DNA from: Algoriphagus sp. NG3
Lineage (GTDB): Bacteria > Bacteroidota > Bacteroidia > Cytophagales > Cyclobacteriaceae
Direction of reading: 5' to 3'
Assembly (NCBI RefSeq): GCF_034119865.1
Contig: NZ_CP139421.1
Span: forward strand, 1,798,001 to 1,862,000
DNA length: 64,000 nucleotides
Part shown: positions 1-64,000 of the stretch, piece after piece
Position numbering within the stretch: position 1 is the first letter of the stretch
How the letters are laid out: each line of letters starts with the position of its first letter
Translations under genes and position numbers: made by a program
The notes under the pieces: model-generated
The model's input: the letters and a program-made list of their open reading frames with translations, nothing else
Database searches by the model: none
What the model was told of the DNA's origin: nothing

Positions 1-2
1 AG

Positions 3-581
3 CTTGCAGCTCAGATGCAAGTCAGCATGCCTACCGTAAACAGTATGGTCAAAACTCTTCAAAAGAATGGCTGGCTGATCTATGAAAAATACAAGCCTGT
101 TATTCTAACTGCCAAGGGAAAGAGAGAAGCGGCGCTAATAATCCGTAAACATAGACTCACGGAAATGTTCTTGGTCAATAAAATGGGCTTTGGCTGGGAA
201 GAAGTACATGAAATCGCCGAACAGGTGGAGCATATCCATGCCCCCAAGTTCTTTGAGCGTATGGACGAAATGATGGGTTTCCCAACAATAGACCCCCATG
301 GCTCTCCTATTCCCGATAAGCAAGGAAGGATTCAGGAAAGGAACTACATTCCCCTAAGCAAATGCACCAAAGGACAACAAGTGAAGCTTGCGGCCCTGAC
401 CAATTCCTCGACTGAATTTTTGGAATTTCTGAATAGTCGGGATCTTCAGCTAGGTACAGAACTTACGATAAAATCTGTAGAGTCCTACGATCAGAGTATG
501 GTAGTCGCCTATGCAGGTCATGATTCAGAGACCTTGAGCGATAAGGTATGCGACCGGCTTCTGGTTGGGGTGGTTGGATAG
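3..581 (+). CDS. DtxR/MntR-family metal-dependent transcriptional regulator (5' partial)
   Basis: Metal-responsive repressor of the DtxR/IdeR/MntR family, expected to sense Mn or Fe and repress metal uptake genes. The gene is cut by the window start: the frame is open upstream of the first ATG (position 15) and reads LAAQMQVSMPTV, which is the recognition-helix part of the winged HTH. After it come the wing and the dimerisation region (IIRKHRLTEMFLV, then EEVHEIAEQVEHI). A helix with HAPKFFERMDEMMGFP corresponds to the family's dimerisation/metal-site region, followed by PHGSPIP, a typical DtxR phrase. The C-terminal part (about the last 75 residues) looks like a FeoA/SH3-like domain. So the full protein is of the long, three-domain type. 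The exact metal cannot be told from sequence. The family call is firm; the regulon is unknown. Confidence 0.85.
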   Translation, partial: LAAQMQVSMPTVNSMVKTLQKNGWLIYEKYKPVILTAKGKREAALIIRKHRLTEMFLVNKMGFGWEEVHEIAEQVEHIHAPKFFERMDEMMGFPTIDPHGSPIPDKQGRIQERNYIPLSKCTKGQQVKLAALTNSSTEFLEFLNSRDLQLGTELTIKSVESYDQSMVVAYAGHDSETLSDKVCDRLLVGVVG

Positions 582-626
582 GGTTACTCAAGAATTGAAT
601 TAATTTATGACGGAGAATTACGTGAA

Positions 627-980
627 TCATTCCGAAAACGCCTCACTTGGAAACGTGCTCAGATAATATTCTAGGTAGTTCAAATCAAGAGAGAGGAAGT
701 TTTCACCCACTGAAGTTTTCTTCTTAATCTGTTCGACAATAGCCTCCTTGGAATATGATTCACCATTTAAGGTAGATACTTGGGTATTTTCTTCAGAGGC
801 CTGGTATCGCTTGATGGCAAGTTTGATACGGGAGTCATCATCTAGCTTAGCAAGTGTATAAATTTTCTGCTCTCCTCTGGAAACTTTGTCGTAATAAATA
901 AATTCCTGGGTGAAGGGATTGTAGCTCAATGGCTTTGCTTTGGCAGCCTCTACTATAGGTGGCAATATGATCTTTTTCAT
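627..980 (-). CDS. Small protein equal to the N-terminal domain of the neighbouring caspase-like protein
   Basis: 117 residues with no signal peptide, membrane segment or known catalytic motif. It aligns along most of its length with residues 3-113 of the caspase-like protein encoded just upstream (58 bp gap, same strand). The best shared blocks are IKLAIKR (52-58) with AKLAIQR, YSKEAIVEQIKKKTSVGE (76-93) with YSKAEIISHIENQTSLGR, and YLEYYLSTF (102-110) with YAEYQLNQM. The two genes therefore share one domain, here alone and there fused to a protease-like domain. By analogy with adaptor domains in caspase systems it could bind the neighbour through like-like contact, either activating or restraining it; this is inference. 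The family is not one I recognise. Co-transcription is likely from spacing. Confidence 0.7.
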   Translation of the reverse strand: MKKIILPPIVEAAKAKPLSYNPFTQEFIYYDKVSRGEQKIYTLAKLDDDSRIKLAIKRYQASEENTQVSTLNGESYSKEAIVEQIKKKTSVGENFLSLDLNYLEYYLSTFPSEAFSE

Positions 981-1038
981 AAATTCAAATATAACTATTC
1001 AGCAGCTGCTTTATGGAAAGCAGCTGCTAATTAGAAAA

Positions 1039-2157
1039 TTACAAACGCTTAATAGCAAAATCTGCCAACGTCATATTGTAGAACAGATACGGTTGGATTT
1101 TAGCCGTTTTACTGCCCCAGGCACTTCCAGACACAGCTGTACGCAGCAGATCCCGGTTTTGCATCAGCAGCGCTGCCGTAGTAGTTCCCGGCACAGCTGC
1201 CATCCCCACGTTAAATTGCGCTACTGTATCAGCCACAGCCTGCTGCACTGTCCTGCCCAGTGCCATGCTGATATCGTACTGGGAATCAGCCTTCCAGAAC
1301 AATTGGGAATTTGCCCAGGTGAAAGTGAAGTTTTCATTGTAGCCGGCAAATGAATAAGCACCTTTTGACACGGTGTCTGGCCCCAAATCCCTTCCTGTCC
1401 TGCAGCTCAAAAAGTGGATAGAACTATGATCTACCTCCTGCGCATCGTAGGAACCTACCCGGATCAAGCTGGAATTGTTATGCCCGGTGAATACATTGTA
1501 ATTTCCATGTCCTATGCCACTGATATAGACAACACGTTGTTCCTTTGCCCTAGCCGCAAAATTTGTTCGGTTATCGTTGACACCGGTGAGCGTGATAACT
1601 TCAAATCCCCGGTTTTTAAAAACCGGATGCACATTATTTATCCTGTAGTTTGCGGCTTCATTAGTCACATTGTCTGTGGTATTTTCACAGAATAGGACTT
1701 TATTGGAAAAAAGTTTCCAATTGACCTTAGGAATGATTTTCCACTCTGTAGGTATGGTAGGAAGGATTTCTGCTTTTGGCATTACAAAGCGAACCGGAGT
1801 AACTGGGATTTTGCCTAACATCTGATTAAGCTGATATTCTGCATATTTTGCTTCAGCATCAGCTAGTTGCCTTCCTAAAGAAGTTTGATTTTCAATATGG
1901 GAAATTATCTCTGCTTTAGAATATATCCCTGCATTTATAACTCCGATTTTCAAATCAGGTTCTTGTTTGATCCGTTGGATTGCAAGCTTTGCCTTATTGT
2001 CCAATGAAGTAAGATCCAACCCAAACTTGGGAGGTATTCGACCTGAAACTATTTCTTTGGCATGCATAAAGGAACCATCGCTCCGTATGCCCATTGCTTT
2101 TCCTGCTGCAAATTCCGGTAGACTGAGTTTACCTAGTTTTATTGTTTTCATAATCAT
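1039..2157 (-). CDS. Caspase-like (clan CD) cysteine protease-like protein with an N-terminal adaptor-type domain
   Basis: 372 residues, apparently cytoplasmic (no signal peptide). Residues 3-113 form a domain shared with the small protein encoded downstream. Residues about 140-300 look like a caspase/gingipain-type alpha/beta fold: a hydrophobic strand VVYISGIGHGN supplies a candidate catalytic His217, and the next strand IHFLSCRTGRDLG supplies Cys252. This is the His-Gly then Ser-Cys arrangement of clan CD peptidases, with GAYSFAGYNE following the Cys as in C25/CHAT-like proteins. The C-terminal 70 residues are of unknown type. The start could be Met1 or Met3 (two residues later); neither has a ribosome site. 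Possible roles are self-regulated proteolysis, a conflict/cell-death effector, or a processing enzyme. The protease assignment rests on motifs only; substrate and activity are unknown. Confidence 0.6.
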   Translation of the reverse strand: MIMKTIKLGKLSLPEFAAGKAMGIRSDGSFMHAKEIVSGRIPPKFGLDLTSLDNKAKLAIQRIKQEPDLKIGVINAGIYSKAEIISHIENQTSLGRQLADAEAKYAEYQLNQMLGKIPVTPVRFVMPKAEILPTIPTEWKIIPKVNWKLFSNKVLFCENTTDNVTNEAANYRINNVHPVFKNRGFEVITLTGVNDNRTNFAARAKEQRVVYISGIGHGNYNVFTGHNNSSLIRVGSYDAQEVDHSSIHFLSCRTGRDLGPDTVSKGAYSFAGYNENFTFTWANSQLFWKADSQYDISMALGRTVQQAVADTVAQFNVGMAAVPGTTTAALLMQNRDLLRTAVSGSAWGSKTAKIQPYLFYNMTLADFAIKRL

Positions 2158-2207
2158 GTTAATTAGGATCTGTGCCTACTTTTTACGGTTTCGGCTATCC
2201 GTTCCTA

Positions 2208-2305
2208 ATTGGATAGTAGCATCCAATCAGTTAAAAATTACTCTTTACTTAAAAATCTGTGGCGCGACACAGCATCAAAATTAGAGATACGATTGGTAGT
2301 CCAAT
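2208..2305. promoter_or_regulatory. Two ATTGG/CCAAT dyads upstream of the caspase-like gene
   Basis: Two short perfect inverted repeats share the same arms. One is ATTGGAT-agtagc-ATCCAAT at 2208-2227, about 50 bp before the start codon. The other is ATTGG-tagt-CCAAT at 2292-2305, which overlaps the candidate -33 element. Paired identical dyads next to a promoter suggest an operator, possibly bound by a dimeric repressor; this is inference. Short dyads in AT-rich DNA can arise by chance. Confidence 0.35.
2276..2304 (-). promoter_or_regulatory. Candidate Bacteroidota-type promoter for the caspase-like/adaptor unit
   Basis: On the minus strand TTG (2304-2302), an 18-base spacer and TAATTTTG (2283-2276) match the Bacteroidota housekeeping pattern of -33 TTTG and -7 TAnnTTTG. 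Transcription would start near 2270, giving a leader of about 110 bases. Confidence 0.4.
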
Positions 2306-2623
2306 TTCATTTTATACTGATCCTAAAATCTATTTTATGAAAACCTAGTTTTTGAAAAAATCCGTAGCTCTAAAAAATCAATTTCCCGGATGATTGTTTT
2401 ATAAGTAGGGAAAGTAAGTGAAAAACAATTTTTTGAATCTCATAAGAGAAGTGGAATTAAGGTGCTATAGACGAGGTGCTTATAGTTTTGAAAACTTATT
2501 TTGATGAATAAACCTTCTGTGTCTTTCCAAAATTATAACCAGGAAAATTTATACTCTGATTTTTTCACATAATTACTTGATGTCCGTAAAGTTAAAAGAA
2601 TAGGCTAAGGGAATATCTAAAAA

Positions 2624-2896
2624 TCAGAGTTTCCTAGCCTGTTGTAGTTTTTCCTTTATGGATTCATAACTCCCCTCATACTCCCAATATACAATCCTTC
2701 CAAAAGCGTAAGTTGTCAATATAAACTTTTCGCTGACAGAAAGAATCCTATCAATCGCTACTAATTTTTTCGCTGGTGTGTCTACTGCCACTTCTTCAAT
2801 TATTTCTTTGTTGTCTACATCGAAACCATGTAAAATCTGATGATTTCCCACGATGAGTTCTACATATCCTTTACGGTGCTTTCCATTTTTGCTCAT
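2624..2896 (-). CDS. Hypothetical 90-residue protein
   Basis: A small soluble protein starting MSKNGKHRKGYVELIVG, with alternating hydrophobic residues suggesting several beta strands, then a C-terminal helix (YESIKEKLQQARKL). No signal peptide, zinc motif or known family is seen. It lies on the same strand as the caspase-like unit but 466 bases upstream of it, and downstream of the S9 peptidase gene behind that gene's terminator, so it is probably transcribed on its own. Coding is supported by a clean start, plausible composition and lack of a better frame. It could be functionally tied to the caspase-like pair, but nothing in the sequence proves that. Confidence 0.55.
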   Translation of the reverse strand: MSKNGKHRKGYVELIVGNHQILHGFDVDNKEIIEEVAVDTPAKKLVAIDRILSVSEKFILTTYAFGRIVYWEYEGSYESIKEKLQQARKL

Positions 2897-2965
2897 AGAA
2901 TTAGTTTTGTATGATGATTATATTCCAAATCTAATAAAACGCCTCACAGCCCCCTACATAGCCTC

Positions 2966-2997
2966 AAAAAAAACACCTGCTGATCGATCAACAGGTG
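2966..2997 (-). terminator. Rho-independent terminator of the S9 peptidase gene
   Basis: Read on the minus strand, an almost perfect hairpin (CACCTGTTGAT pairing with ATCAGCAGGTG, one G-U pair) is followed at once by eight T. It lies 27 bases after the stop codon of the peptidase gene. This is the cleanest intrinsic terminator in the window. Confidence 0.8.
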
Positions 2998-3023
2998 CTT
3001 TAACTACAGAATTTAAACTCAGC

Positions 3024-5102
3024 TTAACGAACAGTTTTCTTATAATCGGTGACCAGATGCTTAATGAAAAACTCCATCATTCGGTCTTTGTTTAGCGCTG
3101 TATGCCCGCCATCCGGAGCAACCTGGACTTCTATACTTTTTCCAGCATCCTGAAAGGCTTTGATCAGCATAAGCGAATTGGATGGATGTACATTATTATC
3201 CGCCGTTCCGAAGAAAATCAATAATTCACCCTGAAGTTGATCAACTTTATTCATCAGATTAAATCTATTATAGCCTTCTTCGTTATGGTCAAGTGTGCTC
3301 ATAAAGCGCTCGGTGTAGATGTTGTCATACAGTCTCCAGTCAGTCACCGATGAATTGGCAACAGCAGCGTGAACCAGGTCTGGGAATCTCAGCAACATAG
3401 AAGCAGCGGTAGTTCCTCCATAGGAAGTACCATACACCCCTACTCTATCCTTGTCAAAATATGGACGGTCATGAAGTGATTTGATGCCTTCGGCAAAATC
3501 ATCCATCTCCACCAAGCCTAGATTGCCATACAGTTGATCCAGCAGCTTCTTGCCGCGTCCTTTTACATTTCTCCCGTCAATATTCAACACCAAAAAACCA
3601 TATTCAGTTAAGGGATCAGGTAAGGTGAAATTCTCTCTAAATGCGTTTGTAGCAGGTCCACCGTAGTTACTTAGGATCACGGGATATTTCTTATTGGGAT
3701 CGAAATCAGAAGGAAAATGAATCATGCCATGAAGCTCAGTTACCCCATCTTTGGAAGTAAAAGTAAATATCTCAACTTCTTTCAATCCCAACTCTTCAAA
3801 CTTACTCATGTCGCTTTTCGCCAGTTCAGCTACCATTTTTCCTTTGGAATCCACCAAATTTGTGAAGGGAGCCACATCATGCTTCTGAGCCACATCCACG
3901 AAGTATTTGCCGTCAGGGGAAATGGTAACGGCATGGTTTAGTGTAGGATCCGTTAACCGTACATCTTTTTTACCATCCAACTGTACGCGGTGAAGCTGCA
4001 TCAGCATGTGGTTTTCACCACTTCGGGCCATGTAGTAAAGTGTCTTGTTATCCTCATCTACTTTGACTATGTCAGACACTTCAAAGGGATGAGAAGTAAT
4101 TGTATTAACTAAAGTTCCATCAAAATTATACAGGTAGTAATTATTGAAGCCTGATCTTTCTGAAGCCCAGATGAAGTGCTTACCATCTTCCAAAACCTCC
4201 ATTTCTGGAGAATTCACTACAAAACTTGGAAGCCATTCTTCACGGATCACGGTTCTGCTCTTGCCTGTTTCTGGATTAGCTGCACGAAGCTCCAGGATAT
4301 TCTGACGTCTATTGGTACTGTGATATAGCAATTCTTTGCCGTCAGGAGTCCAGGAAATATCATAAATATAAGTTCCCAGATCGCCATCGCTGTATGGCTT
4401 CCCATCCCTGATATCCAGTTCTGTCATTTCCTTGGTCTCCAAGTCATAGACCATCAGATCCACCGGAAGATTTGGCTCGCCTACTTTAGGATAGGCCTCT
4501 ATTTCAAGAGAGTCATACAAACTCAGTTGATTTAAAAGCACGTAGTATTTTTTCACATCTTTCTCCACAAACCTGTAAAAGGCTATTTTACTGCCATCAG
4601 GAGACCACCACATCGCCGTGTTTTGTCCTAGCTCTTCTCCATAAACCCAGGTAGCGATGCCGTATTTCACCTGGTTTTCCTCATTGCCATCCGAAGTGAT
4701 AGTCACTTCATTGTTTCCGTCAGCATCGCTCAGGTACATATTTCGTTCCTTAGTAAATGCCTTATACTTTCCGTCAGGAGACTCTGCAGAGTCAAACTGA
4801 CGCCCTCTGGCTGGACGGTTCCAGGCTCTTCGCTCAGGTGCAGGGGCATCCCCTACTTCAGTCACTTTCTTAGACTTTAAGGAAAAAGATTGAAGCTTTC
4901 CATTTTCAACATATTCAAAGGATTTGCCGTCTTCTGCCCAAGTGACATTCAGGCTTCCTGGTTTAACAGCAGATCTGAGTTGGGGAGCTATTTTTTGGTA
5001 CTGCTCATAGCCAGGCATGTTTTTCAGTTTGTCCTGGGCCTGGGAGGCTGAAATAGTCGTGGCCAAAGCAACGGCCATGGTAAAGAAGAACTTATTCTTC
5101 AT
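3024..5102 (-). CDS. Dipeptidyl-peptidase IV-type S9 serine peptidase, secreted
   Basis: 692 residues. A signal peptide (MKNKFFFTMAVALATTISASQAQ) directs it to the periplasm or outside. Residues about 60-450 form the eight-bladed propeller of DPP IV (repeated SPDGK/TPDGK turns). They include the WVYGEEL segment, whose paired Glu hold the free N-terminus of the substrate in DPP IV and prolyl tripeptidyl peptidase. The C-terminal alpha/beta hydrolase domain has the nucleophile Ser560 in GTSYGG, with Asp635 (FGTADNN) and His667 (DGGH). It should remove N-terminal di- or tripeptides after proline (or alanine) and so serve peptide use. It is single in its transcription unit and closed by a strong terminator. 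Length is usual for the family. Dipeptidyl versus tripeptidyl specificity cannot be settled here. Confidence 0.92.
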   Translation of the reverse strand: MKNKFFFTMAVALATTISASQAQDKLKNMPGYEQYQKIAPQLRSAVKPGSLNVTWAEDGKSFEYVENGKLQSFSLKSKKVTEVGDAPAPERRAWNRPARGRQFDSAESPDGKYKAFTKERNMYLSDADGNNEVTITSDGNEENQVKYGIATWVYGEELGQNTAMWWSPDGSKIAFYRFVEKDVKKYYVLLNQLSLYDSLEIEAYPKVGEPNLPVDLMVYDLETKEMTELDIRDGKPYSDGDLGTYIYDISWTPDGKELLYHSTNRRQNILELRAANPETGKSRTVIREEWLPSFVVNSPEMEVLEDGKHFIWASERSGFNNYYLYNFDGTLVNTITSHPFEVSDIVKVDEDNKTLYYMARSGENHMLMQLHRVQLDGKKDVRLTDPTLNHAVTISPDGKYFVDVAQKHDVAPFTNLVDSKGKMVAELAKSDMSKFEELGLKEVEIFTFTSKDGVTELHGMIHFPSDFDPNKKYPVILSNYGGPATNAFRENFTLPDPLTEYGFLVLNIDGRNVKGRGKKLLDQLYGNLGLVEMDDFAEGIKSLHDRPYFDKDRVGVYGTSYGGTTAASMLLRFPDLVHAAVANSSVTDWRLYDNIYTERFMSTLDHNEEGYNRFNLMNKVDQLQGELLIFFGTADNNVHPSNSLMLIKAFQDAGKSIEVQVAPDGGHTALNKDRMMEFFIKHLVTDYKKTVR

Positions 5103-5258
5103 ATAATATTCGGGTTAAGTTTATTCGTGTTGCGATGATACTATTTTTAGCTGTAAAAATCTGGAATAAATCCATATATGGTATACCCGCAGGTTGAAAT
5201 TGTGCCTAGGAAGGTTAACTTCATATTTTTAAGTGCTCATTTTTGAAAAAGATAAACT

Positions 5259-5729
5259 ATGAACTCTTTAAAATTACCTGAATTCACCCTGATGGGAATC
5301 ATGCTGCCAGAAACCACCAATGAAAATGAACAGGCAATGAAAGATTGCGGGGCACTTTGGCAGCGATTTGAAAAGGAATCTATCTACTCACAAATCCCAG
5401 ACAAAATTAGCGATGAGGTATATGCGGTCTATTATGCTTACCAGGGAGACCATACGCAGCCATATTCTTATTTTATTGGTTGCAAAGTCGCAGATACTGC
5501 AGAAACCCCTAGTGGACTACATAAAATTCAGATCCCAGAAGACACTTACCTCAAAAATACAGCTTCAGGCAAAATGCCCGACTGTGTAGCCAATGCCTGG
5601 AGAGAAATATGGAAATCTGATCTGGATCGGGCTTATCATTATGATTTCGAAGTGTATGATCAGAGAAGCCAAAACTGGGAAGCTGCTGAGGTGGATATTT
5701 TCCTTTCTATGAAACAAATTGATTACTAA
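5259..5729 (+). CDS. GyrI-like / AraC effector-binding-domain protein
   Basis: 156 residues. A stand-alone effector-binding domain of the GyrI/Rob C-terminal type without an HTH. Typical features are the LWQRF helix, the strand YAVYYAYQGDHTQPYSYFIG and the late WREIWKSDLDRAYHYDFEVYD, which matches the common phrase before the last strand. Members bind small hydrophobic or cationic molecules, and some hydrolyse cyclopropanoid compounds or inhibit gyrase. No ligand can be named here. The next gene (DinB-fold protein) starts 32 bases after the stop on the same strand, so the two may be co-transcribed. Confidence 0.75.
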   Translation: MNSLKLPEFTLMGIMLPETTNENEQAMKDCGALWQRFEKESIYSQIPDKISDEVYAVYYAYQGDHTQPYSYFIGCKVADTAETPSGLHKIQIPEDTYLKNTASGKMPDCVANAWREIWKSDLDRAYHYDFEVYDQRSQNWEAAEVDIFLSMKQIDY

Positions 5730-5761
5730 CTATTTAACCTACATTTAAACCCATAATACCC

Positions 5762-6331
5762 ATGAAAAATCTTATTAACTCTGTACTGCTTGTTGCTTTT
5801 ATGTGTTTTACTTCGACGACAAGTTGGGGTCAAAACACCATGAATCCTCCTGAAGATTACGACCATGATATAGGCACAATGGTCTCTATGCTTGAAAATC
5901 TAAGAGTCAGGATAATTTATAGCACGCAAGGGCTCAACCAGGAACAAACTGATTTTTTGCTGGATGATAAAGCCAATCGGATCGGCGCTATGATCATGCA
6001 CCTTGCCGCAACGGAAGTTTATTATCAAGCGTACACTTTTGAGAGCAGAGGATTCAATGAGGAAGAAAAAGCAAAATGGGAAACAGCTTTGAATCTGGGA
6101 GATGACGCTAGAGCTGAATTTGTAGGAAAGCCAATACAATACTACCTGGATATCTGGGCGGAAGTCCGTCAAAAGACTTTGGACACCCTCAAAACCAAGG
6201 ATGATAAATGGTTTGCCCAACTTGCAGAAGGCGGACAGACTGATAACCACTGGGCATGGTTTCATGTAATGGAGCATCAGGCAAACCACATGGGACAGAT
6301 CAATATGCTCAGAAGTAGATTGCCAAAATAG
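5762..6331 (+). CDS. Secreted DinB-superfamily protein
   Basis: 189 residues. A signal peptide (MKNLINSVLLVAFMCFTSTTSWGQ) precedes a four-helix DinB/YfiT-like fold. The metal triad of the family is visible: His80 (IMHLAATE) and the HxxxH pair His172/His176 (EHQANHMGQI). DinB-fold proteins are usually cytoplasmic metal-dependent thiol transferases or of unknown role, so a secreted member stands out, although such proteins are common in Bacteroidota. It follows an effector-binding-domain gene closely. Function is unknown: the fold assignment is good, the reaction is not. A dispersed repeat begins at its stop codon. Confidence 0.8.
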   Translation: MKNLINSVLLVAFMCFTSTTSWGQNTMNPPEDYDHDIGTMVSMLENLRVRIIYSTQGLNQEQTDFLLDDKANRIGAMIMHLAATEVYYQAYTFESRGFNEEEKAKWETALNLGDDARAEFVGKPIQYYLDIWAEVRQKTLDTLKTKDDKWFAQLAEGGQTDNHWAWFHVMEHQANHMGQINMLRSRLPK

Positions 6332-6360
6332 GGCGTCCTGAAAAAGGCTTAGGTATGCCA
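6330..6360 (+). repeat. Dispersed repeat copy A (AGGGC...CTGAAAAAG family)
   Basis: AGGGCGTCCTGAAAAAGGCT and the following TAGGTATGCCA match a second copy at 38770-38800 with few differences. The copy starts within the stop codon of the DinB-fold gene. Confidence 0.5.
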
Positions 6361-6383
6361 GACCTGCCGGAAAAACAGGGTAT

Positions 6384-9188
6384 CTATTTCACATCGATTT
6401 CAAAGATTTTTTCAAATGGCAATCTGTCTTTTGTCAATCCCTCAACTCTCAGGTTCATCCGTTTGAGAGCTTGTGGGATTTTCACTTTGAAAGAATATGT
6501 GCCCATGTCGCTTTCAGCATTGGCTTCCCAGAAAAGGGTTGGTTTGCTTTCTACTGGTTGGTTATTTTCAAAACTATTTGGGAAGGGAATTTCCCGTGAA
6601 AATCCTTTCATTTTGAATTGCTGGAATCCTGAAGAGTTAAAAGCAGCTTGTTCAACCGGGGGTGTTCTATTGCCTTTTTTGGTAGTAATCATAATTACTC
6701 CACCAAATCCAGCCATACCAAAAGAGGGTGCATTAAAGGTGTAAACTTTAATAGATTCCAATTCTGCCGGAATGAAAGTACTCATCATGGCATCAAAGTC
6801 TTCATCACTTAAAAATGGATACTGTGTTCCATCTATTATCAATAAAGGATTTGACGCGTTGAGTCCGAAATTATAGTTCCCAATGCTTTTTCCTCCTCGC
6901 TTAAATCCAAAGTATCCTGCCAATGCTTCAGGTGAAATAGTCTCCAATCTTTCCCCACTTAGTTCTCTGTCCGGGCTTCCATAGCCATAATTACGCTCCT
7001 CCAAAGTCTCCATCTTTGTGTCCTCTTTCAAAAACTCTTCCAGCAATACATAATCGCCCGTAAAGTCGAACTTCAATTCATCATTCTTTCTTTGAAAAGT
7101 CTGGTAGTTGAGTTTGGGATAAGTCCCTTTGAAAGCAGGTTTGCTCTTTTCTTTTAGAGTGACCGATCCATAGTGCCTTTGCTTTGAATCCAGGGCGGCA
7201 ATTGAAATCGTAGCTGTATCGGTGAAATAAAGCCCTGTAGCCCGGAAGTATCCTGAAGAATCAGTGTTCACTATTCCATAATCCGCTAAATCATCGCGTA
7301 CAATAGTGATAGGATTGATCAAAGGATCACGCTTTTTATCTCTTGTAAACTGACCCTCTATCGTAATTCCAAACTCGATTTGATGCTTACCCATGGCTAG
7401 TTTTTTTGGTGGATCTTTTGCATCAAGCCAATCCATAGCATTCATTATAGTCATCTGTTCAGCAATAGTTGAAACCAAATCCGCGTCCGTTAAGGAAACG
7501 GTAAATTGAGCGTCTGTCAATTCCTCCGTTTCATCCAAAAATGATAGCTGGAATTCCATTTCTTTATCGGAATCTCTCAAAGACAATGATTCGTCCAAAT
7601 TGATAGTCAACTCCCCGAAAAGATCAGGATTAGAAATGGCGATAGGTTGGATACTTTCTTCTTTTTTCAAAATCGGAAGTGCTCTCAGAAAAATATCCTT
7701 TTCAGGAAAATTAAGCATCCATTCGGTATAAGCCCTTAGAAAGTAATCTCCTGATTCAAGCGTCTGGGATAATACAAATGATCCTGAAATTTTACCATCT
7801 TTCACGGCATAAGCTTCAGATTGGATCAGTTCAGCATCTTTGCCCATCAAGTCAACATATAATACTCTACTTAGCGAATCTGACATATTTCTATTTTGAT
7901 AGAGCATTTGCCCCCCGATCCACACTGTTTCACCAGGATAGTAATAAGGCTTATTTGTACTGAAGTAAGGTTTTTCGCGAATATTGTTCCAGCGGGAAAA
8001 TCTCATCTGAGAACTATCAACTTCAGTCAGGTATTGGTATCCATCTAAGCTCTTTGATGGCACATAGTCATGTGGCAGAAATCTCCCCATACGCTGCCTT
8101 CCCATGTATCCAGACAAGACTACCTGTGAAGGAACTACCGGGATCCCATTACGATCAATATCGAAGTAGCCCAAAGGAGCAGAAATCCAACTCACTGGAT
8201 AGTATAGATCCGAATAATAATGATTTAACCAGAATTTCTCAGAGTAATGAATTTCGGCATCATAAGGCCATACGACTCTATAATTTCCATTTTCCAGGGG
8301 GATTCTCTGGATTGAATCGGCAAATACTCTTTTAATGGATTTGTCAATTTCCTCGGTAAATACATTGGTACGTTCCCTGAAATGATCAACAGGAAGTAAT
8401 TCGAAAATCTGGAAATTTTCTTCATGCACTCTAGCCAACAAAACTGATTTTAAAAAATGTCTAATTGACCCCATATAACTATTCAGCTTGTTAGTTTCTA
8501 CGTTGGCAAGTTCCACACTGTCTGTCAACTCTTGGGCGTCAAAAAACACAGATCCCACATAGCTGGAGCGATTGTGATAATAACGATAATCCTTCAAATA
8601 ATAAGTCACCTCATACCCCAAGGCGTGGTTTACTATATGCAAAGGTTCCTGAGCCGTGGCACGGACATAATTAGGCCCGTTTGCTTTAACCGTTTCAAAA
8701 TCCAATACCCAGGGGTTTTTGATGTCAAGTTGGGACGCAAATGGATCACTTGGAAGAGCCAGAAAAACCTCCTTAAATCTCCGCAAATCCCGCTCCCACT
8801 TCTTGTCCCTACGGCTTTTTAGCTCCACCTCAGTGAGGACAGATTCCAAAGGCTTCAGTTTAAAATCGACTTTTGTAGAACCAGAACCAGTGATACTAAG
8901 TGTCTTTGTAGCCGTTTCAAACCCTACAAAGGAAGCCACCAATTCTACATTTCTAGGTAAACTCCCAGAAATGATAAAATTGCCTTTATCATCCGTAGTA
9001 CTTCCCTGCGTTGTGTTGTTGATGAACACATTGGCAAAAGCCATAGGCTCGCCAGTTTTTGCATTTTTGACAGTTCCGGAGATAGTTTGGGAATTTGCTG
9101 AAAAAACTAATAGCATAGCTACACTAAAGAGCACGCACAGGATCGGTGATAAAAATGTAATCATTTGGCTTAGATTGGGTTTAGCCAC
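6384..9188 (-). CDS. Secreted protein with carboxypeptidase regulatory-like domain and TonB-plug-like domain
   Basis: 934 residues. An N-terminal signal/anchor (hydrophobic residues about 9-33) is followed by a CarboxypepD_reg-like beta-sandwich (ISGTVKNAKTGEPMAFANV, residues about 36-115). The long middle part includes beta-rich segments like macroglobulin-type domains (FSTNKPYYYPGETVWIGGQ, about 405-500). Near the C-terminus there is a plug-like block (ASNPLLIIDGTQYPFLSDED... GGVIMITTKKG, about 770-855). There is no outer-membrane barrel after the plug, so it cannot itself be a TonB-dependent transporter. Proteins of this architecture are frequent in Bacteroidota and probably act in the periplasm or at the outer membrane. 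Function is unknown. It is convergent with the DinB-fold gene and divergent from smc. Confidence 0.75.
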   Translation of the reverse strand: MAKPNLSQMITFLSPILCVLFSVAMLLVFSANSQTISGTVKNAKTGEPMAFANVFINNTTQGSTTDDKGNFIISGSLPRNVELVASFVGFETATKTLSITGSGSTKVDFKLKPLESVLTEVELKSRRDKKWERDLRRFKEVFLALPSDPFASQLDIKNPWVLDFETVKANGPNYVRATAQEPLHIVNHALGYEVTYYLKDYRYYHNRSSYVGSVFFDAQELTDSVELANVETNKLNSYMGSIRHFLKSVLLARVHEENFQIFELLPVDHFRERTNVFTEEIDKSIKRVFADSIQRIPLENGNYRVVWPYDAEIHYSEKFWLNHYYSDLYYPVSWISAPLGYFDIDRNGIPVVPSQVVLSGYMGRQRMGRFLPHDYVPSKSLDGYQYLTEVDSSQMRFSRWNNIREKPYFSTNKPYYYPGETVWIGGQMLYQNRNMSDSLSRVLYVDLMGKDAELIQSEAYAVKDGKISGSFVLSQTLESGDYFLRAYTEWMLNFPEKDIFLRALPILKKEESIQPIAISNPDLFGELTINLDESLSLRDSDKEMEFQLSFLDETEELTDAQFTVSLTDADLVSTIAEQMTIMNAMDWLDAKDPPKKLAMGKHQIEFGITIEGQFTRDKKRDPLINPITIVRDDLADYGIVNTDSSGYFRATGLYFTDTATISIAALDSKQRHYGSVTLKEKSKPAFKGTYPKLNYQTFQRKNDELKFDFTGDYVLLEEFLKEDTKMETLEERNYGYGSPDRELSGERLETISPEALAGYFGFKRGGKSIGNYNFGLNASNPLLIIDGTQYPFLSDEDFDAMMSTFIPAELESIKVYTFNAPSFGMAGFGGVIMITTKKGNRTPPVEQAAFNSSGFQQFKMKGFSREIPFPNSFENNQPVESKPTLFWEANAESDMGTYSFKVKIPQALKRMNLRVEGLTKDRLPFEKIFEIDVK

Positions 9189-9326
9189 TTAAGATAACAG
9201 TTTTGATCAAAATAAAAGTGAAATTCTATGGAATTAGGTGAAATACTCAAGTTGTAACAGAAATGAAGGTCACATGGATTAAACCCTGAATACATGGCTG
9301 GTTTTTCCGATAGCTGAACATAAATC

Positions 9327-9357
9327 TTTGGACAATCATCTAAATGATCTTATTTTG
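9327..9357 (+). promoter_or_regulatory. Candidate promoter of smc
   Basis: TTTG (9327-9330), a 19-base spacer and TTATTTTG (9350-9357) fit the Bacteroidota -33/-7 pattern with one mismatch. It gives a leader of about 25 bases before the ATG. Confidence 0.4.
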
Positions 9358-9386
9358 TCTGATTATTTTAAGACAATTTCAAAAGG

Positions 9387-12300
9387 ATGCTGCTCAGTAA
9401 GCTGGAGATCAAGGGATTTAAGAGTTTTGGGGACAAAATGGTGATTAACTTCGACAAGGGGATCACTGGAGTTGTTGGGCCTAATGGCTGCGGGAAATCC
9501 AATGTAGTGGATGCGATCCGATGGGTTCTGGGCGAGCAGAAAACACGTTTGCTCCGCTCTGACAAGATGGAGAACGTGATTTTCAATGGTACCAAAAACC
9601 GTAAAGCATCCAACCTGGCGGAGGTGTCCCTCACTTTTGAAAACACCAAAAATCTCCTTCCTACAGAATATACCTATGTCACGGTAACCAGACGCTACTA
9701 TAGATCCGGTGATAGCGAATACCAGATCAACGGCGTGACGTGCCGGCTGAAGGATATCACCAATCTTTTCATGGACACGGGAATCAACTCGAATTCCTAT
9801 GCCATCATCGAACTGAAAATGATCGATGAACTGCTGAATGATAAGAATAACTCACGTCGGGATTTATTTGAGGAAGCGGCAGGAATCTCCAAATTCAAAA
9901 ACAGGAAGAAAGAGACACTGAGAAAGCTTCAGGACACGGACGATGATCTGGCCCGTGTGGAAGATGTGCTTTTTGAGATTGAAAAAAATCTCAAAAGCCT
10001 GGAAAAGCAGGCAAAGCAAGCCTCCAAATACTTTGAAATCAAGAAAGATTACCGGGTAGCAAGTATCAACCTTGCCAAAAAAAGCATAGAGAAGTACAGC
10101 AAGTCGCTAATAGATGCCAACCATAAAATCCAGGAAGAAGGCGACAAAAAATTACAGCTTCAGACGAGAGTAGCAGATCAGGAAGCCTTGCTCAGTCAAT
10201 TAAAAGCTGATTTGATCCAGAAAGAAAAACTGCTCTCAAGCCGTCAGAAGGCACTAAATGAACATGTAAATAAAATCCGCTCCTTCGAGTCTGAGAAGAA
10301 AATCAAAAATGAGCGTCTGAGATTTCTGGAAGACCGATCCCAAAAGCTTCGCGAACAGATCGATACTGACCGTAAGTCAAATGACCGTGCAGGATTCAGT
10401 ATACGTTCCTTGCAGCAGGAAAAAGAATCCGCAGAAAAGATGCTTGCGGAGAAGGAGATGATCGTATCTGAGCTGCGGGAGGCTTTTGAAAGCCAAAAAG
10501 CCATACAGGCCGAGAAACAACTGGCTCAAAAGACAATAAACCTAAATTTTGAAACATTAAAGGAAAAGGTATATCAGCTTAGTAAGGATATAGAAATCAA
10601 ACAAATACAGCTCTCCACATTGAAGCAGGAACTTGAGCGTACTTCCTCGGACGATTCCTCCCAGGAAGCAAGTTTGATGGATTTTGAGGAAAAGCTGATT
10701 GAGCTAAAATCAGAATTGGACGAATCCACCAAAGGTTATGAAGACCTGAAAGCCAAGCAGGAGGATCTGGATCAGAAGATCGAGGAAACCAACCGGGTGA
10801 TAGAAATGATCCGGGAGGAATTGACCCAATCTTCACGTAAGCTTGACTCCAAAACCAATGAATACAACCTCACCAAATCCTTGGTGGAGAACCTTGAGGG
10901 CTTTCCTGAAGCCATCAAGTTTCTGAAAAAAAATCCAAGCTGGGGCAAGGACGTGCCACTCCTCTCCGATCTGCTCACCACTTCGGAAAAATACAGGGTG
11001 ACTATAGAAAATTACCTGGACAGCTACATGAACTATTATGTGGTAGATACCGAAGCCCAAGCGATTACGGCCATTCAGCTTTTGAGCGATTCCGCCAGAG
11101 GTAAGGCAAACTTCTTTGTGCTGGAGCATTTCGAGCGGTTTAAACCCAGTCAAAACAAGCTTTTTTCCAACGCCACAGCCGCCACGGAAATCATAGAATT
11201 TGATGTCAAGTATTCCCGGCTTATCAACTTTATCCTGGATAATGTCTATATAGTGCAGGGTGAACACAGGGATTTTCCGCAGGATAGCGAGGCCATATTC
11301 ATCAGTGAAAACGGCAAATACACCAAACGCAAATTCAGCTTATCAGGTGGCTCTGTGGGGCTTTTCGAGGGGAAAAGAATCGGTAGAGCCAAAAACCTGG
11401 AAAAACTGGATAAGGAGATCAAAGAACTGAATAAGAAAGTAAGCAGCATCAGAAACAATCTGGACAATAAGCTTTCAGAACTGATGAAGCTGAAGGAAAT
11501 CAGCTACAAAAAGACCCTGGAAGAATGGCAGAATAAGATCAATGGTATCAATCAGGAGTTCGTGTCTGTACGAACCAAAAAGGAACAGTTGGCGGAATTA
11601 CTGAGCTCAAACGCCAATAAACGGGAGGATATTCTGGATAGAATAGCATCGATTGAAGAGAGTTTGTCCGAGATTCAGCCGCAGCTATTTGAAGAGCGGG
11701 CGGAGTTTGAAGCCCTTCAGGATGAGCTGGAAGAACTGAACGAATCCTACGAGAAGGAATCTGCCTTGCTTACCGAAAAATCACAAGCCTTCAACGCAGA
11801 AAACATTCTTTACCATCAGCACCTGAACCGGGTAAATAGTCTGGATCAGGAGATCGAATTCAAGCAATCTGCCTACGAAGGCTCTAAAGAAAGAATAGAA
11901 AAATCCCAGAGTGAACTTTCGCAGTTGGACACGGAAGTCAAATCCCTGCTAGACAATAATGAGGTCAAGGATGATGAACTCATCGAGTTGTATGCTGAAA
12001 AAGAAGGAATAGAAAAAGGAGTTCAGGAAGCTGAAAAGGATTACTATGCCAGTCGGGGCGCAATAGACGAGACAGATCAGCAGATCAGGAGTCTTCAGAA
12101 ATCAAAGGAAAGTTTTGATCAACTGATACACGAACTGGAAAATGCAGTCAATGAGATCAAGCTCAAAATGACCGGCATGAAGGAAAGACTGAGCGTGGAA
12201 TTCGAACTGGATCTGGATGAGCTGATGGAAGAAAATCCTGAAATAGACGAGGAATTCAGGGGATTTGCCGAGGAAACACTACGGGAATTGGTAAGCAAGC

Positions 12301-12926
12301 AAAAGGAAAAGCTTGAAAAAATAGGCCCAATTAACCCCATGGCGATGGAAGCTTATGATGAAATCAAGACACGCTATGACTTTATCAGCAGCCAAAAAGA
12401 AGATCTCATCAAAGCCAAACAATCTCTGCTGACTACTATTCAAGAAATTGATCAGGTAGCGAAAGAGACGTTTTTGGATGCTTTTGCAAAGATAAAGGAG
12501 AATTTTGTGAAGGTATTCCGCTCACTCTTTACCGAGCAGGATGACTGCGACCTGACTTTGGTAGATCCCGCCAATCCTCTGGAGTCTGCCATTGAGATCA
12601 TGGCCAAGCCAAAAGGTAAGCGTCCCCTTACGATCAACCAGCTTTCTGGTGGTGAAAAGACGCTGACTGCCACTTCCCTACTCTTTTCCATTTATCTGTT
12701 GAAGCCAGCTCCGTTCTGTATTTTTGATGAGGTAGATGCTCCGCTTGACGATGCCAATATTGATAAGTTTAATCAGATCATCCAGCGATTTAGCGGTGAA
12801 TCCCAGTTTATCATAGTCACACACAACAAGCGGACTATGGCGAGTACAGATATTATTTATGGCATTACCATGATTGAAGCAGGCGTGAGCCGGGTGGTTC
12901 CGGTTGATCTAAGGGAGTTGGTTTAA
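9387..12926 (+). CDS. smc: Chromosome segregation ATPase SMC
   Basis: 1179 residues, normal for bacterial SMC. It forms the ring-shaped condensin that compacts and separates chromosomes with ScpA and ScpB (not in this window). The N-terminal head has Walker A GPNGCGKSN (31-39). Long coiled coils run about 170-500 and 690-1010 and are joined by the hinge (about 510-650, with SDSARGKANFFVLEH). The C-terminal head has the ABC signature LSGGEK (1086-1091), Walker B CIFDEVDAPLD (about 1111-1121) and the switch histidine phrase IIVTHNKRTM. All catalytic parts are intact. The start is fixed by the conserved opening MLLSKLEIKGFKSFGDK. It appears to be a single-gene unit. Confidence 0.97.
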   Translation: MLLSKLEIKGFKSFGDKMVINFDKGITGVVGPNGCGKSNVVDAIRWVLGEQKTRLLRSDKMENVIFNGTKNRKASNLAEVSLTFENTKNLLPTEYTYVTVTRRYYRSGDSEYQINGVTCRLKDITNLFMDTGINSNSYAIIELKMIDELLNDKNNSRRDLFEEAAGISKFKNRKKETLRKLQDTDDDLARVEDVLFEIEKNLKSLEKQAKQASKYFEIKKDYRVASINLAKKSIEKYSKSLIDANHKIQEEGDKKLQLQTRVADQEALLSQLKADLIQKEKLLSSRQKALNEHVNKIRSFESEKKIKNERLRFLEDRSQKLREQIDTDRKSNDRAGFSIRSLQQEKESAEKMLAEKEMIVSELREAFESQKAIQAEKQLAQKTINLNFETLKEKVYQLSKDIEIKQIQLSTLKQELERTSSDDSSQEASLMDFEEKLIELKSELDESTKGYEDLKAKQEDLDQKIEETNRVIEMIREELTQSSRKLDSKTNEYNLTKSLVENLEGFPEAIKFLKKNPSWGKDVPLLSDLLTTSEKYRVTIENYLDSYMNYYVVDTEAQAITAIQLLSDSARGKANFFVLEHFERFKPSQNKLFSNATAATEIIEFDVKYSRLINFILDNVYIVQGEHRDFPQDSEAIFISENGKYTKRKFSLSGGSVGLFEGKRIGRAKNLEKLDKEIKELNKKVSSIRNNLDNKLSELMKLKEISYKKTLEEWQNKINGINQEFVSVRTKKEQLAELLSSNANKREDILDRIASIEESLSEIQPQLFEERAEFEALQDELEELNESYEKESALLTEKSQAFNAENILYHQHLNRVNSLDQEIEFKQSAYEGSKERIEKSQSELSQLDTEVKSLLDNNEVKDDELIELYAEKEGIEKGVQEAEKDYYASRGAIDETDQQIRSLQKSKESFDQLIHELENAVNEIKLKMTGMKERLSVEFELDLDELMEENPEIDEEFRGFAEETLRELVSKQKEKLEKIGPINPMAMEAYDEIKTRYDFISSQKEDLIKAKQSLLTTIQEIDQVAKETFLDAFAKIKENFVKVFRSLFTEQDDCDLTLVDPANPLESAIEIMAKPKGKRPLTINQLSGGEKTLTATSLLFSIYLLKPAPFCIFDEVDAPLDDANIDKFNQIIQRFSGESQFIIVTHNKRTMASTDIIYGITMIEAGVSRVVPVDLRELV

Positions 12927-13285
12927 GCCTGAGACGCTATTTCAATGTCCTTTTTTGCTAGGCGATTTGGTAAGCTATAATTAAGATATTACTGATGGCA
13001 AATTCAATACTGAGGTGAAATCTTACCAATCGTTCTGTTGCTGAGTATTTAAAAATCCCTGTATTTCCTTTCGCTGGATTAGGAATTGTAAATGGCTATT
13101 TCTTTGGTCTCCAATAAGTTGAGATAATCCAAAAAGACCTTCTACTCAACTATGTGCGTAAAGTTATATTTTGTTCCCATAGTATCTTATTGCAGCTCGA
13201 TCGCACTGGATTTTCTTCCGATATTTCCCTAAAACATTTGTATTTTTTATATATTTAGTTAATTTAAAATCTAATTTTCAAGCTA
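12927..13285. other. Intergenic region between smc and a secreted hydrolase gene
   Basis: 359 bases with no supported gene or strong terminator. Near its end TTTG (13237-13240), 19 bases and TAATTTAA (13260-13267) form a weak promoter candidate for the hydrolase gene. I see nothing else. Confidence 0.5.
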
Positions 13286-14116
13286 ATGAAACTTTATACC
13301 GTAGCTATTTTCCTCGTCTTTATTTCCTTTTCACTGGAACAGGTACATGCCATTAATCCCGATCGGGAATATATCCTAAATCCGGACTCAGTGGGATGGA
13401 ATTACGAGCAACTACTTATCAAAACCATGGATGGCTATCAACTGAACTCATGGATCTATGAAGCCAATAAGAAAAACGACAAAGATACTGTCCTGATTTT
13501 GGCTTATCCTGATGCAGGTAATATGTCTTACTTTGTTTATCATTCCGCGGTTTTAGCCGATGCAGGCTTTACGGTGGTCACGTTTGACTATAGAGGTTTT
13601 GGGGAAAGTGATGATTTTGAAATTCAGCGGGAATACCTGTATTACACGGAATTTGCTTTGGATTTAGAAGCAGTAGTGGATAGTATTTCCCTCAAATTCC
13701 AAAACAAAAAAATAGGAATCTTGGGAATGTCCATGGGAACTACAATCGCTTCAAGAGCCTATCCTGAAATTAAAAACCAGATTGACTTTATAATCGGTGA
13801 AGGGTTTGTGACGGATCCCCCTGCTATTGTGAATTATTACAAAGGCAAAGGTAAAAGCATTTTGCTGCCCGAAGACCCGGAACTGTACCTGGAATCCGTC
13901 CAGTCCATAGCTTGTCCAATGCTGATATTAACCGCATCAAACGATGAAGTTACCACGGCTAGTGCATCGTTTAGACTTCAGAAGATTTTAGGTGCTACTT
14001 GCCAAAGCACAATATATGAAGGACAACATCTTACTGGATTTCAAGTAGATTACGACGATAAAGGTTTTGGAGGTTGGTACATTGAGCAGCTCGAAAACTT
14101 TCTGGAAAATGTATGA
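13286..14116 (+). CDS. Secreted alpha/beta hydrolase
   Basis: 276 residues. A signal peptide (about residues 1-22) is followed by an alpha/beta hydrolase fold. The nucleophile elbow GMSMGT gives Ser149; Asp220 (TASNDE) and His248 (EGQHLTG) complete a triad in the right order. FDYRGFGESDD is the usual strand and turn before the helices. The substrate is probably an ester or a peptide/acyl compound, not definable from sequence. No operon partner is clear: the next firm gene starts 178 bases later on the same strand. Confidence 0.8.
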   Translation: MKLYTVAIFLVFISFSLEQVHAINPDREYILNPDSVGWNYEQLLIKTMDGYQLNSWIYEANKKNDKDTVLILAYPDAGNMSYFVYHSAVLADAGFTVVTFDYRGFGESDDFEIQREYLYYTEFALDLEAVVDSISLKFQNKKIGILGMSMGTTIASRAYPEIKNQIDFIIGEGFVTDPPAIVNYYKGKGKSILLPEDPELYLESVQSIACPMLILTASNDEVTTASASFRLQKILGATCQSTIYEGQHLTGFQVDYDDKGFGGWYIEQLENFLENV

Positions 14117-14293
14117 GTGATAGATTGAGGTATGGAACATGTGTACCACCTGTTAATCTGTCTTTACCTATTTTTGCAGTATTCCTATTCACCAAGTGCG
14201 GTAGTACAAGCGATGTTGATTTAAATGAAATTCCTAATACCATAGAAATCCATAAAAACGGATTAGTGGGTGATGCTACAACATACCAATTGA

Positions 14294-15367
14294 ATGAAAA
14301 ATCCAGACCTATTTAACAATGAACTGGCGAGCAAAGCTGAAAACCTAGGACGTCTTCCTGGAGAATGGTTAGAAAAGATATATACCGAAAAATGGTTTAA
14401 GCTTTTTGTGCCAAAAGACTTGGGAGGACTTGGTTGTACGTTGCCCGAAGCCTTGAAAATTGAAGAAAAACTGGCAAAGCTGGACGGTAGCTTGGGCTGG
14501 ACGGTGACATTGTGTACAGGAGCAGCCTGGTTTGTAGGTTTTATGGAAGAGTCTCTTCGTAATGAGATTTTCCCCGACACCAAACTTTGTCTGGCAGGAA
14601 GTGGGTTTGTAGGAGGTAAAGCTAATTTGGTCGGAGACAAATACATCATTTCCGGCAGTTGGACTTATGCATCGGGAGCCTTGCATGCGACACATCTCAC
14701 TGCCAACTGTGAGATTTTTGAAGAGGGAAATGCAGTAATGGATAAGAAGGGCGAGCAGGTGGTCAAAGCTTTTCTGCTGGATCGGAAGGATGTGGAAATA
14801 CTAGATGGCTGGAATTATATGGGAATGATAGCCACGGGTAGCCATGCCTTTAGCTGTGAAAATCTAAAAGTATCACTAAACCGTTGCTTCGAGATTCTTC
14901 CCGAGAAAGCCCAATTGACTGACTCCGTTTATCAATATCCTTTTATGCAGTTTGCCGAAGCTACGTTGGCAGCAAATATTTTGGGGATTTCTCTTCATAT
15001 GAAGGAATTGATCGAACAGTCCTTCTGGAAAAGACATGGGTATAGAGAATATGATAAAAAGCATCTCAAATACTTTTGTAAACTTTTTAGTCAGCAGGAG
15101 GAGAAATTGAAAGAAGTACGGCATGAGTTTTATCATCAAGTCAATGCTTCATGGGATGAACTGGAAAAGAATGGAAAAATAGACAGCTCCAGATTAAAAA
15201 AAATAAGTAAAGTAAGCCGAAAACTAACCCAAAAGTGCAGAGAGATTAATAGTAAGTTATATCCTTTTTCCGGATTGGAAGCGGCCAAAACCCACACAGA
15301 ACTCAATCGGGTTTGGAGGGATTTCAATACGGTGAGTCAGCATTCGCTGTTGATATTTCCGTTTTAG
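14294..15367 (+). CDS. Acyl-CoA dehydrogenase-like flavoprotein (monooxygenase-type subgroup)
   Basis: 357 residues. The order is an N-terminal helical domain (KLFVPKDLGGLGCTLPEALKI is typical of the family), a middle beta domain (YIISGSWTYASGALHATHL; the phrase GSWTYASG is characteristic of the HpaB/HsaA-type, flavin-dependent monooxygenase branch), and a C-terminal helical domain, which is shorter than usual. Members either oxidise acyl-CoA thioesters or act as reduced-flavin hydroxylases; the lack of a clear catalytic Glu makes the second type more likely, but this is inference. It stands alone, with no acyl-CoA pathway genes nearby. The start is chosen as the ATG giving MKNPDLFNNELASKAENL. 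Confidence 0.75.
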   Translation: MKNPDLFNNELASKAENLGRLPGEWLEKIYTEKWFKLFVPKDLGGLGCTLPEALKIEEKLAKLDGSLGWTVTLCTGAAWFVGFMEESLRNEIFPDTKLCLAGSGFVGGKANLVGDKYIISGSWTYASGALHATHLTANCEIFEEGNAVMDKKGEQVVKAFLLDRKDVEILDGWNYMGMIATGSHAFSCENLKVSLNRCFEILPEKAQLTDSVYQYPFMQFAEATLAANILGISLHMKELIEQSFWKRHGYREYDKKHLKYFCKLFSQQEEKLKEVRHEFYHQVNASWDELEKNGKIDSSRLKKISKVSRKLTQKCREINSKLYPFSGLEAAKTHTELNRVWRDFNTVSQHSLLIFPF

Positions 15368-15457
15368 GTCATAGTATGATTTTTTCCCGCAGATCTCCGC
15401 AGATCAATTTCGCAGACTTTCGCTGATTCCAAATTCCGAATTAATAAACCCAAGTAA

Positions 15458-15520
15458 AATCTGCGTATATCAGCGGATTTTTCAGCGTCAACCTGCCAGA
15501 CGGCAGTCAGGTCTGCGGGA
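15458..15520 (+). repeat. Dispersed intergenic repeat, copy 1 (AATCTGCGT...CGGCAGTCAGG)
   Basis: About 63 bases beginning AAAATCTGCGTATATCAGCG and containing the palindrome CTGCC-agac-GGCAG. A clearly related copy lies at 27154-27218. Both are intergenic. It occupies most of the 251-base gap before the acetylesterase gene. Confidence 0.65.
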
Positions 15521-15618
15521 AATATCCTTTTGTTCTAACATCCAGCGATTGCCTGCTATTCTTTCATTAAATTAGGCTCCTCAAAACTAACTTTTCTTGT
15601 AGCGATTACTATTATTCC

Positions 15619-17115
15619 ATGAAGTTCAAAATCCCATTGCATTTCCTGTCACTTCTTATTTTATCATTTGCTTTCACCGCTTTTCAGCAACAAACTCAAA
15701 AGAAGAAAACGCTCTATCTAATCGGTGACTCTACGGTAAGAAATGGCGGAGAAGGAAATTTACAACGTGGCTGGGGCAATTTTCTGCAGGAGTTTTTTGA
15801 CAGCACAAAGTTAGAAGTGAGTAATCAGGCCATGGCCGGAAGAAGCACCAGAACTTTTATCAAAGAAGGAAGATGGGATAAAGTCCTCGAAACGCTAAAG
15901 CCGGGAGATTATGTCATCATGCAATTTGGGCATAATGAAGGAAGCGTTCCTGATACCACCAAAGCGGGTTACCGTGGCGTACTTAGAGGCAATGGTGATG
16001 ACACTAAGGAATTGACTTGGCCTGATGGCACCACAGAAACAGTTCATACTTATGGATGGTATTTGGAGAAATTCATTAGGGACACCAAAGCGAAAGGTGC
16101 TACACCCATCGTGGCTTCCATGATCCCAAGAAACAAGTTTCAAGAAGGCGAGGTGGAAAGAGCAAATCAGGACTTTGGGAAATGGGCCATGGAAGCGGCC
16201 AAGAAACAAGGCGCACTCTTCATTGACCTCAATTCAATAGTAGCTGACCAATATGATAAATGGGGACAAGAAGTCGTAAAAGGCCTTTTTGAACGAGATC
16301 ACACCCATACCAATGAAGCGGGAGCCAGAATCAATGCTTGGTCAGTGACAGAAGGAATACGTAATTTGGAAGAATGTTCACTCAAAGACTATCTGACTAA
16401 GGATAAGCCTACTTTATTCTTAATCGGTGATTCCACTGTAAAAAATGGCCAAGGAGATGGAGCCGGAGGACTTTGGGGGTGGGGAGATTTTATCGATCCG
16501 TATTTTGATAAAGACAAAATCAAAGTACAAAATCATGCACTTGGTGGCACAAGCAGCAGGACGTTTCAGACCTATGGACATTGGGACAAGGTGCTGGAGA
16601 AATTAGAGCCCGGAGATTATTTGATTATGCAGTTTGGGCATAATGATTCAAGTCCGCTGGATGATGAAGCCAGAGCCCGTGGCACGATCAAAAGTGCAGG
16701 ATTGGAAGCTGAACACATTTACAATCCCATCACCAAACGTCAAGAAACGGTTTACTCCTACGGTCAATACCTACGTCAGATGATTTTGGCAGCCAAAGCC
16801 AAAGGAGTCACTCCTATAGTCTGTTCGCTGATTCCCCGCAACAACTGGAAAGATGGCAAGGTCATCACAGCGGAGACGGATTATAGCCTTTGGGCTAAGC
16901 AAGTCGCAGAAGATACCGGGACGGCTTTTATCGACCTCAATCAACTGGTGGCGGATCAATATAATCAATTGGGCGAGGAGTATGTGAAAGCACATTTCTT
17001 CAATGACACCGATCACACCCATACGATTGAAGAAGGAGCTGAATTGAATGCCAGTATTGTGGTAGAAGCCATCAAAACTATTTCTGAAAATGATTTGAAG
17101 CGTTTTCTCAGGTAA
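15619..17115 (+). CDS. Tandem-domain rhamnogalacturonan acetylesterase (two SGNH/CE12-like domains)
   Basis: 498 residues. A signal peptide (about 1-23) precedes two homologous SGNH hydrolase domains (about 30-255 and 263-495). Each has block I GDSTV (Ser38, Ser272), a GRSTRTF/GTSSRTF block, GHN (block III) and the catalytic DHTHT (Asp227/His230 and Asp465/His468), so both look active. The family removes acetyl groups from rhamnogalacturonan so that backbone enzymes can act. Single-domain enzymes of about 240 residues are usual; this one is an internal duplication that has diverged. It lies beside GH28, GH106 and rhamnose genes, which supports a role in pectin use in the periplasm or outside. 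Confidence 0.9.
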   Translation: MKFKIPLHFLSLLILSFAFTAFQQQTQKKKTLYLIGDSTVRNGGEGNLQRGWGNFLQEFFDSTKLEVSNQAMAGRSTRTFIKEGRWDKVLETLKPGDYVIMQFGHNEGSVPDTTKAGYRGVLRGNGDDTKELTWPDGTTETVHTYGWYLEKFIRDTKAKGATPIVASMIPRNKFQEGEVERANQDFGKWAMEAAKKQGALFIDLNSIVADQYDKWGQEVVKGLFERDHTHTNEAGARINAWSVTEGIRNLEECSLKDYLTKDKPTLFLIGDSTVKNGQGDGAGGLWGWGDFIDPYFDKDKIKVQNHALGGTSSRTFQTYGHWDKVLEKLEPGDYLIMQFGHNDSSPLDDEARARGTIKSAGLEAEHIYNPITKRQETVYSYGQYLRQMILAAKAKGVTPIVCSLIPRNNWKDGKVITAETDYSLWAKQVAEDTGTAFIDLNQLVADQYNQLGEEYVKAHFFNDTDHTHTIEEGAELNASIVVEAIKTISENDLKRFLR

Positions 17116-17177
17116 GAAAAAATCAAATCGAAGCCGTTTAGCCCTGCATTTGGTAATGGCCTTGCTACCTGCTTACC

Positions 17178-17903
17178 TCATAGTTTCTGTCGTTTCCACG
17201 CAATTACTTTTACACCATCTGAATAATGGGTCAAGTTTAGCAGCTGCCTTTCATGTAGATCAATTGCACCAATTTTATAATTCAAGTTTAAGTTCTTAAT
17301 ATTCAAATTCTTTAGTTCCCATTCTTTATGATGAATGTCGTAACGATAAAGCCTGTTGTCTTTGTCAAGATATAAGCAGTAACGTTCTGTAAGCCATTTG
17401 TCAAGTTCCGTTTTGTTGTCTATTTCTTGCCCAATCTCAAATTCTGCATTTAGTCTAAAACCTTTTTTTATGTTTTCTGAATTGTACAAATTGTCTTTCC
17501 GATGGGTTTTTGCCTTTTCATAGGGTAATCCTGAAATTGTTTTTGCAACAAAAGCAGAAATAGATTTACCTGCTTCAATATTCAAGAAGTAAACTCCTTT
17601 TTTGTCGTCATTGTCAATGTATGTCCTAACATTGATTTCATCAAAGTCTGATAGATATCCAATGGAAGGCAATAATCTTGGTCTTATTTTTTCCATGGTA
17701 AAAGCAACCAAAGAAATGTAGCAGTTTCCGTCAAAAGTGTCTATGTTCAAATTTGAAGGAACACATTGTCTTAATAATTCAAAAGGGACTGTCCAATGTA
17801 AAAATAAAGCTCTGTTCCATTCTTGGTAGTATATCCAATTTCCTTCTGGAATTTCAAACGGTCTGTGGGATGTGCTGTTGAATATTTCATCTATTTCTCT
17901 CAT
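17178..17903 (-). CDS. DUF2071 (YqjF-like) family protein
   Basis: 241 residues, cytoplasmic. The opening NWIYYQEWNRALFLHWTVP, then DGNCYISLVAFTMEKIRPR and NVRTYIDNDDKKGVYFLNIEAGK, are characteristic of DUF2071, a beta-rich family related to acetoacetate decarboxylase-like folds. No function is known. It sits on the opposite strand between the acetylesterase and the polygalacturonase. Base composition differs from its neighbours: two 60-base lines I counted (17281-17400) are 27% and 37% G+C, against 40% in a line of the adjacent GH28 gene. Recent acquisition is possible. The link with pectin use is probably accidental. Confidence 0.8.
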   Translation of the reverse strand: MREIDEIFNSTSHRPFEIPEGNWIYYQEWNRALFLHWTVPFELLRQCVPSNLNIDTFDGNCYISLVAFTMEKIRPRLLPSIGYLSDFDEINVRTYIDNDDKKGVYFLNIEAGKSISAFVAKTISGLPYEKAKTHRKDNLYNSENIKKGFRLNAEFEIGQEIDNKTELDKWLTERYCLYLDKDNRLYRYDIHHKEWELKNLNIKNLNLNYKIGAIDLHERQLLNLTHYSDGVKVIAWKRQKL

Positions 17904-18116
17904 TCGGTGGGTCGTGTCAGTATAGTTAGGTAACTATCAATTAATTTCTCAGTTCTACCACGAATTTAAGGGAAACATGGCTAAATAAAGGCAGTCAATG
18001 GTTGAGGTCTTAAACGGGAAGCCTTTGATTGTGTATTTTCATCGATCTTTAGGTGTATAATAATTTACAAACCCTTTCAATAAACACTTCGGCCTTCCAT
18101 GATCAGTCCAGCTCTC

Positions 18117-19574
18117 CTACTCCTCTGTCTTCACCAGCTCTTTCACCTCTTTGCCATTCATTGTCACATTAGTAAACTTGACATCCTTGAAGTGATTGGT
18201 TTTAAATAGCTCATCTACACCATTGATCGTACTGTTTATCATTTGGAAGTTTTCCACCGGTGAATCCTCATAGGCATCTATCATCACGGCATATTTACCA
18301 CCGTCTTCCACCTGCAGGTTTTCCACGATTACATTTCTGATCTGAGGAATATGATCTCCCTCCTCTTCGTAGAACATATTGAATCGTACCGCAGCTTCCT
18401 TGTATTTACCCACCTTCACATTTCTCATATAGACATTCTCCACGGTTCCGCCCCGCTTTGAACTGGTTTTGATACGAAGAACCCGATCCAGATTCTCACT
18501 GCTCATCACTAGGTTTTGGGCAAAGATATTCTTCGCTCCACCGGAGATTTCACTGCCGATGACTACACCGCCATGGCCTTCTTTCATGGTGCATCCCTCG
18601 ATAATAAAGTTCTCTGAGGCCACTCCTATATTTCTGCCATCCTGATTTCTGCCAGACTTGATAGCAATGCAATCGTCGCCTGTATCAAAATACGTATCCT
18701 TGATCAACACGTTTTTGCAGGCCTCAGGATCTACACCATCGTTATTTGGCCCTAAGGTTTCTATCCTCAAGCGTTCAATCGTTATGTTTTCGCTCAGCAC
18801 AGGATGAATGTTCCACATGGGTGAATTGATCAGTTTTATATCCTGAAGTAGAATGTTTTTACACTTGTAAAACTGTACAAACTGGGGACGCAAATAATGG
18901 CCTTCTCCGAAGATTCTCTCCTCGGCAGGCACTTCATCAGCCACCATTTGATGAAGAAGAGTCCGGGCTTCGGTTTGCCGCCCCATTCCTTCTTTCCATC
19001 CATAGTGCTTTGCCCCACACCACCACCACCAGTTTTCCATATCCGAATTCCCATCCAGTATTCCCTTTCCGGTGACAGCTATATTTTCCTGCCCAAAAGC
19101 ATAAATAAAAGGCGAGTAATTCATCAACTCCATGCCTTCCCAGCGAGAAAACACAACCGGTAAATAGTCTTTATCATCCCGGCTAAACTGAATCACCGCG
19201 TCATCTTCCAAATGCAAATTGACATTTGATTTCAGATGAATCGCTCCCGTGAGCCATGTTCCCGCAGGCACAACCACTCTTCCGCCCCCGGCTTCGCTGC
19301 AAGCCTTGATAGCTGCCGCAAAAGCATCCGTATTTTTGAATTTACCTCCTTCTTTGGCTCCAAAATCAGTAATCAAAAAATCCTGATCCTTAAATTCGGG
19401 AGCTACAATCTGTGCACGGATTGAAGGCAGCAAATCCCAAGGATCCGCTTCTTTTGCAACCTCTGTTACCGTATCGGATGTTTTGGAATTACAGCCTTGC
19501 ATCGTACCTGCAGCAAGACAAAAGAGCAAATAGAAAATATTTTTTGAATGGGAGAAAAATGTAATTGACTTCAT
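18117..19574 (-). CDS. GH28 polygalacturonase-like glycosidase, lipoprotein
   Basis: 485 residues. A lipobox-type signal ends at Cys28 (AAGTMQGC), so it is probably anchored in the outer membrane. The parallel beta-helix of family GH28 follows, beginning with the common N-terminal phrase FLITDFGAKEGGKFKNTDAF. Catalytic signatures are present: NNDGVD (Asp279), TGDDC (Asp300, Asp301), EGHGGVVIGSE (His334) and RIKT (Arg367, Lys369). It should hydrolyse alpha-1,4-galacturonide bonds or rhamnogalacturonan; exo or endo mode is not clear. It is divergent from the rhamnose mutarotase/GH106 unit and shares a 324-base control region with it. Confidence 0.92.
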   Translation of the reverse strand: MKSITFFSHSKNIFYLLFCLAAGTMQGCNSKTSDTVTEVAKEADPWDLLPSIRAQIVAPEFKDQDFLITDFGAKEGGKFKNTDAFAAAIKACSEAGGGRVVVPAGTWLTGAIHLKSNVNLHLEDDAVIQFSRDDKDYLPVVFSRWEGMELMNYSPFIYAFGQENIAVTGKGILDGNSDMENWWWWCGAKHYGWKEGMGRQTEARTLLHQMVADEVPAEERIFGEGHYLRPQFVQFYKCKNILLQDIKLINSPMWNIHPVLSENITIERLRIETLGPNNDGVDPEACKNVLIKDTYFDTGDDCIAIKSGRNQDGRNIGVASENFIIEGCTMKEGHGGVVIGSEISGGAKNIFAQNLVMSSENLDRVLRIKTSSKRGGTVENVYMRNVKVGKYKEAAVRFNMFYEEEGDHIPQIRNVIVENLQVEDGGKYAVMIDAYEDSPVENFQMINSTINGVDELFKTNHFKDVKFTNVTMNGKEVKELVKTEE

Positions 19575-19898
19575 TATGGAATTGAATTATGGTTTCTTTT
19601 ATAGCTTTTAGCAGATCCGTTTTTATGCAATTTTGATGAAGACTCTTTGCACAATCGATTCCGTCTAAACTAGCCCAAGAGCTGATTTTATCTATTTTTT
19701 AAGATTTAGAATATGGCCTCTTCTGCGCAATAATCATTTGGTTTTTGCACAAAAAACCTAGCGTTTTGCCTGAATAAGCAACTTTTAACGGATTAAAGCA
19801 ATATTTCTATGATAAGCGAAATATTCATTTTTCTAACCAACCAGCTTTTATAAATTACACGCTGTAAATATTCTTACTACCAATTTTCACTTTGCAAA
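19575..19898. other. Divergent control region between GH28 and rhamnose genes
   Basis: 324 bases with no gene. It contains TTTTTG-CA-CAAAAA (19742-19755) with perfect arms, plus related TTTGCACAA (19646-19654) and TTCTGCGCAA (19721-19730). These may be operator copies for a shared regulator of both units; this is inference. Confidence 0.4.
19742..19755. promoter_or_regulatory. Candidate operator dyad TTTTTG-CA-CAAAAA
   Basis: A perfect 6-base inverted repeat with a two-base centre. It lies between the divergent GH28 and mutarotase genes, with two related TTTGCACAA-like sites nearby. The dyad with a central CA resembles sites of LacI-type regulators, but no regulator gene is present here. Confidence 0.3.
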
Positions 19899-20216
19899 AT
19901 GCCAAGAAAGCTAGCCTTCCGGATGAAATTGATCCCCGGTTTCGAAGAGGAATATGAAAGAAGACACAGAGAGATTTGGCCCGAACTGGTCGCTTTACTC
20001 AAAGACACTGGAATCATAGATTATCAGATCTTTTTAGATAAAGAGACTTCCAGTCTTTTTGCCTTTCAGGTGATAGCAGGTGAAGCCAACTCGCAAGATC
20101 TTGGCAGCACAGAGATAGTCCAACGCTGGTGGAAATATATGGCTGATATTATGGATACCAACCCTGACAATTCCCCGGTTTCTGTAGAACTGACCCATGT
20201 GTTTTCATTAAAATAA
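19899..20216 (+). CDS. rhaM: L-rhamnose mutarotase
   Basis: 105 residues, the normal size of this dimeric enzyme, which interconverts alpha and beta anomers of L-rhamnose. The opening RKLAFRMKLIPGFEEEYERRHREIWPEL is highly typical and carries His23, matching the catalytic His of E. coli YiiL. The paired Trp of VQRWWKYMADIM lines the sugar site. The GH106 rhamnosidase gene begins only 8 bases after its stop, so rhamnose release and its anomer conversion are encoded together. A cytoplasmic location is expected, as no signal peptide is seen. Confidence 0.92.
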   Translation: MPRKLAFRMKLIPGFEEEYERRHREIWPELVALLKDTGIIDYQIFLDKETSSLFAFQVIAGEANSQDLGSTEIVQRWWKYMADIMDTNPDNSPVSVELTHVFSLK

Positions 20217-20224
20217 CTGCCCAG

Positions 20225-23005
20225 ATGCGTATCCTACTAACCTATACAGGAATCTTATTTATTTTTTTCTTTTCCAGTGCAGACATATTTGCCCAGGATG
20301 AGCCGGAACAGTCGAACCCTTGGCCGGAAATCACACAGACTGCCAAACCCTGGACACGCTGGTGGTGGATGGGAAATGCAGTGGATGAGACGAATCTTTC
20401 CAATCTCTTGGATACCTACCATGAAGCTGGACTGGGAGGTGTGGAGATCGCACCTATCTATGGAGCTAAAGGATATGAAGACCGATACCTTGATTTTCTT
20501 TCGGAAGATTGGCTGGGCATGCTTGATTACACAGTTACCAAAGCCCATTCACGGGGCATGGGAGTAGATATGACGCAGGGCACAGGCTGGCCTTTTGGTG
20601 GCCCACAGGTAAGCGTGGAAAATGCTGCTACTAGGATGGTGATACAGGACTATGAGAAAGAAAATGGCCTGAAGCTCGCTACTCCGATTCTTTTTCAGAA
20701 GAAAAAAGAAAACCAGCCCGATGCAAAACTCATAGCAGTGATGGCTTACGATGAGAATAAACACGCCAAGGAAATCACAGAATATGTGGACGCTGAGGGG
20801 AAACTAACTTGGGATGAAGCCGGAGATTGGAAGATCAAAGCCATTTTCTTGGACAAAACAGGCCAGATGGTAAAGCGGGCAGCGCCGGGAGGCGTTGGAT
20901 TTACCTTGGATCACTTCAGTAAATCGGCAGTTGATACATATAATTCGCATTTCCAGAAAGCATTCTCGGGTAAGGATTTCGGTTTCCGGGCATTTTATAA
21001 TGATAGCTTTGAAGTATATGGAGCAGATTTTACCCCCAACTTTTTTGAAGAATTCGAAAAGCGTAGAGGATATGATTTGAAGGAGTATCTGCCCTACTTG
21101 GAAAGTGAAGAAAACTTGGATATAGTGCGGAGAGTAAAATCTGACTACCGGGAAACCATCAATGATCTCCTACTGAATAATTTCACAAGGAACTGGACAA
21201 GTTGGGCTCACAACCAATCCAAATTGACCAAAAACCAGGCTCATGGTTCTCCCGGAAATCTGCTCGACCTCTATGCCGCGGTGGATATTCCTGAATGTGA
21301 AACCTTCGGATCAAGCTATTTCCCTATTCCCGGTTTGCGAAGAGACAGCGCGGATATCCGAAATGTAGATCCTGATCCCATCATGCTAAAGTTCGCTTCC
21401 TCAGCGGCACATGTGACAGGCAAAAATCTGGTTTCATTGGAGACCTTTACCTGGCTGGGGGAGCATTTTAAATCCTCTTTTGCCCAGATGAAACCCGAAG
21501 TAGAGCAGGCATTTCTTGCGGGAGTCAATCACATTTTCTATCATGGTGTCACCTACAGTCCTGAAGATGTCTCCTACCCCGGTTGGTTGTTTTATGCTTC
21601 ACTCAATCTTACTCAGCAAAATAGCCTTTGGCCTCACTTCAAGGGATTCAATGACTACATTGCCAGATCACAGGCAATTTTGCAAGCAGGAAAAGCGGAT
21701 AATGAACTGCTGATCTACTGGCCGGTCTATGATGTCTGGGCCGAGCCGAAAGGGAGGATGGAAATGATCACAGTACATGCCGTGGACGAGTGGCTGCATC
21801 CTACGGAATTCTATAAGCAATCCAAAAAACTGATGGATGCAGGCTATTCGCTTGATTTTATTTCGGATGATATGATTTCTAAATCAAAAGTGAAAAACGG
21901 GATAATTAATACTTCACCAGAAAATTCTGCCCAAGTATTAATCATCCCTGAAACTGAATTTATGCCGATGCAGACCTTTAGAAATATTCTTAAACTGGCA
22001 GAAGACGGGGCAAATGTGATTTTTCAATCCAAGCCTAAAACAATCCCTGGGCTATATTCTGACCAGAATTCAAATGAGGATATTTTCAATCAGCTTTGGG
22101 AAGCAATTGGGTTCAAAGACGGAAATTCAAAAGTAGGAAAAGGCCAGCTATTCCTTTCCAATGACCTGACGGAGACATTAGAATACCTGGGAGTGTATAG
22201 AGAGACTTTGGTAGATTCTGGATTGGGCTTTATCAGGAGAAAAGCCGAAGATGGAGCTTCATATTTTCTGGTAAATCATAGCGCAGAGACAATTTCCCAA
22301 TCCCTGATTTTGAATTCAAGAGCAAGTTCAGCGGTGCTTTTGGATCCTCTGACAGGCAAATCCGGAACTATTCCGGTAGTCTCCAAGCCTGAAGGGACGG
22401 AGGTCAAACTTCATCTTAAATCCGGGGAATCCATTTTCATCAGGACTTATGAAGACAGCACGGGTATGGCTATACCATCATGGACAGATTATAGCAATCC
22501 TGTCAATAGCACGGATATTTCTGCTGATTGGACGCTAGACTTTGATCAGGGACAGCCTACAATTCCGTCATCTCAAACTTTGGAGAAACTGGCTTCTTGG
22601 ACAAATCAGGGAGATGCCGCAGCAGATGATTTCTCCGGTCAGGCTACTTACACCAGTGAGTTTGATTTTAGAAAAAATGAAGGAAAGTATTATATGTTGA
22701 CTATTGACAAGGTGTATGAAAGTGCCAAAATCTGGATCAACGGATCGTATGCGGGCAATATGTGGAGTATCCCTTATCAACTTGATGTCAGTGAGTTTTT
22801 ACAAGATGGCAAAAACACCATCAAAATAGAAGTTGCCAATCTGATGGCAAATAGCATACGGTACCTGGATAGAAACGGGATAGAATGGAGGAATTACCAT
22901 GAAATCAACTTTGTGAATATTGATTATAAACCATTTGATGCGAGCAAATGGAAAACCATGCCTTCTGGGCTAGACGGGAATATCGAGATTTTAGAATTTG
23001 ACTAG
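20225..23005 (+). CDS. GH106 alpha-L-rhamnosidase, secreted
   Basis: 926 residues. A signal peptide (about 1-23, ending FAQ) precedes the family phrase PWTRWWWMGNAVDETNLSN and then GLGGVEIAPIYGAKG and VDMTQGTGWPFGGP, all strongly typical of GH106. The catalytic barrel spans about 40-480. Beta-sandwich domains follow, the last (about 760-926) being a GH2-type sugar-binding fold with WTNQGDA and KIWINGSYAG. The enzyme removes L-rhamnose from rhamnogalacturonan or other glycans in the periplasm or at the surface, with inversion in studied members. It is directly coupled to the mutarotase gene. The permease gene follows after 161 bases. Confidence 0.92.
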   Translation: MRILLTYTGILFIFFFSSADIFAQDEPEQSNPWPEITQTAKPWTRWWWMGNAVDETNLSNLLDTYHEAGLGGVEIAPIYGAKGYEDRYLDFLSEDWLGMLDYTVTKAHSRGMGVDMTQGTGWPFGGPQVSVENAATRMVIQDYEKENGLKLATPILFQKKKENQPDAKLIAVMAYDENKHAKEITEYVDAEGKLTWDEAGDWKIKAIFLDKTGQMVKRAAPGGVGFTLDHFSKSAVDTYNSHFQKAFSGKDFGFRAFYNDSFEVYGADFTPNFFEEFEKRRGYDLKEYLPYLESEENLDIVRRVKSDYRETINDLLLNNFTRNWTSWAHNQSKLTKNQAHGSPGNLLDLYAAVDIPECETFGSSYFPIPGLRRDSADIRNVDPDPIMLKFASSAAHVTGKNLVSLETFTWLGEHFKSSFAQMKPEVEQAFLAGVNHIFYHGVTYSPEDVSYPGWLFYASLNLTQQNSLWPHFKGFNDYIARSQAILQAGKADNELLIYWPVYDVWAEPKGRMEMITVHAVDEWLHPTEFYKQSKKLMDAGYSLDFISDDMISKSKVKNGIINTSPENSAQVLIIPETEFMPMQTFRNILKLAEDGANVIFQSKPKTIPGLYSDQNSNEDIFNQLWEAIGFKDGNSKVGKGQLFLSNDLTETLEYLGVYRETLVDSGLGFIRRKAEDGASYFLVNHSAETISQSLILNSRASSAVLLDPLTGKSGTIPVVSKPEGTEVKLHLKSGESIFIRTYEDSTGMAIPSWTDYSNPVNSTDISADWTLDFDQGQPTIPSSQTLEKLASWTNQGDAAADDFSGQATYTSEFDFRKNEGKYYMLTIDKVYESAKIWINGSYAGNMWSIPYQLDVSEFLQDGKNTIKIEVANLMANSIRYLDRNGIEWRNYHEINFVNIDYKPFDASKWKTMPSGLDGNIEILEFD

Positions 23006-23166
23006 TCCTCTATAAAGAAAAAAGTATCGGAAAAACCATTCAAAGACTGTTTACAGAGCCTGATAATTCTATTTTCTTCTCTAAAATAAGAAAGCACCCA
23101 TATACTACAGGATACTTGGAAGCCTCTCTTGGCCTAATTTGAATCCCAACGCCCAAAAGAAAACCT

Positions 23167-24591
23167 ATGACCGAAAAGCAAAACCTAAAACAGCGACTGG
23201 AAGCTGTCAATGAATACGAACGGACTCCTATTCCCAAAAATAAACTGAAAGGCTGGAAAAGCTTTCTAGGTACATACGCCGGTGAACACACGGCTGGAAC
23301 TGAATTTGTTTTGGGGCCATTATTCGTAGCGCACGGAGCTTCAGCAGGGGATTTGGTTGGGGGCTTGATTATAGGTAACATTTTAGCGATTCTCAGCTGG
23401 GCATTTTTTACAGGGAAAGTAGCCGTAAAAACACGCACTACACTTTATTATCAGTTAGAAAAGATCGCAGGAAATAGATTCACTTTGGTTTATAATGTAG
23501 TAAACGCTGCCTTATTCTGTTTTCTAGCAGGCTCTATGATTGCTGTGTCTGCTACAGCAGTTGGCATTCCTTTCAATCTTCCGATGCCTTCCTTGACTGA
23601 TGTCTATCCAAATAGTTTTGGATGGATAATTACGGTATTTGCTATAGGGACGATTACCACGGTTGTAGCGATGTTCGGGTTCAATGTCATCTCAAAATTC
23701 GCCAATATCGCTGCCCCTTGGATGATTATGGTCTTTATTGCTGCTGCAGTTGGCGTTTTGCCAAGATTGGGAATAACTTCCTTTTCTGAGTTTTGGCCTG
23801 TTGCTGAATCCACAATCTGGACTGGAGTGCCACTTGAAGGCCAAAGTAAATTCACCTTTTGGCACATCATGTTCTTTGCATGGTTTTGTAATATGGGCAT
23901 GCATATCGGAATGGCAGATATGTCCATTTTACGCTACGCTAAAAAATGGACATTTGGATTTTCGACTGCCGGAGGAGTATTCTTGGGACATTTCATAGCC
24001 TGGATGGCGTCAGGGATTTTGTACTCCTTATTCTTATTGGAGTCTCAAGGCAGTTTGGTATTTGCTCCAGGGCCTATCGCCTATGAAGCTGCAGGTATAG
24101 CAGGTGCCATCTGCGTGGTAATCGCAGGCTGGACCACAGCCAATCCTACGCTATACCGGGCAGGATTAGCCATTCAATCTATCAACCCAAAATGGAAAAC
24201 CTGGAAGGTTACGCTCTTTGTGGGTTTGGTCACGACGATTGCAGCTTGCTTTCCCGCTCTGGTCATGCAGCTGCTGGAATTTGTGGCACTGTACGGACTG
24301 ATCTTGATGCCTCTAGGGGCGGTGATTTTCTTGGATGTGTTTGTCCTTCCAAAAATGGGGCTAGCAAGCAATTACGCAGAACTGACCAAGTCACATTTCA
24401 ATCCGGCTGTGGGAATCACCTGGGCTGTATCACTGGTCTTCTGCCTAGGACTGAATATCTGGGGAGGAATTGAAATCTTCTTCCTTGGTCTGCCAGGCTG
24501 GTTTGTAGCCGTTTTTGTTTACCTACTTGCTTCAAAAACCATTCAGAAAAAAGTGATAACCGCCTCTCCTACTATACCATTAACCTATTGA
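23167..24591 (+). CDS. NCS1-family (cytosine/purine permease-like) transporter in rhamnose cluster
   Basis: 474 residues with about 12 hydrophobic helices. The fold is of the NCS1/APC type (GTYAGEHTAGTEFVLGPLFVAHG in the first helices, and WTTANPTLYRAG in the middle). NCS1 members normally carry cytosine, allantoin, hydantoin or thiamine with Na+ or H+. Here the gene sits between a rhamnosidase and a rhamnose isomerase and no other sugar importer is present, so rhamnose (or rhamnoside) uptake is the likely role. That is inference from position. A 63-residue membrane protein follows almost without gap. Confidence 0.75.
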   Translation: MTEKQNLKQRLEAVNEYERTPIPKNKLKGWKSFLGTYAGEHTAGTEFVLGPLFVAHGASAGDLVGGLIIGNILAILSWAFFTGKVAVKTRTTLYYQLEKIAGNRFTLVYNVVNAALFCFLAGSMIAVSATAVGIPFNLPMPSLTDVYPNSFGWIITVFAIGTITTVVAMFGFNVISKFANIAAPWMIMVFIAAAVGVLPRLGITSFSEFWPVAESTIWTGVPLEGQSKFTFWHIMFFAWFCNMGMHIGMADMSILRYAKKWTFGFSTAGGVFLGHFIAWMASGILYSLFLLESQGSLVFAPGPIAYEAAGIAGAICVVIAGWTTANPTLYRAGLAIQSINPKWKTWKVTLFVGLVTTIAACFPALVMQLLEFVALYGLILMPLGAVIFLDVFVLPKMGLASNYAELTKSHFNPAVGITWAVSLVFCLGLNIWGGIEIFFLGLPGWFVAVFVYLLASKTIQKKVITASPTIPLTY

Positions 24592-24593
24592 TT

Positions 24594-24785
24594 ATGAAAA
24601 ATTTATTAAAAATTATATCATTCGCTGCTTTAGCATTGACACTCATCCCTTCTTTCTTGGTTTTAAATGGAATAATTACCCCTGAACTTTCCAAAACATT
24701 GATGCTGATCGGCACTGTAATTTGGTTTGGCTCAGCTTCCTTTTGGATGAATAAAGCGGAGAAAGAAGAGGAAGTTGGAAGCTAA
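24594..24785 (+). CDS. Small two-helix membrane protein next to NCS1 permease
   Basis: 63 residues with two hydrophobic segments (about 5-27 and 32-51) and a charged tail KAEKEEEVGS. I choose the ATG at 24594 rather than an overlapping TTG at 24588, because ATG gives a standard MKNLLKIISF opening. It starts two bases after the permease stop, so it is almost surely translated with it and could be a small accessory subunit. No family recognised. Confidence 0.7.
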   Translation: MKNLLKIISFAALALTLIPSFLVLNGIITPELSKTLMLIGTVIWFGSASFWMNKAEKEEEVGS

Positions 24786-25098
24786 TTAATAGTCCAGCTT
24801 CTGGAGAAGCAGGATGACTAAAGAAGCATCGACTACATCAATTGAGTAATGGGGCTTCGACTTCGCTCAGCCTGACAAGCTTAAACTTCCTGCCTAATGA
24901 CAGGCAGGCACTTTGCCTGACAATAATTACTATAAAGTGCCCTCTGCGCAAACCTCCGTGACCGCTGTGGTTTCTATCAGAAAAACGTAAACTAAAAGTC
25001 CATCTTCTGTAGAAGTAGGACAAACAACAACTTTGAAAAATACAACCGTGCTCTTTGCGTAATCTTCGCGCCCTTTGCGGTTAAAAAAAACATAATCT
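24786..25098. other. Repeat-rich intergenic gap before the rhamnose isomerase gene
   Basis: 313 bases without a gene. It holds copies of at least four small repeat families: two AGCTTCTGGAGAAGC-type hairpins (24793-24816 and a diverged one at 24998-25021), a GCTTCGACTTCGCTCAG element (24851-24880), a CCTGCCT-aatgac-AGGCAGG hairpin (24889-24908), and two 'ctctgcg...gcggtt' units (24940-24972 and 25049-25085). Confidence 0.65.
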
Positions 25099-26376
25099 AT
25101 GAAACTTACATCAGATCAAATACAAGATCAGAACTTATTAAAATTAAGCGAGCATGCCCGAAACTTTGAATTCCTGGCAGCAAGCCTGGACAAGAAAGGA
25201 TACAATGTAGAAGAGCTGATATCCAAACTTCAGGAATTACAAATAGCTATCCCAAGTTGGGCGCTGGGAACCGGCGGAACCCGTTTTGGAAGATTTTCCG
25301 GTGGTGGGGAACCCGCAACATTAATCCAGAAAATCCAGGATGTTGGAATCCTCCATGCCCTAAACCAATCCAGTAATGCTGTTTCACTTCATATACCATG
25401 GGATATACCCAATGATTACCAATCCATTAAAGAAAGTGCATCGGAAGTAGGAATCGGTTTCGATGCCGTCAATTCAAATACTTTTCAAGATCAGGCCAAT
25501 CAGGAAAACAGTTACAAATTCGGCTCCTTGGCAAATTCCGAAGCCGTCGTTCGTGAATTGGCAGTAGAGCACAATAAGCAGGTAATCGAGATTGGAGAGA
25601 AATTGGGTTCAAAAGCATTAACAGTCTGGTTGGCGGATGGAAGCAGTTTCCCGGGTCAGCATAGCATGAGAAAATCTCTGGAAAACACACATTTGTCCCT
25701 GCAGGAAATCTATAAAGCCGTGCCTGATGACTGGAAGCTGCTGATTGAATACAAGCCTTATGAACCCTATTTCTACAGCACAGTAATTCAGGATTGGGGA
25801 ACTTCCTTCCTGCTGGCAAATAAACTGGGCAAAAAGGCCTATACGCTTGTGGATCTTGGTCACCACCTGCCCAATACAAATATTGAACAGATCGTGGCCA
25901 CACTCATGACAGAAGGAAAATTGGGCGGATTCCACTTCAATGATTCCAAATATGGGGATGATGATCTGACTGTGGGCAGCATCAAACCATACCAGTTATT
26001 CTTGATTTTTCAGGAACTGGTGAAGGGTTTTGAAGAAACCAATAATCCCCCACTTTCCTGGATGATCGATGCCAGTCATAATCTGAAGGACCCTATGGAA
26101 GACCTGATTCAATCCGTTCAGGCAATTAAGCTTGCTTATGCACAAGCACTTTTAGTGGATAGCAAATCTTTGGAAGCTGCACAGGAAACCCATGATGTGA
26201 CTGGAGCGCAAGAAATATTGCAGGATGCCTATAGAACCGATCTTCGCCCCTTGCTTGCTGAAGCCATACGAAGATCAGGTGGAGCAATTGATCCAATTCA
26301 GGCGTTCAGAAAGCTTAAAGTAAGAGAATCACTGATCAATGAAAGAGGCTTAAAATCAGTGGCTTCAGGCTTGTGA
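25099..26376 (+). CDS. rhaI: L-rhamnose isomerase, RhaI-type TIM-barrel sugar isomerase
   Basis: 425 residues, cytoplasmic. It converts L-rhamnose to L-rhamnulose, the first intracellular step of rhamnose breakdown. The xylose-isomerase-like barrel carries the usual two-metal ligands on successive strands: Glu in LLIEYKPYEP, Asp in YTLVDLGHHLP, His in GGFHFNDSKYGDDDL and Asp in WMIDASHN. The phrases PSWALGTGGTRFGRF and VSLHIPWD are typical of the Pseudomonas/Rhizobium-type RhaI rather than of E. coli RhaA. The kinase and aldolase for the next steps are not in the window. It is separated from the permease unit by repeats, so it may have its own promoter. Confidence 0.88.
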   Translation: MKLTSDQIQDQNLLKLSEHARNFEFLAASLDKKGYNVEELISKLQELQIAIPSWALGTGGTRFGRFSGGGEPATLIQKIQDVGILHALNQSSNAVSLHIPWDIPNDYQSIKESASEVGIGFDAVNSNTFQDQANQENSYKFGSLANSEAVVRELAVEHNKQVIEIGEKLGSKALTVWLADGSSFPGQHSMRKSLENTHLSLQEIYKAVPDDWKLLIEYKPYEPYFYSTVIQDWGTSFLLANKLGKKAYTLVDLGHHLPNTNIEQIVATLMTEGKLGGFHFNDSKYGDDDLTVGSIKPYQLFLIFQELVKGFEETNNPPLSWMIDASHNLKDPMEDLIQSVQAIKLAYAQALLVDSKSLEAAQETHDVTGAQEILQDAYRTDLRPLLAEAIRRSGGAIDPIQAFRKLKVRESLINERGLKSVASGL

Positions 26377-26396
26377 TTTAATCAAATTCAAAAATT

Positions 26397-26429
26397 AACT
26401 TTTCCAAAGTTTCGAACTTTGGAAAAGTT
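26397..26429. repeat. Perfect 33-base palindrome after the rhamnose isomerase gene
   Basis: AACTTTTCCAAAGTT, a TCG centre and AACTTTGGAAAAGTT form a perfect 15-base stem, 20 bases after the stop codon. It may serve as a transcription terminator, though no T-run follows it on the plus strand. Confidence 0.6.
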
Positions 26430-26521
26430 AAAAAACTCAACTAAACTTATATTTTAATATATTAGGTATCTTTTATTAATGAAAGAACCTATATCGATCA
26501 TATTCCATTAAGGGAAATTTA

Positions 26522-26651
26522 CTAGTGTTATGTTAAGTGTAAAAAGTACAGGATAAATCTGTCAGGGTTTTGCTATTAGAACCGGAATAACCTACTTATT
26601 TATCAAAATCGATGGTGTAAACCTGACAGGTTTTGGTTAACACTACACTAG
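26522..26651. mobile_element. MITE-like element with 15-base imperfect terminal inverted repeats
   Basis: CTAGTGTTATGTTAA (26522-26536) and TTAACACTACACTAG (26637-26651) pair with two mismatches. Just inside lie inverted copies of CTGTCAGG/CCTGACAG. The 130-base body has no coding capacity. I see no target-site duplication with confidence, so mobility is inferred only from shape. Confidence 0.4.
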
Positions 26652-26680
26652 ATTCAAAAGCCTCCGACTATTTTTTCACC

Positions 26681-26728
26681 TGTTCTTTGCGGCTCTCCGC
26701 GAAAACCTCTGTGCGCTTTGCGGTTTAA
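26681..26728 (+). repeat. 'ctttgcgg...gcggttta' dispersed intergenic repeat
   Basis: One of five related units in the window (24940, 25049, 26681, 27325, 44061), built of near-repeated TTTGCGG/CTCCGCG/TGTGCGC words ending GCGGTTTAAT. Confidence 0.55.
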
Positions 26729-26806
26729 TTTTACTTTTTTTCATCCTCAAATAAGGGTAATCCCAGCCAGCGCTGTCATAGCTACAACACCACAAAAAAC
26801 GACAGT

Positions 26807-27037
26807 ATGGGAAAATATAGCCAACTCCGAAAAATCACCCAAGTTTTTGGCGAATACGGAATAGTATTGACAGGAGCACGAAAACACGATCACTTTATCT
26901 TCGACCTTAGAATGGACAAAATCTTCCTGAATGGATTGATTTTCGAACTGGAATACGCCCTTAATAAGGAGCTGGAAGATCATAAAGTTTTCCAAGTCAA
27001 CGCTCCTTCCCAATTGATCGCTTTTCTGCTCGATTGA
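26807..27037 (+). CDS. Degenerate acyl-carrier-protein-like small protein
   Basis: 76 residues. The second half, FDLRMDKIFLNGLIFELEYAL, then NKELEDHKV and PSQLIAFLLD, follows the helix II-helix III-helix IV pattern of acyl carrier proteins. However, the phosphopantetheine serine of the DSL motif is missing: the expected D-S-L reads D-K-I. If real, it cannot be loaded in the normal way and could be a non-carrier ACP homologue. No fatty-acid or polyketide gene is near; it is isolated in a repeat-rich gap. The frame is supported by a clean ATG, plausible codon usage and a hairpin 24 bases after its stop. A decaying gene is the other reading. Confidence 0.5.
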   Translation: MGKYSQLRKITQVFGEYGIVLTGARKHDHFIFDLRMDKIFLNGLIFELEYALNKELEDHKVFQVNAPSQLIAFLLD

Positions 27038-27061
27038 TCCTTCACTAAAAATATTCATGCC

Positions 27062-27079
27062 ATTGGTCTTCTGACCAAT
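27062..27079 (+). terminator. Possible hairpin terminator after the ACP-like gene
   Basis: ATTGGTC-ttct-GACCAAT, a perfect 7-base stem with a 4-base loop, lies 24 bases after the stop codon. No T-run follows, so it is a weak call. Confidence 0.25.
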
Positions 27080-27118
27080 CGACGAGGCTGGCAAATTAGT
27101 AAAAAAGTGGGGATCAAA

Positions 27119-27140
27119 TCCTGCTTCTGGAGAAGCAGGA
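27119..27140. repeat. TCCTGCTTCT/AGAAGCAGGA hairpin repeat
   Basis: Perfect 10-base arms around GG. Diverged copies are found at 24793-24816 and 24998-25021, all in gaps of the same neighbourhood. Confidence 0.6.
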
Positions 27141-27153
27141 TAACGCTAACGCA

Positions 27154-27218
27154 AAAATCTGCGTGAATCAGCGACCTTTTCAGCGAGAACCTGCCTGACG
27201 GCAGTCAGGTCCGCGGGA
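27154..27218 (+). repeat. Dispersed intergenic repeat, copy 2 (AATCTGCGT...CGGCAGTCAGG)
   Basis: A 65-base relative of 15458-15520 sharing AAAATCTGCGT, ATCAGCG, TTTTCAGCG, AACCTGCC and GACGGCAGTCAGGT. It lies 11.7 kb away and is also intergenic. Confidence 0.65.
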
Positions 27219-27250
27219 GGTAAGTGGTCGGGGACTATTAGAAGAGATTG

Positions 27251-27270
27251 CCTGCCCTCCGGGAGGCGGG
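27251..27270. repeat. CCTGCC...GGCGGG hairpin repeat
   Basis: CCTGCCCTCC and GGGAGGCGGG form a short GC-rich hairpin, a REP-like unit in the repeat cluster. Confidence 0.4.
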
Positions 27271-27324
27271 CTTCGTTCCTACCGATGACGTTATACGAGA
27301 TTTCCTAGCAATAAGCAATGATCT

Positions 27325-27386
27325 GTGCCCTCTGCGAAAACCTTGGTTGGTGAGCATGTCGAACTACCGCATTCTCCGCGGTTAAA
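27325..27386 (+). repeat. 'ctctgcg...gcggtta' unit interrupted by a GTGAGCATGTCGAAC element
   Basis: The two ends (GCCCTCTGCGAAAACC and CATTCTCCGCGGTTAAA) match the uninterrupted unit of this family. About 25 bases containing GGTGAGCATGTCGAACTACC are placed in the middle. Confidence 0.45.
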
Positions 27387-27475
27387 ATACACTTTCAAAA
27401 AAATACCATTTCAAATGAAATCGAGCATGACGAAAATCGTCAGACACTATGATGATTATAATACATGCGAGATTC

Positions 27476-27494
27476 TCCCGAATCGAGTTCGGGA
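27476..27494. repeat. TCCCGAA-tcgag-TTCGGGA palindrome
   Basis: Perfect 7-base arms with a 5-base centre, 37 bases before the surface-repeat gene. It may be a REP unit or a regulatory hairpin. Confidence 0.45.
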
Positions 27495-27530
27495 CAAGCT
27501 ATATGAGCACTGAAAAACAATTATTATCAT

Positions 27531-28745
27531 ATGAAAACTTTAGAATTAAAAATCACCCTCCTTTCATTCCTTTTCTTGGGAATCATCTCAGTTTCTTATG
27601 CCCAGGAGAAAAGTCCTGCCCACTTGGGTCTATTTTACCCTGTTTCCACCCATGGGACCACTGCTGCTGAATATACAAACAGCTTCAGTCTTCACTTACT
27701 TACCGGGCTGTCCGGTGGGGAAACCGGTGCCGCCATCTATGGTTTGGCAGGTATAGTCAAAGGTGATCTTCATGGTGCCCAGATCTCCGGTCTATGGAAC
27801 AACGTGTCAGGAAAAGTATCCGGAGTCCAAGTAGCAGGCATTCTTAACCAAAGCGCTGATGCGACTGAATCAGCCCAAATAGCCGGAGTAGGCAATATAA
27901 ATTTGGGAAACTCGGCTTTTCAGACTTCGGGCATATTCAATACAGCAAAAAACGTAAACGGAGGTCAAATCGCCGGAATCTCAAATCTGGCCGACAGTGT
28001 AGATGGTTTTCAGGTTGCCGGAATTGCCAACATCTCTAAGTCTGTCAATGGACTACAAGTAGCAGGTGTCGCAAACATTTCACCCGTAATAGACGGAGTA
28101 CAAGTAGCTGGAATTTCCTCCGTGGCTAAAAAAGTGGACGGATTGCAAATTTCGGGGATCTCAAACGTAGCTGATCAGGTGGAAGGAATTCAGATCTCAG
28201 GCCTTGTAAATCGCGCCAAAACTGTCAAAGGCATGCAAATCGGTCTGATCAATATCGCTGATAGTAGCGATCTCACCATCGGTTTGATCAATATTGTGAA
28301 AGACGGCGGTGATAGAAGATTGGGGCTTTCCATAGACGAGAACCTCAATTCCTTCCTTACATTTCGCTCTGGCGGAAAACGGCTGTACGGAGTTTTTGGA
28401 GTGGGAACCAATTTCGATGTGAAAGATCTGCCTTTTGGTTTTGAAGCTGGTTTAGGAATGAATCTGACAGAAAGCAGCCGCTTCCGTCTGGATGTGGAAG
28501 GAGTCAGTAAGTACCTGACGGATTTTGAAGGCAGTGATTTCTCCAAGTTTAGTTTCCAGTTGCTCCCTGCGCTGAAGATTTCTGAGCGCATGCATGTCTT
28601 CGCAGGGCCTAGCCTTTCCTATATCCACTCAGAAGATCTGGGTAAAGTCGAGCACTCCGGACTGGTGATTTGGGATGAGGTAGGACGAAATAAATATCAA
28701 TCTGTTCTTCTGGGGTTCACTGCCGGGGTAAATGTGAGGTTTTGA
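27531..28745 (+). CDS. Surface repeat protein (LA_2272-like) with ten to eleven 15-residue repeats
   Basis: 404 residues. A signal peptide (about 1-24) leads to an exported protein. From about residue 80 to 265 it is made of 15-residue repeats with the pattern G-hydrophobic-Q-hydrophobic-A/S-G-I-x-N, for example GFQVAGIANISKSVN and GLQVAGVANISPVID, most likely a beta-solenoid or a run of barrel strands. The C-terminal 135 residues are beta-rich and end in VNVRF, like outer-membrane proteins. The C-terminal part is homologous to that of the STN-repeat protein encoded at 30615 (LTFRSGGKRLYG against LTLRSGGRKMYG; FAGPSLSY against FAGPSLNF). The repeat type resembles the LA_2272 surface repeat family. 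Function unknown. It lies upstream of the ECF sigma/FecR pair and may be its target. Confidence 0.75.
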   Translation: MKTLELKITLLSFLFLGIISVSYAQEKSPAHLGLFYPVSTHGTTAAEYTNSFSLHLLTGLSGGETGAAIYGLAGIVKGDLHGAQISGLWNNVSGKVSGVQVAGILNQSADATESAQIAGVGNINLGNSAFQTSGIFNTAKNVNGGQIAGISNLADSVDGFQVAGIANISKSVNGLQVAGVANISPVIDGVQVAGISSVAKKVDGLQISGISNVADQVEGIQISGLVNRAKTVKGMQIGLINIADSSDLTIGLINIVKDGGDRRLGLSIDENLNSFLTFRSGGKRLYGVFGVGTNFDVKDLPFGFEAGLGMNLTESSRFRLDVEGVSKYLTDFEGSDFSKFSFQLLPALKISERMHVFAGPSLSYIHSEDLGKVEHSGLVIWDEVGRNKYQSVLLGFTAGVNVRF

Positions 28746-28749
28746 GAAG

Positions 28750-28880
28750 CTTGAAGACGGGAGACCGAAGACCGAAGTATCAAAAAGCGGGAATTGCTAA
28801 TCAAAAGAACATGTGATACGATTTCATTGAGATGCTGCAATCCTCCCGTCTTCCGTCTTCGGCCTTCCCGCTTTTTTCCC
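28750..28880. repeat. Inverted, low-complexity element between the repeat-protein gene and the ECF sigma gene
   Basis: The left arm has 7-base-period words (GAAGACG GGAGACC GAAGACC) and AAAAAGCGGGA. The right arm has CCCGTCTTCCGTCTTCGG and TCCCGCTTTTT, which pairs with the latter. It could fold into a large imperfect hairpin and may terminate transcription from the upstream gene (T-run at 28871-28877). Confidence 0.5.
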
Positions 28881-28961
28881 AATATTCCATATTTTTACCA
28901 AAGCACTAAGGGTAAAGATCGATAAGCTTGTCATATCATTGAAGCATACAGTAAATCGCAG

Positions 28962-29543
28962 GTGACCGAAAAACTACTACAGCCGTCAAATACGTTAGCA
29001 TTAGTCGATGAAGAGGCATTTGAAGCCGTTTTCAAAACTTACTTCAAGCCCTTGCACGCCTATGCCTTGGCAATACTGAAAGAATCAGAAAATGCCGAGG
29101 AAATAGTCCAAAGCGTATTTCTAAAGCTTTGGGAAAAACGACAAACCTTGGAAATCAACACTTCCCTCAAAGCCTACCTCTACCGGGCGGTATACCACGA
29201 CAGTCTGAACCACATCAATCATCAGAAAGTGAAACGAAAGCACTGGGAACATGCGCATTACGAAATGACACAAGGTAAACCTGATCAAATCGGCGATCAG
29301 ATCAGAGGTCAGGAAAATGAACTGTATGATCGTTTTCAACTGGCTCTGGACAAACTGCCGGAGAAATGCCGGATGGTCTTCAATTTAAGCAGGTTTGAGG
29401 AATTGAAATATCAGGAAATAGCCCAAAGACTGGATATCTCTATCAAAACTGTGGAAGCACATATGGGAAAAGCCCTGAAAACATTACGGGTAGAACTGGC
29501 GGAATTTCTTCCCTTGCTGTTGTTATTTCTGATGAATCTCTAA
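28962..29543 (+). CDS. ECF RNA polymerase sigma factor
   Basis: 193 residues with sigma-2 (about 20-90, FKTYFKPLHAYALAILKESENAEEIVQSVFLKLWEKR) and sigma-4 regions (about 125-180, LPEKCRMVFNLSRFEELKYQEIAQRLDISIKTVEAHMGKAL). It is of the Bacteroidota type that pairs with FecR anti-sigma factors. The start is GTG at 28962: the frame has a stop at 28923-28925 and no ATG before conserved region 2. The FecR gene begins 3 bases after its stop. It is expected to direct RNA polymerase to the surface-protein genes next door once released by FecR. A hydrophobic C-terminal tail (LLLLFLMNL) is common in this subgroup. Confidence 0.92.
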   Translation: MTEKLLQPSNTLALVDEEAFEAVFKTYFKPLHAYALAILKESENAEEIVQSVFLKLWEKRQTLEINTSLKAYLYRAVYHDSLNHINHQKVKRKHWEHAHYEMTQGKPDQIGDQIRGQENELYDRFQLALDKLPEKCRMVFNLSRFEELKYQEIAQRLDISIKTVEAHMGKALKTLRVELAEFLPLLLLFLMNL

Positions 29544-29546
29544 GCT

Positions 29547-30530
29547 ATGGAAACCATGAATGAAGAAAAACTGATAAAATACTTGCTTCAGGAAAGCGAT
29601 ATAGAGGAGTCCAAAGCTATACAGGAATGGATTGAAAGTGACGCCGAAAATAAAAAGCAATTCGAGCAGATTAAGTGGATCTGGGATTCCGGGAAAAAAC
29701 ATCTTGAAAAAAGCGAAGTCGATGAAAACCTGGCATGGACAAAGTTCACAAAGCTCAGAGACGAAAATGCAGCAACTAAGCCTAAGCAGAACCAGCGTTT
29801 CCTGAATAGTAACTGGCTAAAAACTGCTGCTGCCGTTACCTTGCTTATTATATCTACTTGGGTCTATACGCTCTTTCTACCCCAGTCAGGAAAAGCATAT
29901 TATGGTTCGGTGGACTTTCAATCAGAAAATGTTCCTCTGGAAATCCCTTTGCTGGATGGTACAGCAATTATTTTAAACAAAAACTCTCAGTTGAGCTATT
30001 CACAGAAACTTTTTTCAGGAAAAAGAAATGTAAATCTGAAAAGCGGAGAAGCCTATTTTGACGTCAAGAGAATTGAAAGCAAGCCGTTTGTAATTGAAAA
30101 TGATGGAGTGGAAATCACAGTATTGGGCACCAGCTTTCATGTGAAATCTCTAGAAAAGAGCACAGAAGTGATCGTCACATCGGGCTCGGTACAGGTGAAA
30201 ACAGCAGGAAACATGGAAGTTCTTTACCCTAATGACAAACTTCGAATAAACAGGGAAACCGGGCAAATGATAAAGAGCCAGCCGGAAAATTCATTGTACA
30301 ATTACTATGTGAGTAACAAGTTCCAAGCTGACCGCACCCCTTTGCAAGAATTGGTAAACGTCCTAAATGAAGCGTATGATACCAAAATCGTGATCGAGAG
30401 AGAAGAGCTTAAAAATTTGCCTATCACCACTACGTTGGAATATAAGTCTTTAGATCCAAACCTGCAGGTGCTTCAAGAAACATTGAAGCTTAAAATTTCA
30501 AAATCCAATAATAAAATCAGCATAGAGTAA
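29547..30530 (+). CDS. FecR-type anti-sigma factor
   Basis: 327 residues. The N-terminal cytoplasmic part (about 1-88) binds the sigma factor. One membrane helix lies at about 92-110 (WLKTAAAVTLLIISTWVYTLF). The periplasmic FecR domain (about 120-225, with LNKNSQLSYSQ, GEAYFDVKR and VLGTSFHVKS) follows. The C-terminal domain (about 250-327) is the DUF4974 type, related to STN domains. It holds the upstream sigma factor inactive until an outer-membrane partner signals. The partner is usually a TonB-dependent receptor with an STN domain; here the next gene encodes an STN protein without a TonB barrel. The start could also be the ATG three codons later. Confidence 0.92.
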   Translation: METMNEEKLIKYLLQESDIEESKAIQEWIESDAENKKQFEQIKWIWDSGKKHLEKSEVDENLAWTKFTKLRDENAATKPKQNQRFLNSNWLKTAAAVTLLIISTWVYTLFLPQSGKAYYGSVDFQSENVPLEIPLLDGTAIILNKNSQLSYSQKLFSGKRNVNLKSGEAYFDVKRIESKPFVIENDGVEITVLGTSFHVKSLEKSTEVIVTSGSVQVKTAGNMEVLYPNDKLRINRETGQMIKSQPENSLYNYYVSNKFQADRTPLQELVNVLNEAYDTKIVIEREELKNLPITTTLEYKSLDPNLQVLQETLKLKISKSNNKISIE

Positions 30531-30546
30531 GTAACTTTATCCCAGA

Positions 30547-30571
30547 GGGCCATGGAGGAAATTCATGGTCC
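30547..30571 (+). terminator. Hairpin between FecR and the STN-repeat gene (attenuator-like)
   Basis: GGGCCATG (30547-30554) and CATGGTCC (30564-30571) form an 8-base stem with one G-U pair and a 9-base loop, followed by a T-rich stretch. It may reduce read-through from the regulator genes. Confidence 0.35.
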
Positions 30572-30614
30572 TTACTTTGTTTATTTAAATTCAACTTCTT
30601 GTTTTAATCTATAA

Positions 30615-32384
30615 ATGCTTCAGACTAAAGCTATTTTTAAGGGGTCTCTCCTACTCTTGTTGTTTTTGAGCCAATCGTATGTCGGTTTATGCCAGATGAT
30701 GCTGGAGAAGAAAATTCAGATTGAAAATGCGGATGAGCTTACACTACGTCAGATGCTGGAATCACTTTCTAAAACCAATAATTTTTACTTTTCATATGAA
30801 AGTAGTCTGTTACAACTTGACAGGCCTTTGACAAATAATCGCTATTCAGGCAGTATTGGAAATTTGCTTGTCAAAGAGCTAGGCAATAAATATGAATTTA
30901 GGGAACTGCCTGGCTATATCATTATTAGGTACGCACCTGAGAAACTGGATCTGGATGCGGAGATGGAAACGCAATTCAACCGGGTTACGGTAAAAGGGTA
31001 CATCAAAAACATAAGAACAAATGAAGGGGTGAGTCAGGCAAGTATTTATGATAAAAACAGCCTGGCATCCACATTGACGGATGAGAATGGATTCTTCAAG
31101 CTTAAGTACAAGAAAAACAATGCATCTGTCTGGTTGACATTAAGTAAAGAAAACTATCGGGATACCACCTTTTTACTTTTGCCAACAGTAAGTATAAAAG
31201 CGAAGAAAGACAACAGATCCTTCAGATACATACCCGGAGATAGTGTTACGCAGGAGATGGAAGAAAGCTTTCTGGGAAATCTTTTCATAGGTTTCAGACA
31301 GCGTCTTCAGGGAATCAATGTGGGAAGTTATTTTGCCGAAAGTCCTTTTCAGATGTCCCTTACTCCAGGATTAAGCTCCAAGGGCATGTTTAACAGTCAA
31401 ACCATCAGCAACTTCTCTCTAAATCTTATAGGTGGATATACAGCGGGGATAGAAGGACTAGAGGTTGCCGGCATATTCAACATCAATAAAAGAGATGTAA
31501 AATCAGTGCAGGTAGCAGGAGTCTTTAATCTAGTGGGTGGAAGTTCACAAGGCATCCAGGTTGGTGGGATCTACAATTCTGTGTACAAGAACGTACAGGG
31601 ACTTCAAATCGGTGGGATATATAATCATGTAAAAGGTGATGTAAACGGCTTGCAAATAGGCGGGATAGTAAACCGGGTGAATAATGCTGCCGATCTACAG
31701 ATAGCGGGAGTGGTCAACCATGCTAAGCTATCTAACCACTTTCAGCTTGCGGGAATTGCCAATAATACTTTGGAATCAGCTGGTTTTCAGTTGGCAGGAA
31801 TTTCCAATATAGTGGGCGATACAGTTAAGCATCAACTTTCCGGAATCATCAACCGGGCAAAAAAAGTCAATGGTTTTCAAATTTCTTTGATCAATATTGC
31901 CCAAGAAAATGACTATGCTATTGGCTTGCTGAACTTTATTCGAAATGGAGAGATGAATCTTTCACTAGCAATAGATGAATCAAGTTTTACGCATCTGACT
32001 TTGCGCTCGGGAGGAAGAAAAATGTACGGTATTCTGGGAGTTGCCTACAATCTCCGGGCTATTGATACACCGATTGGGCTGGAGGCAGGATTGGGAATCC
32101 ACTTGCTTACTAACCACAAGTTTTCTTTGGACACTGAATTTGTAAGTCTTACCGGTACCGATTTCCAAGAGGCTTCAAATCAACTTCAATCCTTCCGTCT
32201 TCTCTCAGGTTATCGTTTTGGCAATCATCTTCGAATTTTCGCAGGACCAAGTCTGAATTTCGCTGTATTGGATATGGGGCAGGAAAATGTTACTAACGGC
32301 TGGAATATTTATGAAAGAACTACTTCCACGGGAATTTATCGTAGTTTCGGTGGAGTGACCGGCGGATTACAGGTGATTTTTTGA
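30615..32384 (+). CDS. STN-domain surface repeat protein in ECF/FecR locus
   Basis: 589 residues. A signal peptide (about 1-27) leads to an STN (secretin/TonB N-terminal) domain (about 35-110, KIQIENADELTLRQMLESLSKTNNFYFSYE). A CarboxypepD_reg-like beta-sandwich (about 125-195, VTVKGYIKNIRTNEGVSQASI) and a linker follow. Next come about ten 15-16-residue repeats (about 285-450; GLQIGGIYNHVKGDV, GFQLAGISNIVGDT), then a C-terminal beta-rich region homologous to that of the protein at 27531. No plug or TonB barrel is present. In FecA-type signalling the STN domain contacts FecR, so this protein is placed to be the surface sensor of the system. That role is inference; the domain order is seen directly. 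Confidence 0.8.
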   Translation: MLQTKAIFKGSLLLLLFLSQSYVGLCQMMLEKKIQIENADELTLRQMLESLSKTNNFYFSYESSLLQLDRPLTNNRYSGSIGNLLVKELGNKYEFRELPGYIIIRYAPEKLDLDAEMETQFNRVTVKGYIKNIRTNEGVSQASIYDKNSLASTLTDENGFFKLKYKKNNASVWLTLSKENYRDTTFLLLPTVSIKAKKDNRSFRYIPGDSVTQEMEESFLGNLFIGFRQRLQGINVGSYFAESPFQMSLTPGLSSKGMFNSQTISNFSLNLIGGYTAGIEGLEVAGIFNINKRDVKSVQVAGVFNLVGGSSQGIQVGGIYNSVYKNVQGLQIGGIYNHVKGDVNGLQIGGIVNRVNNAADLQIAGVVNHAKLSNHFQLAGIANNTLESAGFQLAGISNIVGDTVKHQLSGIINRAKKVNGFQISLINIAQENDYAIGLLNFIRNGEMNLSLAIDESSFTHLTLRSGGRKMYGILGVAYNLRAIDTPIGLEAGLGIHLLTNHKFSLDTEFVSLTGTDFQEASNQLQSFRLLSGYRFGNHLRIFAGPSLNFAVLDMGQENVTNGWNIYERTTSTGIYRSFGGVTGGLQVIF

Positions 32385-32463
32385 GTATTCGATGAAAGTG
32401 AATAGTTTCTGATTATAGACTTCAGACTTGGAACCGGGTCTGGGTGATGTAAACAACTTTTCA

Positions 32464-33408
32464 CTAGTTCCTTATTCGGATGTTGCCACTAGAGACAACG
32501 CCTGATACGGTATAAGGAGAACCGTTATTGATCTTCAATGAACCGGATGAAGAACTCTCTCCCACGGTAATGTTCCCACTGGAAGACTTCAAATCAAAAT
32601 TGAAATCCTGCAAATTAGAGCCAGTCTGTATATCGAAGTTTCCAGAGGAGCCTTCAAACCTCGTTGTAGCTCCCAAGAAAGAATCCTTCACACTATAATT
32701 CCCCGATGAAATCTTCAATTTCCCGATGTCCTGCACTTTATTCAATTCCCCGTTTCCTGAATTCAATGAGCTGTTGACTTTTCCGTTGATCTCAGAGAAA
32801 GTAAATTTCCCACTGGAACCGACGGCATTCATGTTTCCATCCAGTTTGCTTATTGTGGCATTCCCTGAAGAAATTTCCAGCTCAACATTCCCTACGAGAT
32901 TTGAAGCCAGGATTTTACCGGAACTTAATTCCAGCTCAATGATTGGCGCACTGATATTGTTGAGTTCTACATTACCAGAACCTCCATCGAACTCAAACTG
33001 TTTAGAAATCACTCTATTGATCAGTACATTTCCAGAACCTGCTTCCAGATCCAAATTCATGAGTTCAGGGCCTGTGAGATTTAGGTAGCCACGGTTTTTA
33101 CCTGTTCCCATTCCACGTCTTTCCACTTCAATGATGAGCTTATCACCATCCACTCTATATTCAATAGAATAATTTCCGGTTCTATTGGACTCTAGACTAC
33201 CTACTAGGCGCACGTTTTGCTTGTTGGGGTCCCCTGTGTAAGCAACATCTAGAAAAGCAGACTCGATGTCTAAAGAAGAAATTCCCGGAAATTCCTGATC
33301 GATGGACTGAACCAATTCTATTTCCCTATCGCAGGATGTCAATCCTAACACAATAGCTCCCAATACTAAATGGAGAAACGGACGAATTTTAACTTGATAA
33401 TTAATCAT
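32464..33408 (-). CDS. Lipoprotein with DUF2807/DUF4097-like beta-helix (SSGN repeats)
   Basis: 314 residues. A lipobox signal ends at Cys26 (LGLTSC), so it is an outer-membrane or periplasmic lipoprotein. From about residue 120 onwards the motif SSGN/GSGN/SSGK occurs ten times at roughly 15-25 residue intervals, each with a short strand (SSGNATIS, SSGKFTFS, SSGNYSVK, SSGNITVG). This is the single-strand beta-helix of the head-GIN/DUF2807 and DUF4097 families. Such proteins are often called putative adhesins, but the role is unknown. It is convergent with the STN-repeat gene (79 bases apart). A GCATAC-aaat-GTATGC dyad lies 55 bases upstream of the start. Confidence 0.8.
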   Translation of the reverse strand: MINYQVKIRPFLHLVLGAIVLGLTSCDREIELVQSIDQEFPGISSLDIESAFLDVAYTGDPNKQNVRLVGSLESNRTGNYSIEYRVDGDKLIIEVERRGMGTGKNRGYLNLTGPELMNLDLEAGSGNVLINRVISKQFEFDGGSGNVELNNISAPIIELELSSGKILASNLVGNVELEISSGNATISKLDGNMNAVGSSGKFTFSEINGKVNSSLNSGNGELNKVQDIGKLKISSGNYSVKDSFLGATTRFEGSSGNFDIQTGSNLQDFNFDLKSSSGNITVGESSSSGSLKINNGSPYTVSGVVSSGNIRIRN

Positions 33409-33711
33409 AAACAGACAAATTTTAAAATAACATACTGATTATATAAATTTACTACTCTGCTTGCATACAAATGTATGCTGGATTTGGTTATCCGGTTTAT
33501 TCCTGATTTAATTCCTTGATTTATATCAAATTTTAAGAATTCTCATTAAGTCTTAATTCCTGTCCAAATTAGGATCTAAAGAATATGTTGTTTAGAGATT
33601 CTTGATTTAGGCTTTTGTTTGCTTGGATATAAACTAATATAAAGGGATTTTCAAATCATTCTTAGCAGATACAGATTAGACAGTTAACTTTATATTTACC
33701 CTTATCAAAAA
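33409..33711. other. Divergent intergenic region with a GCATAC/GTATGC dyad
   Basis: 303 AT-rich bases between a lipoprotein gene and a monooxygenase-fold gene. The only feature I can support is the perfect inverted repeat GCATAC-aaat-GTATGC at 33463-33478, a possible operator. Confidence 0.4.
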
Positions 33712-34038
33712 ATGCGAAAAATGATCGCCCACACTCCTGAACCACCCTACTACGCCGTGATTTTTTCAAATATCAGGACTGATATCGAAGATGGATATAA
33801 AGAAACCAGTATGGAAATGGTCACTCTGGCTACACAGCAGAAGGGATACCTAGGCCATGAAAGTGCGCGCAATGATCTGGGGATTACTATCAGTTATTGG
33901 GATAGCCTGGAGTCAATACGAATATGGAAGCAGCAGACTGATCATTTGCTAGCTCAGAGAATGGGTAGGGAAAAATGGTACTCTGCCTATAAAACAAGGA
34001 TTTGCGTAGTGCAGCGGGATTATGCTTTTGGACTTTGA
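33712..34038 (+). CDS. Antibiotic biosynthesis monooxygenase (ABM) domain protein
   Basis: 108 residues, one ferredoxin-like ABM domain. The pattern YYAVIFSNIRTDIEDGY, MVTLATQQKGYLGHESARND, then ISYWDSLESIRIWKQQTDHLLAQ and KWYSAYKTRICVV is typical of the subgroup that carries the WxS-helix-W phrase. Relatives act on quinones or haem or have no known substrate. It is monocistronic; the neighbouring gene is convergent. A cytoplasmic dimer is expected. Confidence 0.82.
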   Translation: MRKMIAHTPEPPYYAVIFSNIRTDIEDGYKETSMEMVTLATQQKGYLGHESARNDLGITISYWDSLESIRIWKQQTDHLLAQRMGREKWYSAYKTRICVVQRDYAFGL

Positions 34039-34104
34039 AGAACCAGGAATAAAATGTCCAAATAGCAAAAGCCACTCAGACATTTTATTCCAAGTTCTTA
34101 TATA

Positions 34105-34665
34105 TTAAAATGCATATCCAAACCCTACACCGGCAAATAAGGGCCAAAAGCCATTATTGTTGAATATGGGATTCAGGTTGATCTTCCACATAAAACCTCC
34201 GTCGGTAGGCATTCTGCGGTAACCGAAGTTCAATACCCCCATCACTGAAGGTGATCCATCAATGTCCAATATGAAATTTGTACTTTCATTTGACGAAGTT
34301 GTGCAGGTATAATTTCCAAATTGATCGTAATAACAATTGGTATAATTCTCATTGCTGAATGCTATAAAAGTAGTGCCTACCCCCACCTCAAAGAAGTTAT
34401 TTCCCTTGCCGTATAACTTATTGATCATTACCGGAAGCGAAAAAAAGGAATCACCTTCCAAGGAATATCCTCCAAACCCAACACGCATCCCCCAGGAATC
34501 CACTCTGTTTTTGTCAAAACGAAAGTCATAATTGAAACTATAGGGTAAACCCACTCCTCCCAATTCCGCATATATTGCGCGTGTAGCTGGTTTTGAATCT
34601 GTATCTTGAGCAACCACAAGATAACTATTGAATAAAAATAAGCTGAGGATAAAAAGTGCTCTCAT
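34105..34665 (-). CDS. Small exported beta-barrel-like protein
   Basis: 186 residues. A signal peptide (about 1-20, ending VVAQ) is followed by alternating polar/hydrophobic strands rich in Gly and aromatic residues (YSFNYDFRFDKNRVDSWGMRVGFGGYS, FEVGVGTTFIAFS). It ends GVGFGYAF, with a terminal Phe typical of outer-membrane barrels. The length suits an eight-stranded barrel. Two Cys in a loop (NCYYDQFGNYTCTTS) may form a disulphide. No named family recognised. Confidence 0.65.
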   Translation of the reverse strand: MRALFILSLFLFNSYLVVAQDTDSKPATRAIYAELGGVGLPYSFNYDFRFDKNRVDSWGMRVGFGGYSLEGDSFFSLPVMINKLYGKGNNFFEVGVGTTFIAFSNENYTNCYYDQFGNYTCTTSSNESTNFILDIDGSPSVMGVLNFGYRRMPTDGGFMWKINLNPIFNNNGFWPLFAGVGFGYAF

Positions 34666-34780
34666 AAGGTTTTATTTAAGTTTTATTAATACCAAATAAC
34701 GTAATTATCCGCAAATTGCTTGCTAGAATTAGTTAAATTTCGTGGGTAAATACAGAATTAAACGATATAAACCATTCCAT

Positions 34781-35380
34781 ATGATTTCACCTTTGAAAAT
34801 CAAGCGTGTAAAAGTGACAATTGGAATACTTGCCTCCTATCTGTCGATGATGGTTTTTGTAGCATGTGTAGATGATCCTGAAATGAATCCTTTTGGTGAA
34901 TGTGGCGGCCCCAATAAAGCCAATGCTACAGATGTGTCGCTCTTTTATGAGCCCTATAGAAATAACCGTCATGCTGTAGAAACAGATACTGTGTCAATTG
35001 AAGATTTCAATGTTTATCTGCGATTGGCATTCGAAACCTTGTCCCAGAGCTCACCCACAGGGAGTTTTCCAGGGCAGGCATATGCGCTTTCCTGTGCTCC
35101 AAACCTTAATTTTCAAAACATCAAGGGCATCTCTATGATTCTTTTAGAACCCTATGGAGACAAGGAGGCCGGCACAGATATTTCAAATTTGGTCACCACC
35201 CATAATGACATCAAGCTCTCTGACTTGAGTGATTTCACTGGATCAATGGGGCAGTATAGGCTTACTATAGCTATACAACCTGAGAATAAATCACAGTTGA
35301 AAACCAAGACTGTTTTGCATCTGAAAAATGGCTCTGAAAAAATAGTGGAATCCACATCACCTGTACTGCTAACTAACTGA
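34781..35380 (+). CDS. Putative lipoprotein of unknown function
   Basis: 199 residues. I choose the ATG at 34781 over a GTG 39 bases upstream, because the ATG gives a proper lipoprotein signal (MISPLKIKRVKVTIGILAS, lipobox VFVAC at Cys29). The mature part starts VDDPEMNPFGECGG and holds two further Cys that could pair. It is beta-rich (MGQYRLTIAIQPENKSQ, KTKTVLHLKNGSEK) and looks like a small sandwich domain. An alpha/beta hydrolase gene begins 4 bases after the stop, so the two form an operon. No family recognised. Confidence 0.65.
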   Translation: MISPLKIKRVKVTIGILASYLSMMVFVACVDDPEMNPFGECGGPNKANATDVSLFYEPYRNNRHAVETDTVSIEDFNVYLRLAFETLSQSSPTGSFPGQAYALSCAPNLNFQNIKGISMILLEPYGDKEAGTDISNLVTTHNDIKLSDLSDFTGSMGQYRLTIAIQPENKSQLKTKTVLHLKNGSEKIVESTSPVLLTN

Positions 35381-35384
35381 TTAT

Positions 35385-36437
35385 ATGCTAAGAAAAATAC
35401 TGTTAGGGATTTTTGCCACTGCGATGGTACTCGTGATTGTTTACATGCTGGGGCCAAGAGTGGAGAAAAGGGAGATCACCATTGAATTCCCTAACGTTCC
35501 AACCCGTTTAAACGAGCTAAAGAACTATGTAAACCAACGGGAAGACACTGTGGTAGGTCTGAAAACAGGAAATGAAGCATATATCGTATGGGCAGATAGT
35601 TTGAATAAGCATAAGACCCCCTACTCTATTGTCTATATCCACGGATTCGGGGCCAGTCCTATGGAAGGAGATCCGGTTCATAGATTTCTTGCAGCCCATT
35701 TTGGGGCAAATTTATTTGTCACCAGACTGCCGGAACACGGAATCAAACGTGACAACGGCATGGCGTACATGAGCTCACAAACACTTGCCAATGCAGCTGG
35801 AGAAGCCTATCAGATCGGAAAAAGCCTGGGTGATGAGGTGATTGTAGTGGGCACATCCATGGGAGGAGCTTTGACGCTCTTATTGGCTAGCCAGCAGCCT
35901 GATATAAAAGCCGTGGTGGTCTATTCTCCGGCCATACGCGATTATGAAGAGAGACTTTCCCAGCTGTTCTCACCATGGATGAAACAGATCATGAATAGAA
36001 CAGCAATGAAAAAACTGGCTCATCAAAAGCGGGAAGGTGACAAGGCTCTTTACTGGTCTGAGGATTATAATATCAACGGTTACCTCAGCCTGGCTGAAAT
36101 CATGTATGGAAATATGAATGAAGCTACATTCAAAAAAATAAATCAACCCCTTTTTCTGGCTTATTACTACAAAGACAACCTGTCTCAGGATATGGTAGTG
36201 TCTGTGCCTAAAATGAAGGAAATGTATGAGCAGATCTCTACTCCATCAAATCTGAAAATGGAAAAAGCTTTCCCAAATTCCGGTGACCATGTAATAGGCA
36301 GTTCCATTACATCCGGTGATTGGGAAGGTGTTCTTTTCAGTACGATAGAGTTTCTGGAAAATGTCGTGAAAATACCTGCCAAACCTGAATATCAGGAAAA
36401 AGTGGATGAGTTACTCCAAGTCCAGGAGGAGCTGTAG
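35385..36437 (+). CDS. Membrane-anchored or exported alpha/beta hydrolase
   Basis: 350 residues. An N-terminal hydrophobic helix (about 4-23) without a clear cleavage site suggests membrane anchoring or export. The hydrolase fold carries the oxyanion phrase YIHGFGASP, the nucleophile elbow GTSMGG (Ser158) and a C-terminal His in NSGDHVIG. FVTRLPEHGI fits the carboxylesterase/monoacylglycerol-lipase-like group. It is co-transcribed with the preceding lipoprotein gene (4-base gap). An ester substrate is likely but not known. Confidence 0.8.
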   Translation: MLRKILLGIFATAMVLVIVYMLGPRVEKREITIEFPNVPTRLNELKNYVNQREDTVVGLKTGNEAYIVWADSLNKHKTPYSIVYIHGFGASPMEGDPVHRFLAAHFGANLFVTRLPEHGIKRDNGMAYMSSQTLANAAGEAYQIGKSLGDEVIVVGTSMGGALTLLLASQQPDIKAVVVYSPAIRDYEERLSQLFSPWMKQIMNRTAMKKLAHQKREGDKALYWSEDYNINGYLSLAEIMYGNMNEATFKKINQPLFLAYYYKDNLSQDMVVSVPKMKEMYEQISTPSNLKMEKAFPNSGDHVIGSSITSGDWEGVLFSTIEFLENVVKIPAKPEYQEKVDELLQVQEEL

Positions 36438-36794
36438 GCCTTTACTTAATGCATAGAAGAGGCTTGACTCTCTTAAATAACATAAAAAAGCAGCATTTTT
36501 AGACAAATTACGTTATCTTTTTGGAATCAAATTCCAGCAGTCAGAGCCTCCCAAAATTATGGAACCAATCTGCTACGATCCGGCACTCTTTGCTTTGCTG
36601 TCCCTTCAGTGGTGGATCCCAGCTCCTTAAATTATATATTCAACCCACTTTCTGATAAATTCTCTCTGCTAAAGGCTAGCAAATTCCCGCTTGAATTGGA
36701 TAAGAGAATATTGAGATGAACTCAATTTCTATCAGCAATTGAAAATGATGTAAGATAGAAGGAGGTACTTCTCCTTTCTAACTGGCTTGATTAT
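36438..36794. other. Intergenic region at the end of the polysaccharide utilisation operon
   Basis: 357 bases between convergent genes. At 36759-36776 AAGGAG-gtactt-CTCCTT forms a short hairpin, read on the minus strand just after the acetylesterase gene, which may be a weak terminator. A 23-codon frame at 36559-36630 is not convincing. Nothing else is seen. Confidence 0.45.
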
Positions 36795-38696
36795 TCACTC
36801 AAATTTCGCTCTAAAAGGCTCCGCAGGTAAACCAATATTATTCACCAGATTCACCTCCGGATTATCAGCCCAGGCATATCGGATCTCCCCTTCTTCCAGT
36901 CCAGGGGGCAGTGTGATCGTAACAGTATTTTTTCCGGAAAGTGCCGCTTTGACCTGTTGAAATCCTCCCTTCTCCCTAGCTGCTATAAATCCCCACACCT
37001 CATCTCCAGCAGTAAGTCTCAAACCTTCACCTGTGGACTTGAAGTGAACTATCAAATCACTTCCATGTCGCGAAAGAGAATCAAACTGAGGTCCTGAAGC
37101 AAGGATTTTTTCTCCATACCCCACTTTTCTTGCTTGCAGCCAAAGTCTTTCGCCTACATCTTTTTTATTTCTCGGGTGGATATCATCAGCTTCTCCTATA
37201 TCAATAATTGTAGCCATTCCGGTATTGGGAAGATTCAAAGTCTGCGCCTGGGCTTCTCTCAAAAATGCCCAGTTACTTTCAGGCTGGACATCTTTTCTCT
37301 CCATGTAATTAGCCAGCTGAACAAACAAAAATGGAAAATCACCCTGGCCCCAAGCTTCCCTCCAATTGATAATCATGCCTGAGAAAAGTTTCTTGTATTC
37401 TTCATGACGTCCTGTGTTACTTTCCCCTTGATACCAGATGGCTCCTTTGATGCTGTATTTGGTGATGGGAACGATCATCGCATTGTACATCATTCCCGGC
37501 ATCCAATTATACCATTCTACTTTTGGGAGATGTGGCTCTACTATGGAGTTTGAGTAAGCCCAAGTTCCCTCCAATGACATTTTTTTTCCATCCTGCAGCA
37601 GATACATCTCTTCTTCCTGCCCTATCCTGGGTTGATTGTTCCAGGTATTGATAGCACGGATAGTCAGTACATTTTCTCCTTTTTGAAGCACATCAGAAGG
37701 TATTTCCAAGTCCGGCATGCTGACTTCCCAATCTTTGTAATACATCTGTTTCCCATTTACATACACATAGCCCATTTGATCAATAGCCGGGAAGTGAAGC
37801 TCAATCTTATCCAGGCTGGTAAGCATGAATTTCTTACGTGCCCAAGCAATGTGCTGCAATGGATTTGCCTGGGGAAGAGTCACTCTCCTCCATTTAGAAT
37901 CATCATAGGAAAGTGCCGCTACCTGCGATGCTAACATAGAATCTGGCTTACTCACCATGGAGTCCCGCTTATGACGGTTTTCATCATTTTCCTTGAGATT
38001 AGCATCCCAAGTCTCATTATTTTCGATGACATCTATTGCTTGGTCATGAAATGATCCTTCCATCTCCGCCAGAATCTCTACATCCATCCAACCTTCCACA
38101 GGTGTCCCGCCCCAATTTGATTCTATGATCCCTACAGGCACCTTCTTTTCCTGTTGGTTGCGCTTCGCAAAAAACCAGGCCACGGCCGAAAAATTCCTCA
38201 TATTTAGCGTATCAGCCACTTTCCATTCCCCTCCTACCACATCATCGAGTTTTACCGCACTGTAGGAGTTCGGAATTTTAAAAAAACGGATCTTGGGATT
38301 TCCTCCCTCTTCAAATTCCTTTTCTGCCCCAGTTACCTGCGACTTCAATGCCCATTCCATATTAGACTGTCCACCAGCCAGCCACACGTCACCTACATAC
38401 ACGTCTCTAATTTTCTCCTGATTTACTTCTAAAACAAACGGCCCCCCTGCAGCCATTTTTGGCAATTTCAGTATCCAGGTGCTGTCTTCCTGCACAGTCC
38501 CGCTGGTGATTGATCCAGCAAGACTCACCCGCACATTTTCTCCAGGTATTCCTTTACCCCACACTATTATTGCTTTATCCCGCTGAACGACCATTCCATC
38601 TGAAAAGAGTTTGGGAAGTAGGACTTGGGAATCGAATTTTGACGATTCGCAGGCAAAAAGGAGAGCAATTACAACTAGTTTCCAGATTGTTTTCAT
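36795..38696 (-). CDS. Sialate O-acetylesterase-type (SASA) carbohydrate esterase, lipoprotein
   Basis: 633 residues. The signal ends in a lipobox at Cys16 (ALLFAC). The start LLPKLFSDGMVVQRDKAIIVWG is typical of Bacteroidota SASA enzymes. The SGNH-like catalytic part has GGQSNMEW (Ser, about 115-122), WGGTPVEGWMD, WYQGESN and the Asp-His of ADDIHPRNK. A GH2-type jelly-roll (about 270-400, with YVNGKQMYYKDWE) is inserted, as often in this family. It removes acetyl groups from sugars; in this locus a hemicellulose is a more likely substrate than sialic acid, by context. It is the last gene of the PUL, 219 bases after GH9, with a dispersed repeat in between. Confidence 0.9.
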   Translation of the reverse strand: MKTIWKLVVIALLFACESSKFDSQVLLPKLFSDGMVVQRDKAIIVWGKGIPGENVRVSLAGSITSGTVQEDSTWILKLPKMAAGGPFVLEVNQEKIRDVYVGDVWLAGGQSNMEWALKSQVTGAEKEFEEGGNPKIRFFKIPNSYSAVKLDDVVGGEWKVADTLNMRNFSAVAWFFAKRNQQEKKVPVGIIESNWGGTPVEGWMDVEILAEMEGSFHDQAIDVIENNETWDANLKENDENRHKRDSMVSKPDSMLASQVAALSYDDSKWRRVTLPQANPLQHIAWARKKFMLTSLDKIELHFPAIDQMGYVYVNGKQMYYKDWEVSMPDLEIPSDVLQKGENVLTIRAINTWNNQPRIGQEEEMYLLQDGKKMSLEGTWAYSNSIVEPHLPKVEWYNWMPGMMYNAMIVPITKYSIKGAIWYQGESNTGRHEEYKKLFSGMIINWREAWGQGDFPFLFVQLANYMERKDVQPESNWAFLREAQAQTLNLPNTGMATIIDIGEADDIHPRNKKDVGERLWLQARKVGYGEKILASGPQFDSLSRHGSDLIVHFKSTGEGLRLTAGDEVWGFIAAREKGGFQQVKAALSGKNTVTITLPPGLEEGEIRYAWADNPEVNLVNNIGLPAEPFRAKFE

Positions 38697-38769
38697 AATA
38701 CGAGTAATTCTCAGGGAATTTGCTTAAAAAATCTGATACATCTATGGAAAATTGTATTGGAATTTATTT

Positions 38770-38917
38770 AGGGCCTGCTGAAAAAGTCTCAGCTTTGCCA
38801 TGCCTACCTACCAGACCTTTAGGTTTGCACTTGCTGAAAAACCACTCGCATGAATAATGGGCTAATCATTCAAAATGAAAGCTTTTGATCTATTACTGGT
38901 GTTTTTCAGCATGCCCT
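38770..38917. repeat. Inverted-repeat element between GH9 and the acetylesterase gene (dispersed family copy B)
   Basis: The left end AGGGCCTGCTGAAAAAGTCT pairs with GTTTTTCAGCATGCCCT (38901-38917) at the right end, which reaches the GH9 stop codon. The left end matches the copy at 6330-6360. The size and terminal inverted repeats are MITE-like; no coding capacity. Confidence 0.5.
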
Positions 38918-40658
38918 ATTTATGTATTGCTTCCAAAGAATTGGTTAAGTAAGCAAAAGGAGCGTTCCAGTTGATGGCAATTTCATTGGAGGCATAGCTA
39001 CAGGTTTCATCCGTATAAGATTCATCAGCAAATGAACTTGGGTAATTGCACCCATCCTGCTGACTCGGATTTGGGCCACCTACAATAAAACCAGGCAATG
39101 GCGGTAGATCAGGTCTAGATTCAGCGAGCCTATGATGTGGATGAAGCGGCGATTTACTCCCAAAACCTGTAATATATGAAAAGCCAGTAGCGTTTCTACC
39201 CAATATATAATCCAGGTTATGTAAGGCTCCGGAAAGAAAAATCTGCTCTTTTGTCTGCCGATATGCATAAAGCAATAATATGCCCTGATTTGCCGCCACA
39301 GCATTTGATCCCCAGATGAAGTTTTTTGGGCTGGTCTCCATGGGAGTTCTAAATGCCGTATTCCCAATACCTTCTAGCTGGGCTCTTGCGGCAGAAAGCA
39401 AATTGATTTCAAGAGTGGACATCCACTCCTTGGGCAATAAACTGATGTTTTCCTGATGTCTTAGCAAAGTGTAGTAACCTAACCAAGCTACCTGATTCCA
39501 TGATGGGAGCTTATAAGTCTGATCAGCTTCTTCCAGTTCCTCCCAATAAGAAAGGTTATGCGTAGTAACAAAAAGTTCTGAAGCAGCCCAAATCCATTCA
39601 TCCGATGTGTTATTATCACCATAAGCACCGGTAACCACATCAGGATCAAAGGTTTGGTTTAATTCATTTTGTTTATAAAGGGCATCGGGATTTTTCTTTG
39701 CCCAGTTCCAGGCCTTTTCGGCTGCTTTCAGAAAAGTAACAGACTCCTCAGGAAAATATGCTTTATAAACTCTGGAAGCCTGAGCCATTACTGCAGCAAA
39801 ATCAAGAGTTGCTGTTGTGCTTTTGGCTACTACATATCTTTGTGATACAGCCAGGTGAGGTTCCACCATTCCTTCAAATTTGGCAGTGGTCAGTTTATGG
39901 TACACGCCACCATCTGCGGGGTCCTGCATAGTGATCATCCAGTCCAGATTCCAACGAATCTCATCCAGCAAGTCAGGAACCTGGTCACCTGATTCAGGGA
40001 TATTTAGATCAAGTTTTTTAAAATAGTCCGGGTGATCTTCAAAAAGGGAAAGTAAGGTACCCACAGTGATTCCTGAATTCACTATATATTTATTATAATC
40101 ACCGGCATCATACCAGCCCTTAGGAGATGTAATCAACGTGTTGGTATTTCTACCGGGTGATGTAGCCGAAGGATGTATCATTACCTGATCATCTGGATGT
40201 CCCAAAGGCCTGGCCCAGGTACCTGCATGCGCTTCTTCCAATTCCATACCTGCACGCTGATAGTAAAAGGCTTTTATACTGGCCTTACCAAGATCATGGT
40301 TGATATCCGAATGAATTTGAAAAGGATGAGACTTGCCTACTCCAGTCAATATAAAAATATAATTGCCGGTTTGACTGAATTGGGAAAAATCAGCGATTCT
40401 GGAATTACGGCCGGAAATTGTTTTAGTAATATCCTTGGTCAATTCACCCTCAAAAACTATATCCTTTTTATCCATGTCCCAAATGACAAAATCTGTTGCA
40501 TTTTCGCTATCCAACACCACAGCAAGCTTTTGTTGATCCGGGTAAAACCCAAGCTGATTGAGCCGTATAGATTCGTGGACAGGAAGATCTGTATCTACTT
40601 CAGGAGCTTTACAAGCACATTGAGTCAATAGCAGTACATAGACCAATATATTCTTCAT
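38916..40658 (-). CDS. GH9 endoglucanase-type cellulase, lipoprotein
   Basis: 580 residues from the ATG chosen here (complement of 40656-40658), which gives MKNILVYVLLLTQCAC, a lipoprotein signal. An ATG 13 codons upstream overlaps the previous gene by 4 bases and is the other option. An N-terminal Ig-like CelD domain (about 25-115, SIRLNQLGFYPDQQKLAVV) precedes the (alpha/alpha)6 barrel. The catalytic base region is GWYDAGDY (Asp184, Asp187) and the acid is Glu559 in SNEIAINWNAP. The phrases HPHHR and GGPN near the C-terminus are also typical. It should cleave beta-1,4-glucan or related hemicellulose at the surface. Confidence 0.93.
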   Translation of the reverse strand: MKNILVYVLLLTQCACKAPEVDTDLPVHESIRLNQLGFYPDQQKLAVVLDSENATDFVIWDMDKKDIVFEGELTKDITKTISGRNSRIADFSQFSQTGNYIFILTGVGKSHPFQIHSDINHDLGKASIKAFYYQRAGMELEEAHAGTWARPLGHPDDQVMIHPSATSPGRNTNTLITSPKGWYDAGDYNKYIVNSGITVGTLLSLFEDHPDYFKKLDLNIPESGDQVPDLLDEIRWNLDWMITMQDPADGGVYHKLTTAKFEGMVEPHLAVSQRYVVAKSTTATLDFAAVMAQASRVYKAYFPEESVTFLKAAEKAWNWAKKNPDALYKQNELNQTFDPDVVTGAYGDNNTSDEWIWAASELFVTTHNLSYWEELEEADQTYKLPSWNQVAWLGYYTLLRHQENISLLPKEWMSTLEINLLSAARAQLEGIGNTAFRTPMETSPKNFIWGSNAVAANQGILLLYAYRQTKEQIFLSGALHNLDYILGRNATGFSYITGFGSKSPLHPHHRLAESRPDLPPLPGFIVGGPNPSQQDGCNYPSSFADESYTDETCSYASNEIAINWNAPFAYLTNSLEAIHK

Positions 40659-40693
40659 TTCAATTATCAGGTTGAATTTCAATTGTATAAGAC

Positions 40694-43600
40694 TCACTTA
40701 TCGGAATAATATCCGTATTTAAATACTCCATAATCCGGCACACCTATCCAAACTGCATTGTTGATGGCAACGGTACTGCTTACATTAGATCTCACAAAAA
40801 GCAAGGCTTGACTCGGATCCATTACCTCCCAAGTCCCTTCTTTGTTTTTGGTCAGTCTCCATCCGGAATTAGCGTCGATTTTACCTATCTTCAGACGTGC
40901 ATTTTCCTGATTACCAAGAAGTAGAATATCGTGTCCACCGCTAGATGTGTTGATAGCAGAAATCGCCTGGATTGGAGATGACTGTACGAGTACGGGCAGG
41001 GCTATTTCCTCAAAAACACCACCCTTCAAAGTAAACATTTTAGTCTCCAGAGATTGGGCTTCAATTACCTTCGCCTTTTCCAGTTCTTCGGAGGTGAGGA
41101 TATTTTGGATTTTGGCTTTGGAGAAAGCTTCATGGCTGGTAAACAGTGCCTTCTTCCTATACATCTGGCCTGCCAGTTCATCTCTGGACAAGAAAGGATA
41201 CTCCTCTCCCATTATCGAAAAAGTCATCAGCGGATCGACCGAACCATTGCTGTCAAAATCCTCATAATAAATCCGGACAGGTATGTCTGTAGAGGTTTGG
41301 AGCCTGGAATTCAAGCCCCAGTTTCCGGCAAGCAATTCCGGGATGCCATCCCCATCCAAATCCTGAACTAAAACTGAAGACCAAATACCCGATTTGCCGT
41401 CAGGTATGAATTCCTCTGACCTATCGATCACATTTCCATCCTTAAGATTTAGAATGCGGATTTTATCGAATTCAGAGGCTATAATCAATTCATCCACCCC
41501 GTCCTGATCCAGATCAAACCTTTGAGCAGCTTTTACCCTGCTTATTCCTTTTAAAGAAATAGAAGTGAATGTACCATCTCCTTTATTGATCAGAATCTTG
41601 CTTTCTGCCGATTCCGGCCATCTACCCGGCACATAGCCTGATCCTACAAAAAGATCATCCAGTCCATTTGCATTTGCATCCCAAGCAGTGACAAACTCTG
41701 AAGGTTGAATACCAAAATCCAGGGTGGATACTGAAAAGACACCGTTTCCTTGATTGATCAGCAAGATGTCCCGCTGCATAGGATCATTTTCTTCAAAATC
41801 AAAATATCCGCCTTTGGCTATATAGAGATCCAGATCAGAATCCCCATCCACATCCAAGGCAGCAATGGAAGTGATCAGATGAGAATCAGAAGTGTGGATT
41901 TTATAGCGTTCATGAGGCAATCCAATTCCCTTAGCGGTCAATGAGTAGATATGAGTTCCGTCAGAAACCACCAGCTCAGTCTCATTATTACCACTGAGGT
42001 CTGCCACTATCATAGATACTTTCTCCTGTGAAAGACTATAAAGCAACTGGCTTTGTCTCTTAAAATCATTGGGTAGTTCGGTATTCTGTTCTCTTTTATA
42101 CACTCCCAACTGCATGGGAACAGGAAAGTTGAAATCATCATAGAGGATTTCTTTCTCAGCATCAACTTCTGCCACTTCAAGCAGTTGATTGGATTTTGGG
42201 CTGATTATCCTGCTGATTCTCTTGTTTTTCCAGCGTACTTCTACCGAATCTACTTTCCCTTTTCCCAAGCCAAAATGCATAATGGCACTGACATTTCCCT
42301 GATACCCTTTATAAACCTGCTGTTCCTGATAGTTTAGCTGCCCATTTTGATAAACACTTACTTTTGCCCCTATCCCATCAGCATTTCCCTGAAGACCTAT
42401 CAACCTAATTTGTAAAAAATTAGATTCCCCATCTTCAGATGTACGATTCCTGAAAATCTGGGCTGGTTCATTTAGATTGTTTACTACCAAATCCAGATCC
42501 CCATCCTGATCCAGGTCCACATACACAGCACCATTTGAATTGCCTGGCGTATTGAGTCCCCAGTTTTCGGATTGATTTTCAAACTGGATCCCATCTATAT
42601 TTTTGAATGCATAATTCCCCACTTTGGTGGCGGGCATCTTCCCTATCAATTCTCTTATCCCCTCTCCTATCACTTTGGAATTCTGCAGGTATTCATTTCT
42701 GTAATTGATAAAATCCAGATTGGTAAAATCTTTTAAAAAGCCATTGCTCACAAATAGATCTGTAAATCCATCATTGTCAAAATCCGCAAACAAGGGAGCC
42801 CAGCTCCAGTCCGTAGCACTTATTCCTGCGAGCTGTCCTATCTCCGAAAAAGTGCCGTCACCATTGTTCAGCTGCAGCATATTCCGCATTAACTGATGGT
42901 GAAGTCCAGCTTTGAGGAAAAGATTGTAATGTTCGTAATTCTCAGGAGTAAAAAGTAACTTTTGCCTTGTATTGTCCTCCGGCAGCATATCCAAACTCAC
43001 AATATCCAATCTGCCATCTCTATTGATATCGGCGGCATCCACTCCCATGGTATAGAGACTCGTATGCCCCATACGCTGTTCTATCTCGTTCCGAAAAGTG
43101 CCATCACCCCGATTGATGTATAGGTAATCAGGGGCGGAGTAATCATTTCCCAGATAGATATCAGGATAGCCATCCCCATTGAAATCCGCAATGGTGGCTC
43201 CCAGCCCATAACTTAAACCAGTTTCTGTCAAGCCAGATTCTCTGGTTGCATTCCGAAAACTTCCATTCTCATTCACGAAAATTTTAGAGCTACTCAGGGA
43301 ATCAACTGAACTCAGCATTGCTTCAAAAGCATTGATACTAAGATTGCTGAAGAGCCGTGGATTATGGTTCAGAAGCAACATGTCCAAATCTCCATCCTGA
43401 TCCAAGTCAGAGAAATACACAGCAGTACTGAAGCCGGGGTCGTCCAAACCATAAACCGCAGCCATTTCCTTGAAAAATGGAATACTGTCTTTATCCAACC
43501 CTTGATTTACGAACAATTGGTTTCTTCGCTGCCGTTCCGATAGGTCTCCAGAATAGCAAACGTAAATATCATTGAGCCCATCACCGTTGATATCAACAAT

Positions 43601-44002
43601 GGCGGTGCCGGTGGACCATGCATTTTCCCTTCCACCTGTTCCGGTAGCAAGAGTTATGTCCCGGAATTTCATATTTCCGAGGTTCAAAAAAAGTTTGTTT
43701 TGCCCTTGATTGGAAGTAAAATATAAGTCTTCCAGTCCATCATTGTTCACATCACCTACAGCCACGCCTCCTCCATTATAAAAATATTGGTAGGTAAGAA
43801 TATTAGCCGCTTCGGTTTCTATGATCTGATTGGTAAATATGAGGTTAGAAGAATCCTGATTTACCAGTTCAAAAAGAGTTTGTGGTATTGCTTCTCCCTT
43901 TTTCTCACAGGAGAAAAATAAAAATCCTGCTCCAAACAGAAGGAATTGGAGTAATCCTGAAATGTTATACTTACTAATTATATGTTGGGGATTCAAGCTC
44001 AC
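40694..44002 (-). CDS. FG-GAP/VCBS repeat and ASPIC/UnbV-domain lipoprotein in PUL
   Basis: 1102 residues. A lipobox signal ends at Cys32 (FLFFSC). Many FG-GAP/VCBS repeats with calcium-loop motifs (DVNNDGLED, DINGDGLND, DQDGDLD, DFNGDGYPD) make up propeller domains at about 70-520. An ASPIC/UnbV domain follows at about 530-600 (GNADGIGAKVSVYQNG and VEVRWKNK). Further repeats follow to about 900 (DVDGDSDLD, DLDGDGIPE). The protein is surface-exposed and probably binds ligand or protein with calcium; no catalytic site is seen. It lies between the glycan-binding lipoprotein and GH9 in one operon, which suggests a role in the same polysaccharide system, by inference. Confidence 0.88.
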   Translation of the reverse strand: MSLNPQHIISKYNISGLLQFLLFGAGFLFFSCEKKGEAIPQTLFELVNQDSSNLIFTNQIIETEAANILTYQYFYNGGGVAVGDVNNDGLEDLYFTSNQGQNKLFLNLGNMKFRDITLATGTGGRENAWSTGTAIVDINGDGLNDIYVCYSGDLSERQRRNQLFVNQGLDKDSIPFFKEMAAVYGLDDPGFSTAVYFSDLDQDGDLDMLLLNHNPRLFSNLSINAFEAMLSSVDSLSSSKIFVNENGSFRNATRESGLTETGLSYGLGATIADFNGDGYPDIYLGNDYSAPDYLYINRGDGTFRNEIEQRMGHTSLYTMGVDAADINRDGRLDIVSLDMLPEDNTRQKLLFTPENYEHYNLFLKAGLHHQLMRNMLQLNNGDGTFSEIGQLAGISATDWSWAPLFADFDNDGFTDLFVSNGFLKDFTNLDFINYRNEYLQNSKVIGEGIRELIGKMPATKVGNYAFKNIDGIQFENQSENWGLNTPGNSNGAVYVDLDQDGDLDLVVNNLNEPAQIFRNRTSEDGESNFLQIRLIGLQGNADGIGAKVSVYQNGQLNYQEQQVYKGYQGNVSAIMHFGLGKGKVDSVEVRWKNKRISRIISPKSNQLLEVAEVDAEKEILYDDFNFPVPMQLGVYKREQNTELPNDFKRQSQLLYSLSQEKVSMIVADLSGNNETELVVSDGTHIYSLTAKGIGLPHERYKIHTSDSHLITSIAALDVDGDSDLDLYIAKGGYFDFEENDPMQRDILLINQGNGVFSVSTLDFGIQPSEFVTAWDANANGLDDLFVGSGYVPGRWPESAESKILINKGDGTFTSISLKGISRVKAAQRFDLDQDGVDELIIASEFDKIRILNLKDGNVIDRSEEFIPDGKSGIWSSVLVQDLDGDGIPELLAGNWGLNSRLQTSTDIPVRIYYEDFDSNGSVDPLMTFSIMGEEYPFLSRDELAGQMYRKKALFTSHEAFSKAKIQNILTSEELEKAKVIEAQSLETKMFTLKGGVFEEIALPVLVQSSPIQAISAINTSSGGHDILLLGNQENARLKIGKIDANSGWRLTKNKEGTWEVMDPSQALLFVRSNVSSTVAINNAVWIGVPDYGVFKYGYYSDK

Positions 44003-44060
44003 TATATAGATTAACTGAAGAAAGGTCCTACTACAGATTCTGCAAGTAAATTAAAGCACA

Positions 44061-44099
44061 GTGCTCTCTGCGGAAAACCCCGTGTCCTCAGTGGTAGAG
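44061..44099 (+). repeat. 'ctctgcgg' dispersed repeat within the PUL
   Basis: GTGCTCTCTGCGGAAAACCC and CGTGTCCTCAGTGG form a diverged unit of the family found at 24940-27386, in the 175-base gap between two PUL genes. Confidence 0.45.
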
Positions 44100-44177
44100 A
44101 TACAGTTTAGAAAAAATCTCCGAGGCAAAACGTTTCGCCCCGGAGATTGACTTAATAAACCTCTTATGCTATACTAT

Positions 44178-45458
44178 TTAATTTATTGCCCGGATTATGC
44201 GGACATTATCCACGCCCACTACAGCTGGAATATCATTGGAAGTAGTATTGATCACCACAAGTCTGAGTTGATGGATAATATTTCCATTTTCATCATAATT
44301 CCCCGCTAGGAAGTCTCCATATGTATTCAAACGTGTACTTCCATTAGACAACTGGCTCAAATTAGCAGAAATTGTATGCCAAGATCCATCAGTGGTGCGC
44401 ATAAAATTCGAAATCGGAACGTTATAGCTCAGTTCATTTCCATTAATATCAGGATACCAAAACTGTAGCTCCAGTCCATTAATAGAAGATGTTGTATTTA
44501 CAGCCATTTCAAGTCTGATGTCAAAGCTAGCTGCTGGAGCACTGGGTTCATATCCTTCGCCCTCCGGCAAGATTTGAGCTCCTCCCCAGTTCACCAAGTT
44601 GATTACCTTATCATTGTTCCAGCCACCTTGGGCAGGAAATGCCTGGTTCATTCCACCAAAGTTTCCATCCAAGCTAGCAATACCTGGCTGAGAAGGCCTG
44701 ATCATGTCACCTGACATTCCCCAGCCCCAGTCCCAAGGCCATACCAAAGCCCCATTGGTATCAAAGTCAGCCACCATACCTTTGTCCGCATAGATCTGCG
44801 TGTTTCTATTGGTAGATGATCCACCGGATTTAGTTACCACCCTGATAGATTGTCCTTCGGAGAAGTCCAAGTTGTCAGGAACTTTCACTGTAAGTGAGGA
44901 CCCCGCAGAATTGGTAGTGAATCCCGAGGTGACATATACATCCTCTCCCGGGAAATATACTGTATCCACAAAGAAGAAATATCTACCCAGAAGTGTAAGG
45001 TCATCACCAGGTTTCACATACTGGTTTTTCACCTGCAATACCTGAGGGGCAGGGGGAAGTGTCTGGAATTCCATGGTAGCTTCACCTGCCTTGTTCACCA
45101 CTCTTAAGGTGTTTGGCACATTCGGATCAGTAGCAACCGTAGGGACAGAATCTCCTACTGTGACGATTACTGAATTGTTAGTCACATAGGCAGTGTTCAC
45201 GCCTAGTGGGTAATCATTCAAGTACACTTGCTGGGTGCCCAAAAGATTGTTACCCAAAATAGCAAGTGTGCTTCCCAACGTGGCAGAAGTGAAAGCACTA
45301 TCTGCGGTAGTAGGATCCGTGTTGCGTACCCGCTCTATGGTCGGCGGGCCTACGTTGATTTCATCCTCATCTTTACATGCTCCCAATACAAGGACCATTA
45401 CCAGCGCAGAAGCTACCAGAAGTGAGTGAGAGGATCTTATATTTTTTATGATGTTCAT
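44178..45458 (-). CDS. Surface glycan-binding lipoprotein with IPT/TIG domains (SusE/F position)
   Basis: 426 residues. The lipobox is LVLGAC (Cys28). Two or more IPT/TIG Ig-like domains follow (about 38-130, with FTSATLGSTLAILGNNLLGTQ; about 135-220, with YVKPGDDLTLLGRYFF). The C-terminal domain (about 225-426) is rich in Trp and Gly (WPWDWGWGM, WGGAQILPEGEGY, LQFWYPDINGN). This is the architecture of SGBP-B proteins that bind xyloglucan or other beta-glucans. It captures polysaccharide at the cell surface for the SusC/SusD pair encoded just upstream (30-base gap). Confidence 0.85.
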   Translation of the reverse strand: MNIIKNIRSSHSLLVASALVMVLVLGACKDEDEINVGPPTIERVRNTDPTTADSAFTSATLGSTLAILGNNLLGTQQVYLNDYPLGVNTAYVTNNSVIVTVGDSVPTVATDPNVPNTLRVVNKAGEATMEFQTLPPAPQVLQVKNQYVKPGDDLTLLGRYFFFVDTVYFPGEDVYVTSGFTTNSAGSSLTVKVPDNLDFSEGQSIRVVTKSGGSSTNRNTQIYADKGMVADFDTNGALVWPWDWGWGMSGDMIRPSQPGIASLDGNFGGMNQAFPAQGGWNNDKVINLVNWGGAQILPEGEGYEPSAPAASFDIRLEMAVNTTSSINGLELQFWYPDINGNELSYNVPISNFMRTTDGSWHTISANLSQLSNGSTRLNTYGDFLAGNYDENGNIIHQLRLVVINTTSNDIPAVVGVDNVRIIRAIN

Positions 45459-45488
45459 ATGTTTTGCATTTCAATGTAAGTCCACAAT

Positions 45489-47156
45489 TCAATTTTCTTG
45501 AGCAGAGAAATCATACGGTACGGCAGGTTTTCTCAAGTTCGGCGCCCTTGACAATTCCGCAGAAGGAATTGGAATCTTAAAATTGGATTCGTTCACTGTA
45601 AAGAATCTCGGAGAAGTATCATCTTCAGGAATCTCGATTTCCCACATGGTAGGATCCGGTATCTGATCGGCATAGATTCTGAAAGTACCACGGTCTTGAC
45701 TGGACAAAATACTGTAAGCTTTGGCTGGGTCATAATACTCAAGTTTGGTAAACTCATACCACGCTTGGCCTTCCATGGCAAATTCTTTGATTCTCTCCTC
45801 AAACACATCTTCCCATGTCACAGAAGTCAATGCATTTACGCCTGCTCTTGCCCTTACCATGTTTACATACTTCAGCGCTTCTGCAGGGTCTTTATCCAAA
45901 ACTGCTTCCGCATAGGTAAGATAAACATCAGCCAAACGAAGAATATATGTGTTGATTTCAGTGCCCTGCTGTACGACTTTGCCATCGTTGTCCTCAGGTC
46001 TTCCCACAACGTACTTCTTCACCCAGGCCCTGCTATTATATGATCTTCCGGCGTCCTCACTCCGAGCAGGGACTTCCAACTCTTGGGCAGCTCCCCCAGG
46101 AGGAACTTGGGTAATGTATGGGTAATGATCACCAGGGAACATGAAACTACCTTTTCTTCTTTTGTCAAATACCAAGTCGTCATACATATCGAGCAACCAC
46201 TTAGAGGCACCTATATCGCCACCCCACCCATCACCAAAACCGGTGATTTCTGATCCAAACGCAAGGAAAGCCTGAACGGAATTCTGAGCACCCCACTGAC
46301 CAGCCTGACCAGCATTGTACACCCACTGAAGGGCAGCAAGCGTTTCTTTGTTGTTGTTATTGGCAGTCTTGAAAAGATCTTCGTAATTCTCCATCAATTC
46401 TGCCCCACTATTATCGATCACTCTTTTGGCAAAATAGGCAGCAGAATCCAGATCTGATTGGTTTCTGGTTCCGGTTACACCCGCCTTGGTAAGGTACATT
46501 TTGGCAAGCATACCCTCAGCAGACCACTTAGTCAACCGCCCGTTCATTACAGAATTCTCCGGCAGGTTTTCTACTGCATATCGGAAGTCTTTGATAATAA
46601 ACTGCCAAACGGATTCCTCAGTATTTCTTGCAATAGTAGTATCCTGGAGTAAGGCAGTATTATTAGTGATAATAGGAACTGGCCCCCAGTTTTGCACCAA
46701 ATAGGAATAAGCTAAACCACGCATAAATCTACCTTCTGCTAAGCCATGGTTTTTAATCCTTTCAGTGACATTCTCTCCAGCAAAGGAGTTTATGTTGTTG
46801 ATCAAGGAATTGGACTGGGCCACTACATTGTAGAATGCCCTCCAGGAAGCGCCGTTTTCCGCTGTCTCTCCGGTGGTATTGAACCTTACGTTTTCCAATT
46901 GATAAGATCCAGAGGTCAATGTCCCACCTCGGGCATCTCCGATTCCGTGACTTGCTTTATCGTTGTAAGCAAACCATACCATATTATAAAGAGGTGCGGA
47001 TGCAGCCAATATCTGATCGTCTGTTTTGTAGAAATTAGCATCTACTATCGCGTCCAATGGGGGTCTATCCAAGAAATCTTCAGAACAGCCCACCATTCCT
47101 CCAAGAAGCAGCGTAGCTCCAAGGACTATTTTTTGGAAATTTGTGTTTGTTTTCAT
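45489..47156 (-). CDS. SusD/RagB-family glycan-binding lipoprotein
   Basis: 555 residues. The lipobox is GGMVGC (Cys24), followed by SEDFLDRPPLDAI, the classic SusD start. The TPR-like helical region includes GLAEGRFMRGLAYSYLVQNWGPVPII (about 135-165). The late region LADVYLTYAEAVLDKDPAEALKYVNMVRARAGV (about 430-465) is the conserved SusD C-terminal phrase. It forms the hinged lid on the SusC transporter encoded 18 bases upstream and binds the incoming oligosaccharide. The ligand is probably a beta-1,4-linked glucan type, judging from the neighbouring GH5 and GH9. Confidence 0.95.
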   Translation of the reverse strand: MKTNTNFQKIVLGATLLLGGMVGCSEDFLDRPPLDAIVDANFYKTDDQILAASAPLYNMVWFAYNDKASHGIGDARGGTLTSGSYQLENVRFNTTGETAENGASWRAFYNVVAQSNSLINNINSFAGENVTERIKNHGLAEGRFMRGLAYSYLVQNWGPVPIITNNTALLQDTTIARNTEESVWQFIIKDFRYAVENLPENSVMNGRLTKWSAEGMLAKMYLTKAGVTGTRNQSDLDSAAYFAKRVIDNSGAELMENYEDLFKTANNNNKETLAALQWVYNAGQAGQWGAQNSVQAFLAFGSEITGFGDGWGGDIGASKWLLDMYDDLVFDKRRKGSFMFPGDHYPYITQVPPGGAAQELEVPARSEDAGRSYNSRAWVKKYVVGRPEDNDGKVVQQGTEINTYILRLADVYLTYAEAVLDKDPAEALKYVNMVRARAGVNALTSVTWEDVFEERIKEFAMEGQAWYEFTKLEYYDPAKAYSILSSQDRGTFRIYADQIPDPTMWEIEIPEDDTSPRFFTVNESNFKIPIPSAELSRAPNLRKPAVPYDFSAQEN

Positions 47157-47174
47157 TTAATTATGATTTTTGGA

Positions 47175-50100
47175 TTAGAAGTCAACACCTAAGCTGAATG
47201 TGTACATTCTGGTCTGAGGATATCTTCCGTAGTCCACACTGATCAATTGATTTCCGGCAGAAACGTTATTGCCCACAGCCGCTCCAACTTCAGGATCATA
47301 TCCTTTGTATTTGGTAAAAGTGAATGCATTCTGAACACCAAAACCCAGTTTAAGACTTCTAACTACATTCTGCTTTCCAAGAATTTCATTAGGGACTACA
47401 TAGGAAAGGTTGATGTTTTTAATTCTCACAAAAGATCCGTCTTCTACGAATTTGTCGGAAATTCTGGTTCCGTTTCCATTCAGGTCAGTAGCCGTGATTC
47501 TAGGAATATCTGTTTCGGGATTGGCTATGAATGGATTGCCTGAACCATCCATCTCGATTCTAGCATAATCGTAAGTCTCCAAAAGCATGTTTCGGCCAAG
47601 GTTTACGTTGTTAGGGTTGGTATTGACAAATCTGTTGTAATTATAGATATCTACTCCTAAGGCTCCTGTGAAAAGAATGTCAAGGGCGAATCCTTTATAC
47701 GTGAACTGCTGAGTCATACCAAAAGTGAACTTGGGCCAAGGATTACCTATGAAAGTCTGATCCCGCTCATCTATCACGCCATCACCATTGAGATCTTTGT
47801 ATTTGATATCTCCTACATAGATACCGTTTTCACGATCTACCTGGATGGGGTTTCCTGAGTTATCTACCGGTCTGGCGCTGGATTCTACTTCCTCGATAGT
47901 CTGGAACAGGCCATCAGTCTGATATCCATAAAACAACCAGGGTGCATAACCCGGCTGGGCTCTTGCGGTAAAGTTATTGAGCCACCAGGATGTACGGTCA
48001 ATAAAGGCCGTTTCAGAGAAGAACTTGGTAACTTCTGTACGGAATCCAGAGAAGTTGTAATTAGATGACCAAGAGAAACCGGTTGCCCTGTTGTCAATAT
48101 TGATCGTATTGATGGTGATACCATACCCTCTGTTTTCCAAAGCTCCTATATTCACAGTAGGAGTTCCTATACTACCTTCTGCTGAAGTCCCCATGTACCA
48201 CGGGAGTGGATTTGGCAACAATAAATTGTCAGTTTTCTTTAGGTAAAAGTCTCCCTCGATCTGGATTCTATTGTTTAGAATATTCAAATTGAAACCAAGG
48301 TTCACAGTAGAGGTCTCTTCCCATTGCAGATTTGGATTACCAAATCTAGAAACCAGGAATCCACCGCCCCAAGGAGTAGGGACACTCGGTGAGCTAAGTG
48401 GTGCAAAGATTGCGTTTGCATCACCTTGGTTACCCGTTAAACCTGTCTCGAATCGGATCTTGAATTCGTCCAACCAAGTGGCATCTTGCAAGAAAGTCTC
48501 TTCAGATACTCTCCATGCAGCCGATACCGATGGGAAATAACCCCATCTGTTTTCTGGACCAAAGTTTGCAGAGCCATCAGCTCTGAATGCACCTAATAGA
48601 ATATATTTCTCATTGAAGGTATAGTTTACTCTGGCAAAATAAGATTCCATCGCCCACTGATTTGCTCCACCACTATTGGTAGCTCCTTGAGCAGAACCTA
48701 AGCCTAGCTCTTGTAGGTCATTAGAAGGAAAATTCACCCTGCCTCCATTCAGAAATTCGGACTGGCTCTCCTGCGCTTCATGGCTGGCCATCACATCTAA
48801 TGCATGCTTACCCCATGCTTTATTATAAGTAAACATCTGGTTCCAGTTCCAATAAAAACTGTTACTGGATTCCTGCAATAGTGAGTTGGTATCATTCGTC
48901 ACCACACCTAGCGTATAGGTCGGTGTGAAAAAGTGGCCATTGTTATAGTTGATGCTGGTGTTCACCATAGAACGGAACTTAAGACCTTTTACTATGTCGA
49001 TTTCAACATCAAATCCACCCTGGGCTCCCCTTCGTTTATAGCTTCGGTTCAATAGATTTGCCAAAGCGATCGGGTTAGCCGGTGTAAATTGTAGGCTGGA
49101 TCCATTTACTGGATCAGCACCGCCCCAGGATCCATCAGGATTGGTAACAGGTACATTTGGTGCCATTTGTATGGCATTATTGATCACATCAGAACTACCA
49201 GTGGCTAATTGCTCATCTGTATGGAAAAGCTGCAAGTTCAATCCTAATTTCAACCATTTTCTGGTTTGGTTATCAATATTTGTTCTTAGGGAATAGCGGT
49301 CAAAAGAAGATCCTATAGCCACCCCTTCTTGGTTGAAGTATTCACCGGAGATAAAGAATTTGGTTTTTTCATCACCACCTGTTAGCGTGATATTATGCTT
49401 GTTCAACGGAGCGGTTTTAAAAAGCGCATCTTGCCAGTTGGTACCAGAGCCTAATAGAGACGGATCCAAAAAAGCAGCGGGTGGATCACCTCCGGTGATT
49501 TCACTGATCTCATTGGTCATGGTTGCATATTGGCTTAAAGACATTACATCCAGGTTTTCCGGCTTATCCTGAAGCGTGTATAGGTAGTTGTAGGTGATTT
49601 TGGTCTCACCGGCTTTACCCCGTTTAGTCGTGATCATGATTACACCATTGGTCCCTCTTGATCCATAGATCGCTGTGGCAGATGGGCCTTGCAGGATTTC
49701 CATTGACTCTATATCACTAGGGTTGATGCCAGCTAGAGGATTGGTTGCTGAAGTGTTGCCAAAAGAAACAGCAGCAGGCTGTACCTGTACCCCATCAATT
49801 ACATATAGTGGTTGGTTAGTCCCCCCTATTGAGTTGACTCCACGTATATTGACTGAAATTCCACCACCTGGAGCACCTGTATTTTGTGTTACATACACGC
49901 CGGCAGCACGTCCTTGAAGTGCTTGCTCAATGGTAGTGTTGACAGTACGCTCTATATCTTCGGAAGTCACAGAAACCTGTGCGGAAGACATATCACGTTT
50001 TTTCATAGTACCATAACCTACCACTACAACCTCATCCAAAGAAGCCATATCTTCTTCAAGGGATACATTGATTGTGGATTGGTTACCTACTACGACTTCC

Positions 50101-50336
50101 TGAGACATATAGCCGATAAAGCTAAAGACCAGGATGGATTCTGAGGAAGGAACAGTAATAGAATAGGTTCCATCGACATCAGACGCTACGCCAGTGGTGG
50201 TTCCTTTCACCAGCACTGTTACTCCGGGCAGAGCGAGTCCATCAGCTTCAGCCTTTACGGTTCCATTGACCGTGACCTGAGCCTGGACTACACCTGCCAA
50301 CAGCATGAGCCAAAGCGGTAATAGTTTTTTCATCAT
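47175..50336 (-). CDS. SusC/RagA-family TonB-dependent outer-membrane transporter
   Basis: 1053 residues. A signal peptide (about 1-20) precedes a CarboxypepD_reg domain (about 22-105, VTVNGTVKAEADGLALPGVTV). The plug domain (about 110-240) carries the SusC phrases VVGYGTMKKRDMSSA, NIRGVNSIGGTNQPLYVIDGV and AIYGSRGTNGVIMITTK. The outer-membrane barrel ends with TFSLGVDF, a terminal Phe. It imports oligosaccharides through the outer membrane with energy from TonB. It is the first gene of the core SusC-SusD-SGBP operon. A 431-base upstream gap should hold its promoter and the HTCS target. Confidence 0.96.
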   Translation of the reverse strand: MMKKLLPLWLMLLAGVVQAQVTVNGTVKAEADGLALPGVTVLVKGTTTGVASDVDGTYSITVPSSESILVFSFIGYMSQEVVVGNQSTINVSLEEDMASLDEVVVVGYGTMKKRDMSSAQVSVTSEDIERTVNTTIEQALQGRAAGVYVTQNTGAPGGGISVNIRGVNSIGGTNQPLYVIDGVQVQPAAVSFGNTSATNPLAGINPSDIESMEILQGPSATAIYGSRGTNGVIMITTKRGKAGETKITYNYLYTLQDKPENLDVMSLSQYATMTNEISEITGGDPPAAFLDPSLLGSGTNWQDALFKTAPLNKHNITLTGGDEKTKFFISGEYFNQEGVAIGSSFDRYSLRTNIDNQTRKWLKLGLNLQLFHTDEQLATGSSDVINNAIQMAPNVPVTNPDGSWGGADPVNGSSLQFTPANPIALANLLNRSYKRRGAQGGFDVEIDIVKGLKFRSMVNTSINYNNGHFFTPTYTLGVVTNDTNSLLQESSNSFYWNWNQMFTYNKAWGKHALDVMASHEAQESQSEFLNGGRVNFPSNDLQELGLGSAQGATNSGGANQWAMESYFARVNYTFNEKYILLGAFRADGSANFGPENRWGYFPSVSAAWRVSEETFLQDATWLDEFKIRFETGLTGNQGDANAIFAPLSSPSVPTPWGGGFLVSRFGNPNLQWEETSTVNLGFNLNILNNRIQIEGDFYLKKTDNLLLPNPLPWYMGTSAEGSIGTPTVNIGALENRGYGITINTINIDNRATGFSWSSNYNFSGFRTEVTKFFSETAFIDRTSWWLNNFTARAQPGYAPWLFYGYQTDGLFQTIEEVESSARPVDNSGNPIQVDRENGIYVGDIKYKDLNGDGVIDERDQTFIGNPWPKFTFGMTQQFTYKGFALDILFTGALGVDIYNYNRFVNTNPNNVNLGRNMLLETYDYARIEMDGSGNPFIANPETDIPRITATDLNGNGTRISDKFVEDGSFVRIKNINLSYVVPNEILGKQNVVRSLKLGFGVQNAFTFTKYKGYDPEVGAAVGNNVSAGNQLISVDYGRYPQTRMYTFSLGVDF

Positions 50337-50767
50337 GAGGGGTTTAATTGTTATAAATTGGTAAATAGGTTGAGGGCAGGAAAAGGTGTTCCTGCGATAA
50401 ATTCTAAGCTAATAGATTGTAGGTAGTGTTTCATTGAGTTTGGGTTTGGTTTAAAAATCATAGGTACAAACACCAAAAACTGATAAGCATTCCTAGCACC
50501 GGACCTGGATATCCGATGAAAATTGAATCAATACAATTCAACTTATAAAAGAATAGGATCAGGTTTTTGGGTTTACAGCTTTGATCCGAATAAATGTAGT
50601 TTTAGTATTCGTGGCAGAGGGTATTCAAATGTTTTTATTAAGGGTAACAAATGTTAAGCAAAAGTTAAGATGCTGTATTATAGATATTTGTACTCTGTAT
50701 ATTCTAATCATTTTGATAAAAAAACTGTGTTTTCGAGAATCATTTATCAGCCTATTTACTTTTTTCC
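50337..50767. other. Upstream region of the SusC operon
   Basis: 431 bases without a gene. At 50644-50670, read on the minus strand, CTTAACTTTTGC is followed directly by TTAACATTTGTTA, a direct repeat with an 11-base period that resembles -7-like TAAC-TTTG words or a regulator site. I see no standard promoter spacing that I can defend. Confidence 0.35.
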
Positions 50768-51772
50768 TTATTCAAGATTCTTCGTTAAAGCACTTTTCAC
50801 CAGTTTTCCCCATGGCTTGATATGGGAATCTTCCCAGTTTCCATCAGACGCGGCTGCTGGTAAAAGCATAGAACAAGTCTCATCCTTGTCGGCAATAGAC
50901 CAAGCTGCCCAAGATATTTTTCTACGCTCCATCCAATCAAGCCAAGCATTCCAAGAAACCTCATCTATAGGGCCATCACCCGTCGCTTCCATGCCTGCAC
51001 ATTCTGTTACAAAAAGTGGCAAACCTTCTAGGTACGCTTTTTCTGCCCTTTCCCGCAGATAGTCTTTATGAGTGGCTGCATAGAAATGCAGTACATACAT
51101 AATGTTTTCCTCCCCAAGGATAGGGTTTTCAGCCACCAGATGAATATCCTGACTCCAGGTAGGAGAACCTACCAAAATCAGATTGTCAGGGTCATGCTTT
51201 CTGATTTCACTTATGATATCCTCGCTATATGCTTTCACTTCCTCCCATGTTTCATAGTCCGGCTCATTGAATAGTTCGTAGATCACATGCGGGTATTCAC
51301 CATAGGACTGTGCCATCTCTATAAAAAAAGCCTTGGCCTCTTCCGGATAAAGATCATGACTATGCCAATCTATGATCACATACATGTCCTCAGCTATAGC
51401 GGCATCCACCACCGCTTTTATTTTGCTTATGGCGAATTCAGGGTTTTCAAGATAGGCACCGGCCGGATCCACTCCCATTGCTGCCCTGACTAAATTTGCG
51501 TTCCAGTCATCTTTGAGCCATTTCACAGCCGAAGTATTGTAAAATCTAGGCCACCAGTTATGCCAACCAAAACTCACTCCTCGGAGCATCACAGCTGCCC
51601 CTTCCGCGTCTGTCAACTTACCATCATTTACCTCTAGTTGCCCGTAATACCTTACTTCACCTACAGGATCAGGTTCAGGAGTAGCGACAGGCGGATTTAC
51701 ATTGGGATCTGGTACATTGGCCTCAGAGCAGGAGGAGAAAATCAATCCTGCTATAATCAGAAGTTTTTTCAT
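50768..51772 (-). CDS. GH5 endoglucanase-type glycosidase, lipoprotein
   Basis: 334 residues. The lipobox is LIFSSC (Cys15), followed by a Pro-rich linker and the GH5 (beta/alpha)8 barrel from about residue 45. Features are MLRGVSFGWHNWWPRFYN, IIDWHSHD, the acid/base Glu170 in YELFNEP and the nucleophile Glu257 in FVTECAG. The sequence style is that of subfamily 2 endo-beta-1,4-glucanases such as Cel5. It lies between the HTCS gene and susC on the same strand. The 308-base gap upstream of it holds a direct repeat that may be the HTCS operator. It should attack the polymer at the surface and make oligosaccharides for import. Confidence 0.92.
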   Translation of the reverse strand: MKKLLIIAGLIFSSCSEANVPDPNVNPPVATPEPDPVGEVRYYGQLEVNDGKLTDAEGAAVMLRGVSFGWHNWWPRFYNTSAVKWLKDDWNANLVRAAMGVDPAGAYLENPEFAISKIKAVVDAAIAEDMYVIIDWHSHDLYPEEAKAFFIEMAQSYGEYPHVIYELFNEPDYETWEEVKAYSEDIISEIRKHDPDNLILVGSPTWSQDIHLVAENPILGEENIMYVLHFYAATHKDYLRERAEKAYLEGLPLFVTECAGMEATGDGPIDEVSWNAWLDWMERRKISWAAWSIADKDETCSMLLPAAASDGNWEDSHIKPWGKLVKSALTKNLE

Positions 51773-52080
51773 TAATGGGTTATGTTAATTGAACACCCAA
51801 TTTTAAGTCTATTCATCTGAACACATGGGTAGCAATTGTTTCCGATTAGGGTAGCAATCGTTAAATACTAGAAAAACGAGTCTGATTATCTTAAATGATG
51901 CCAGTAGCTATTGTAACCATTGCTCATCGGTCCAGAAGACAGAAGTCCCTCTATGCCGGTAGGCAGGGCTGACTGGAGGATAAATGCTAGCATTGACACC
52001 AAATGAGGTAATGCTTAATAGCTAAAATGGGTACTCGTAAAAATGAATTTTCTTCTATGTAATTCTGCAAGATGAGAAGA
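51773..52080. other. Gap between HTCS and GH5 genes
   Basis: 308 bases with no gene. The notable content is the direct repeat at 51827-51862; the rest shows no supported structure. Confidence 0.5.
51827..51862. promoter_or_regulatory. Direct repeat GGGTAGCAATnGTT with 22-base period, candidate HTCS operator
   Basis: GGGTAGCAATTGTT (51827-51840) and GGGTAGCAATCGTT (51849-51862) differ at one base and are spaced by 22 bases, about two helical turns. They lie 55-90 bases upstream of the GH5 start. This suits two AraC-type DNA-binding domains side by side. The binding factor is inferred. Confidence 0.5.
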
Positions 52081-55000
52081 TTAATCTTCAGCCAGCTCCT
52101 GTTGTTGCGCGACATACTCAGAAGGAAGCATAGAGAATTCGGCTTTAAATTGCTTCGTGAAATATTTTGCATTGTTATAGCCTACCATATAGGCGATTTC
52201 TGAGATATTCAGCTGGCTTTTGGCCAGTAATTGGGAAGCCCTCTTCAGGCGAATCAGCCTAATGAATTCTATTGGGCTTTTCCCGGTGATAGATTGAAGT
52301 TTTTTATACAGGTGAACCCTGCTCATTCCGAGCTCCTTACTCAGGAATTCTACGGAGAGCTGGGGGTCTTCTATATATTTTTCCACCAGAGCTACTGCCT
52401 TTTGGATCAGCTGATCGTCTAGTGAAGTCACTCTTACTTCTGATGCGTTTATCTGGATCTTCTCCCGGTTCTGTTCTTGGATCAGATTGCGCTCACGGAG
52501 TAGATTCTTGATGCTGAGTTGCAAAACCTCAAGATTAAAGGGCTTGGTCAAGTACAGATTACAGCGACTATCCAGGCTCTGGACCATAGCTTCTTCGGAC
52601 TTCTTCGCAGTGAGTAGGATCACGGGTATATGGGATGTCTTGATTTCCCCTTTCACTTTCTGACAAAACTCCATACCATCCATCTCAGGCATCATCAGGT
52701 CAGAGATGATCAAATCAGGTATATGCCGCTGTGCCAGCTCCCATCCTTGTGTTCCATTACTTGTGGTGATGATCTGATAGGTATCAGATAGACAATCTTT
52801 TAGGTAATTTCTAAACTCCACATGATCCTCAGCGATAAGAATAACATCCTTCAGATTTCCCCCTTCGAATCCCGCATCCTCTACATCCTCGTCCCAGTGA
52901 TCCGAAATGATAAGTCCCAGAGGTATCGTCAAGGTAAATACAGAACCCATACCCAGTTCACTTTCTACATTGATATTGCCATTCATAACCTTGGCAAAAT
53001 CCTGCACAAGGGACAAGCCAATCCCACTACCCTGATTAAGCTGCTGCTTATGCCCTTCAGTAGTATAGAACCGTTCAAAGATCTTTGCCTGATCCTCTTT
53101 GGCAATACCTACGCCGGTGTCAGATACGGAGAGTATCAGTGTACCGCTTTCTTCATTTTCATGCAGCAATTCCAGCGTCACGGTGATGGCACCGTCCTCT
53201 TGGGTAAATTTGAACGCATTGGAAAGTAAATTGAAAATAATTTTTTCCAGTTTGTCAGGATCAAAAATCGCCTGCTGTCCATGCGTATTAGTTTCGAAGT
53301 TCAGGTGAATATGCTTGTTTTCGGATAATTCATAAAAATCAGCCACACATTCCTTTATAAACTGGACTATGTCTCCTTCGGATGGGTGAAAGATAACCCC
53401 ACCACTTTCAAGATTTTTCACATCCAGCAGTTGATTGATCAACTTGAGCAAGCGTCGCGCATTTCTCTGAATAATTTTATACTGGCTAAGTAGTCCCTGA
53501 CTCTGTGTGCCCGCCATCAAATGTTCTGTAGGGGTCAAAATTAAGGATAATGGGGTTCTGAACTCATGGCTTAGATTTGTAAAAAACTTTGTTTTCAACC
53601 GGTCCAATTCCTGTACCCGCTTTGCTTCCTGTATCGCCTGTTCCCGGTCAAATTTTTCCCGCTGTCTGGCAAGCATTTGATTTCTGAAATAGAAAATAAT
53701 AGCCAAAATAAACATGCTATATAAAAAATACGCGATCGGTGTTTTCCAAAAAGGCGCCAGGATCTTAATGTCCAGCTTGTATTCATAAGGACTCCATCCA
53801 TCCAATACAGTCCCTGGCTGAACTACCAGCGAATAAATGCCTGGATCCAAGTTAGTAAAGGTGACCTTTGCCACGTCGTCATTCATATAAATCCATTCAT
53901 CATTGAACCCTGTCAGTTTATATCTGTACTTATTCTTTTCAGGGTAGAGAAAATTCAGCGCACTAAAGCCAACCGAGAAAATATTCTCATCATGTTTTAG
54001 GACCAGTTGATCCATTTTATCCAAAGCCTTTGGTAACAGAACCCGGTTACCCTGCTTATCCCCTACTCTGACTTCTTCGTTGAACAGTTGGAAATCCGTA
54101 AAAACCACGGAGGGATTGTTGCGCTCAAATGCAAAATTTTCGGATTTAAAAATGTTATATCCGTTTGGCCCACCAAAGATAAACTCATCTTTAGTTGTTT
54201 TCAGTGCGGCATTCTTATTGAATAAAGCTGCCTGTAAACCATCTTTCTGGTCAAAATTCTGAAAAGTAATACTGAATGGCTTTTGTCTTCTGTTAACCTG
54301 GGCATAGCTTAAGCCCATCTGAGAACTGATCCAGAGGTTTTTGCCCTCATCTTCGACCATATCCACCAAGTAATCTGTGGGAAGACCTTCATCCTTTCCA
54401 AAATGAACAAAAGTGGTATCAGAAGTATCAAGGTAAAACAGTCCACTCAAAGTCGTGATCCATAGTATCCCTTCTGAATCCACATAAAGATCACTAATAT
54501 TGGAATCGGTCAGACCCCTGCCCTGAGTTTCTGAATAAAATGCATTTGCCTTTGTCCGGTAGTTTAGCATATTCAAACCACTACCACCTGACACCCAAAT
54601 ATTTCCTTCTTTGTCCTCTGCAAAACCGGTGATGTACTGGTTACTGGTAAAAAAAGGGCCACTACCCGCAGGATAGTTGTGGAATTTCTTTCTATCCTTA
54701 TCCAACATCGAGATCCCTGAGCGTAAAGTTCCAACCCAGATTTTCCCGGTACTGTCCTCAAAAAGTTTCCAAATACTAGGCCCAGGAATACCCGAGTCAT
54801 TTTCAGGGAGATAACTGTAGGTTGTAAATTTCTTGCCATCAAAACTCCCCAAACCATTCAGATATGTGCCTATCCACAACACCCCCTTGTGGTCAATCAT
54901 CAAATCAACGATTACATCTCCGGTAAGACTGGTATCATCATCTGGGTTGTGCTTATATTCCTTGTAGGTATTGGATTTCCTGTTGTGATAGTACAGCCCC

Positions 55001-56187
55001 CCTCCATTAGTGCCTATGTACAGATTTCCCAGACTATCCTCCGCAAAAGCATTTACATCATTAAAAGGGAGAGTATTGTGATCGGCAAAATTCTTGTTGA
55101 CGTGGGAAAACCGTAACAGTCCCTGATGGTAATAGGCGACCCCTTTTTTATGGGTCCCTACCCAGATAATATCCTCATTATCCTTATACAAGGAGTAAAC
55201 GACATTATGGGGCGTGGAATTGTCCTGGGTGTTTTCTCCAGTCAGGTATTTGATTGTTTTCGTAGATTTAGAAATGATGTTGATCCCCCCGTGATCTGTG
55301 CCTAACCAAATCTGTCCTTTTTTAGCTTCAATGATGGTTTTCACCATATTATTATTGAGCCGGTAAGTACCGTTATTTTCCTTATTGGCCTCAATTGTAT
55401 GATTAAAGCCATCCACTCGAAAAACACCTAAGTCCCGGTCTGGATCAAATATCCAGGCATCCCCATCGGAATCGATTAGAATTTCATAGGAAGCTGTTGT
55501 GGGGATTTCATCTTTTGGAAGCCGGAATGTCTGAGTGACTATAAGATTGTTGGGGTCTAATAGATCTATTATTCCTGAACGGTGAACGACCCAGATCATG
55601 CCATTGGGGGCTTCCGCAATTGAGGCTATGTCATTGGATGAAAGACTGCCTTTTTGATTTGTGTTTTGCACATATACTGTCCTCCCCGTATCTTCATAGA
55701 AAATGCTGATTCCATTAGAGGGATGGGTAAACCAAAATCTATTCTGTCGGTCTTTCAGAATCATCCCCAAAGATTCCGATGCCAGCTGATATACCGAGGA
55801 AAACACGGATGAGACCCTAACAAAACGCTCATTATCGGGATCATATACATCAAAAATCCCATTTACATTTTTAACCCATAGTTTATCTTCAGGTCCCAAA
55901 AAAATTTTATGAATGTTGTTATGCGATATGGAAGTGGAATCCTTGGTGTTCAAAAAAATCTTTGTACGGGTGCCATCGTACCGATACAGTCCATAGGCTG
56001 TCCCAAACCACATCATTCCATCGGCATCCCTGATCATACTCAGGATATTGGAATTGGAGAGTCCCAGACTTTCGTCTAGATTTCTAAAGACCAATTTATC
56101 CGTTTCATCCTGGCCCAGCACCCAGCCTGACCAGAGCATCATCAAGCAAACTACAGCACAAAACCCATATCCTTTCATACACATCAA
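52081..56187 (-). CDS. Hybrid two-component system regulator (HTCS) of the PUL
   Basis: 1368 residues. An N-terminal signal/anchor (about 5-25) is followed by two seven-bladed propellers of Reg_prop repeats (about 30-690, repeated GTYGLYRYDG-like and EDSLGNLYIGTNGGG units) and a Y_Y_Y domain (about 740-805). A membrane helix (about 812-830) leads to HisKA with the phospho-acceptor in NLSHEFRTPLSL, HATPase (NLLSNAFKF, GTGVGIA-like SDTGVGIAKED, GSGIGLSL), a receiver (about 1112-1230, Asp in IISDLMMPEMDG) and an AraC-type HTH (about 1260-1360). It senses oligosaccharide in the periplasm and activates the PUL directly. All domains are intact. It lies at the upstream edge of the locus, on the same strand. 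Confidence 0.95.
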   Translation of the reverse strand: MMCMKGYGFCAVVCLMMLWSGWVLGQDETDKLVFRNLDESLGLSNSNILSMIRDADGMMWFGTAYGLYRYDGTRTKIFLNTKDSTSISHNNIHKIFLGPEDKLWVKNVNGIFDVYDPDNERFVRVSSVFSSVYQLASESLGMILKDRQNRFWFTHPSNGISIFYEDTGRTVYVQNTNQKGSLSSNDIASIAEAPNGMIWVVHRSGIIDLLDPNNLIVTQTFRLPKDEIPTTASYEILIDSDGDAWIFDPDRDLGVFRVDGFNHTIEANKENNGTYRLNNNMVKTIIEAKKGQIWLGTDHGGINIISKSTKTIKYLTGENTQDNSTPHNVVYSLYKDNEDIIWVGTHKKGVAYYHQGLLRFSHVNKNFADHNTLPFNDVNAFAEDSLGNLYIGTNGGGLYYHNRKSNTYKEYKHNPDDDTSLTGDVIVDLMIDHKGVLWIGTYLNGLGSFDGKKFTTYSYLPENDSGIPGPSIWKLFEDSTGKIWVGTLRSGISMLDKDRKKFHNYPAGSGPFFTSNQYITGFAEDKEGNIWVSGGSGLNMLNYRTKANAFYSETQGRGLTDSNISDLYVDSEGILWITTLSGLFYLDTSDTTFVHFGKDEGLPTDYLVDMVEDEGKNLWISSQMGLSYAQVNRRQKPFSITFQNFDQKDGLQAALFNKNAALKTTKDEFIFGGPNGYNIFKSENFAFERNNPSVVFTDFQLFNEEVRVGDKQGNRVLLPKALDKMDQLVLKHDENIFSVGFSALNFLYPEKNKYRYKLTGFNDEWIYMNDDVAKVTFTNLDPGIYSLVVQPGTVLDGWSPYEYKLDIKILAPFWKTPIAYFLYSMFILAIIFYFRNQMLARQREKFDREQAIQEAKRVQELDRLKTKFFTNLSHEFRTPLSLILTPTEHLMAGTQSQGLLSQYKIIQRNARRLLKLINQLLDVKNLESGGVIFHPSEGDIVQFIKECVADFYELSENKHIHLNFETNTHGQQAIFDPDKLEKIIFNLLSNAFKFTQEDGAITVTLELLHENEESGTLILSVSDTGVGIAKEDQAKIFERFYTTEGHKQQLNQGSGIGLSLVQDFAKVMNGNINVESELGMGSVFTLTIPLGLIISDHWDEDVEDAGFEGGNLKDVILIAEDHVEFRNYLKDCLSDTYQIITTSNGTQGWELAQRHIPDLIISDLMMPEMDGMEFCQKVKGEIKTSHIPVILLTAKKSEEAMVQSLDSRCNLYLTKPFNLEVLQLSIKNLLRERNLIQEQNREKIQINASEVRVTSLDDQLIQKAVALVEKYIEDPQLSVEFLSKELGMSRVHLYKKLQSITGKSPIEFIRLIRLKRASQLLAKSQLNISEIAYMVGYNNAKYFTKQFKAEFSMLPSEYVAQQQELAED

Positions 56188-56384
56188 TCTAGGGGCACCA
56201 AATTATGAGTATTATGGGAAACTTCTCTGTTCTTTCTTATGATTTTATTCGAAATAGATTGTCTTTTATGAAAAATAGAGACATCATTTGCTTTCAGTGA
56301 GCTACACTCATATGTCCGTTTTGAATAAGGGAGTCCGACTGAGCCCTGAAAAGTTGGATGGAAAGCATAGATAATTCATAAGAA

Positions 56385-56756
56385 TCATATCAGAGTAATA
56401 TGTTCCAGATCTTTATCCTTCAATGGTTTTACAATATAGGATAGCACTTGCTCAAAATTTTCTGTCCGCTTTTTATCGTCAGGATTGATAGATGAGGTTA
56501 CGATATGTACCTTAAGGTTCACATCATATACTTCTGATGAAACAGCATTCAAAAATTCCAATCCATTCATTTTCGGCATATTCAAATCAAGAAAAACAAG
56601 GTAAGATTCATCTCGGTTACTTTTTATATGCAAAAGACCTGCTTGCCCATTCGCAAAAGTAAGCAGAGGAATATCCGGGAATTTTTTACGTATAAGCTTT
56701 GTATGGATGAAGTTGATAATAGGGTCATCGTCAATTAATAGTATCTGTGTTATCAT
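56385..56756 (-). CDS. Single-domain response regulator (CheY/Rcp1-like)
   Basis: 123 residues, a receiver domain only. It has the acidic pair in LLIDDDP, the phospho-acceptor Asp57 in VFLDLNMPKMNG, TSS for the switch residue and KPL for the conserved Lys. It starts inside the last codons of the sensor gene (26-base overlap), so both are made together. With no output domain, it probably passes phosphate onward or acts by protein contact. The sensor is its likely partner. Confidence 0.9.
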   Translation of the reverse strand: MITQILLIDDDPIINFIHTKLIRKKFPDIPLLTFANGQAGLLHIKSNRDESYLVFLDLNMPKMNGLEFLNAVSSEVYDVNLKVHIVTSSINPDDKKRTENFEQVLSYIVKPLKDKDLEHITLI

Positions 56757-59700
56757 CTTCTTTCACTGCTTCGGTTTTGTTCACTATATCAAGGATCACC
56801 TGATCCAATTCCTCCGCAGAAGCAGAGATCAGATCAATAATTTCATCAGTGGATTTCCCCCCTCCTTCATGTTCTTTCAGCAGGTAGATTAGACTCATGA
56901 TCCGGGATAGCGGAGCTCTGATTACATGCGACTGAAGCCATGCTATTTCCCTGAGTTTTTCATTCTGGTTTTTGATACGTTCAAGCTGCTGCCTTGATGC
57001 CGTCACATCTAATACTGATCCTACAGAGCGTAGCGGAGTTCCCTTTTCATCTCGTAAAATAAAGCATCGATCAACAAAGTATGCGATAGATCCATCTTCC
57101 GCATAAATCATATATTCTGCAGACCAAGATGTTTTGTTTTTATCCGCAAGAGTTTGTTGGAGTGAGGTCCACACTTTATCCATTTCACTGGAAGGGAGAT
57201 TTCTGCACCAGGAATTGTCTTTGGTGAAAAGCTCATTTGACTTGTAATTTACCAGCCTGCTATAGCCGGCTCCGCGATAGATCGTCTGCTTTTGGTGGTC
57301 AATCTCCCAGATCATTTCATTACTGGCCTTTATCGCCAACTGAAACCGCTCATTGCTTATCGCAAGTTGAAGCTCATTTTCTTTTCGATCTGTGATATCT
57401 TGGATAGTACCTTCTATTTTATAGGGAAGGCCATTATCATCCACAAGCATCCGAATCTCCTGGTGCACCCACTTTATTTCGTTTGAAGCAGTGATAATCC
57501 GATGTTCAAAACTTTTGACTTTTCCCGGTTCTAAATGCTGATTAAGGTCTGTTTCTAACAGATGTCTGTCGTCAGGATGAAAAGCTAATTTGACATTTTC
57601 CATAGAAGGAATAAATGAGTCGGATTCATAACCATAGATTTGGTAAGTTTCCTCACTCCATTCTGTAACATCAGTACTAAAGTCTCTATTCCAATAGCCA
57701 AGCTTTGCGATTTTCTGAGCTCTACTTAGCTTATCATTGGAAGCGCTTAGCTTGATTTCCACTTCTTTTTGTTCAGTGATATCCTTGGCTACCGCTATAA
57801 TAATCTTGGATTCCTTAATGACTGTGCCTTTCCAAACCAACCATTTTATTTTCCCTTCTTTTGTTAAGAACCTTGCTTCAAAAGAATTTGTAGCAGCACC
57901 TTTTATAAGTTCTTTCATCCGCTTATTAGCTCTCGGAATTTCATCTTCCAGTAAAAAGTGAAAGACAGGTTTGCTGAGTAACTCCTTTTTATCATAACCT
58001 AATACCTTAACAAAAGCATTGTTCACCTTCTTCAGATATCCATCATAACCTAAAAGTCCATATGGATCAGGGGAGATATTGAAGAAGTTGCGGTACTGCT
58101 CCTCGGTCATCTTCTGCTTCATTACTGCTCCTAGTTGTACTCCCAACTCACCAAGTAGCTTGACCAGAGGCAACAACTCTTTTTTTGATTTTGAGGAAAA
58201 ACAAACTATACAGCCCAAGAACTCCTCATTATAAAGTACCGGAAAACCAAGTGCAGTAGTTAATCTACCCTCCCTGACTGACTCGTTTCGTAAAAAGAGG
58301 TTATTGTTAAATAGGTCTTCTAGGATCTGGATTTTCTGGTTTTCCCATACCATTCCAGGCAATCCCTCACCTCTTTTGAAACTATGAACATGGTTGCTTT
58401 TTGGAAAAAATTGCTCCATAAACTCCATGCTATCTGACATGGCAAATAAGTCCACACGGGATTTATCTTCCGAAACCCACCACATCTCTGCCAAGCTGAA
58501 ATCACAGCGTTCTGTTAATTCCTTCATTGCGTCTGTCAGACAAGCAGCCAGAGAACCTGGCTGGCTGATAGCTTTGGTAAGGGATGACAGCAATTGCTCA
58601 GCCATCCTCTTTTCCACTTCCACTGTCACTTCCCTTGTATTGGCCACAATTCCAGCTATCACAGGATCCGAAAGATGATTGGTGAGGTCTGTCTGGATCC
58701 AGCGCCAGTTTTTGGCGGCATCCTGAAATCGGTAGGGAGCAATGGATACCGAATTTTGAGTCTCTATCTGCTCTAGGTCTTTCATTAATCGTCCCACATC
58801 ATCCTTGTGGATGTACTGAAATGCATTTCTGCCTATAAAGTCCTCTGGCGGTATCCCAAGCACTTTCATAGAGGTGGGAGCTACATATTTGTAATTTCCT
58901 CCAGAATCAATAATAGCTATAAGGTCACTGCCATTTTGTACTAATGAGCGAAACCTTGCTTCATTGTCTGACAAGTTCTGAAGTGTCTGAGCCTGATTTA
59001 CCACATGGGCCAAATTGGAAACGAGTGTTTGCAATACCTGTGACTCATTTTCCTCCCATATGCGGTCTTTCTTAGAATCCTGTATGCTCAGGACACCCAC
59101 AAGCTCCTGGTTGATAATCAATGGTAGTTCCAGCAGGTTTTGGATATTTCCTCTCTGTAGTAGATTTTTTGCTTGGGAAGGAGGTAAATCCGAGACTTTG
59201 ATCTGGACAGAATCCCCAGCTTGTATTGATTCCATAAAATGGGGAAACTCAGCAAATAGCATATCCAGAGTCGAAGGCTCAGAAGAGCCTGCATGGTCAC
59301 TAGCGCACCAGCTGACTTTTGCGGAAGTCAACGAATTTAAGGTCAGTTCATCATAAAAGCAGATTTTATTGACTCCCAAAAAATCTCCGAGCGTCTGAAA
59401 ACACACTTCCAACGCTAATGGCCAACTCTCAGATTTTAGAAAAATCGCATTAATAGCCCCGATTGTGGCTAAAAACTGTTTTTGTTCCTCTACTTTTTTT
59501 TCCTGGATGAAGCGTTCAGTCAGATCTATGGCCGTCACAATTTCCGCATTCTTCCCCTGATACGATATCAGATTACTTTTGATATGAACATGGATTATGC
59601 TGCCATCTTTCTTCTGATGGCGAAAAAGCCCATTGTCTTTAAAGGTGCTTTGCCTTACCCGCGTAGCTTTCACAGCTTTTTCCACAATAGGAACATCCTC

Positions 59701-59892
59701 TGCCGGCCTGATATCTTTTATCGTCATTTGTAAAAATTCAGATTCAGAAAAGCCATAGTGCCTTACTGCCTCCTGGTTTACAGCCAGAAAAGCATAAGTA
59801 TCCAGATCATAAATCCACATAGGCACTGGAGCCAAATCAAGAATCAGGCTTTTAGCATCAACTTGGTGAACTGAGTGTTTTACAGCAGACAT
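56731..59892 (-). CDS. Multi-PAS/GAF sensor protein ending in a DHp-like helix pair, no ATPase domain
   Basis: 1053 residues, apparently soluble. Approximate domain order: PAS (10-130), GAF (140-305), PAS (310-430), GAF (440-600), PAS (605-730), PAS (740-860), PAS (865-980), then a HisKA-like helical hairpin (985-1045) with His989 in SHVIRAPLSRIMSLIYLL. It stops after 1053 residues with an acidic tail; no HATPase_c motifs (N, G1, G2 boxes) follow. It therefore cannot autophosphorylate alone and may take phosphate from another kinase or act as a phosphotransfer scaffold. The receiver gene overlaps its 3' end by 26 bases. Such truncated PAS proteins recur in Cytophagales, to my knowledge, without a settled role. 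Confidence 0.85.
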   Translation of the reverse strand: MSAVKHSVHQVDAKSLILDLAPVPMWIYDLDTYAFLAVNQEAVRHYGFSESEFLQMTIKDIRPAEDVPIVEKAVKATRVRQSTFKDNGLFRHQKKDGSIIHVHIKSNLISYQGKNAEIVTAIDLTERFIQEKKVEEQKQFLATIGAINAIFLKSESWPLALEVCFQTLGDFLGVNKICFYDELTLNSLTSAKVSWCASDHAGSSEPSTLDMLFAEFPHFMESIQAGDSVQIKVSDLPPSQAKNLLQRGNIQNLLELPLIINQELVGVLSIQDSKKDRIWEENESQVLQTLVSNLAHVVNQAQTLQNLSDNEARFRSLVQNGSDLIAIIDSGGNYKYVAPTSMKVLGIPPEDFIGRNAFQYIHKDDVGRLMKDLEQIETQNSVSIAPYRFQDAAKNWRWIQTDLTNHLSDPVIAGIVANTREVTVEVEKRMAEQLLSSLTKAISQPGSLAACLTDAMKELTERCDFSLAEMWWVSEDKSRVDLFAMSDSMEFMEQFFPKSNHVHSFKRGEGLPGMVWENQKIQILEDLFNNNLFLRNESVREGRLTTALGFPVLYNEEFLGCIVCFSSKSKKELLPLVKLLGELGVQLGAVMKQKMTEEQYRNFFNISPDPYGLLGYDGYLKKVNNAFVKVLGYDKKELLSKPVFHFLLEDEIPRANKRMKELIKGAATNSFEARFLTKEGKIKWLVWKGTVIKESKIIIAVAKDITEQKEVEIKLSASNDKLSRAQKIAKLGYWNRDFSTDVTEWSEETYQIYGYESDSFIPSMENVKLAFHPDDRHLLETDLNQHLEPGKVKSFEHRIITASNEIKWVHQEIRMLVDDNGLPYKIEGTIQDITDRKENELQLAISNERFQLAIKASNEMIWEIDHQKQTIYRGAGYSRLVNYKSNELFTKDNSWCRNLPSSEMDKVWTSLQQTLADKNKTSWSAEYMIYAEDGSIAYFVDRCFILRDEKGTPLRSVGSVLDVTASRQQLERIKNQNEKLREIAWLQSHVIRAPLSRIMSLIYLLKEHEGGGKSTDEIIDLISASAEELDQVILDIVNKTEAVKEDDNTDTIN

Positions 59893-60171
59893 TTATACTA
59901 GATAGTGTTTCGGCGGGACTGAAACAAATAAAATTTACCAAAATTGGACGGGATTTTTTCAATACCAGCTTACAATACAATTTAGACTACATTTGATTCT
60001 GTGTTTTATTTGGTGAATTTTCTGTGATATTAAAAATAGCTCTAAAAATCCACAGACATACGGAAAATCCAGTAAATGACGGAGGAATCCAATGTAGTCC
60101 TTTTGCAAATCAAATAGCTTTCTATCCAATTGCTTATAAAAAAAACAGGTCTCTTTTCAACCGTCTGAAAA

Positions 60172-61224
60172 TCACTCTATGACCTTACCTATACAAAACA
60201 TGGTTTCCCCCCTGTTCACAGGAGGGCTTCCTATTTTATAAAGTACAATTCCTTCGTATTCGGAATGTATTTCCTGGATTACCTCACCAAAAACAGTGGT
60301 AATGGAACCAAGATATTCTCCTTTGGAGACCTGATCTCCGGCTTTGATAGTGCTATAAAATATTCCTGAATTCGATGCCTTCATGTAGTTTGGGCTGTAA
60401 ATCCATTTTTGATCCACATCTTTTTGAACGGTGCCAGAGATCATCTTCATCTCCCTCAGCATATTCCAGATTCCCTTTTCTATTATCTCTATATCTTCTG
60501 AATCTGTGGATCCCAATTTTCCAGCTTCTATGCTCAGGGCAGTTTTTCCCTGCTGTACAGCTTCCTTAAAGGCATATTCTGAGGGCTGACCAGCCTTTAA
60601 AGCGTAGGGGTAAATGACATTGTATTCAAATCCTGCAGCAATAGTAAGCCTCTTTGCCAGCTCTACCTGGGCAGGTGCATCCTTTCGCTCATAGTAACAT
60701 ACAAAAGGCAAAAGATCTTCTCCGGCATCCCCTCCGTGGATGTCCAGAAAAACATCTGATATAGGTATGATTTCCCGGCTTATAAAAGCTGCTATTTTCT
60801 CTGTAGCAGAACCTTGTGCTTTTCCTGGAAATACCCGGTTCAGGTTCTTTCCGTCTTTTGGATGAATGAATACAGAACGACCGTAAAAAGAAGCTTCACT
60901 TGCCACAGGAACTATAATCAGGCTTCCTTTTAACTGCCACGGGTCAATAGTCTTCAGTATTCTCTGCACTGCAAGAATCGGAGGATACTCAAATCCATGA
61001 ATGCCAGCAAGAACCGTAAATGTCGGGCCTTGCTCCATTCCTTTTATTATACTGACGGCAATGGAATCCCCGTCTCCGAGACCCACATACCTATTTATTT
61101 GACCAGGGGCACCAGTCATAAGTGAAGAAACCTGTCCATACGAAACTCCTGTTAAGAATAACAACGTCATTCCTATAAATTTTCCCAAAAGAATTTTGAC
61201 GGAGCAGATGGATAAACTTTTCAT
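60172..61224 (-). CDS. Secreted succinylglutamate desuccinylase/aspartoacylase-like zinc hydrolase
   Basis: 350 residues. A signal peptide (about 1-30) precedes an M14-type AstE/AspA fold. Zinc ligands are His76 and Glu79 (AGIHGFEYP) and His163 (FLDIHGGD). Arg116/Arg130 (FYGRSVF, KNLNRVFPG) fit the substrate carboxylate site, and Glu233 (SIEAGKLG) is the general base. A C-terminal beta domain (about 275-350, YSPNYMKASNSGIFYS, KAGDQVSKGEYLGSI) is like a biotinyl/lipoyl hammerhead. It should cleave an N-acyl amino acid or a related amide. A DUF4625 lipoprotein gene lies 20 bases upstream on the same strand, so they are an operon. Confidence 0.85.
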   Translation of the reverse strand: MKSLSICSVKILLGKFIGMTLLFLTGVSYGQVSSLMTGAPGQINRYVGLGDGDSIAVSIIKGMEQGPTFTVLAGIHGFEYPPILAVQRILKTIDPWQLKGSLIIVPVASEASFYGRSVFIHPKDGKNLNRVFPGKAQGSATEKIAAFISREIIPISDVFLDIHGGDAGEDLLPFVCYYERKDAPAQVELAKRLTIAAGFEYNVIYPYALKAGQPSEYAFKEAVQQGKTALSIEAGKLGSTDSEDIEIIEKGIWNMLREMKMISGTVQKDVDQKWIYSPNYMKASNSGIFYSTIKAGDQVSKGEYLGSITTVFGEVIQEIHSEYEGIVLYKIGSPPVNRGETMFCIGKVIE

Positions 61225-61244
61225 TTTTTGGTTTATAGTTTAGT

Positions 61245-62183
61245 TTAAAACCCTGACACATTCAGCTCAAAATAATGATGCAAGCTGATGTTGAAAGTAG
61301 AATTGGTATAGACTACCCCGAAGTAATATCCACCTGACTTCCAGCTGTTGTCCCCAGATGTCAAATCCGACGCAGGGACGTTGTTGTCAAGAACTGCTCC
61401 GATTTCAAACTCAGGAGCCGGGCGTAAAAATCCCCCCTCCCCATCATAGATTACGTTGCCAAATGAGACCACATCCTCTTCATTTTCATGTGTAAAGTAA
61501 TCATATACTATCACTTTAGAGAAATCGATGGCATCTACAGATTCCGGAAGATGATCCTGATCCTTTCTGATCAGTAGAAGGTATATTTTCCCGTCTCCTT
61601 TTACATTGCTGATACTCACATCTGAGTTCAGAATCTCCCCTTTTGAAAAATCCACATTTGTGGGATTCTGAAGATCCTCATTTATGTAGTGAAAATCACC
61701 CTGATCTGTAGTAATCATCCAAATATACAACAGAGGATCTACTGCCAGATTGGAAGGGTGGATAAGCTCTATTTCAGCTTTTTCTTCCAGTATAGTACCA
61801 TTTTCATCGATAACTATAATGAAGAAATTGTATTTTCCTTCCACAGCATCTTGAGGGATATCAAAATGCTGGTGCACATTGGCATTCTTTACCCCTTTAA
61901 ACTGATTCCAGGTGAGTTCGAAATCCCAATCACTTGAGTAAGTCTCTTCTGCTAGCTGCTCAATCTTCACTTGGACTACGTCAATCTTGCTACCCGCCAC
62001 AATATCTGCATTAAGATGAAAATCTCTCCCTATCACCCCTATGTGATTATTGCCGGATCCTATTTCCACATTATCAATAGTGGGAGATGGCAATACAGGG
62101 TCAGAATTGTCTTCACAGGAGCTTGTTGTTAATAAGATCAGTAACAGGAAAAAAGACGGCAATGAATAAAGCCTAGAATTCAT
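61245..62183 (-). CDS. DUF4625-type lipoprotein
   Basis: 312 residues. The lipobox is TTSSC (Cys23). The next part PSPTIDNVEIGSGNNHIGVIGRDFHLNADIVAGSKIDVVQVKIE is typical of DUF4625 (Bacteroidota Ig-like lipoproteins), with the VNVHQHFDIP-like phrase NVHQHFDIPQDAVEGKYNF. A second beta domain follows (about 150-312). It is probably an outer-surface or periplasmic binding protein. The zinc hydrolase gene begins 20 bases downstream, so the lipoprotein could tether or feed that enzyme, by inference. No catalytic motif is seen. Confidence 0.75.
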   Translation of the reverse strand: MNSRLYSLPSFFLLLILLTTSSCEDNSDPVLPSPTIDNVEIGSGNNHIGVIGRDFHLNADIVAGSKIDVVQVKIEQLAEETYSSDWDFELTWNQFKGVKNANVHQHFDIPQDAVEGKYNFFIIVIDENGTILEEKAEIELIHPSNLAVDPLLYIWMITTDQGDFHYINEDLQNPTNVDFSKGEILNSDVSISNVKGDGKIYLLLIRKDQDHLPESVDAIDFSKVIVYDYFTHENEEDVVSFGNVIYDGEGGFLRPAPEFEIGAVLDNNVPASDLTSGDNSWKSGGYYFGVVYTNSTFNISLHHYFELNVSGF

Positions 62184-62517
62184 AAATCAAACGTTAAATG
62201 TTTACAGTATGCTTGCAGAGGAACTTGAAAGCATAAGCCTGGATAGTCAACCCAGCTATCAATAGCCCTGCATTGCAATTAGAACACAAGTAATATTCAT
62301 TTTTCTTTATTTGCAATAAAGTTGCATATGAAGATTGGAAATTTACCTAAAAGGTGACAGCAAGGGATAGTCGTCATATAGATCACTTCCGAAACCTCCC
62401 ATGAGTTTTTAGGAGAAGTAAAAAAAAAATCAATAAACTGTGACCTTCTAAAAGGTTCTGTGTCTTATAAAAATCAAAGCCCGCTATCCTTAACCTAATC
62501 CGGGACTATAGTATCGA
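62184..62517. other. Divergent intergenic region upstream of ECF sigma gene
   Basis: 334 bases without a gene. Two related dyads are present: ACCT-aaa-AGGT (62345-62355) and ACCTT-ctaa-AAGGT (62443-62456), the second 62 bases before the sigma-factor start. They may be operator sites. A run of nine A lies near 62421. Confidence 0.35.
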
Positions 62518-63114
62518 ATGAAATTTACTTCTGAACATGATAAGCAAGAGCTAAAGCGGGCGTCTTCCATGTCAGATGAAGAACTGGTGCGTAAAATTCT
62601 CCAGACAAGAGAATCTACATACTATGGGGTTCTTTATGACCGCTATGCTGACAAAATATATAATAGATGTCTCAGGTTCATTCCTGTAAAAGCAGAAGCT
62701 CAGGATTTGACCCATGATCTATTCATTAAACTATATTATAAACTAAATACTTATGGAGGTCGCTCCGCATTTTCTACCTGGCTGTACAGCTTTACTTACA
62801 ATTTCTGCCTGAACCATCTCAATCGAAAACATAAGGTAAAGCAAGAAAAAGAGCAGGTATTAAATGAACAGATGGAAGTGGAATTCCCGGATATAGAAGA
62901 CAGTGAGATTTTAGCCCTGAGAGCTGAAAAACTGAAAGTAGCACTTGACCAAATTGATCCAAATGAAAAGCTACTGTTACTGATGAAATATCAGGATGAT
63001 TTCTCGGTCAAAGAAATAGCTGAATCTCTTCAAGTTGGAGAGTCGGCTGTCAAAATGAGAATAAACCGAGCAAAGAAAAAAGTATTGGATAAATACAATA
63101 ATTTGGAACAGTGA
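62518..63114 (+). CDS. ECF RNA polymerase sigma factor
   Basis: 198 residues with region 2 (about 35-105, YGVLYDRYADKIYNRCLRFIPVKAEAQDLTHDLFIKLYYKL, FSTWLYSFTYNFCLNHLNR) and region 4 (about 135-192, DPNEKLLLLMKYQDDFSVKEIAESLQVGESAVKMRINRAKKKV). It has no FecR neighbour. Instead its stop overlaps the GTG start of a 77-residue protein gene (4 bases), which itself overlaps a channel-like gene. This points to a sigma factor controlled by or controlling envelope or osmotic state; that is inference. Confidence 0.92.
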   Translation: MKFTSEHDKQELKRASSMSDEELVRKILQTRESTYYGVLYDRYADKIYNRCLRFIPVKAEAQDLTHDLFIKLYYKLNTYGGRSAFSTWLYSFTYNFCLNHLNRKHKVKQEKEQVLNEQMEVEFPDIEDSEILALRAEKLKVALDQIDPNEKLLLLMKYQDDFSVKEIAESLQVGESAVKMRINRAKKKVLDKYNNLEQ

Positions 63115-63344
63115 AGAATCCATTCAAAGACATACTGGAGGATGAGAAATTGCCTGAGTTGATCAAGAACAGGGTAATGAAAGACATCAACCTGATCAAT
63201 CTGACAATTGATCTGGCTGATCTGTTTCTGGTCCAAAATCCCGGGATTTTCAAAACTATCATTACCGAAGAGCAGGATACTGAGATAAAAGAAAATAAAA
63301 GCACTGAAAACATAAAAGATTTAAACAACGGAAAAGATGAATGA
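63111..63344 (+). CDS. 77-residue protein between ECF sigma and channel genes (anti-sigma candidate)
   Basis: Starts with GTG inside the sigma gene's stop (GTGA overlap) and ends 8 bases inside the next gene. The N-terminal half is helical (DILEDEKLPELIKNRVMKDINLINLTIDLADLFLVQNPG); the tail is charged and probably disordered (EEQDTEIKENKSTENIKD). There is no membrane helix and no zinc motif (HxxxCxxC), so it is not a standard anti-sigma of those types. Tight coupling suggests a regulator of the sigma factor or an adaptor to the channel. No family recognised. Confidence 0.7.
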   Translation: MKNPFKDILEDEKLPELIKNRVMKDINLINLTIDLADLFLVQNPGIFKTIITEEQDTEIKENKSTENIKDLNNGKDE

Positions 63345-64000
63345 TATAGTGCAGAACATGCAAGCCAGCTATGGGGTGTTCGAGAATTTACTTCACCAGA
63401 CGCTGGCATTTTTACCTAGTCTGATAGGCTTTATTTTGTTTTTGCTGTTTGCCTGGCTGTTTTACAAATTCTGCGTATGGCTGGTAAGCAGAATCTTAAA
63501 ATCCATCAAACTGGATCAGTTTTTCCAAAAAAAGTTTCCGGGTATAGAATCCTGGAAGTTTAGGCTGCACCCCACTACCATAATCCTGGCATTTACAAAA
63601 ATGACCTTACTGTTGATTTTTGTAGTACTTGGTTCCGAAATACTAGGATTGCCGGTGCTATCCCAGGAACTCGCCAAGCTTCTGAATTTCCTTCCTAGGA
63701 TAGTAATAGCCGTTGCCCTGCTGTTCTTAGGATTCAATATATCCGGGGCGGCCAGGGATCTGATTTATACTGTTTTTAATTCTTTTGGGTTGGCCGGGGC
63801 AAAACTGATCTCCACCCTCGCAGGTTATTTGATCCTGTTTGTCATCTTGCTGATAGCTATAGAACTGATCGGCATAGACACCAGCATTATCACCAATAAC
63901 CTGTCCATTTTATTGGGAGCCGTCCTTCTTTGCGTCACCCTGGCAGTAGGATTAGGTTCAGTGGAAATCGTCAAAAGAATCCTTTTTGGTTTTTACTTCA
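63337..64000 (+). CDS. Mechanosensitive-channel-like membrane protein (3' partial)
   Basis: The gene runs off the window; 221 codons are visible from ATG 63337. Several membrane helices are seen (about 22-45 SLIGFILFLLFAWLFYKFCVWLV, 90-110, 122-142, 157-178 and 187-207). The helix patterns PRIVIAVALLFLGFNISGAARDLI and LLGAVLLCVTLAVGLGSVEIVKRIL match the conserved TM-helix repeats of small-conductance mechanosensitive channel relatives (PF05552 type). The MscS beta domain, if present, lies beyond the end. It overlaps the 77-residue gene by 8 bases and so shares an operon with the ECF sigma factor. Confidence 0.75.
   Translation, partial: MNDIVQNMQASYGVFENLLHQTLAFLPSLIGFILFLLFAWLFYKFCVWLVSRILKSIKLDQFFQKKFPGIESWKFRLHPTTIILAFTKMTLLLIFVVLGSEILGLPVLSQELAKLLNFLPRIVIAVALLFLGFNISGAARDLIYTVFNSFGLAGAKLISTLAGYLILFVILLIAIELIGIDTSIITNNLSILLGAVLLCVTLAVGLGSVEIVKRILFGFYF

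Follow-up and report, generated by a model that had tools for sequence, protein, structure and literature searches.

The minus-strand gene pair near the start of the window (the whole stretch of DNA analysed here, 64,000 nucleotides of the Algoriphagus sp. NG3 genome) is a real and conserved two-component protease module, in which a gene for a 372-residue peptidase of the caspase fold is followed by a gene for a 117-residue paralogue of the peptidase's own N-terminal domain. For the mechanism we consider one reading the most attractive, with a rough probability of 0.4: the enzyme would be a latent cytosolic cysteine peptidase, and the dedicated partner would act on it in trans as a propeptide-like inhibitor. 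If this is right, the pair adds to clan CD a peptidase family whose regulatory domain is unnamed; as a minimal two-gene system it also opens the control of a caspase-fold enzyme by a paralogue of the enzyme's N-domain to direct test, at the concrete residues H217, C252, W139, K140 and K144; it would also bear on how caspase-type proteases are silenced in prokaryotes.

The two reading frames that an earlier note on this DNA had picked out agree with the open reading frame list in length and position (Table 1). They lie 58 nt apart, convergent to a gene for an iron-dependent regulator at the very start of the window (3-581, plus strand), whose family was assigned via an 89%-identical counterpart. 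A protein search returned 154 homologues of the peptidase at E <= 0.001, 120 of them listed; among the matches listed the best are 370 residues long and begin at the residue equivalent to M3 of the window's protein, so the true start of the peptidase is possibly position 2151 and not 2157. Upstream of the pair, a 90-residue reading frame (2624-2896, minus strand) has a weak PADLOC match to MTase_II (E 0.0007, 16.6 bits), and 33 of its residues were matched also beside an empty site in L043.

Table 1. Features of the peptidase-partner pair, with positions as numbered in the window.
Feature	Positions	Strand	Basis
Peptidase reading frame, 372 aa	1039..2157	minus	Open reading frame list; structure model (pLDDT 95.1, pTM 0.93) with caspase fold
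Shared N-terminal domain of the peptidase, residues 1-113, predicted alpha/beta	1819..2157	minus	Homology to the 117-aa protein; predicted secondary structure
Linker, residues 114-152, proline-rich	1702..1818	minus	Predicted structure; 117-row alignment
Catalytic domain, residues 153-372	1042..1701	minus	Predicted structure; clan CD fold matches
Codon of His217 (GHG), putative catalytic residue	1507..1509	minus	Invariant in 117/117
Codon of Cys252 (LSC), putative nucleophile	1402..1404	minus	Invariant in 117/117
Stand-alone partner, 117 aa, paralogue of the peptidase N-terminal domain	627..980	minus	Open reading frame list; BLASTP; hhalign; structure model
RNA hairpin between the peptidase and partner genes	999..1030	minus	Folding energy and z-scores; hairpin in the same place in 16/16 loci with a gap of at least 58 nt
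Element with ACGGATAGCCGAAACCG (2186-2202), upstream of the peptidase gene	2173..2203	minus	Identical in 4 Algoriphagus loci

A scan of genome contigs found 19 further loci, in records labelled Bacteroidota, Planctomycetota (Phycisphaerae), Chloroflexi, Zixibacteria, WOR-3, Sumerlaeota, deltaproteobacteria, Acidobacteria, Verrucomicrobia, 'Ca. Hebobacterum' and one Bathyarchaeota MAG; the names are those of the records, and MAG labels can be wrong. In 18 of the 19, the peptidase is followed immediately by a co-oriented partner frame. At the remaining one, L015, the contig stops just past the peptidase and no partner was found elsewhere in the genome behind it (G082); this locus is outside the evaluable set, and it does not speak for the pair either. 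With the window and one viral contig (L040) included, for a total of 21 loci, the partner is adjacent and co-oriented in all 20 that can be evaluated, across gaps of 10-567 nt. The earlier note had inferred a two-component system and had named homologues usually devoid of the small partner as evidence to the contrary; the two genes do stay together, and no evaluable locus lacks the partner. Each of the 19 genomes behind the loci has one peptidase, matched one-to-one by a partner in 18 (the exception is L015/G082). That the same pair lies side by side, though rarely, in very distant microbes makes it very probable that its two proteins function together, and the likeliest roles for them are those of an enzyme and its regulator.

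At the same time, the pair is an accessory cassette. Of 72 genomes in the genus, 4 carry both peptidase and partner and the rest carry neither (three of the 4 are the genomes of L005-L007), and of 392 Bacteroidota genomes drawn evenly across the phylum only the organism's own carries the pair, which makes it rare and patchy. G043 and G007 have empty sites, in which the pair is missing and the same regulator gene leads into genes that elsewhere in the genus lie next to the pair. In this limited presence (4/72 genomes) and in its empty sites the pair has the two-gene accessory form of type II toxin-antitoxin cassettes. A pair in Chryseobacterium, which we take to belong to another class than the window's organism, is 73% identical in the peptidase and 58% in the partner, and so high an identity across classes fits horizontal transfer. 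The identity matrices of peptidase and partner are correlated (Mantel r 0.87, n=19, p 1e-4; r 0.82, n=15, p 1e-4, without four close loci), as is expected under co-inheritance; they cover 19 loci, leaving out L015, which has no partner, and the MAG locus L021 (9995-11146), in which a stop splits the peptidase frame and the partner frame is open. Low dN/dS values, 0.043-0.048 for peptidase pairs (3/10 computable) and 0.094-0.176 for partner pairs (4/10), at dS of at least 1.4, suggest purifying selection only.

The model of the peptidase has a caspase/gingipain alpha/beta fold with structure matches in clan CD, and predicted strands precede both putative catalytic residues (209-215 before His217, 246-250 before Cys252). 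The earlier note had read GHG followed by SC as a clan CD arrangement. Both motifs are present, their His and Cys are invariant in 36 aligned sequences and, in a larger alignment, in 117, and neither a fold without the caspase sheet nor a dyad lost in homologues, the two findings that it had set against itself, was encountered. The larger alignment (A4) consists of the window's protein and 116 of the 120 listed homologues (154 found), leaving out P0001, which is 98% identical, and three short sequences (P0014, P0043 and P0046). By its predicted fold and conserved dyad the 372-residue protein is a clan CD caspase-fold protein; presumably it is an active protease, and presumably a cytosolic one. 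The gingipains (MEROPS C25, RgpB/Kgp) differ: all 117 members of the present family are unmatched by Pfam Peptidase_C25 at E <= 0.1, the peptidase has no strongly hydrophobic segment, and it comes with a stand-alone partner gene. For the first two of these reasons the label of a secreted gingipain was dropped. CHAT, Peptidase_C14, C13 and C50 are likewise absent from the 11 Pfam families listed for the 117 members at the same threshold, and a TPR_11 match occurs in 1/117 (E 0.053). SAVED-CHAT and craspase TPR-CHAT systems differ from the pair, which has no convincing Pfam match to CHAT, SAVED, TPR or CRISPR families and no conserved third gene.

Beyond the dyad, E158, D291 and D295 are invariant in the 117 aligned sequences and D162 is kept in 115. 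Gingipains have an acidic S1 pocket, and by analogy these conserved acidic residues allow the guess that the enzyme prefers a basic residue at P1. The linker has little secondary structure, yet its pLDDT block means in the model are 94-97; position 139 is Trp in 113/117 sequences, position 140 is K/R in 108/117 and position 144 is K/R in 96/117. Confidently placed as it is despite so little secondary structure, the linker probably packs on the enzyme, and its W-[KR]-x-x-x-[KR] motif is a possible site of self-cleavage.

The relationship between the partner and the peptidase's N-terminus, which the earlier note had seen by eye, is not due to chance. In BLASTP the two share 33% identity across a 60-aa alignment (E = 1e-8, a single comparison), hhalign of the family profiles aligns partner residues 1-115 with peptidase residues 3-118 (probability 98.8%, E 1.2e-16), and the peptidase profile, run against the organism's own 5.89-Mb genome, picks out the small reading frame at E 4.4e-12; in that genome the peptidase and partner profiles find nothing beyond the pair at E <= 10. 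The partner is modelled as a compact protein without a long disordered part (pLDDT 93.6, pTM 0.85), with two short strands, a helix, a long helix, two strands, a helix and a long helix in predicted order, and the same order of predicted elements recurs in peptidase residues 20-113. The shared domain had not been recognised in the earlier note, and it stays without a name: Pfam and NCBIfam give no convincing match for either protein, and PADLOC 2.0.0 leaves both unmatched at E <= 10.

The partner had also been called a copy of the peptidase's own N-terminal domain. As a statement of homology this stands over the full length; as a statement of recency it does not. In a joint tree, one branch splits 39 N-domains from 38 partners (support 100/98), and the split recurs in 99% of 200 bootstrap trees, although the tree takes every third row (77 rows) over 115 columns, so few columns, and long branches meet at the splitting branch, as the program warned. 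The partner rows come from an alignment (A5) of 112, the window's partner and 111 listed ones (one search listed 120 of 152), with an identical sequence (P0121) and eight longer ones left out. A partner is about as similar to its own N-domain (22.5% identity) as to other N-domains (21.6%). The one-branch split and these near-equal identities argue that the partner is an ancient paralogue and not a recent copy; the sequences suggest that a single duplication probably preceded the spread of the pair. In G084, a remnant of a second partner copy (L017, 11305-11541) lies between the peptidase and the intact partner gene.

The mechanism that we favour, that of a peptidase held in check by its partner, can be laid out as follows. 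The N-terminal alpha/beta domain of the peptidase and its linker would probably pack on the catalytic domain, with the N-domain serving as a regulatory prodomain. The partner would be the same domain alone, split off by the ancient duplication, and would dock in trans as the N-domain does, silencing the enzyme. The enzyme might then be activated when the partner is lost or displaced, or when the linker is cut at its W-[KR]-x-x-x-[KR] motif, which is conserved. As in other propeptide-like inhibitor pairs, the partner is homologous to the N-domain (98.8% in hhalign) and adjacent at 20/20 evaluable loci. In SpeB-Spi and SUB1/SUB1-ProM, too, a small gene adjoins the protease gene, and the small protein, Spi as well as SUB1-ProM, is similar to the propeptide of the protease beside it. 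CARD-only proteins of the ICEBERG type offer a further parallel, being a caspase's N-terminal domain on its own, and if the proposed mechanism is true the pair would be a prokaryotic counterpart of such caspase/prodomain-only regulation, using an unnamed alpha/beta domain. SUB1-ProM is a stand-alone, propeptide-like inhibitor encoded beside subtilases (PMC6993865), transcription of SpeB is coupled to that of its inhibitor Spi (PMC3462683), and recombinant Rgp propeptides act on Arg-gingipains with Ki values of 13-29 nM, inhibition of Kgp being weak, at about 10-13 uM (PMC10319874). It is gingipain propeptide inhibition, together with these stand-alone inhibitor pairs, that suggests a trans-acting regulator with the binding mode of the N-domain, and by this analogy the partner may inhibit the peptidase. 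The parallels have their bounds: SpeB-Spi and SUB1/SUB1-ProM are built on unrelated protease folds (papain and subtilisin), the inhibition proposed here is putative, and the window's pair spans many phyla, unlike either of them; the CARD-only proteins have a helical death fold and belong to animals and animal viruses, and the shared domain here is predicted to be alpha/beta.

A somewhat less probable but serious contender makes the partner an obligate, non-catalytic subunit or activator, in which a homodimer of N-domains became, after duplication, a heterodimer of partner and N-domain that assembles the enzyme, senses a signal or presents substrates. Such an origin would explain the 20/20 linkage and the separate clades equally with the one-to-one copy number (18/19 genomes, the exception again L015/G082), and also why the model places the N-domain with confidence; a folded, confidently placed N-domain counts against the inhibitor to the extent that it suits a structural subunit just as well. 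Gene order bears on the choice too. With the enzyme first and a hairpin that possibly lowers expression of the partner, the arrangement is not what one would expect of an inhibitor that has to outnumber its enzyme, and it suits a subunit made in a controlled product ratio. Against the subunit stand the gingipains, close structural relatives whose known N-terminal propeptides inhibit them, and on balance we rank the trans-acting inhibitor above the obligate subunit.

The hairpin itself merits closer description. In the window it scores a minimum free energy of -24.4 (71 nt, z -4.96), with z -5.95 for the 58-nt gap. All 16 loci with a gap of at least 58 nt have an intergenic hairpin (<= -15 kcal/mol in a 60-nt stretch): the window, L005-L008, L010, L012-L014, L016, L017, L019, L020, L022, L023 and L040, that is 16/20 loci; in the remaining four, the genes are 10-30 nt apart, too close for one. 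This local-hairpin measure has no control, and four of the 16 loci are close relatives. Over the whole gap, z <= -3 is reached in 12/16 (L014, L016, L017 and L020 fall short) against 4/40 other same-strand gaps of 50-250 nt from the same loci (Fisher p 4e-6), with the provisos that the 567-nt gap of L017 exceeds every control and that the control gene calls are crude. The hairpin sequences are unrelated between phyla, and a T-run follows the hairpin in L005-L008 and is absent in the window. Covariation is uninformative: three pairs are changed on both sides among 5 sequences (the hairpin of L008 being different), a result reached by 50/500 shuffles. We infer that the hairpin is a device that sets the ratio of peptidase and partner products.

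That the partner is instead a substrate, or a substrate tag, cut to release a signal or effector is unlikely, though not without analogy: some CRISPR-linked protease cascades cut small partners. A substrate has no need of whole-length homology to the protease's own N-domain, and the partner, compact at pLDDT 93.6, has no long disordered part. Least probable of all is the homotypic adaptor of the earlier note, an EAD-type domain linking the protease to a larger death or immunity network: the architecture of a protease plus a stand-alone domain recalls the principle set out in PMC7159879 and PMC8195603, but across 20 genomes (the organism's own and the 19 behind the loci) the domain was found in the two contexts of the pair only, leaving aside a decayed fragment and, among the 19, four matches at E 0.17-0.83, unlike adaptors, which turn up in many architectures. 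Distant loci share no conserved third gene, and the domain is alpha/beta and not alpha-helical like the adaptor radiation in PMC8195603.

Our leading guess for the cellular role of the module is a controlled self-damaging or anti-invader protease. The neighbourhood was covered by a Pfam scan of 29 proteins from 17/19 loci and one flanking gene of the window, which returned assorted metabolic, transport and regulatory genes, with single matches to a Phd/YefM-type antitoxin (beside L022) and to MraZ (beside L020). Without a defence-island signal among these neighbours, a defence island is unsupported as a setting for the pair. No cluster beyond the pair recurs widely, the other neighbour clusters being Algoriphagus synteny, artefact frames or distant genes. 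A gene for a BrkB-family membrane protein lies just upstream, on the opposite strand, at L006 (8642-9652) and L009 (8728-9771). A plasmid search gave no match, and a search of viral contigs gave one locus with both genes, L040; on this phage-like contig (1-5569) the pair precedes genes for an HNH endonuclease, the small and large terminase subunits and a portal protein. The accessory spread and the one phage-like contig weakly hint at a role in defence. The wider picture, of a horizontally spread bacterial, perhaps archaeal module in which a death-type or defence protease of the caspase fold is checked by an anciently diverged version of its own domain, with the hairpin setting the dose, we regard as doubtful in its entirety.

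A search of phage sequences found one distant relative of the catalytic domain, vir519_00054 of a Methanofastidiosa virus (BK063666.1; L041, 3905-4651), a 248-aa protein that is 29% identical over 133 aa and keeps GHG and LSC; it matches Peptidase_C25 weakly (E 0.015), and it differs from the peptidase in its length, in that the N-domain is unaligned, and in a C-terminal hydrophobic segment that can be read by eye. The words gingipain and C25 were not found in the available text of a survey of prokaryotic caspase homologues (PMC3501461), and a full-text literature search, with most subscription papers outside its scope, turned up no description that we recognised as this pair.

Upstream of the peptidase gene, the 17-nt ACGGATAGCCGAAACCG is identical across four Algoriphagus loci. 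Allowing at most one mismatch, it occurs in 5/71 genus genomes, upstream of the pair in three and elsewhere in two; this search left out G020, itself a pair carrier. The Bacteroidota promoter motif has one match in the window, distant from the pair, against 4.03 expected. The upstream element resembles the Rfam cis-regulatory RNA DUF805b at 17.4 bits, where the gathering cut-off is 35.6 (E 0.0085 when 161 nt were searched, 0.11 when 2141 nt were), with nothing at L007 and no match at L008. A DUF805b scan of the organism's own genome lists chance-level places of like score, the upstream element not among them, and all 14 control genomes give matches below the cut-off. With a score below the cut-off and no place in the own-genome scan, membership of DUF805b is not claimed for the element. 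The genome does hold five DUF805b members above the cut-off; a crude longest-ORF look places four of these RNAs (L061, L062, L064 and L065) ahead of reading frames of 93-132 aa, three of which start with a hydrophobic stretch.
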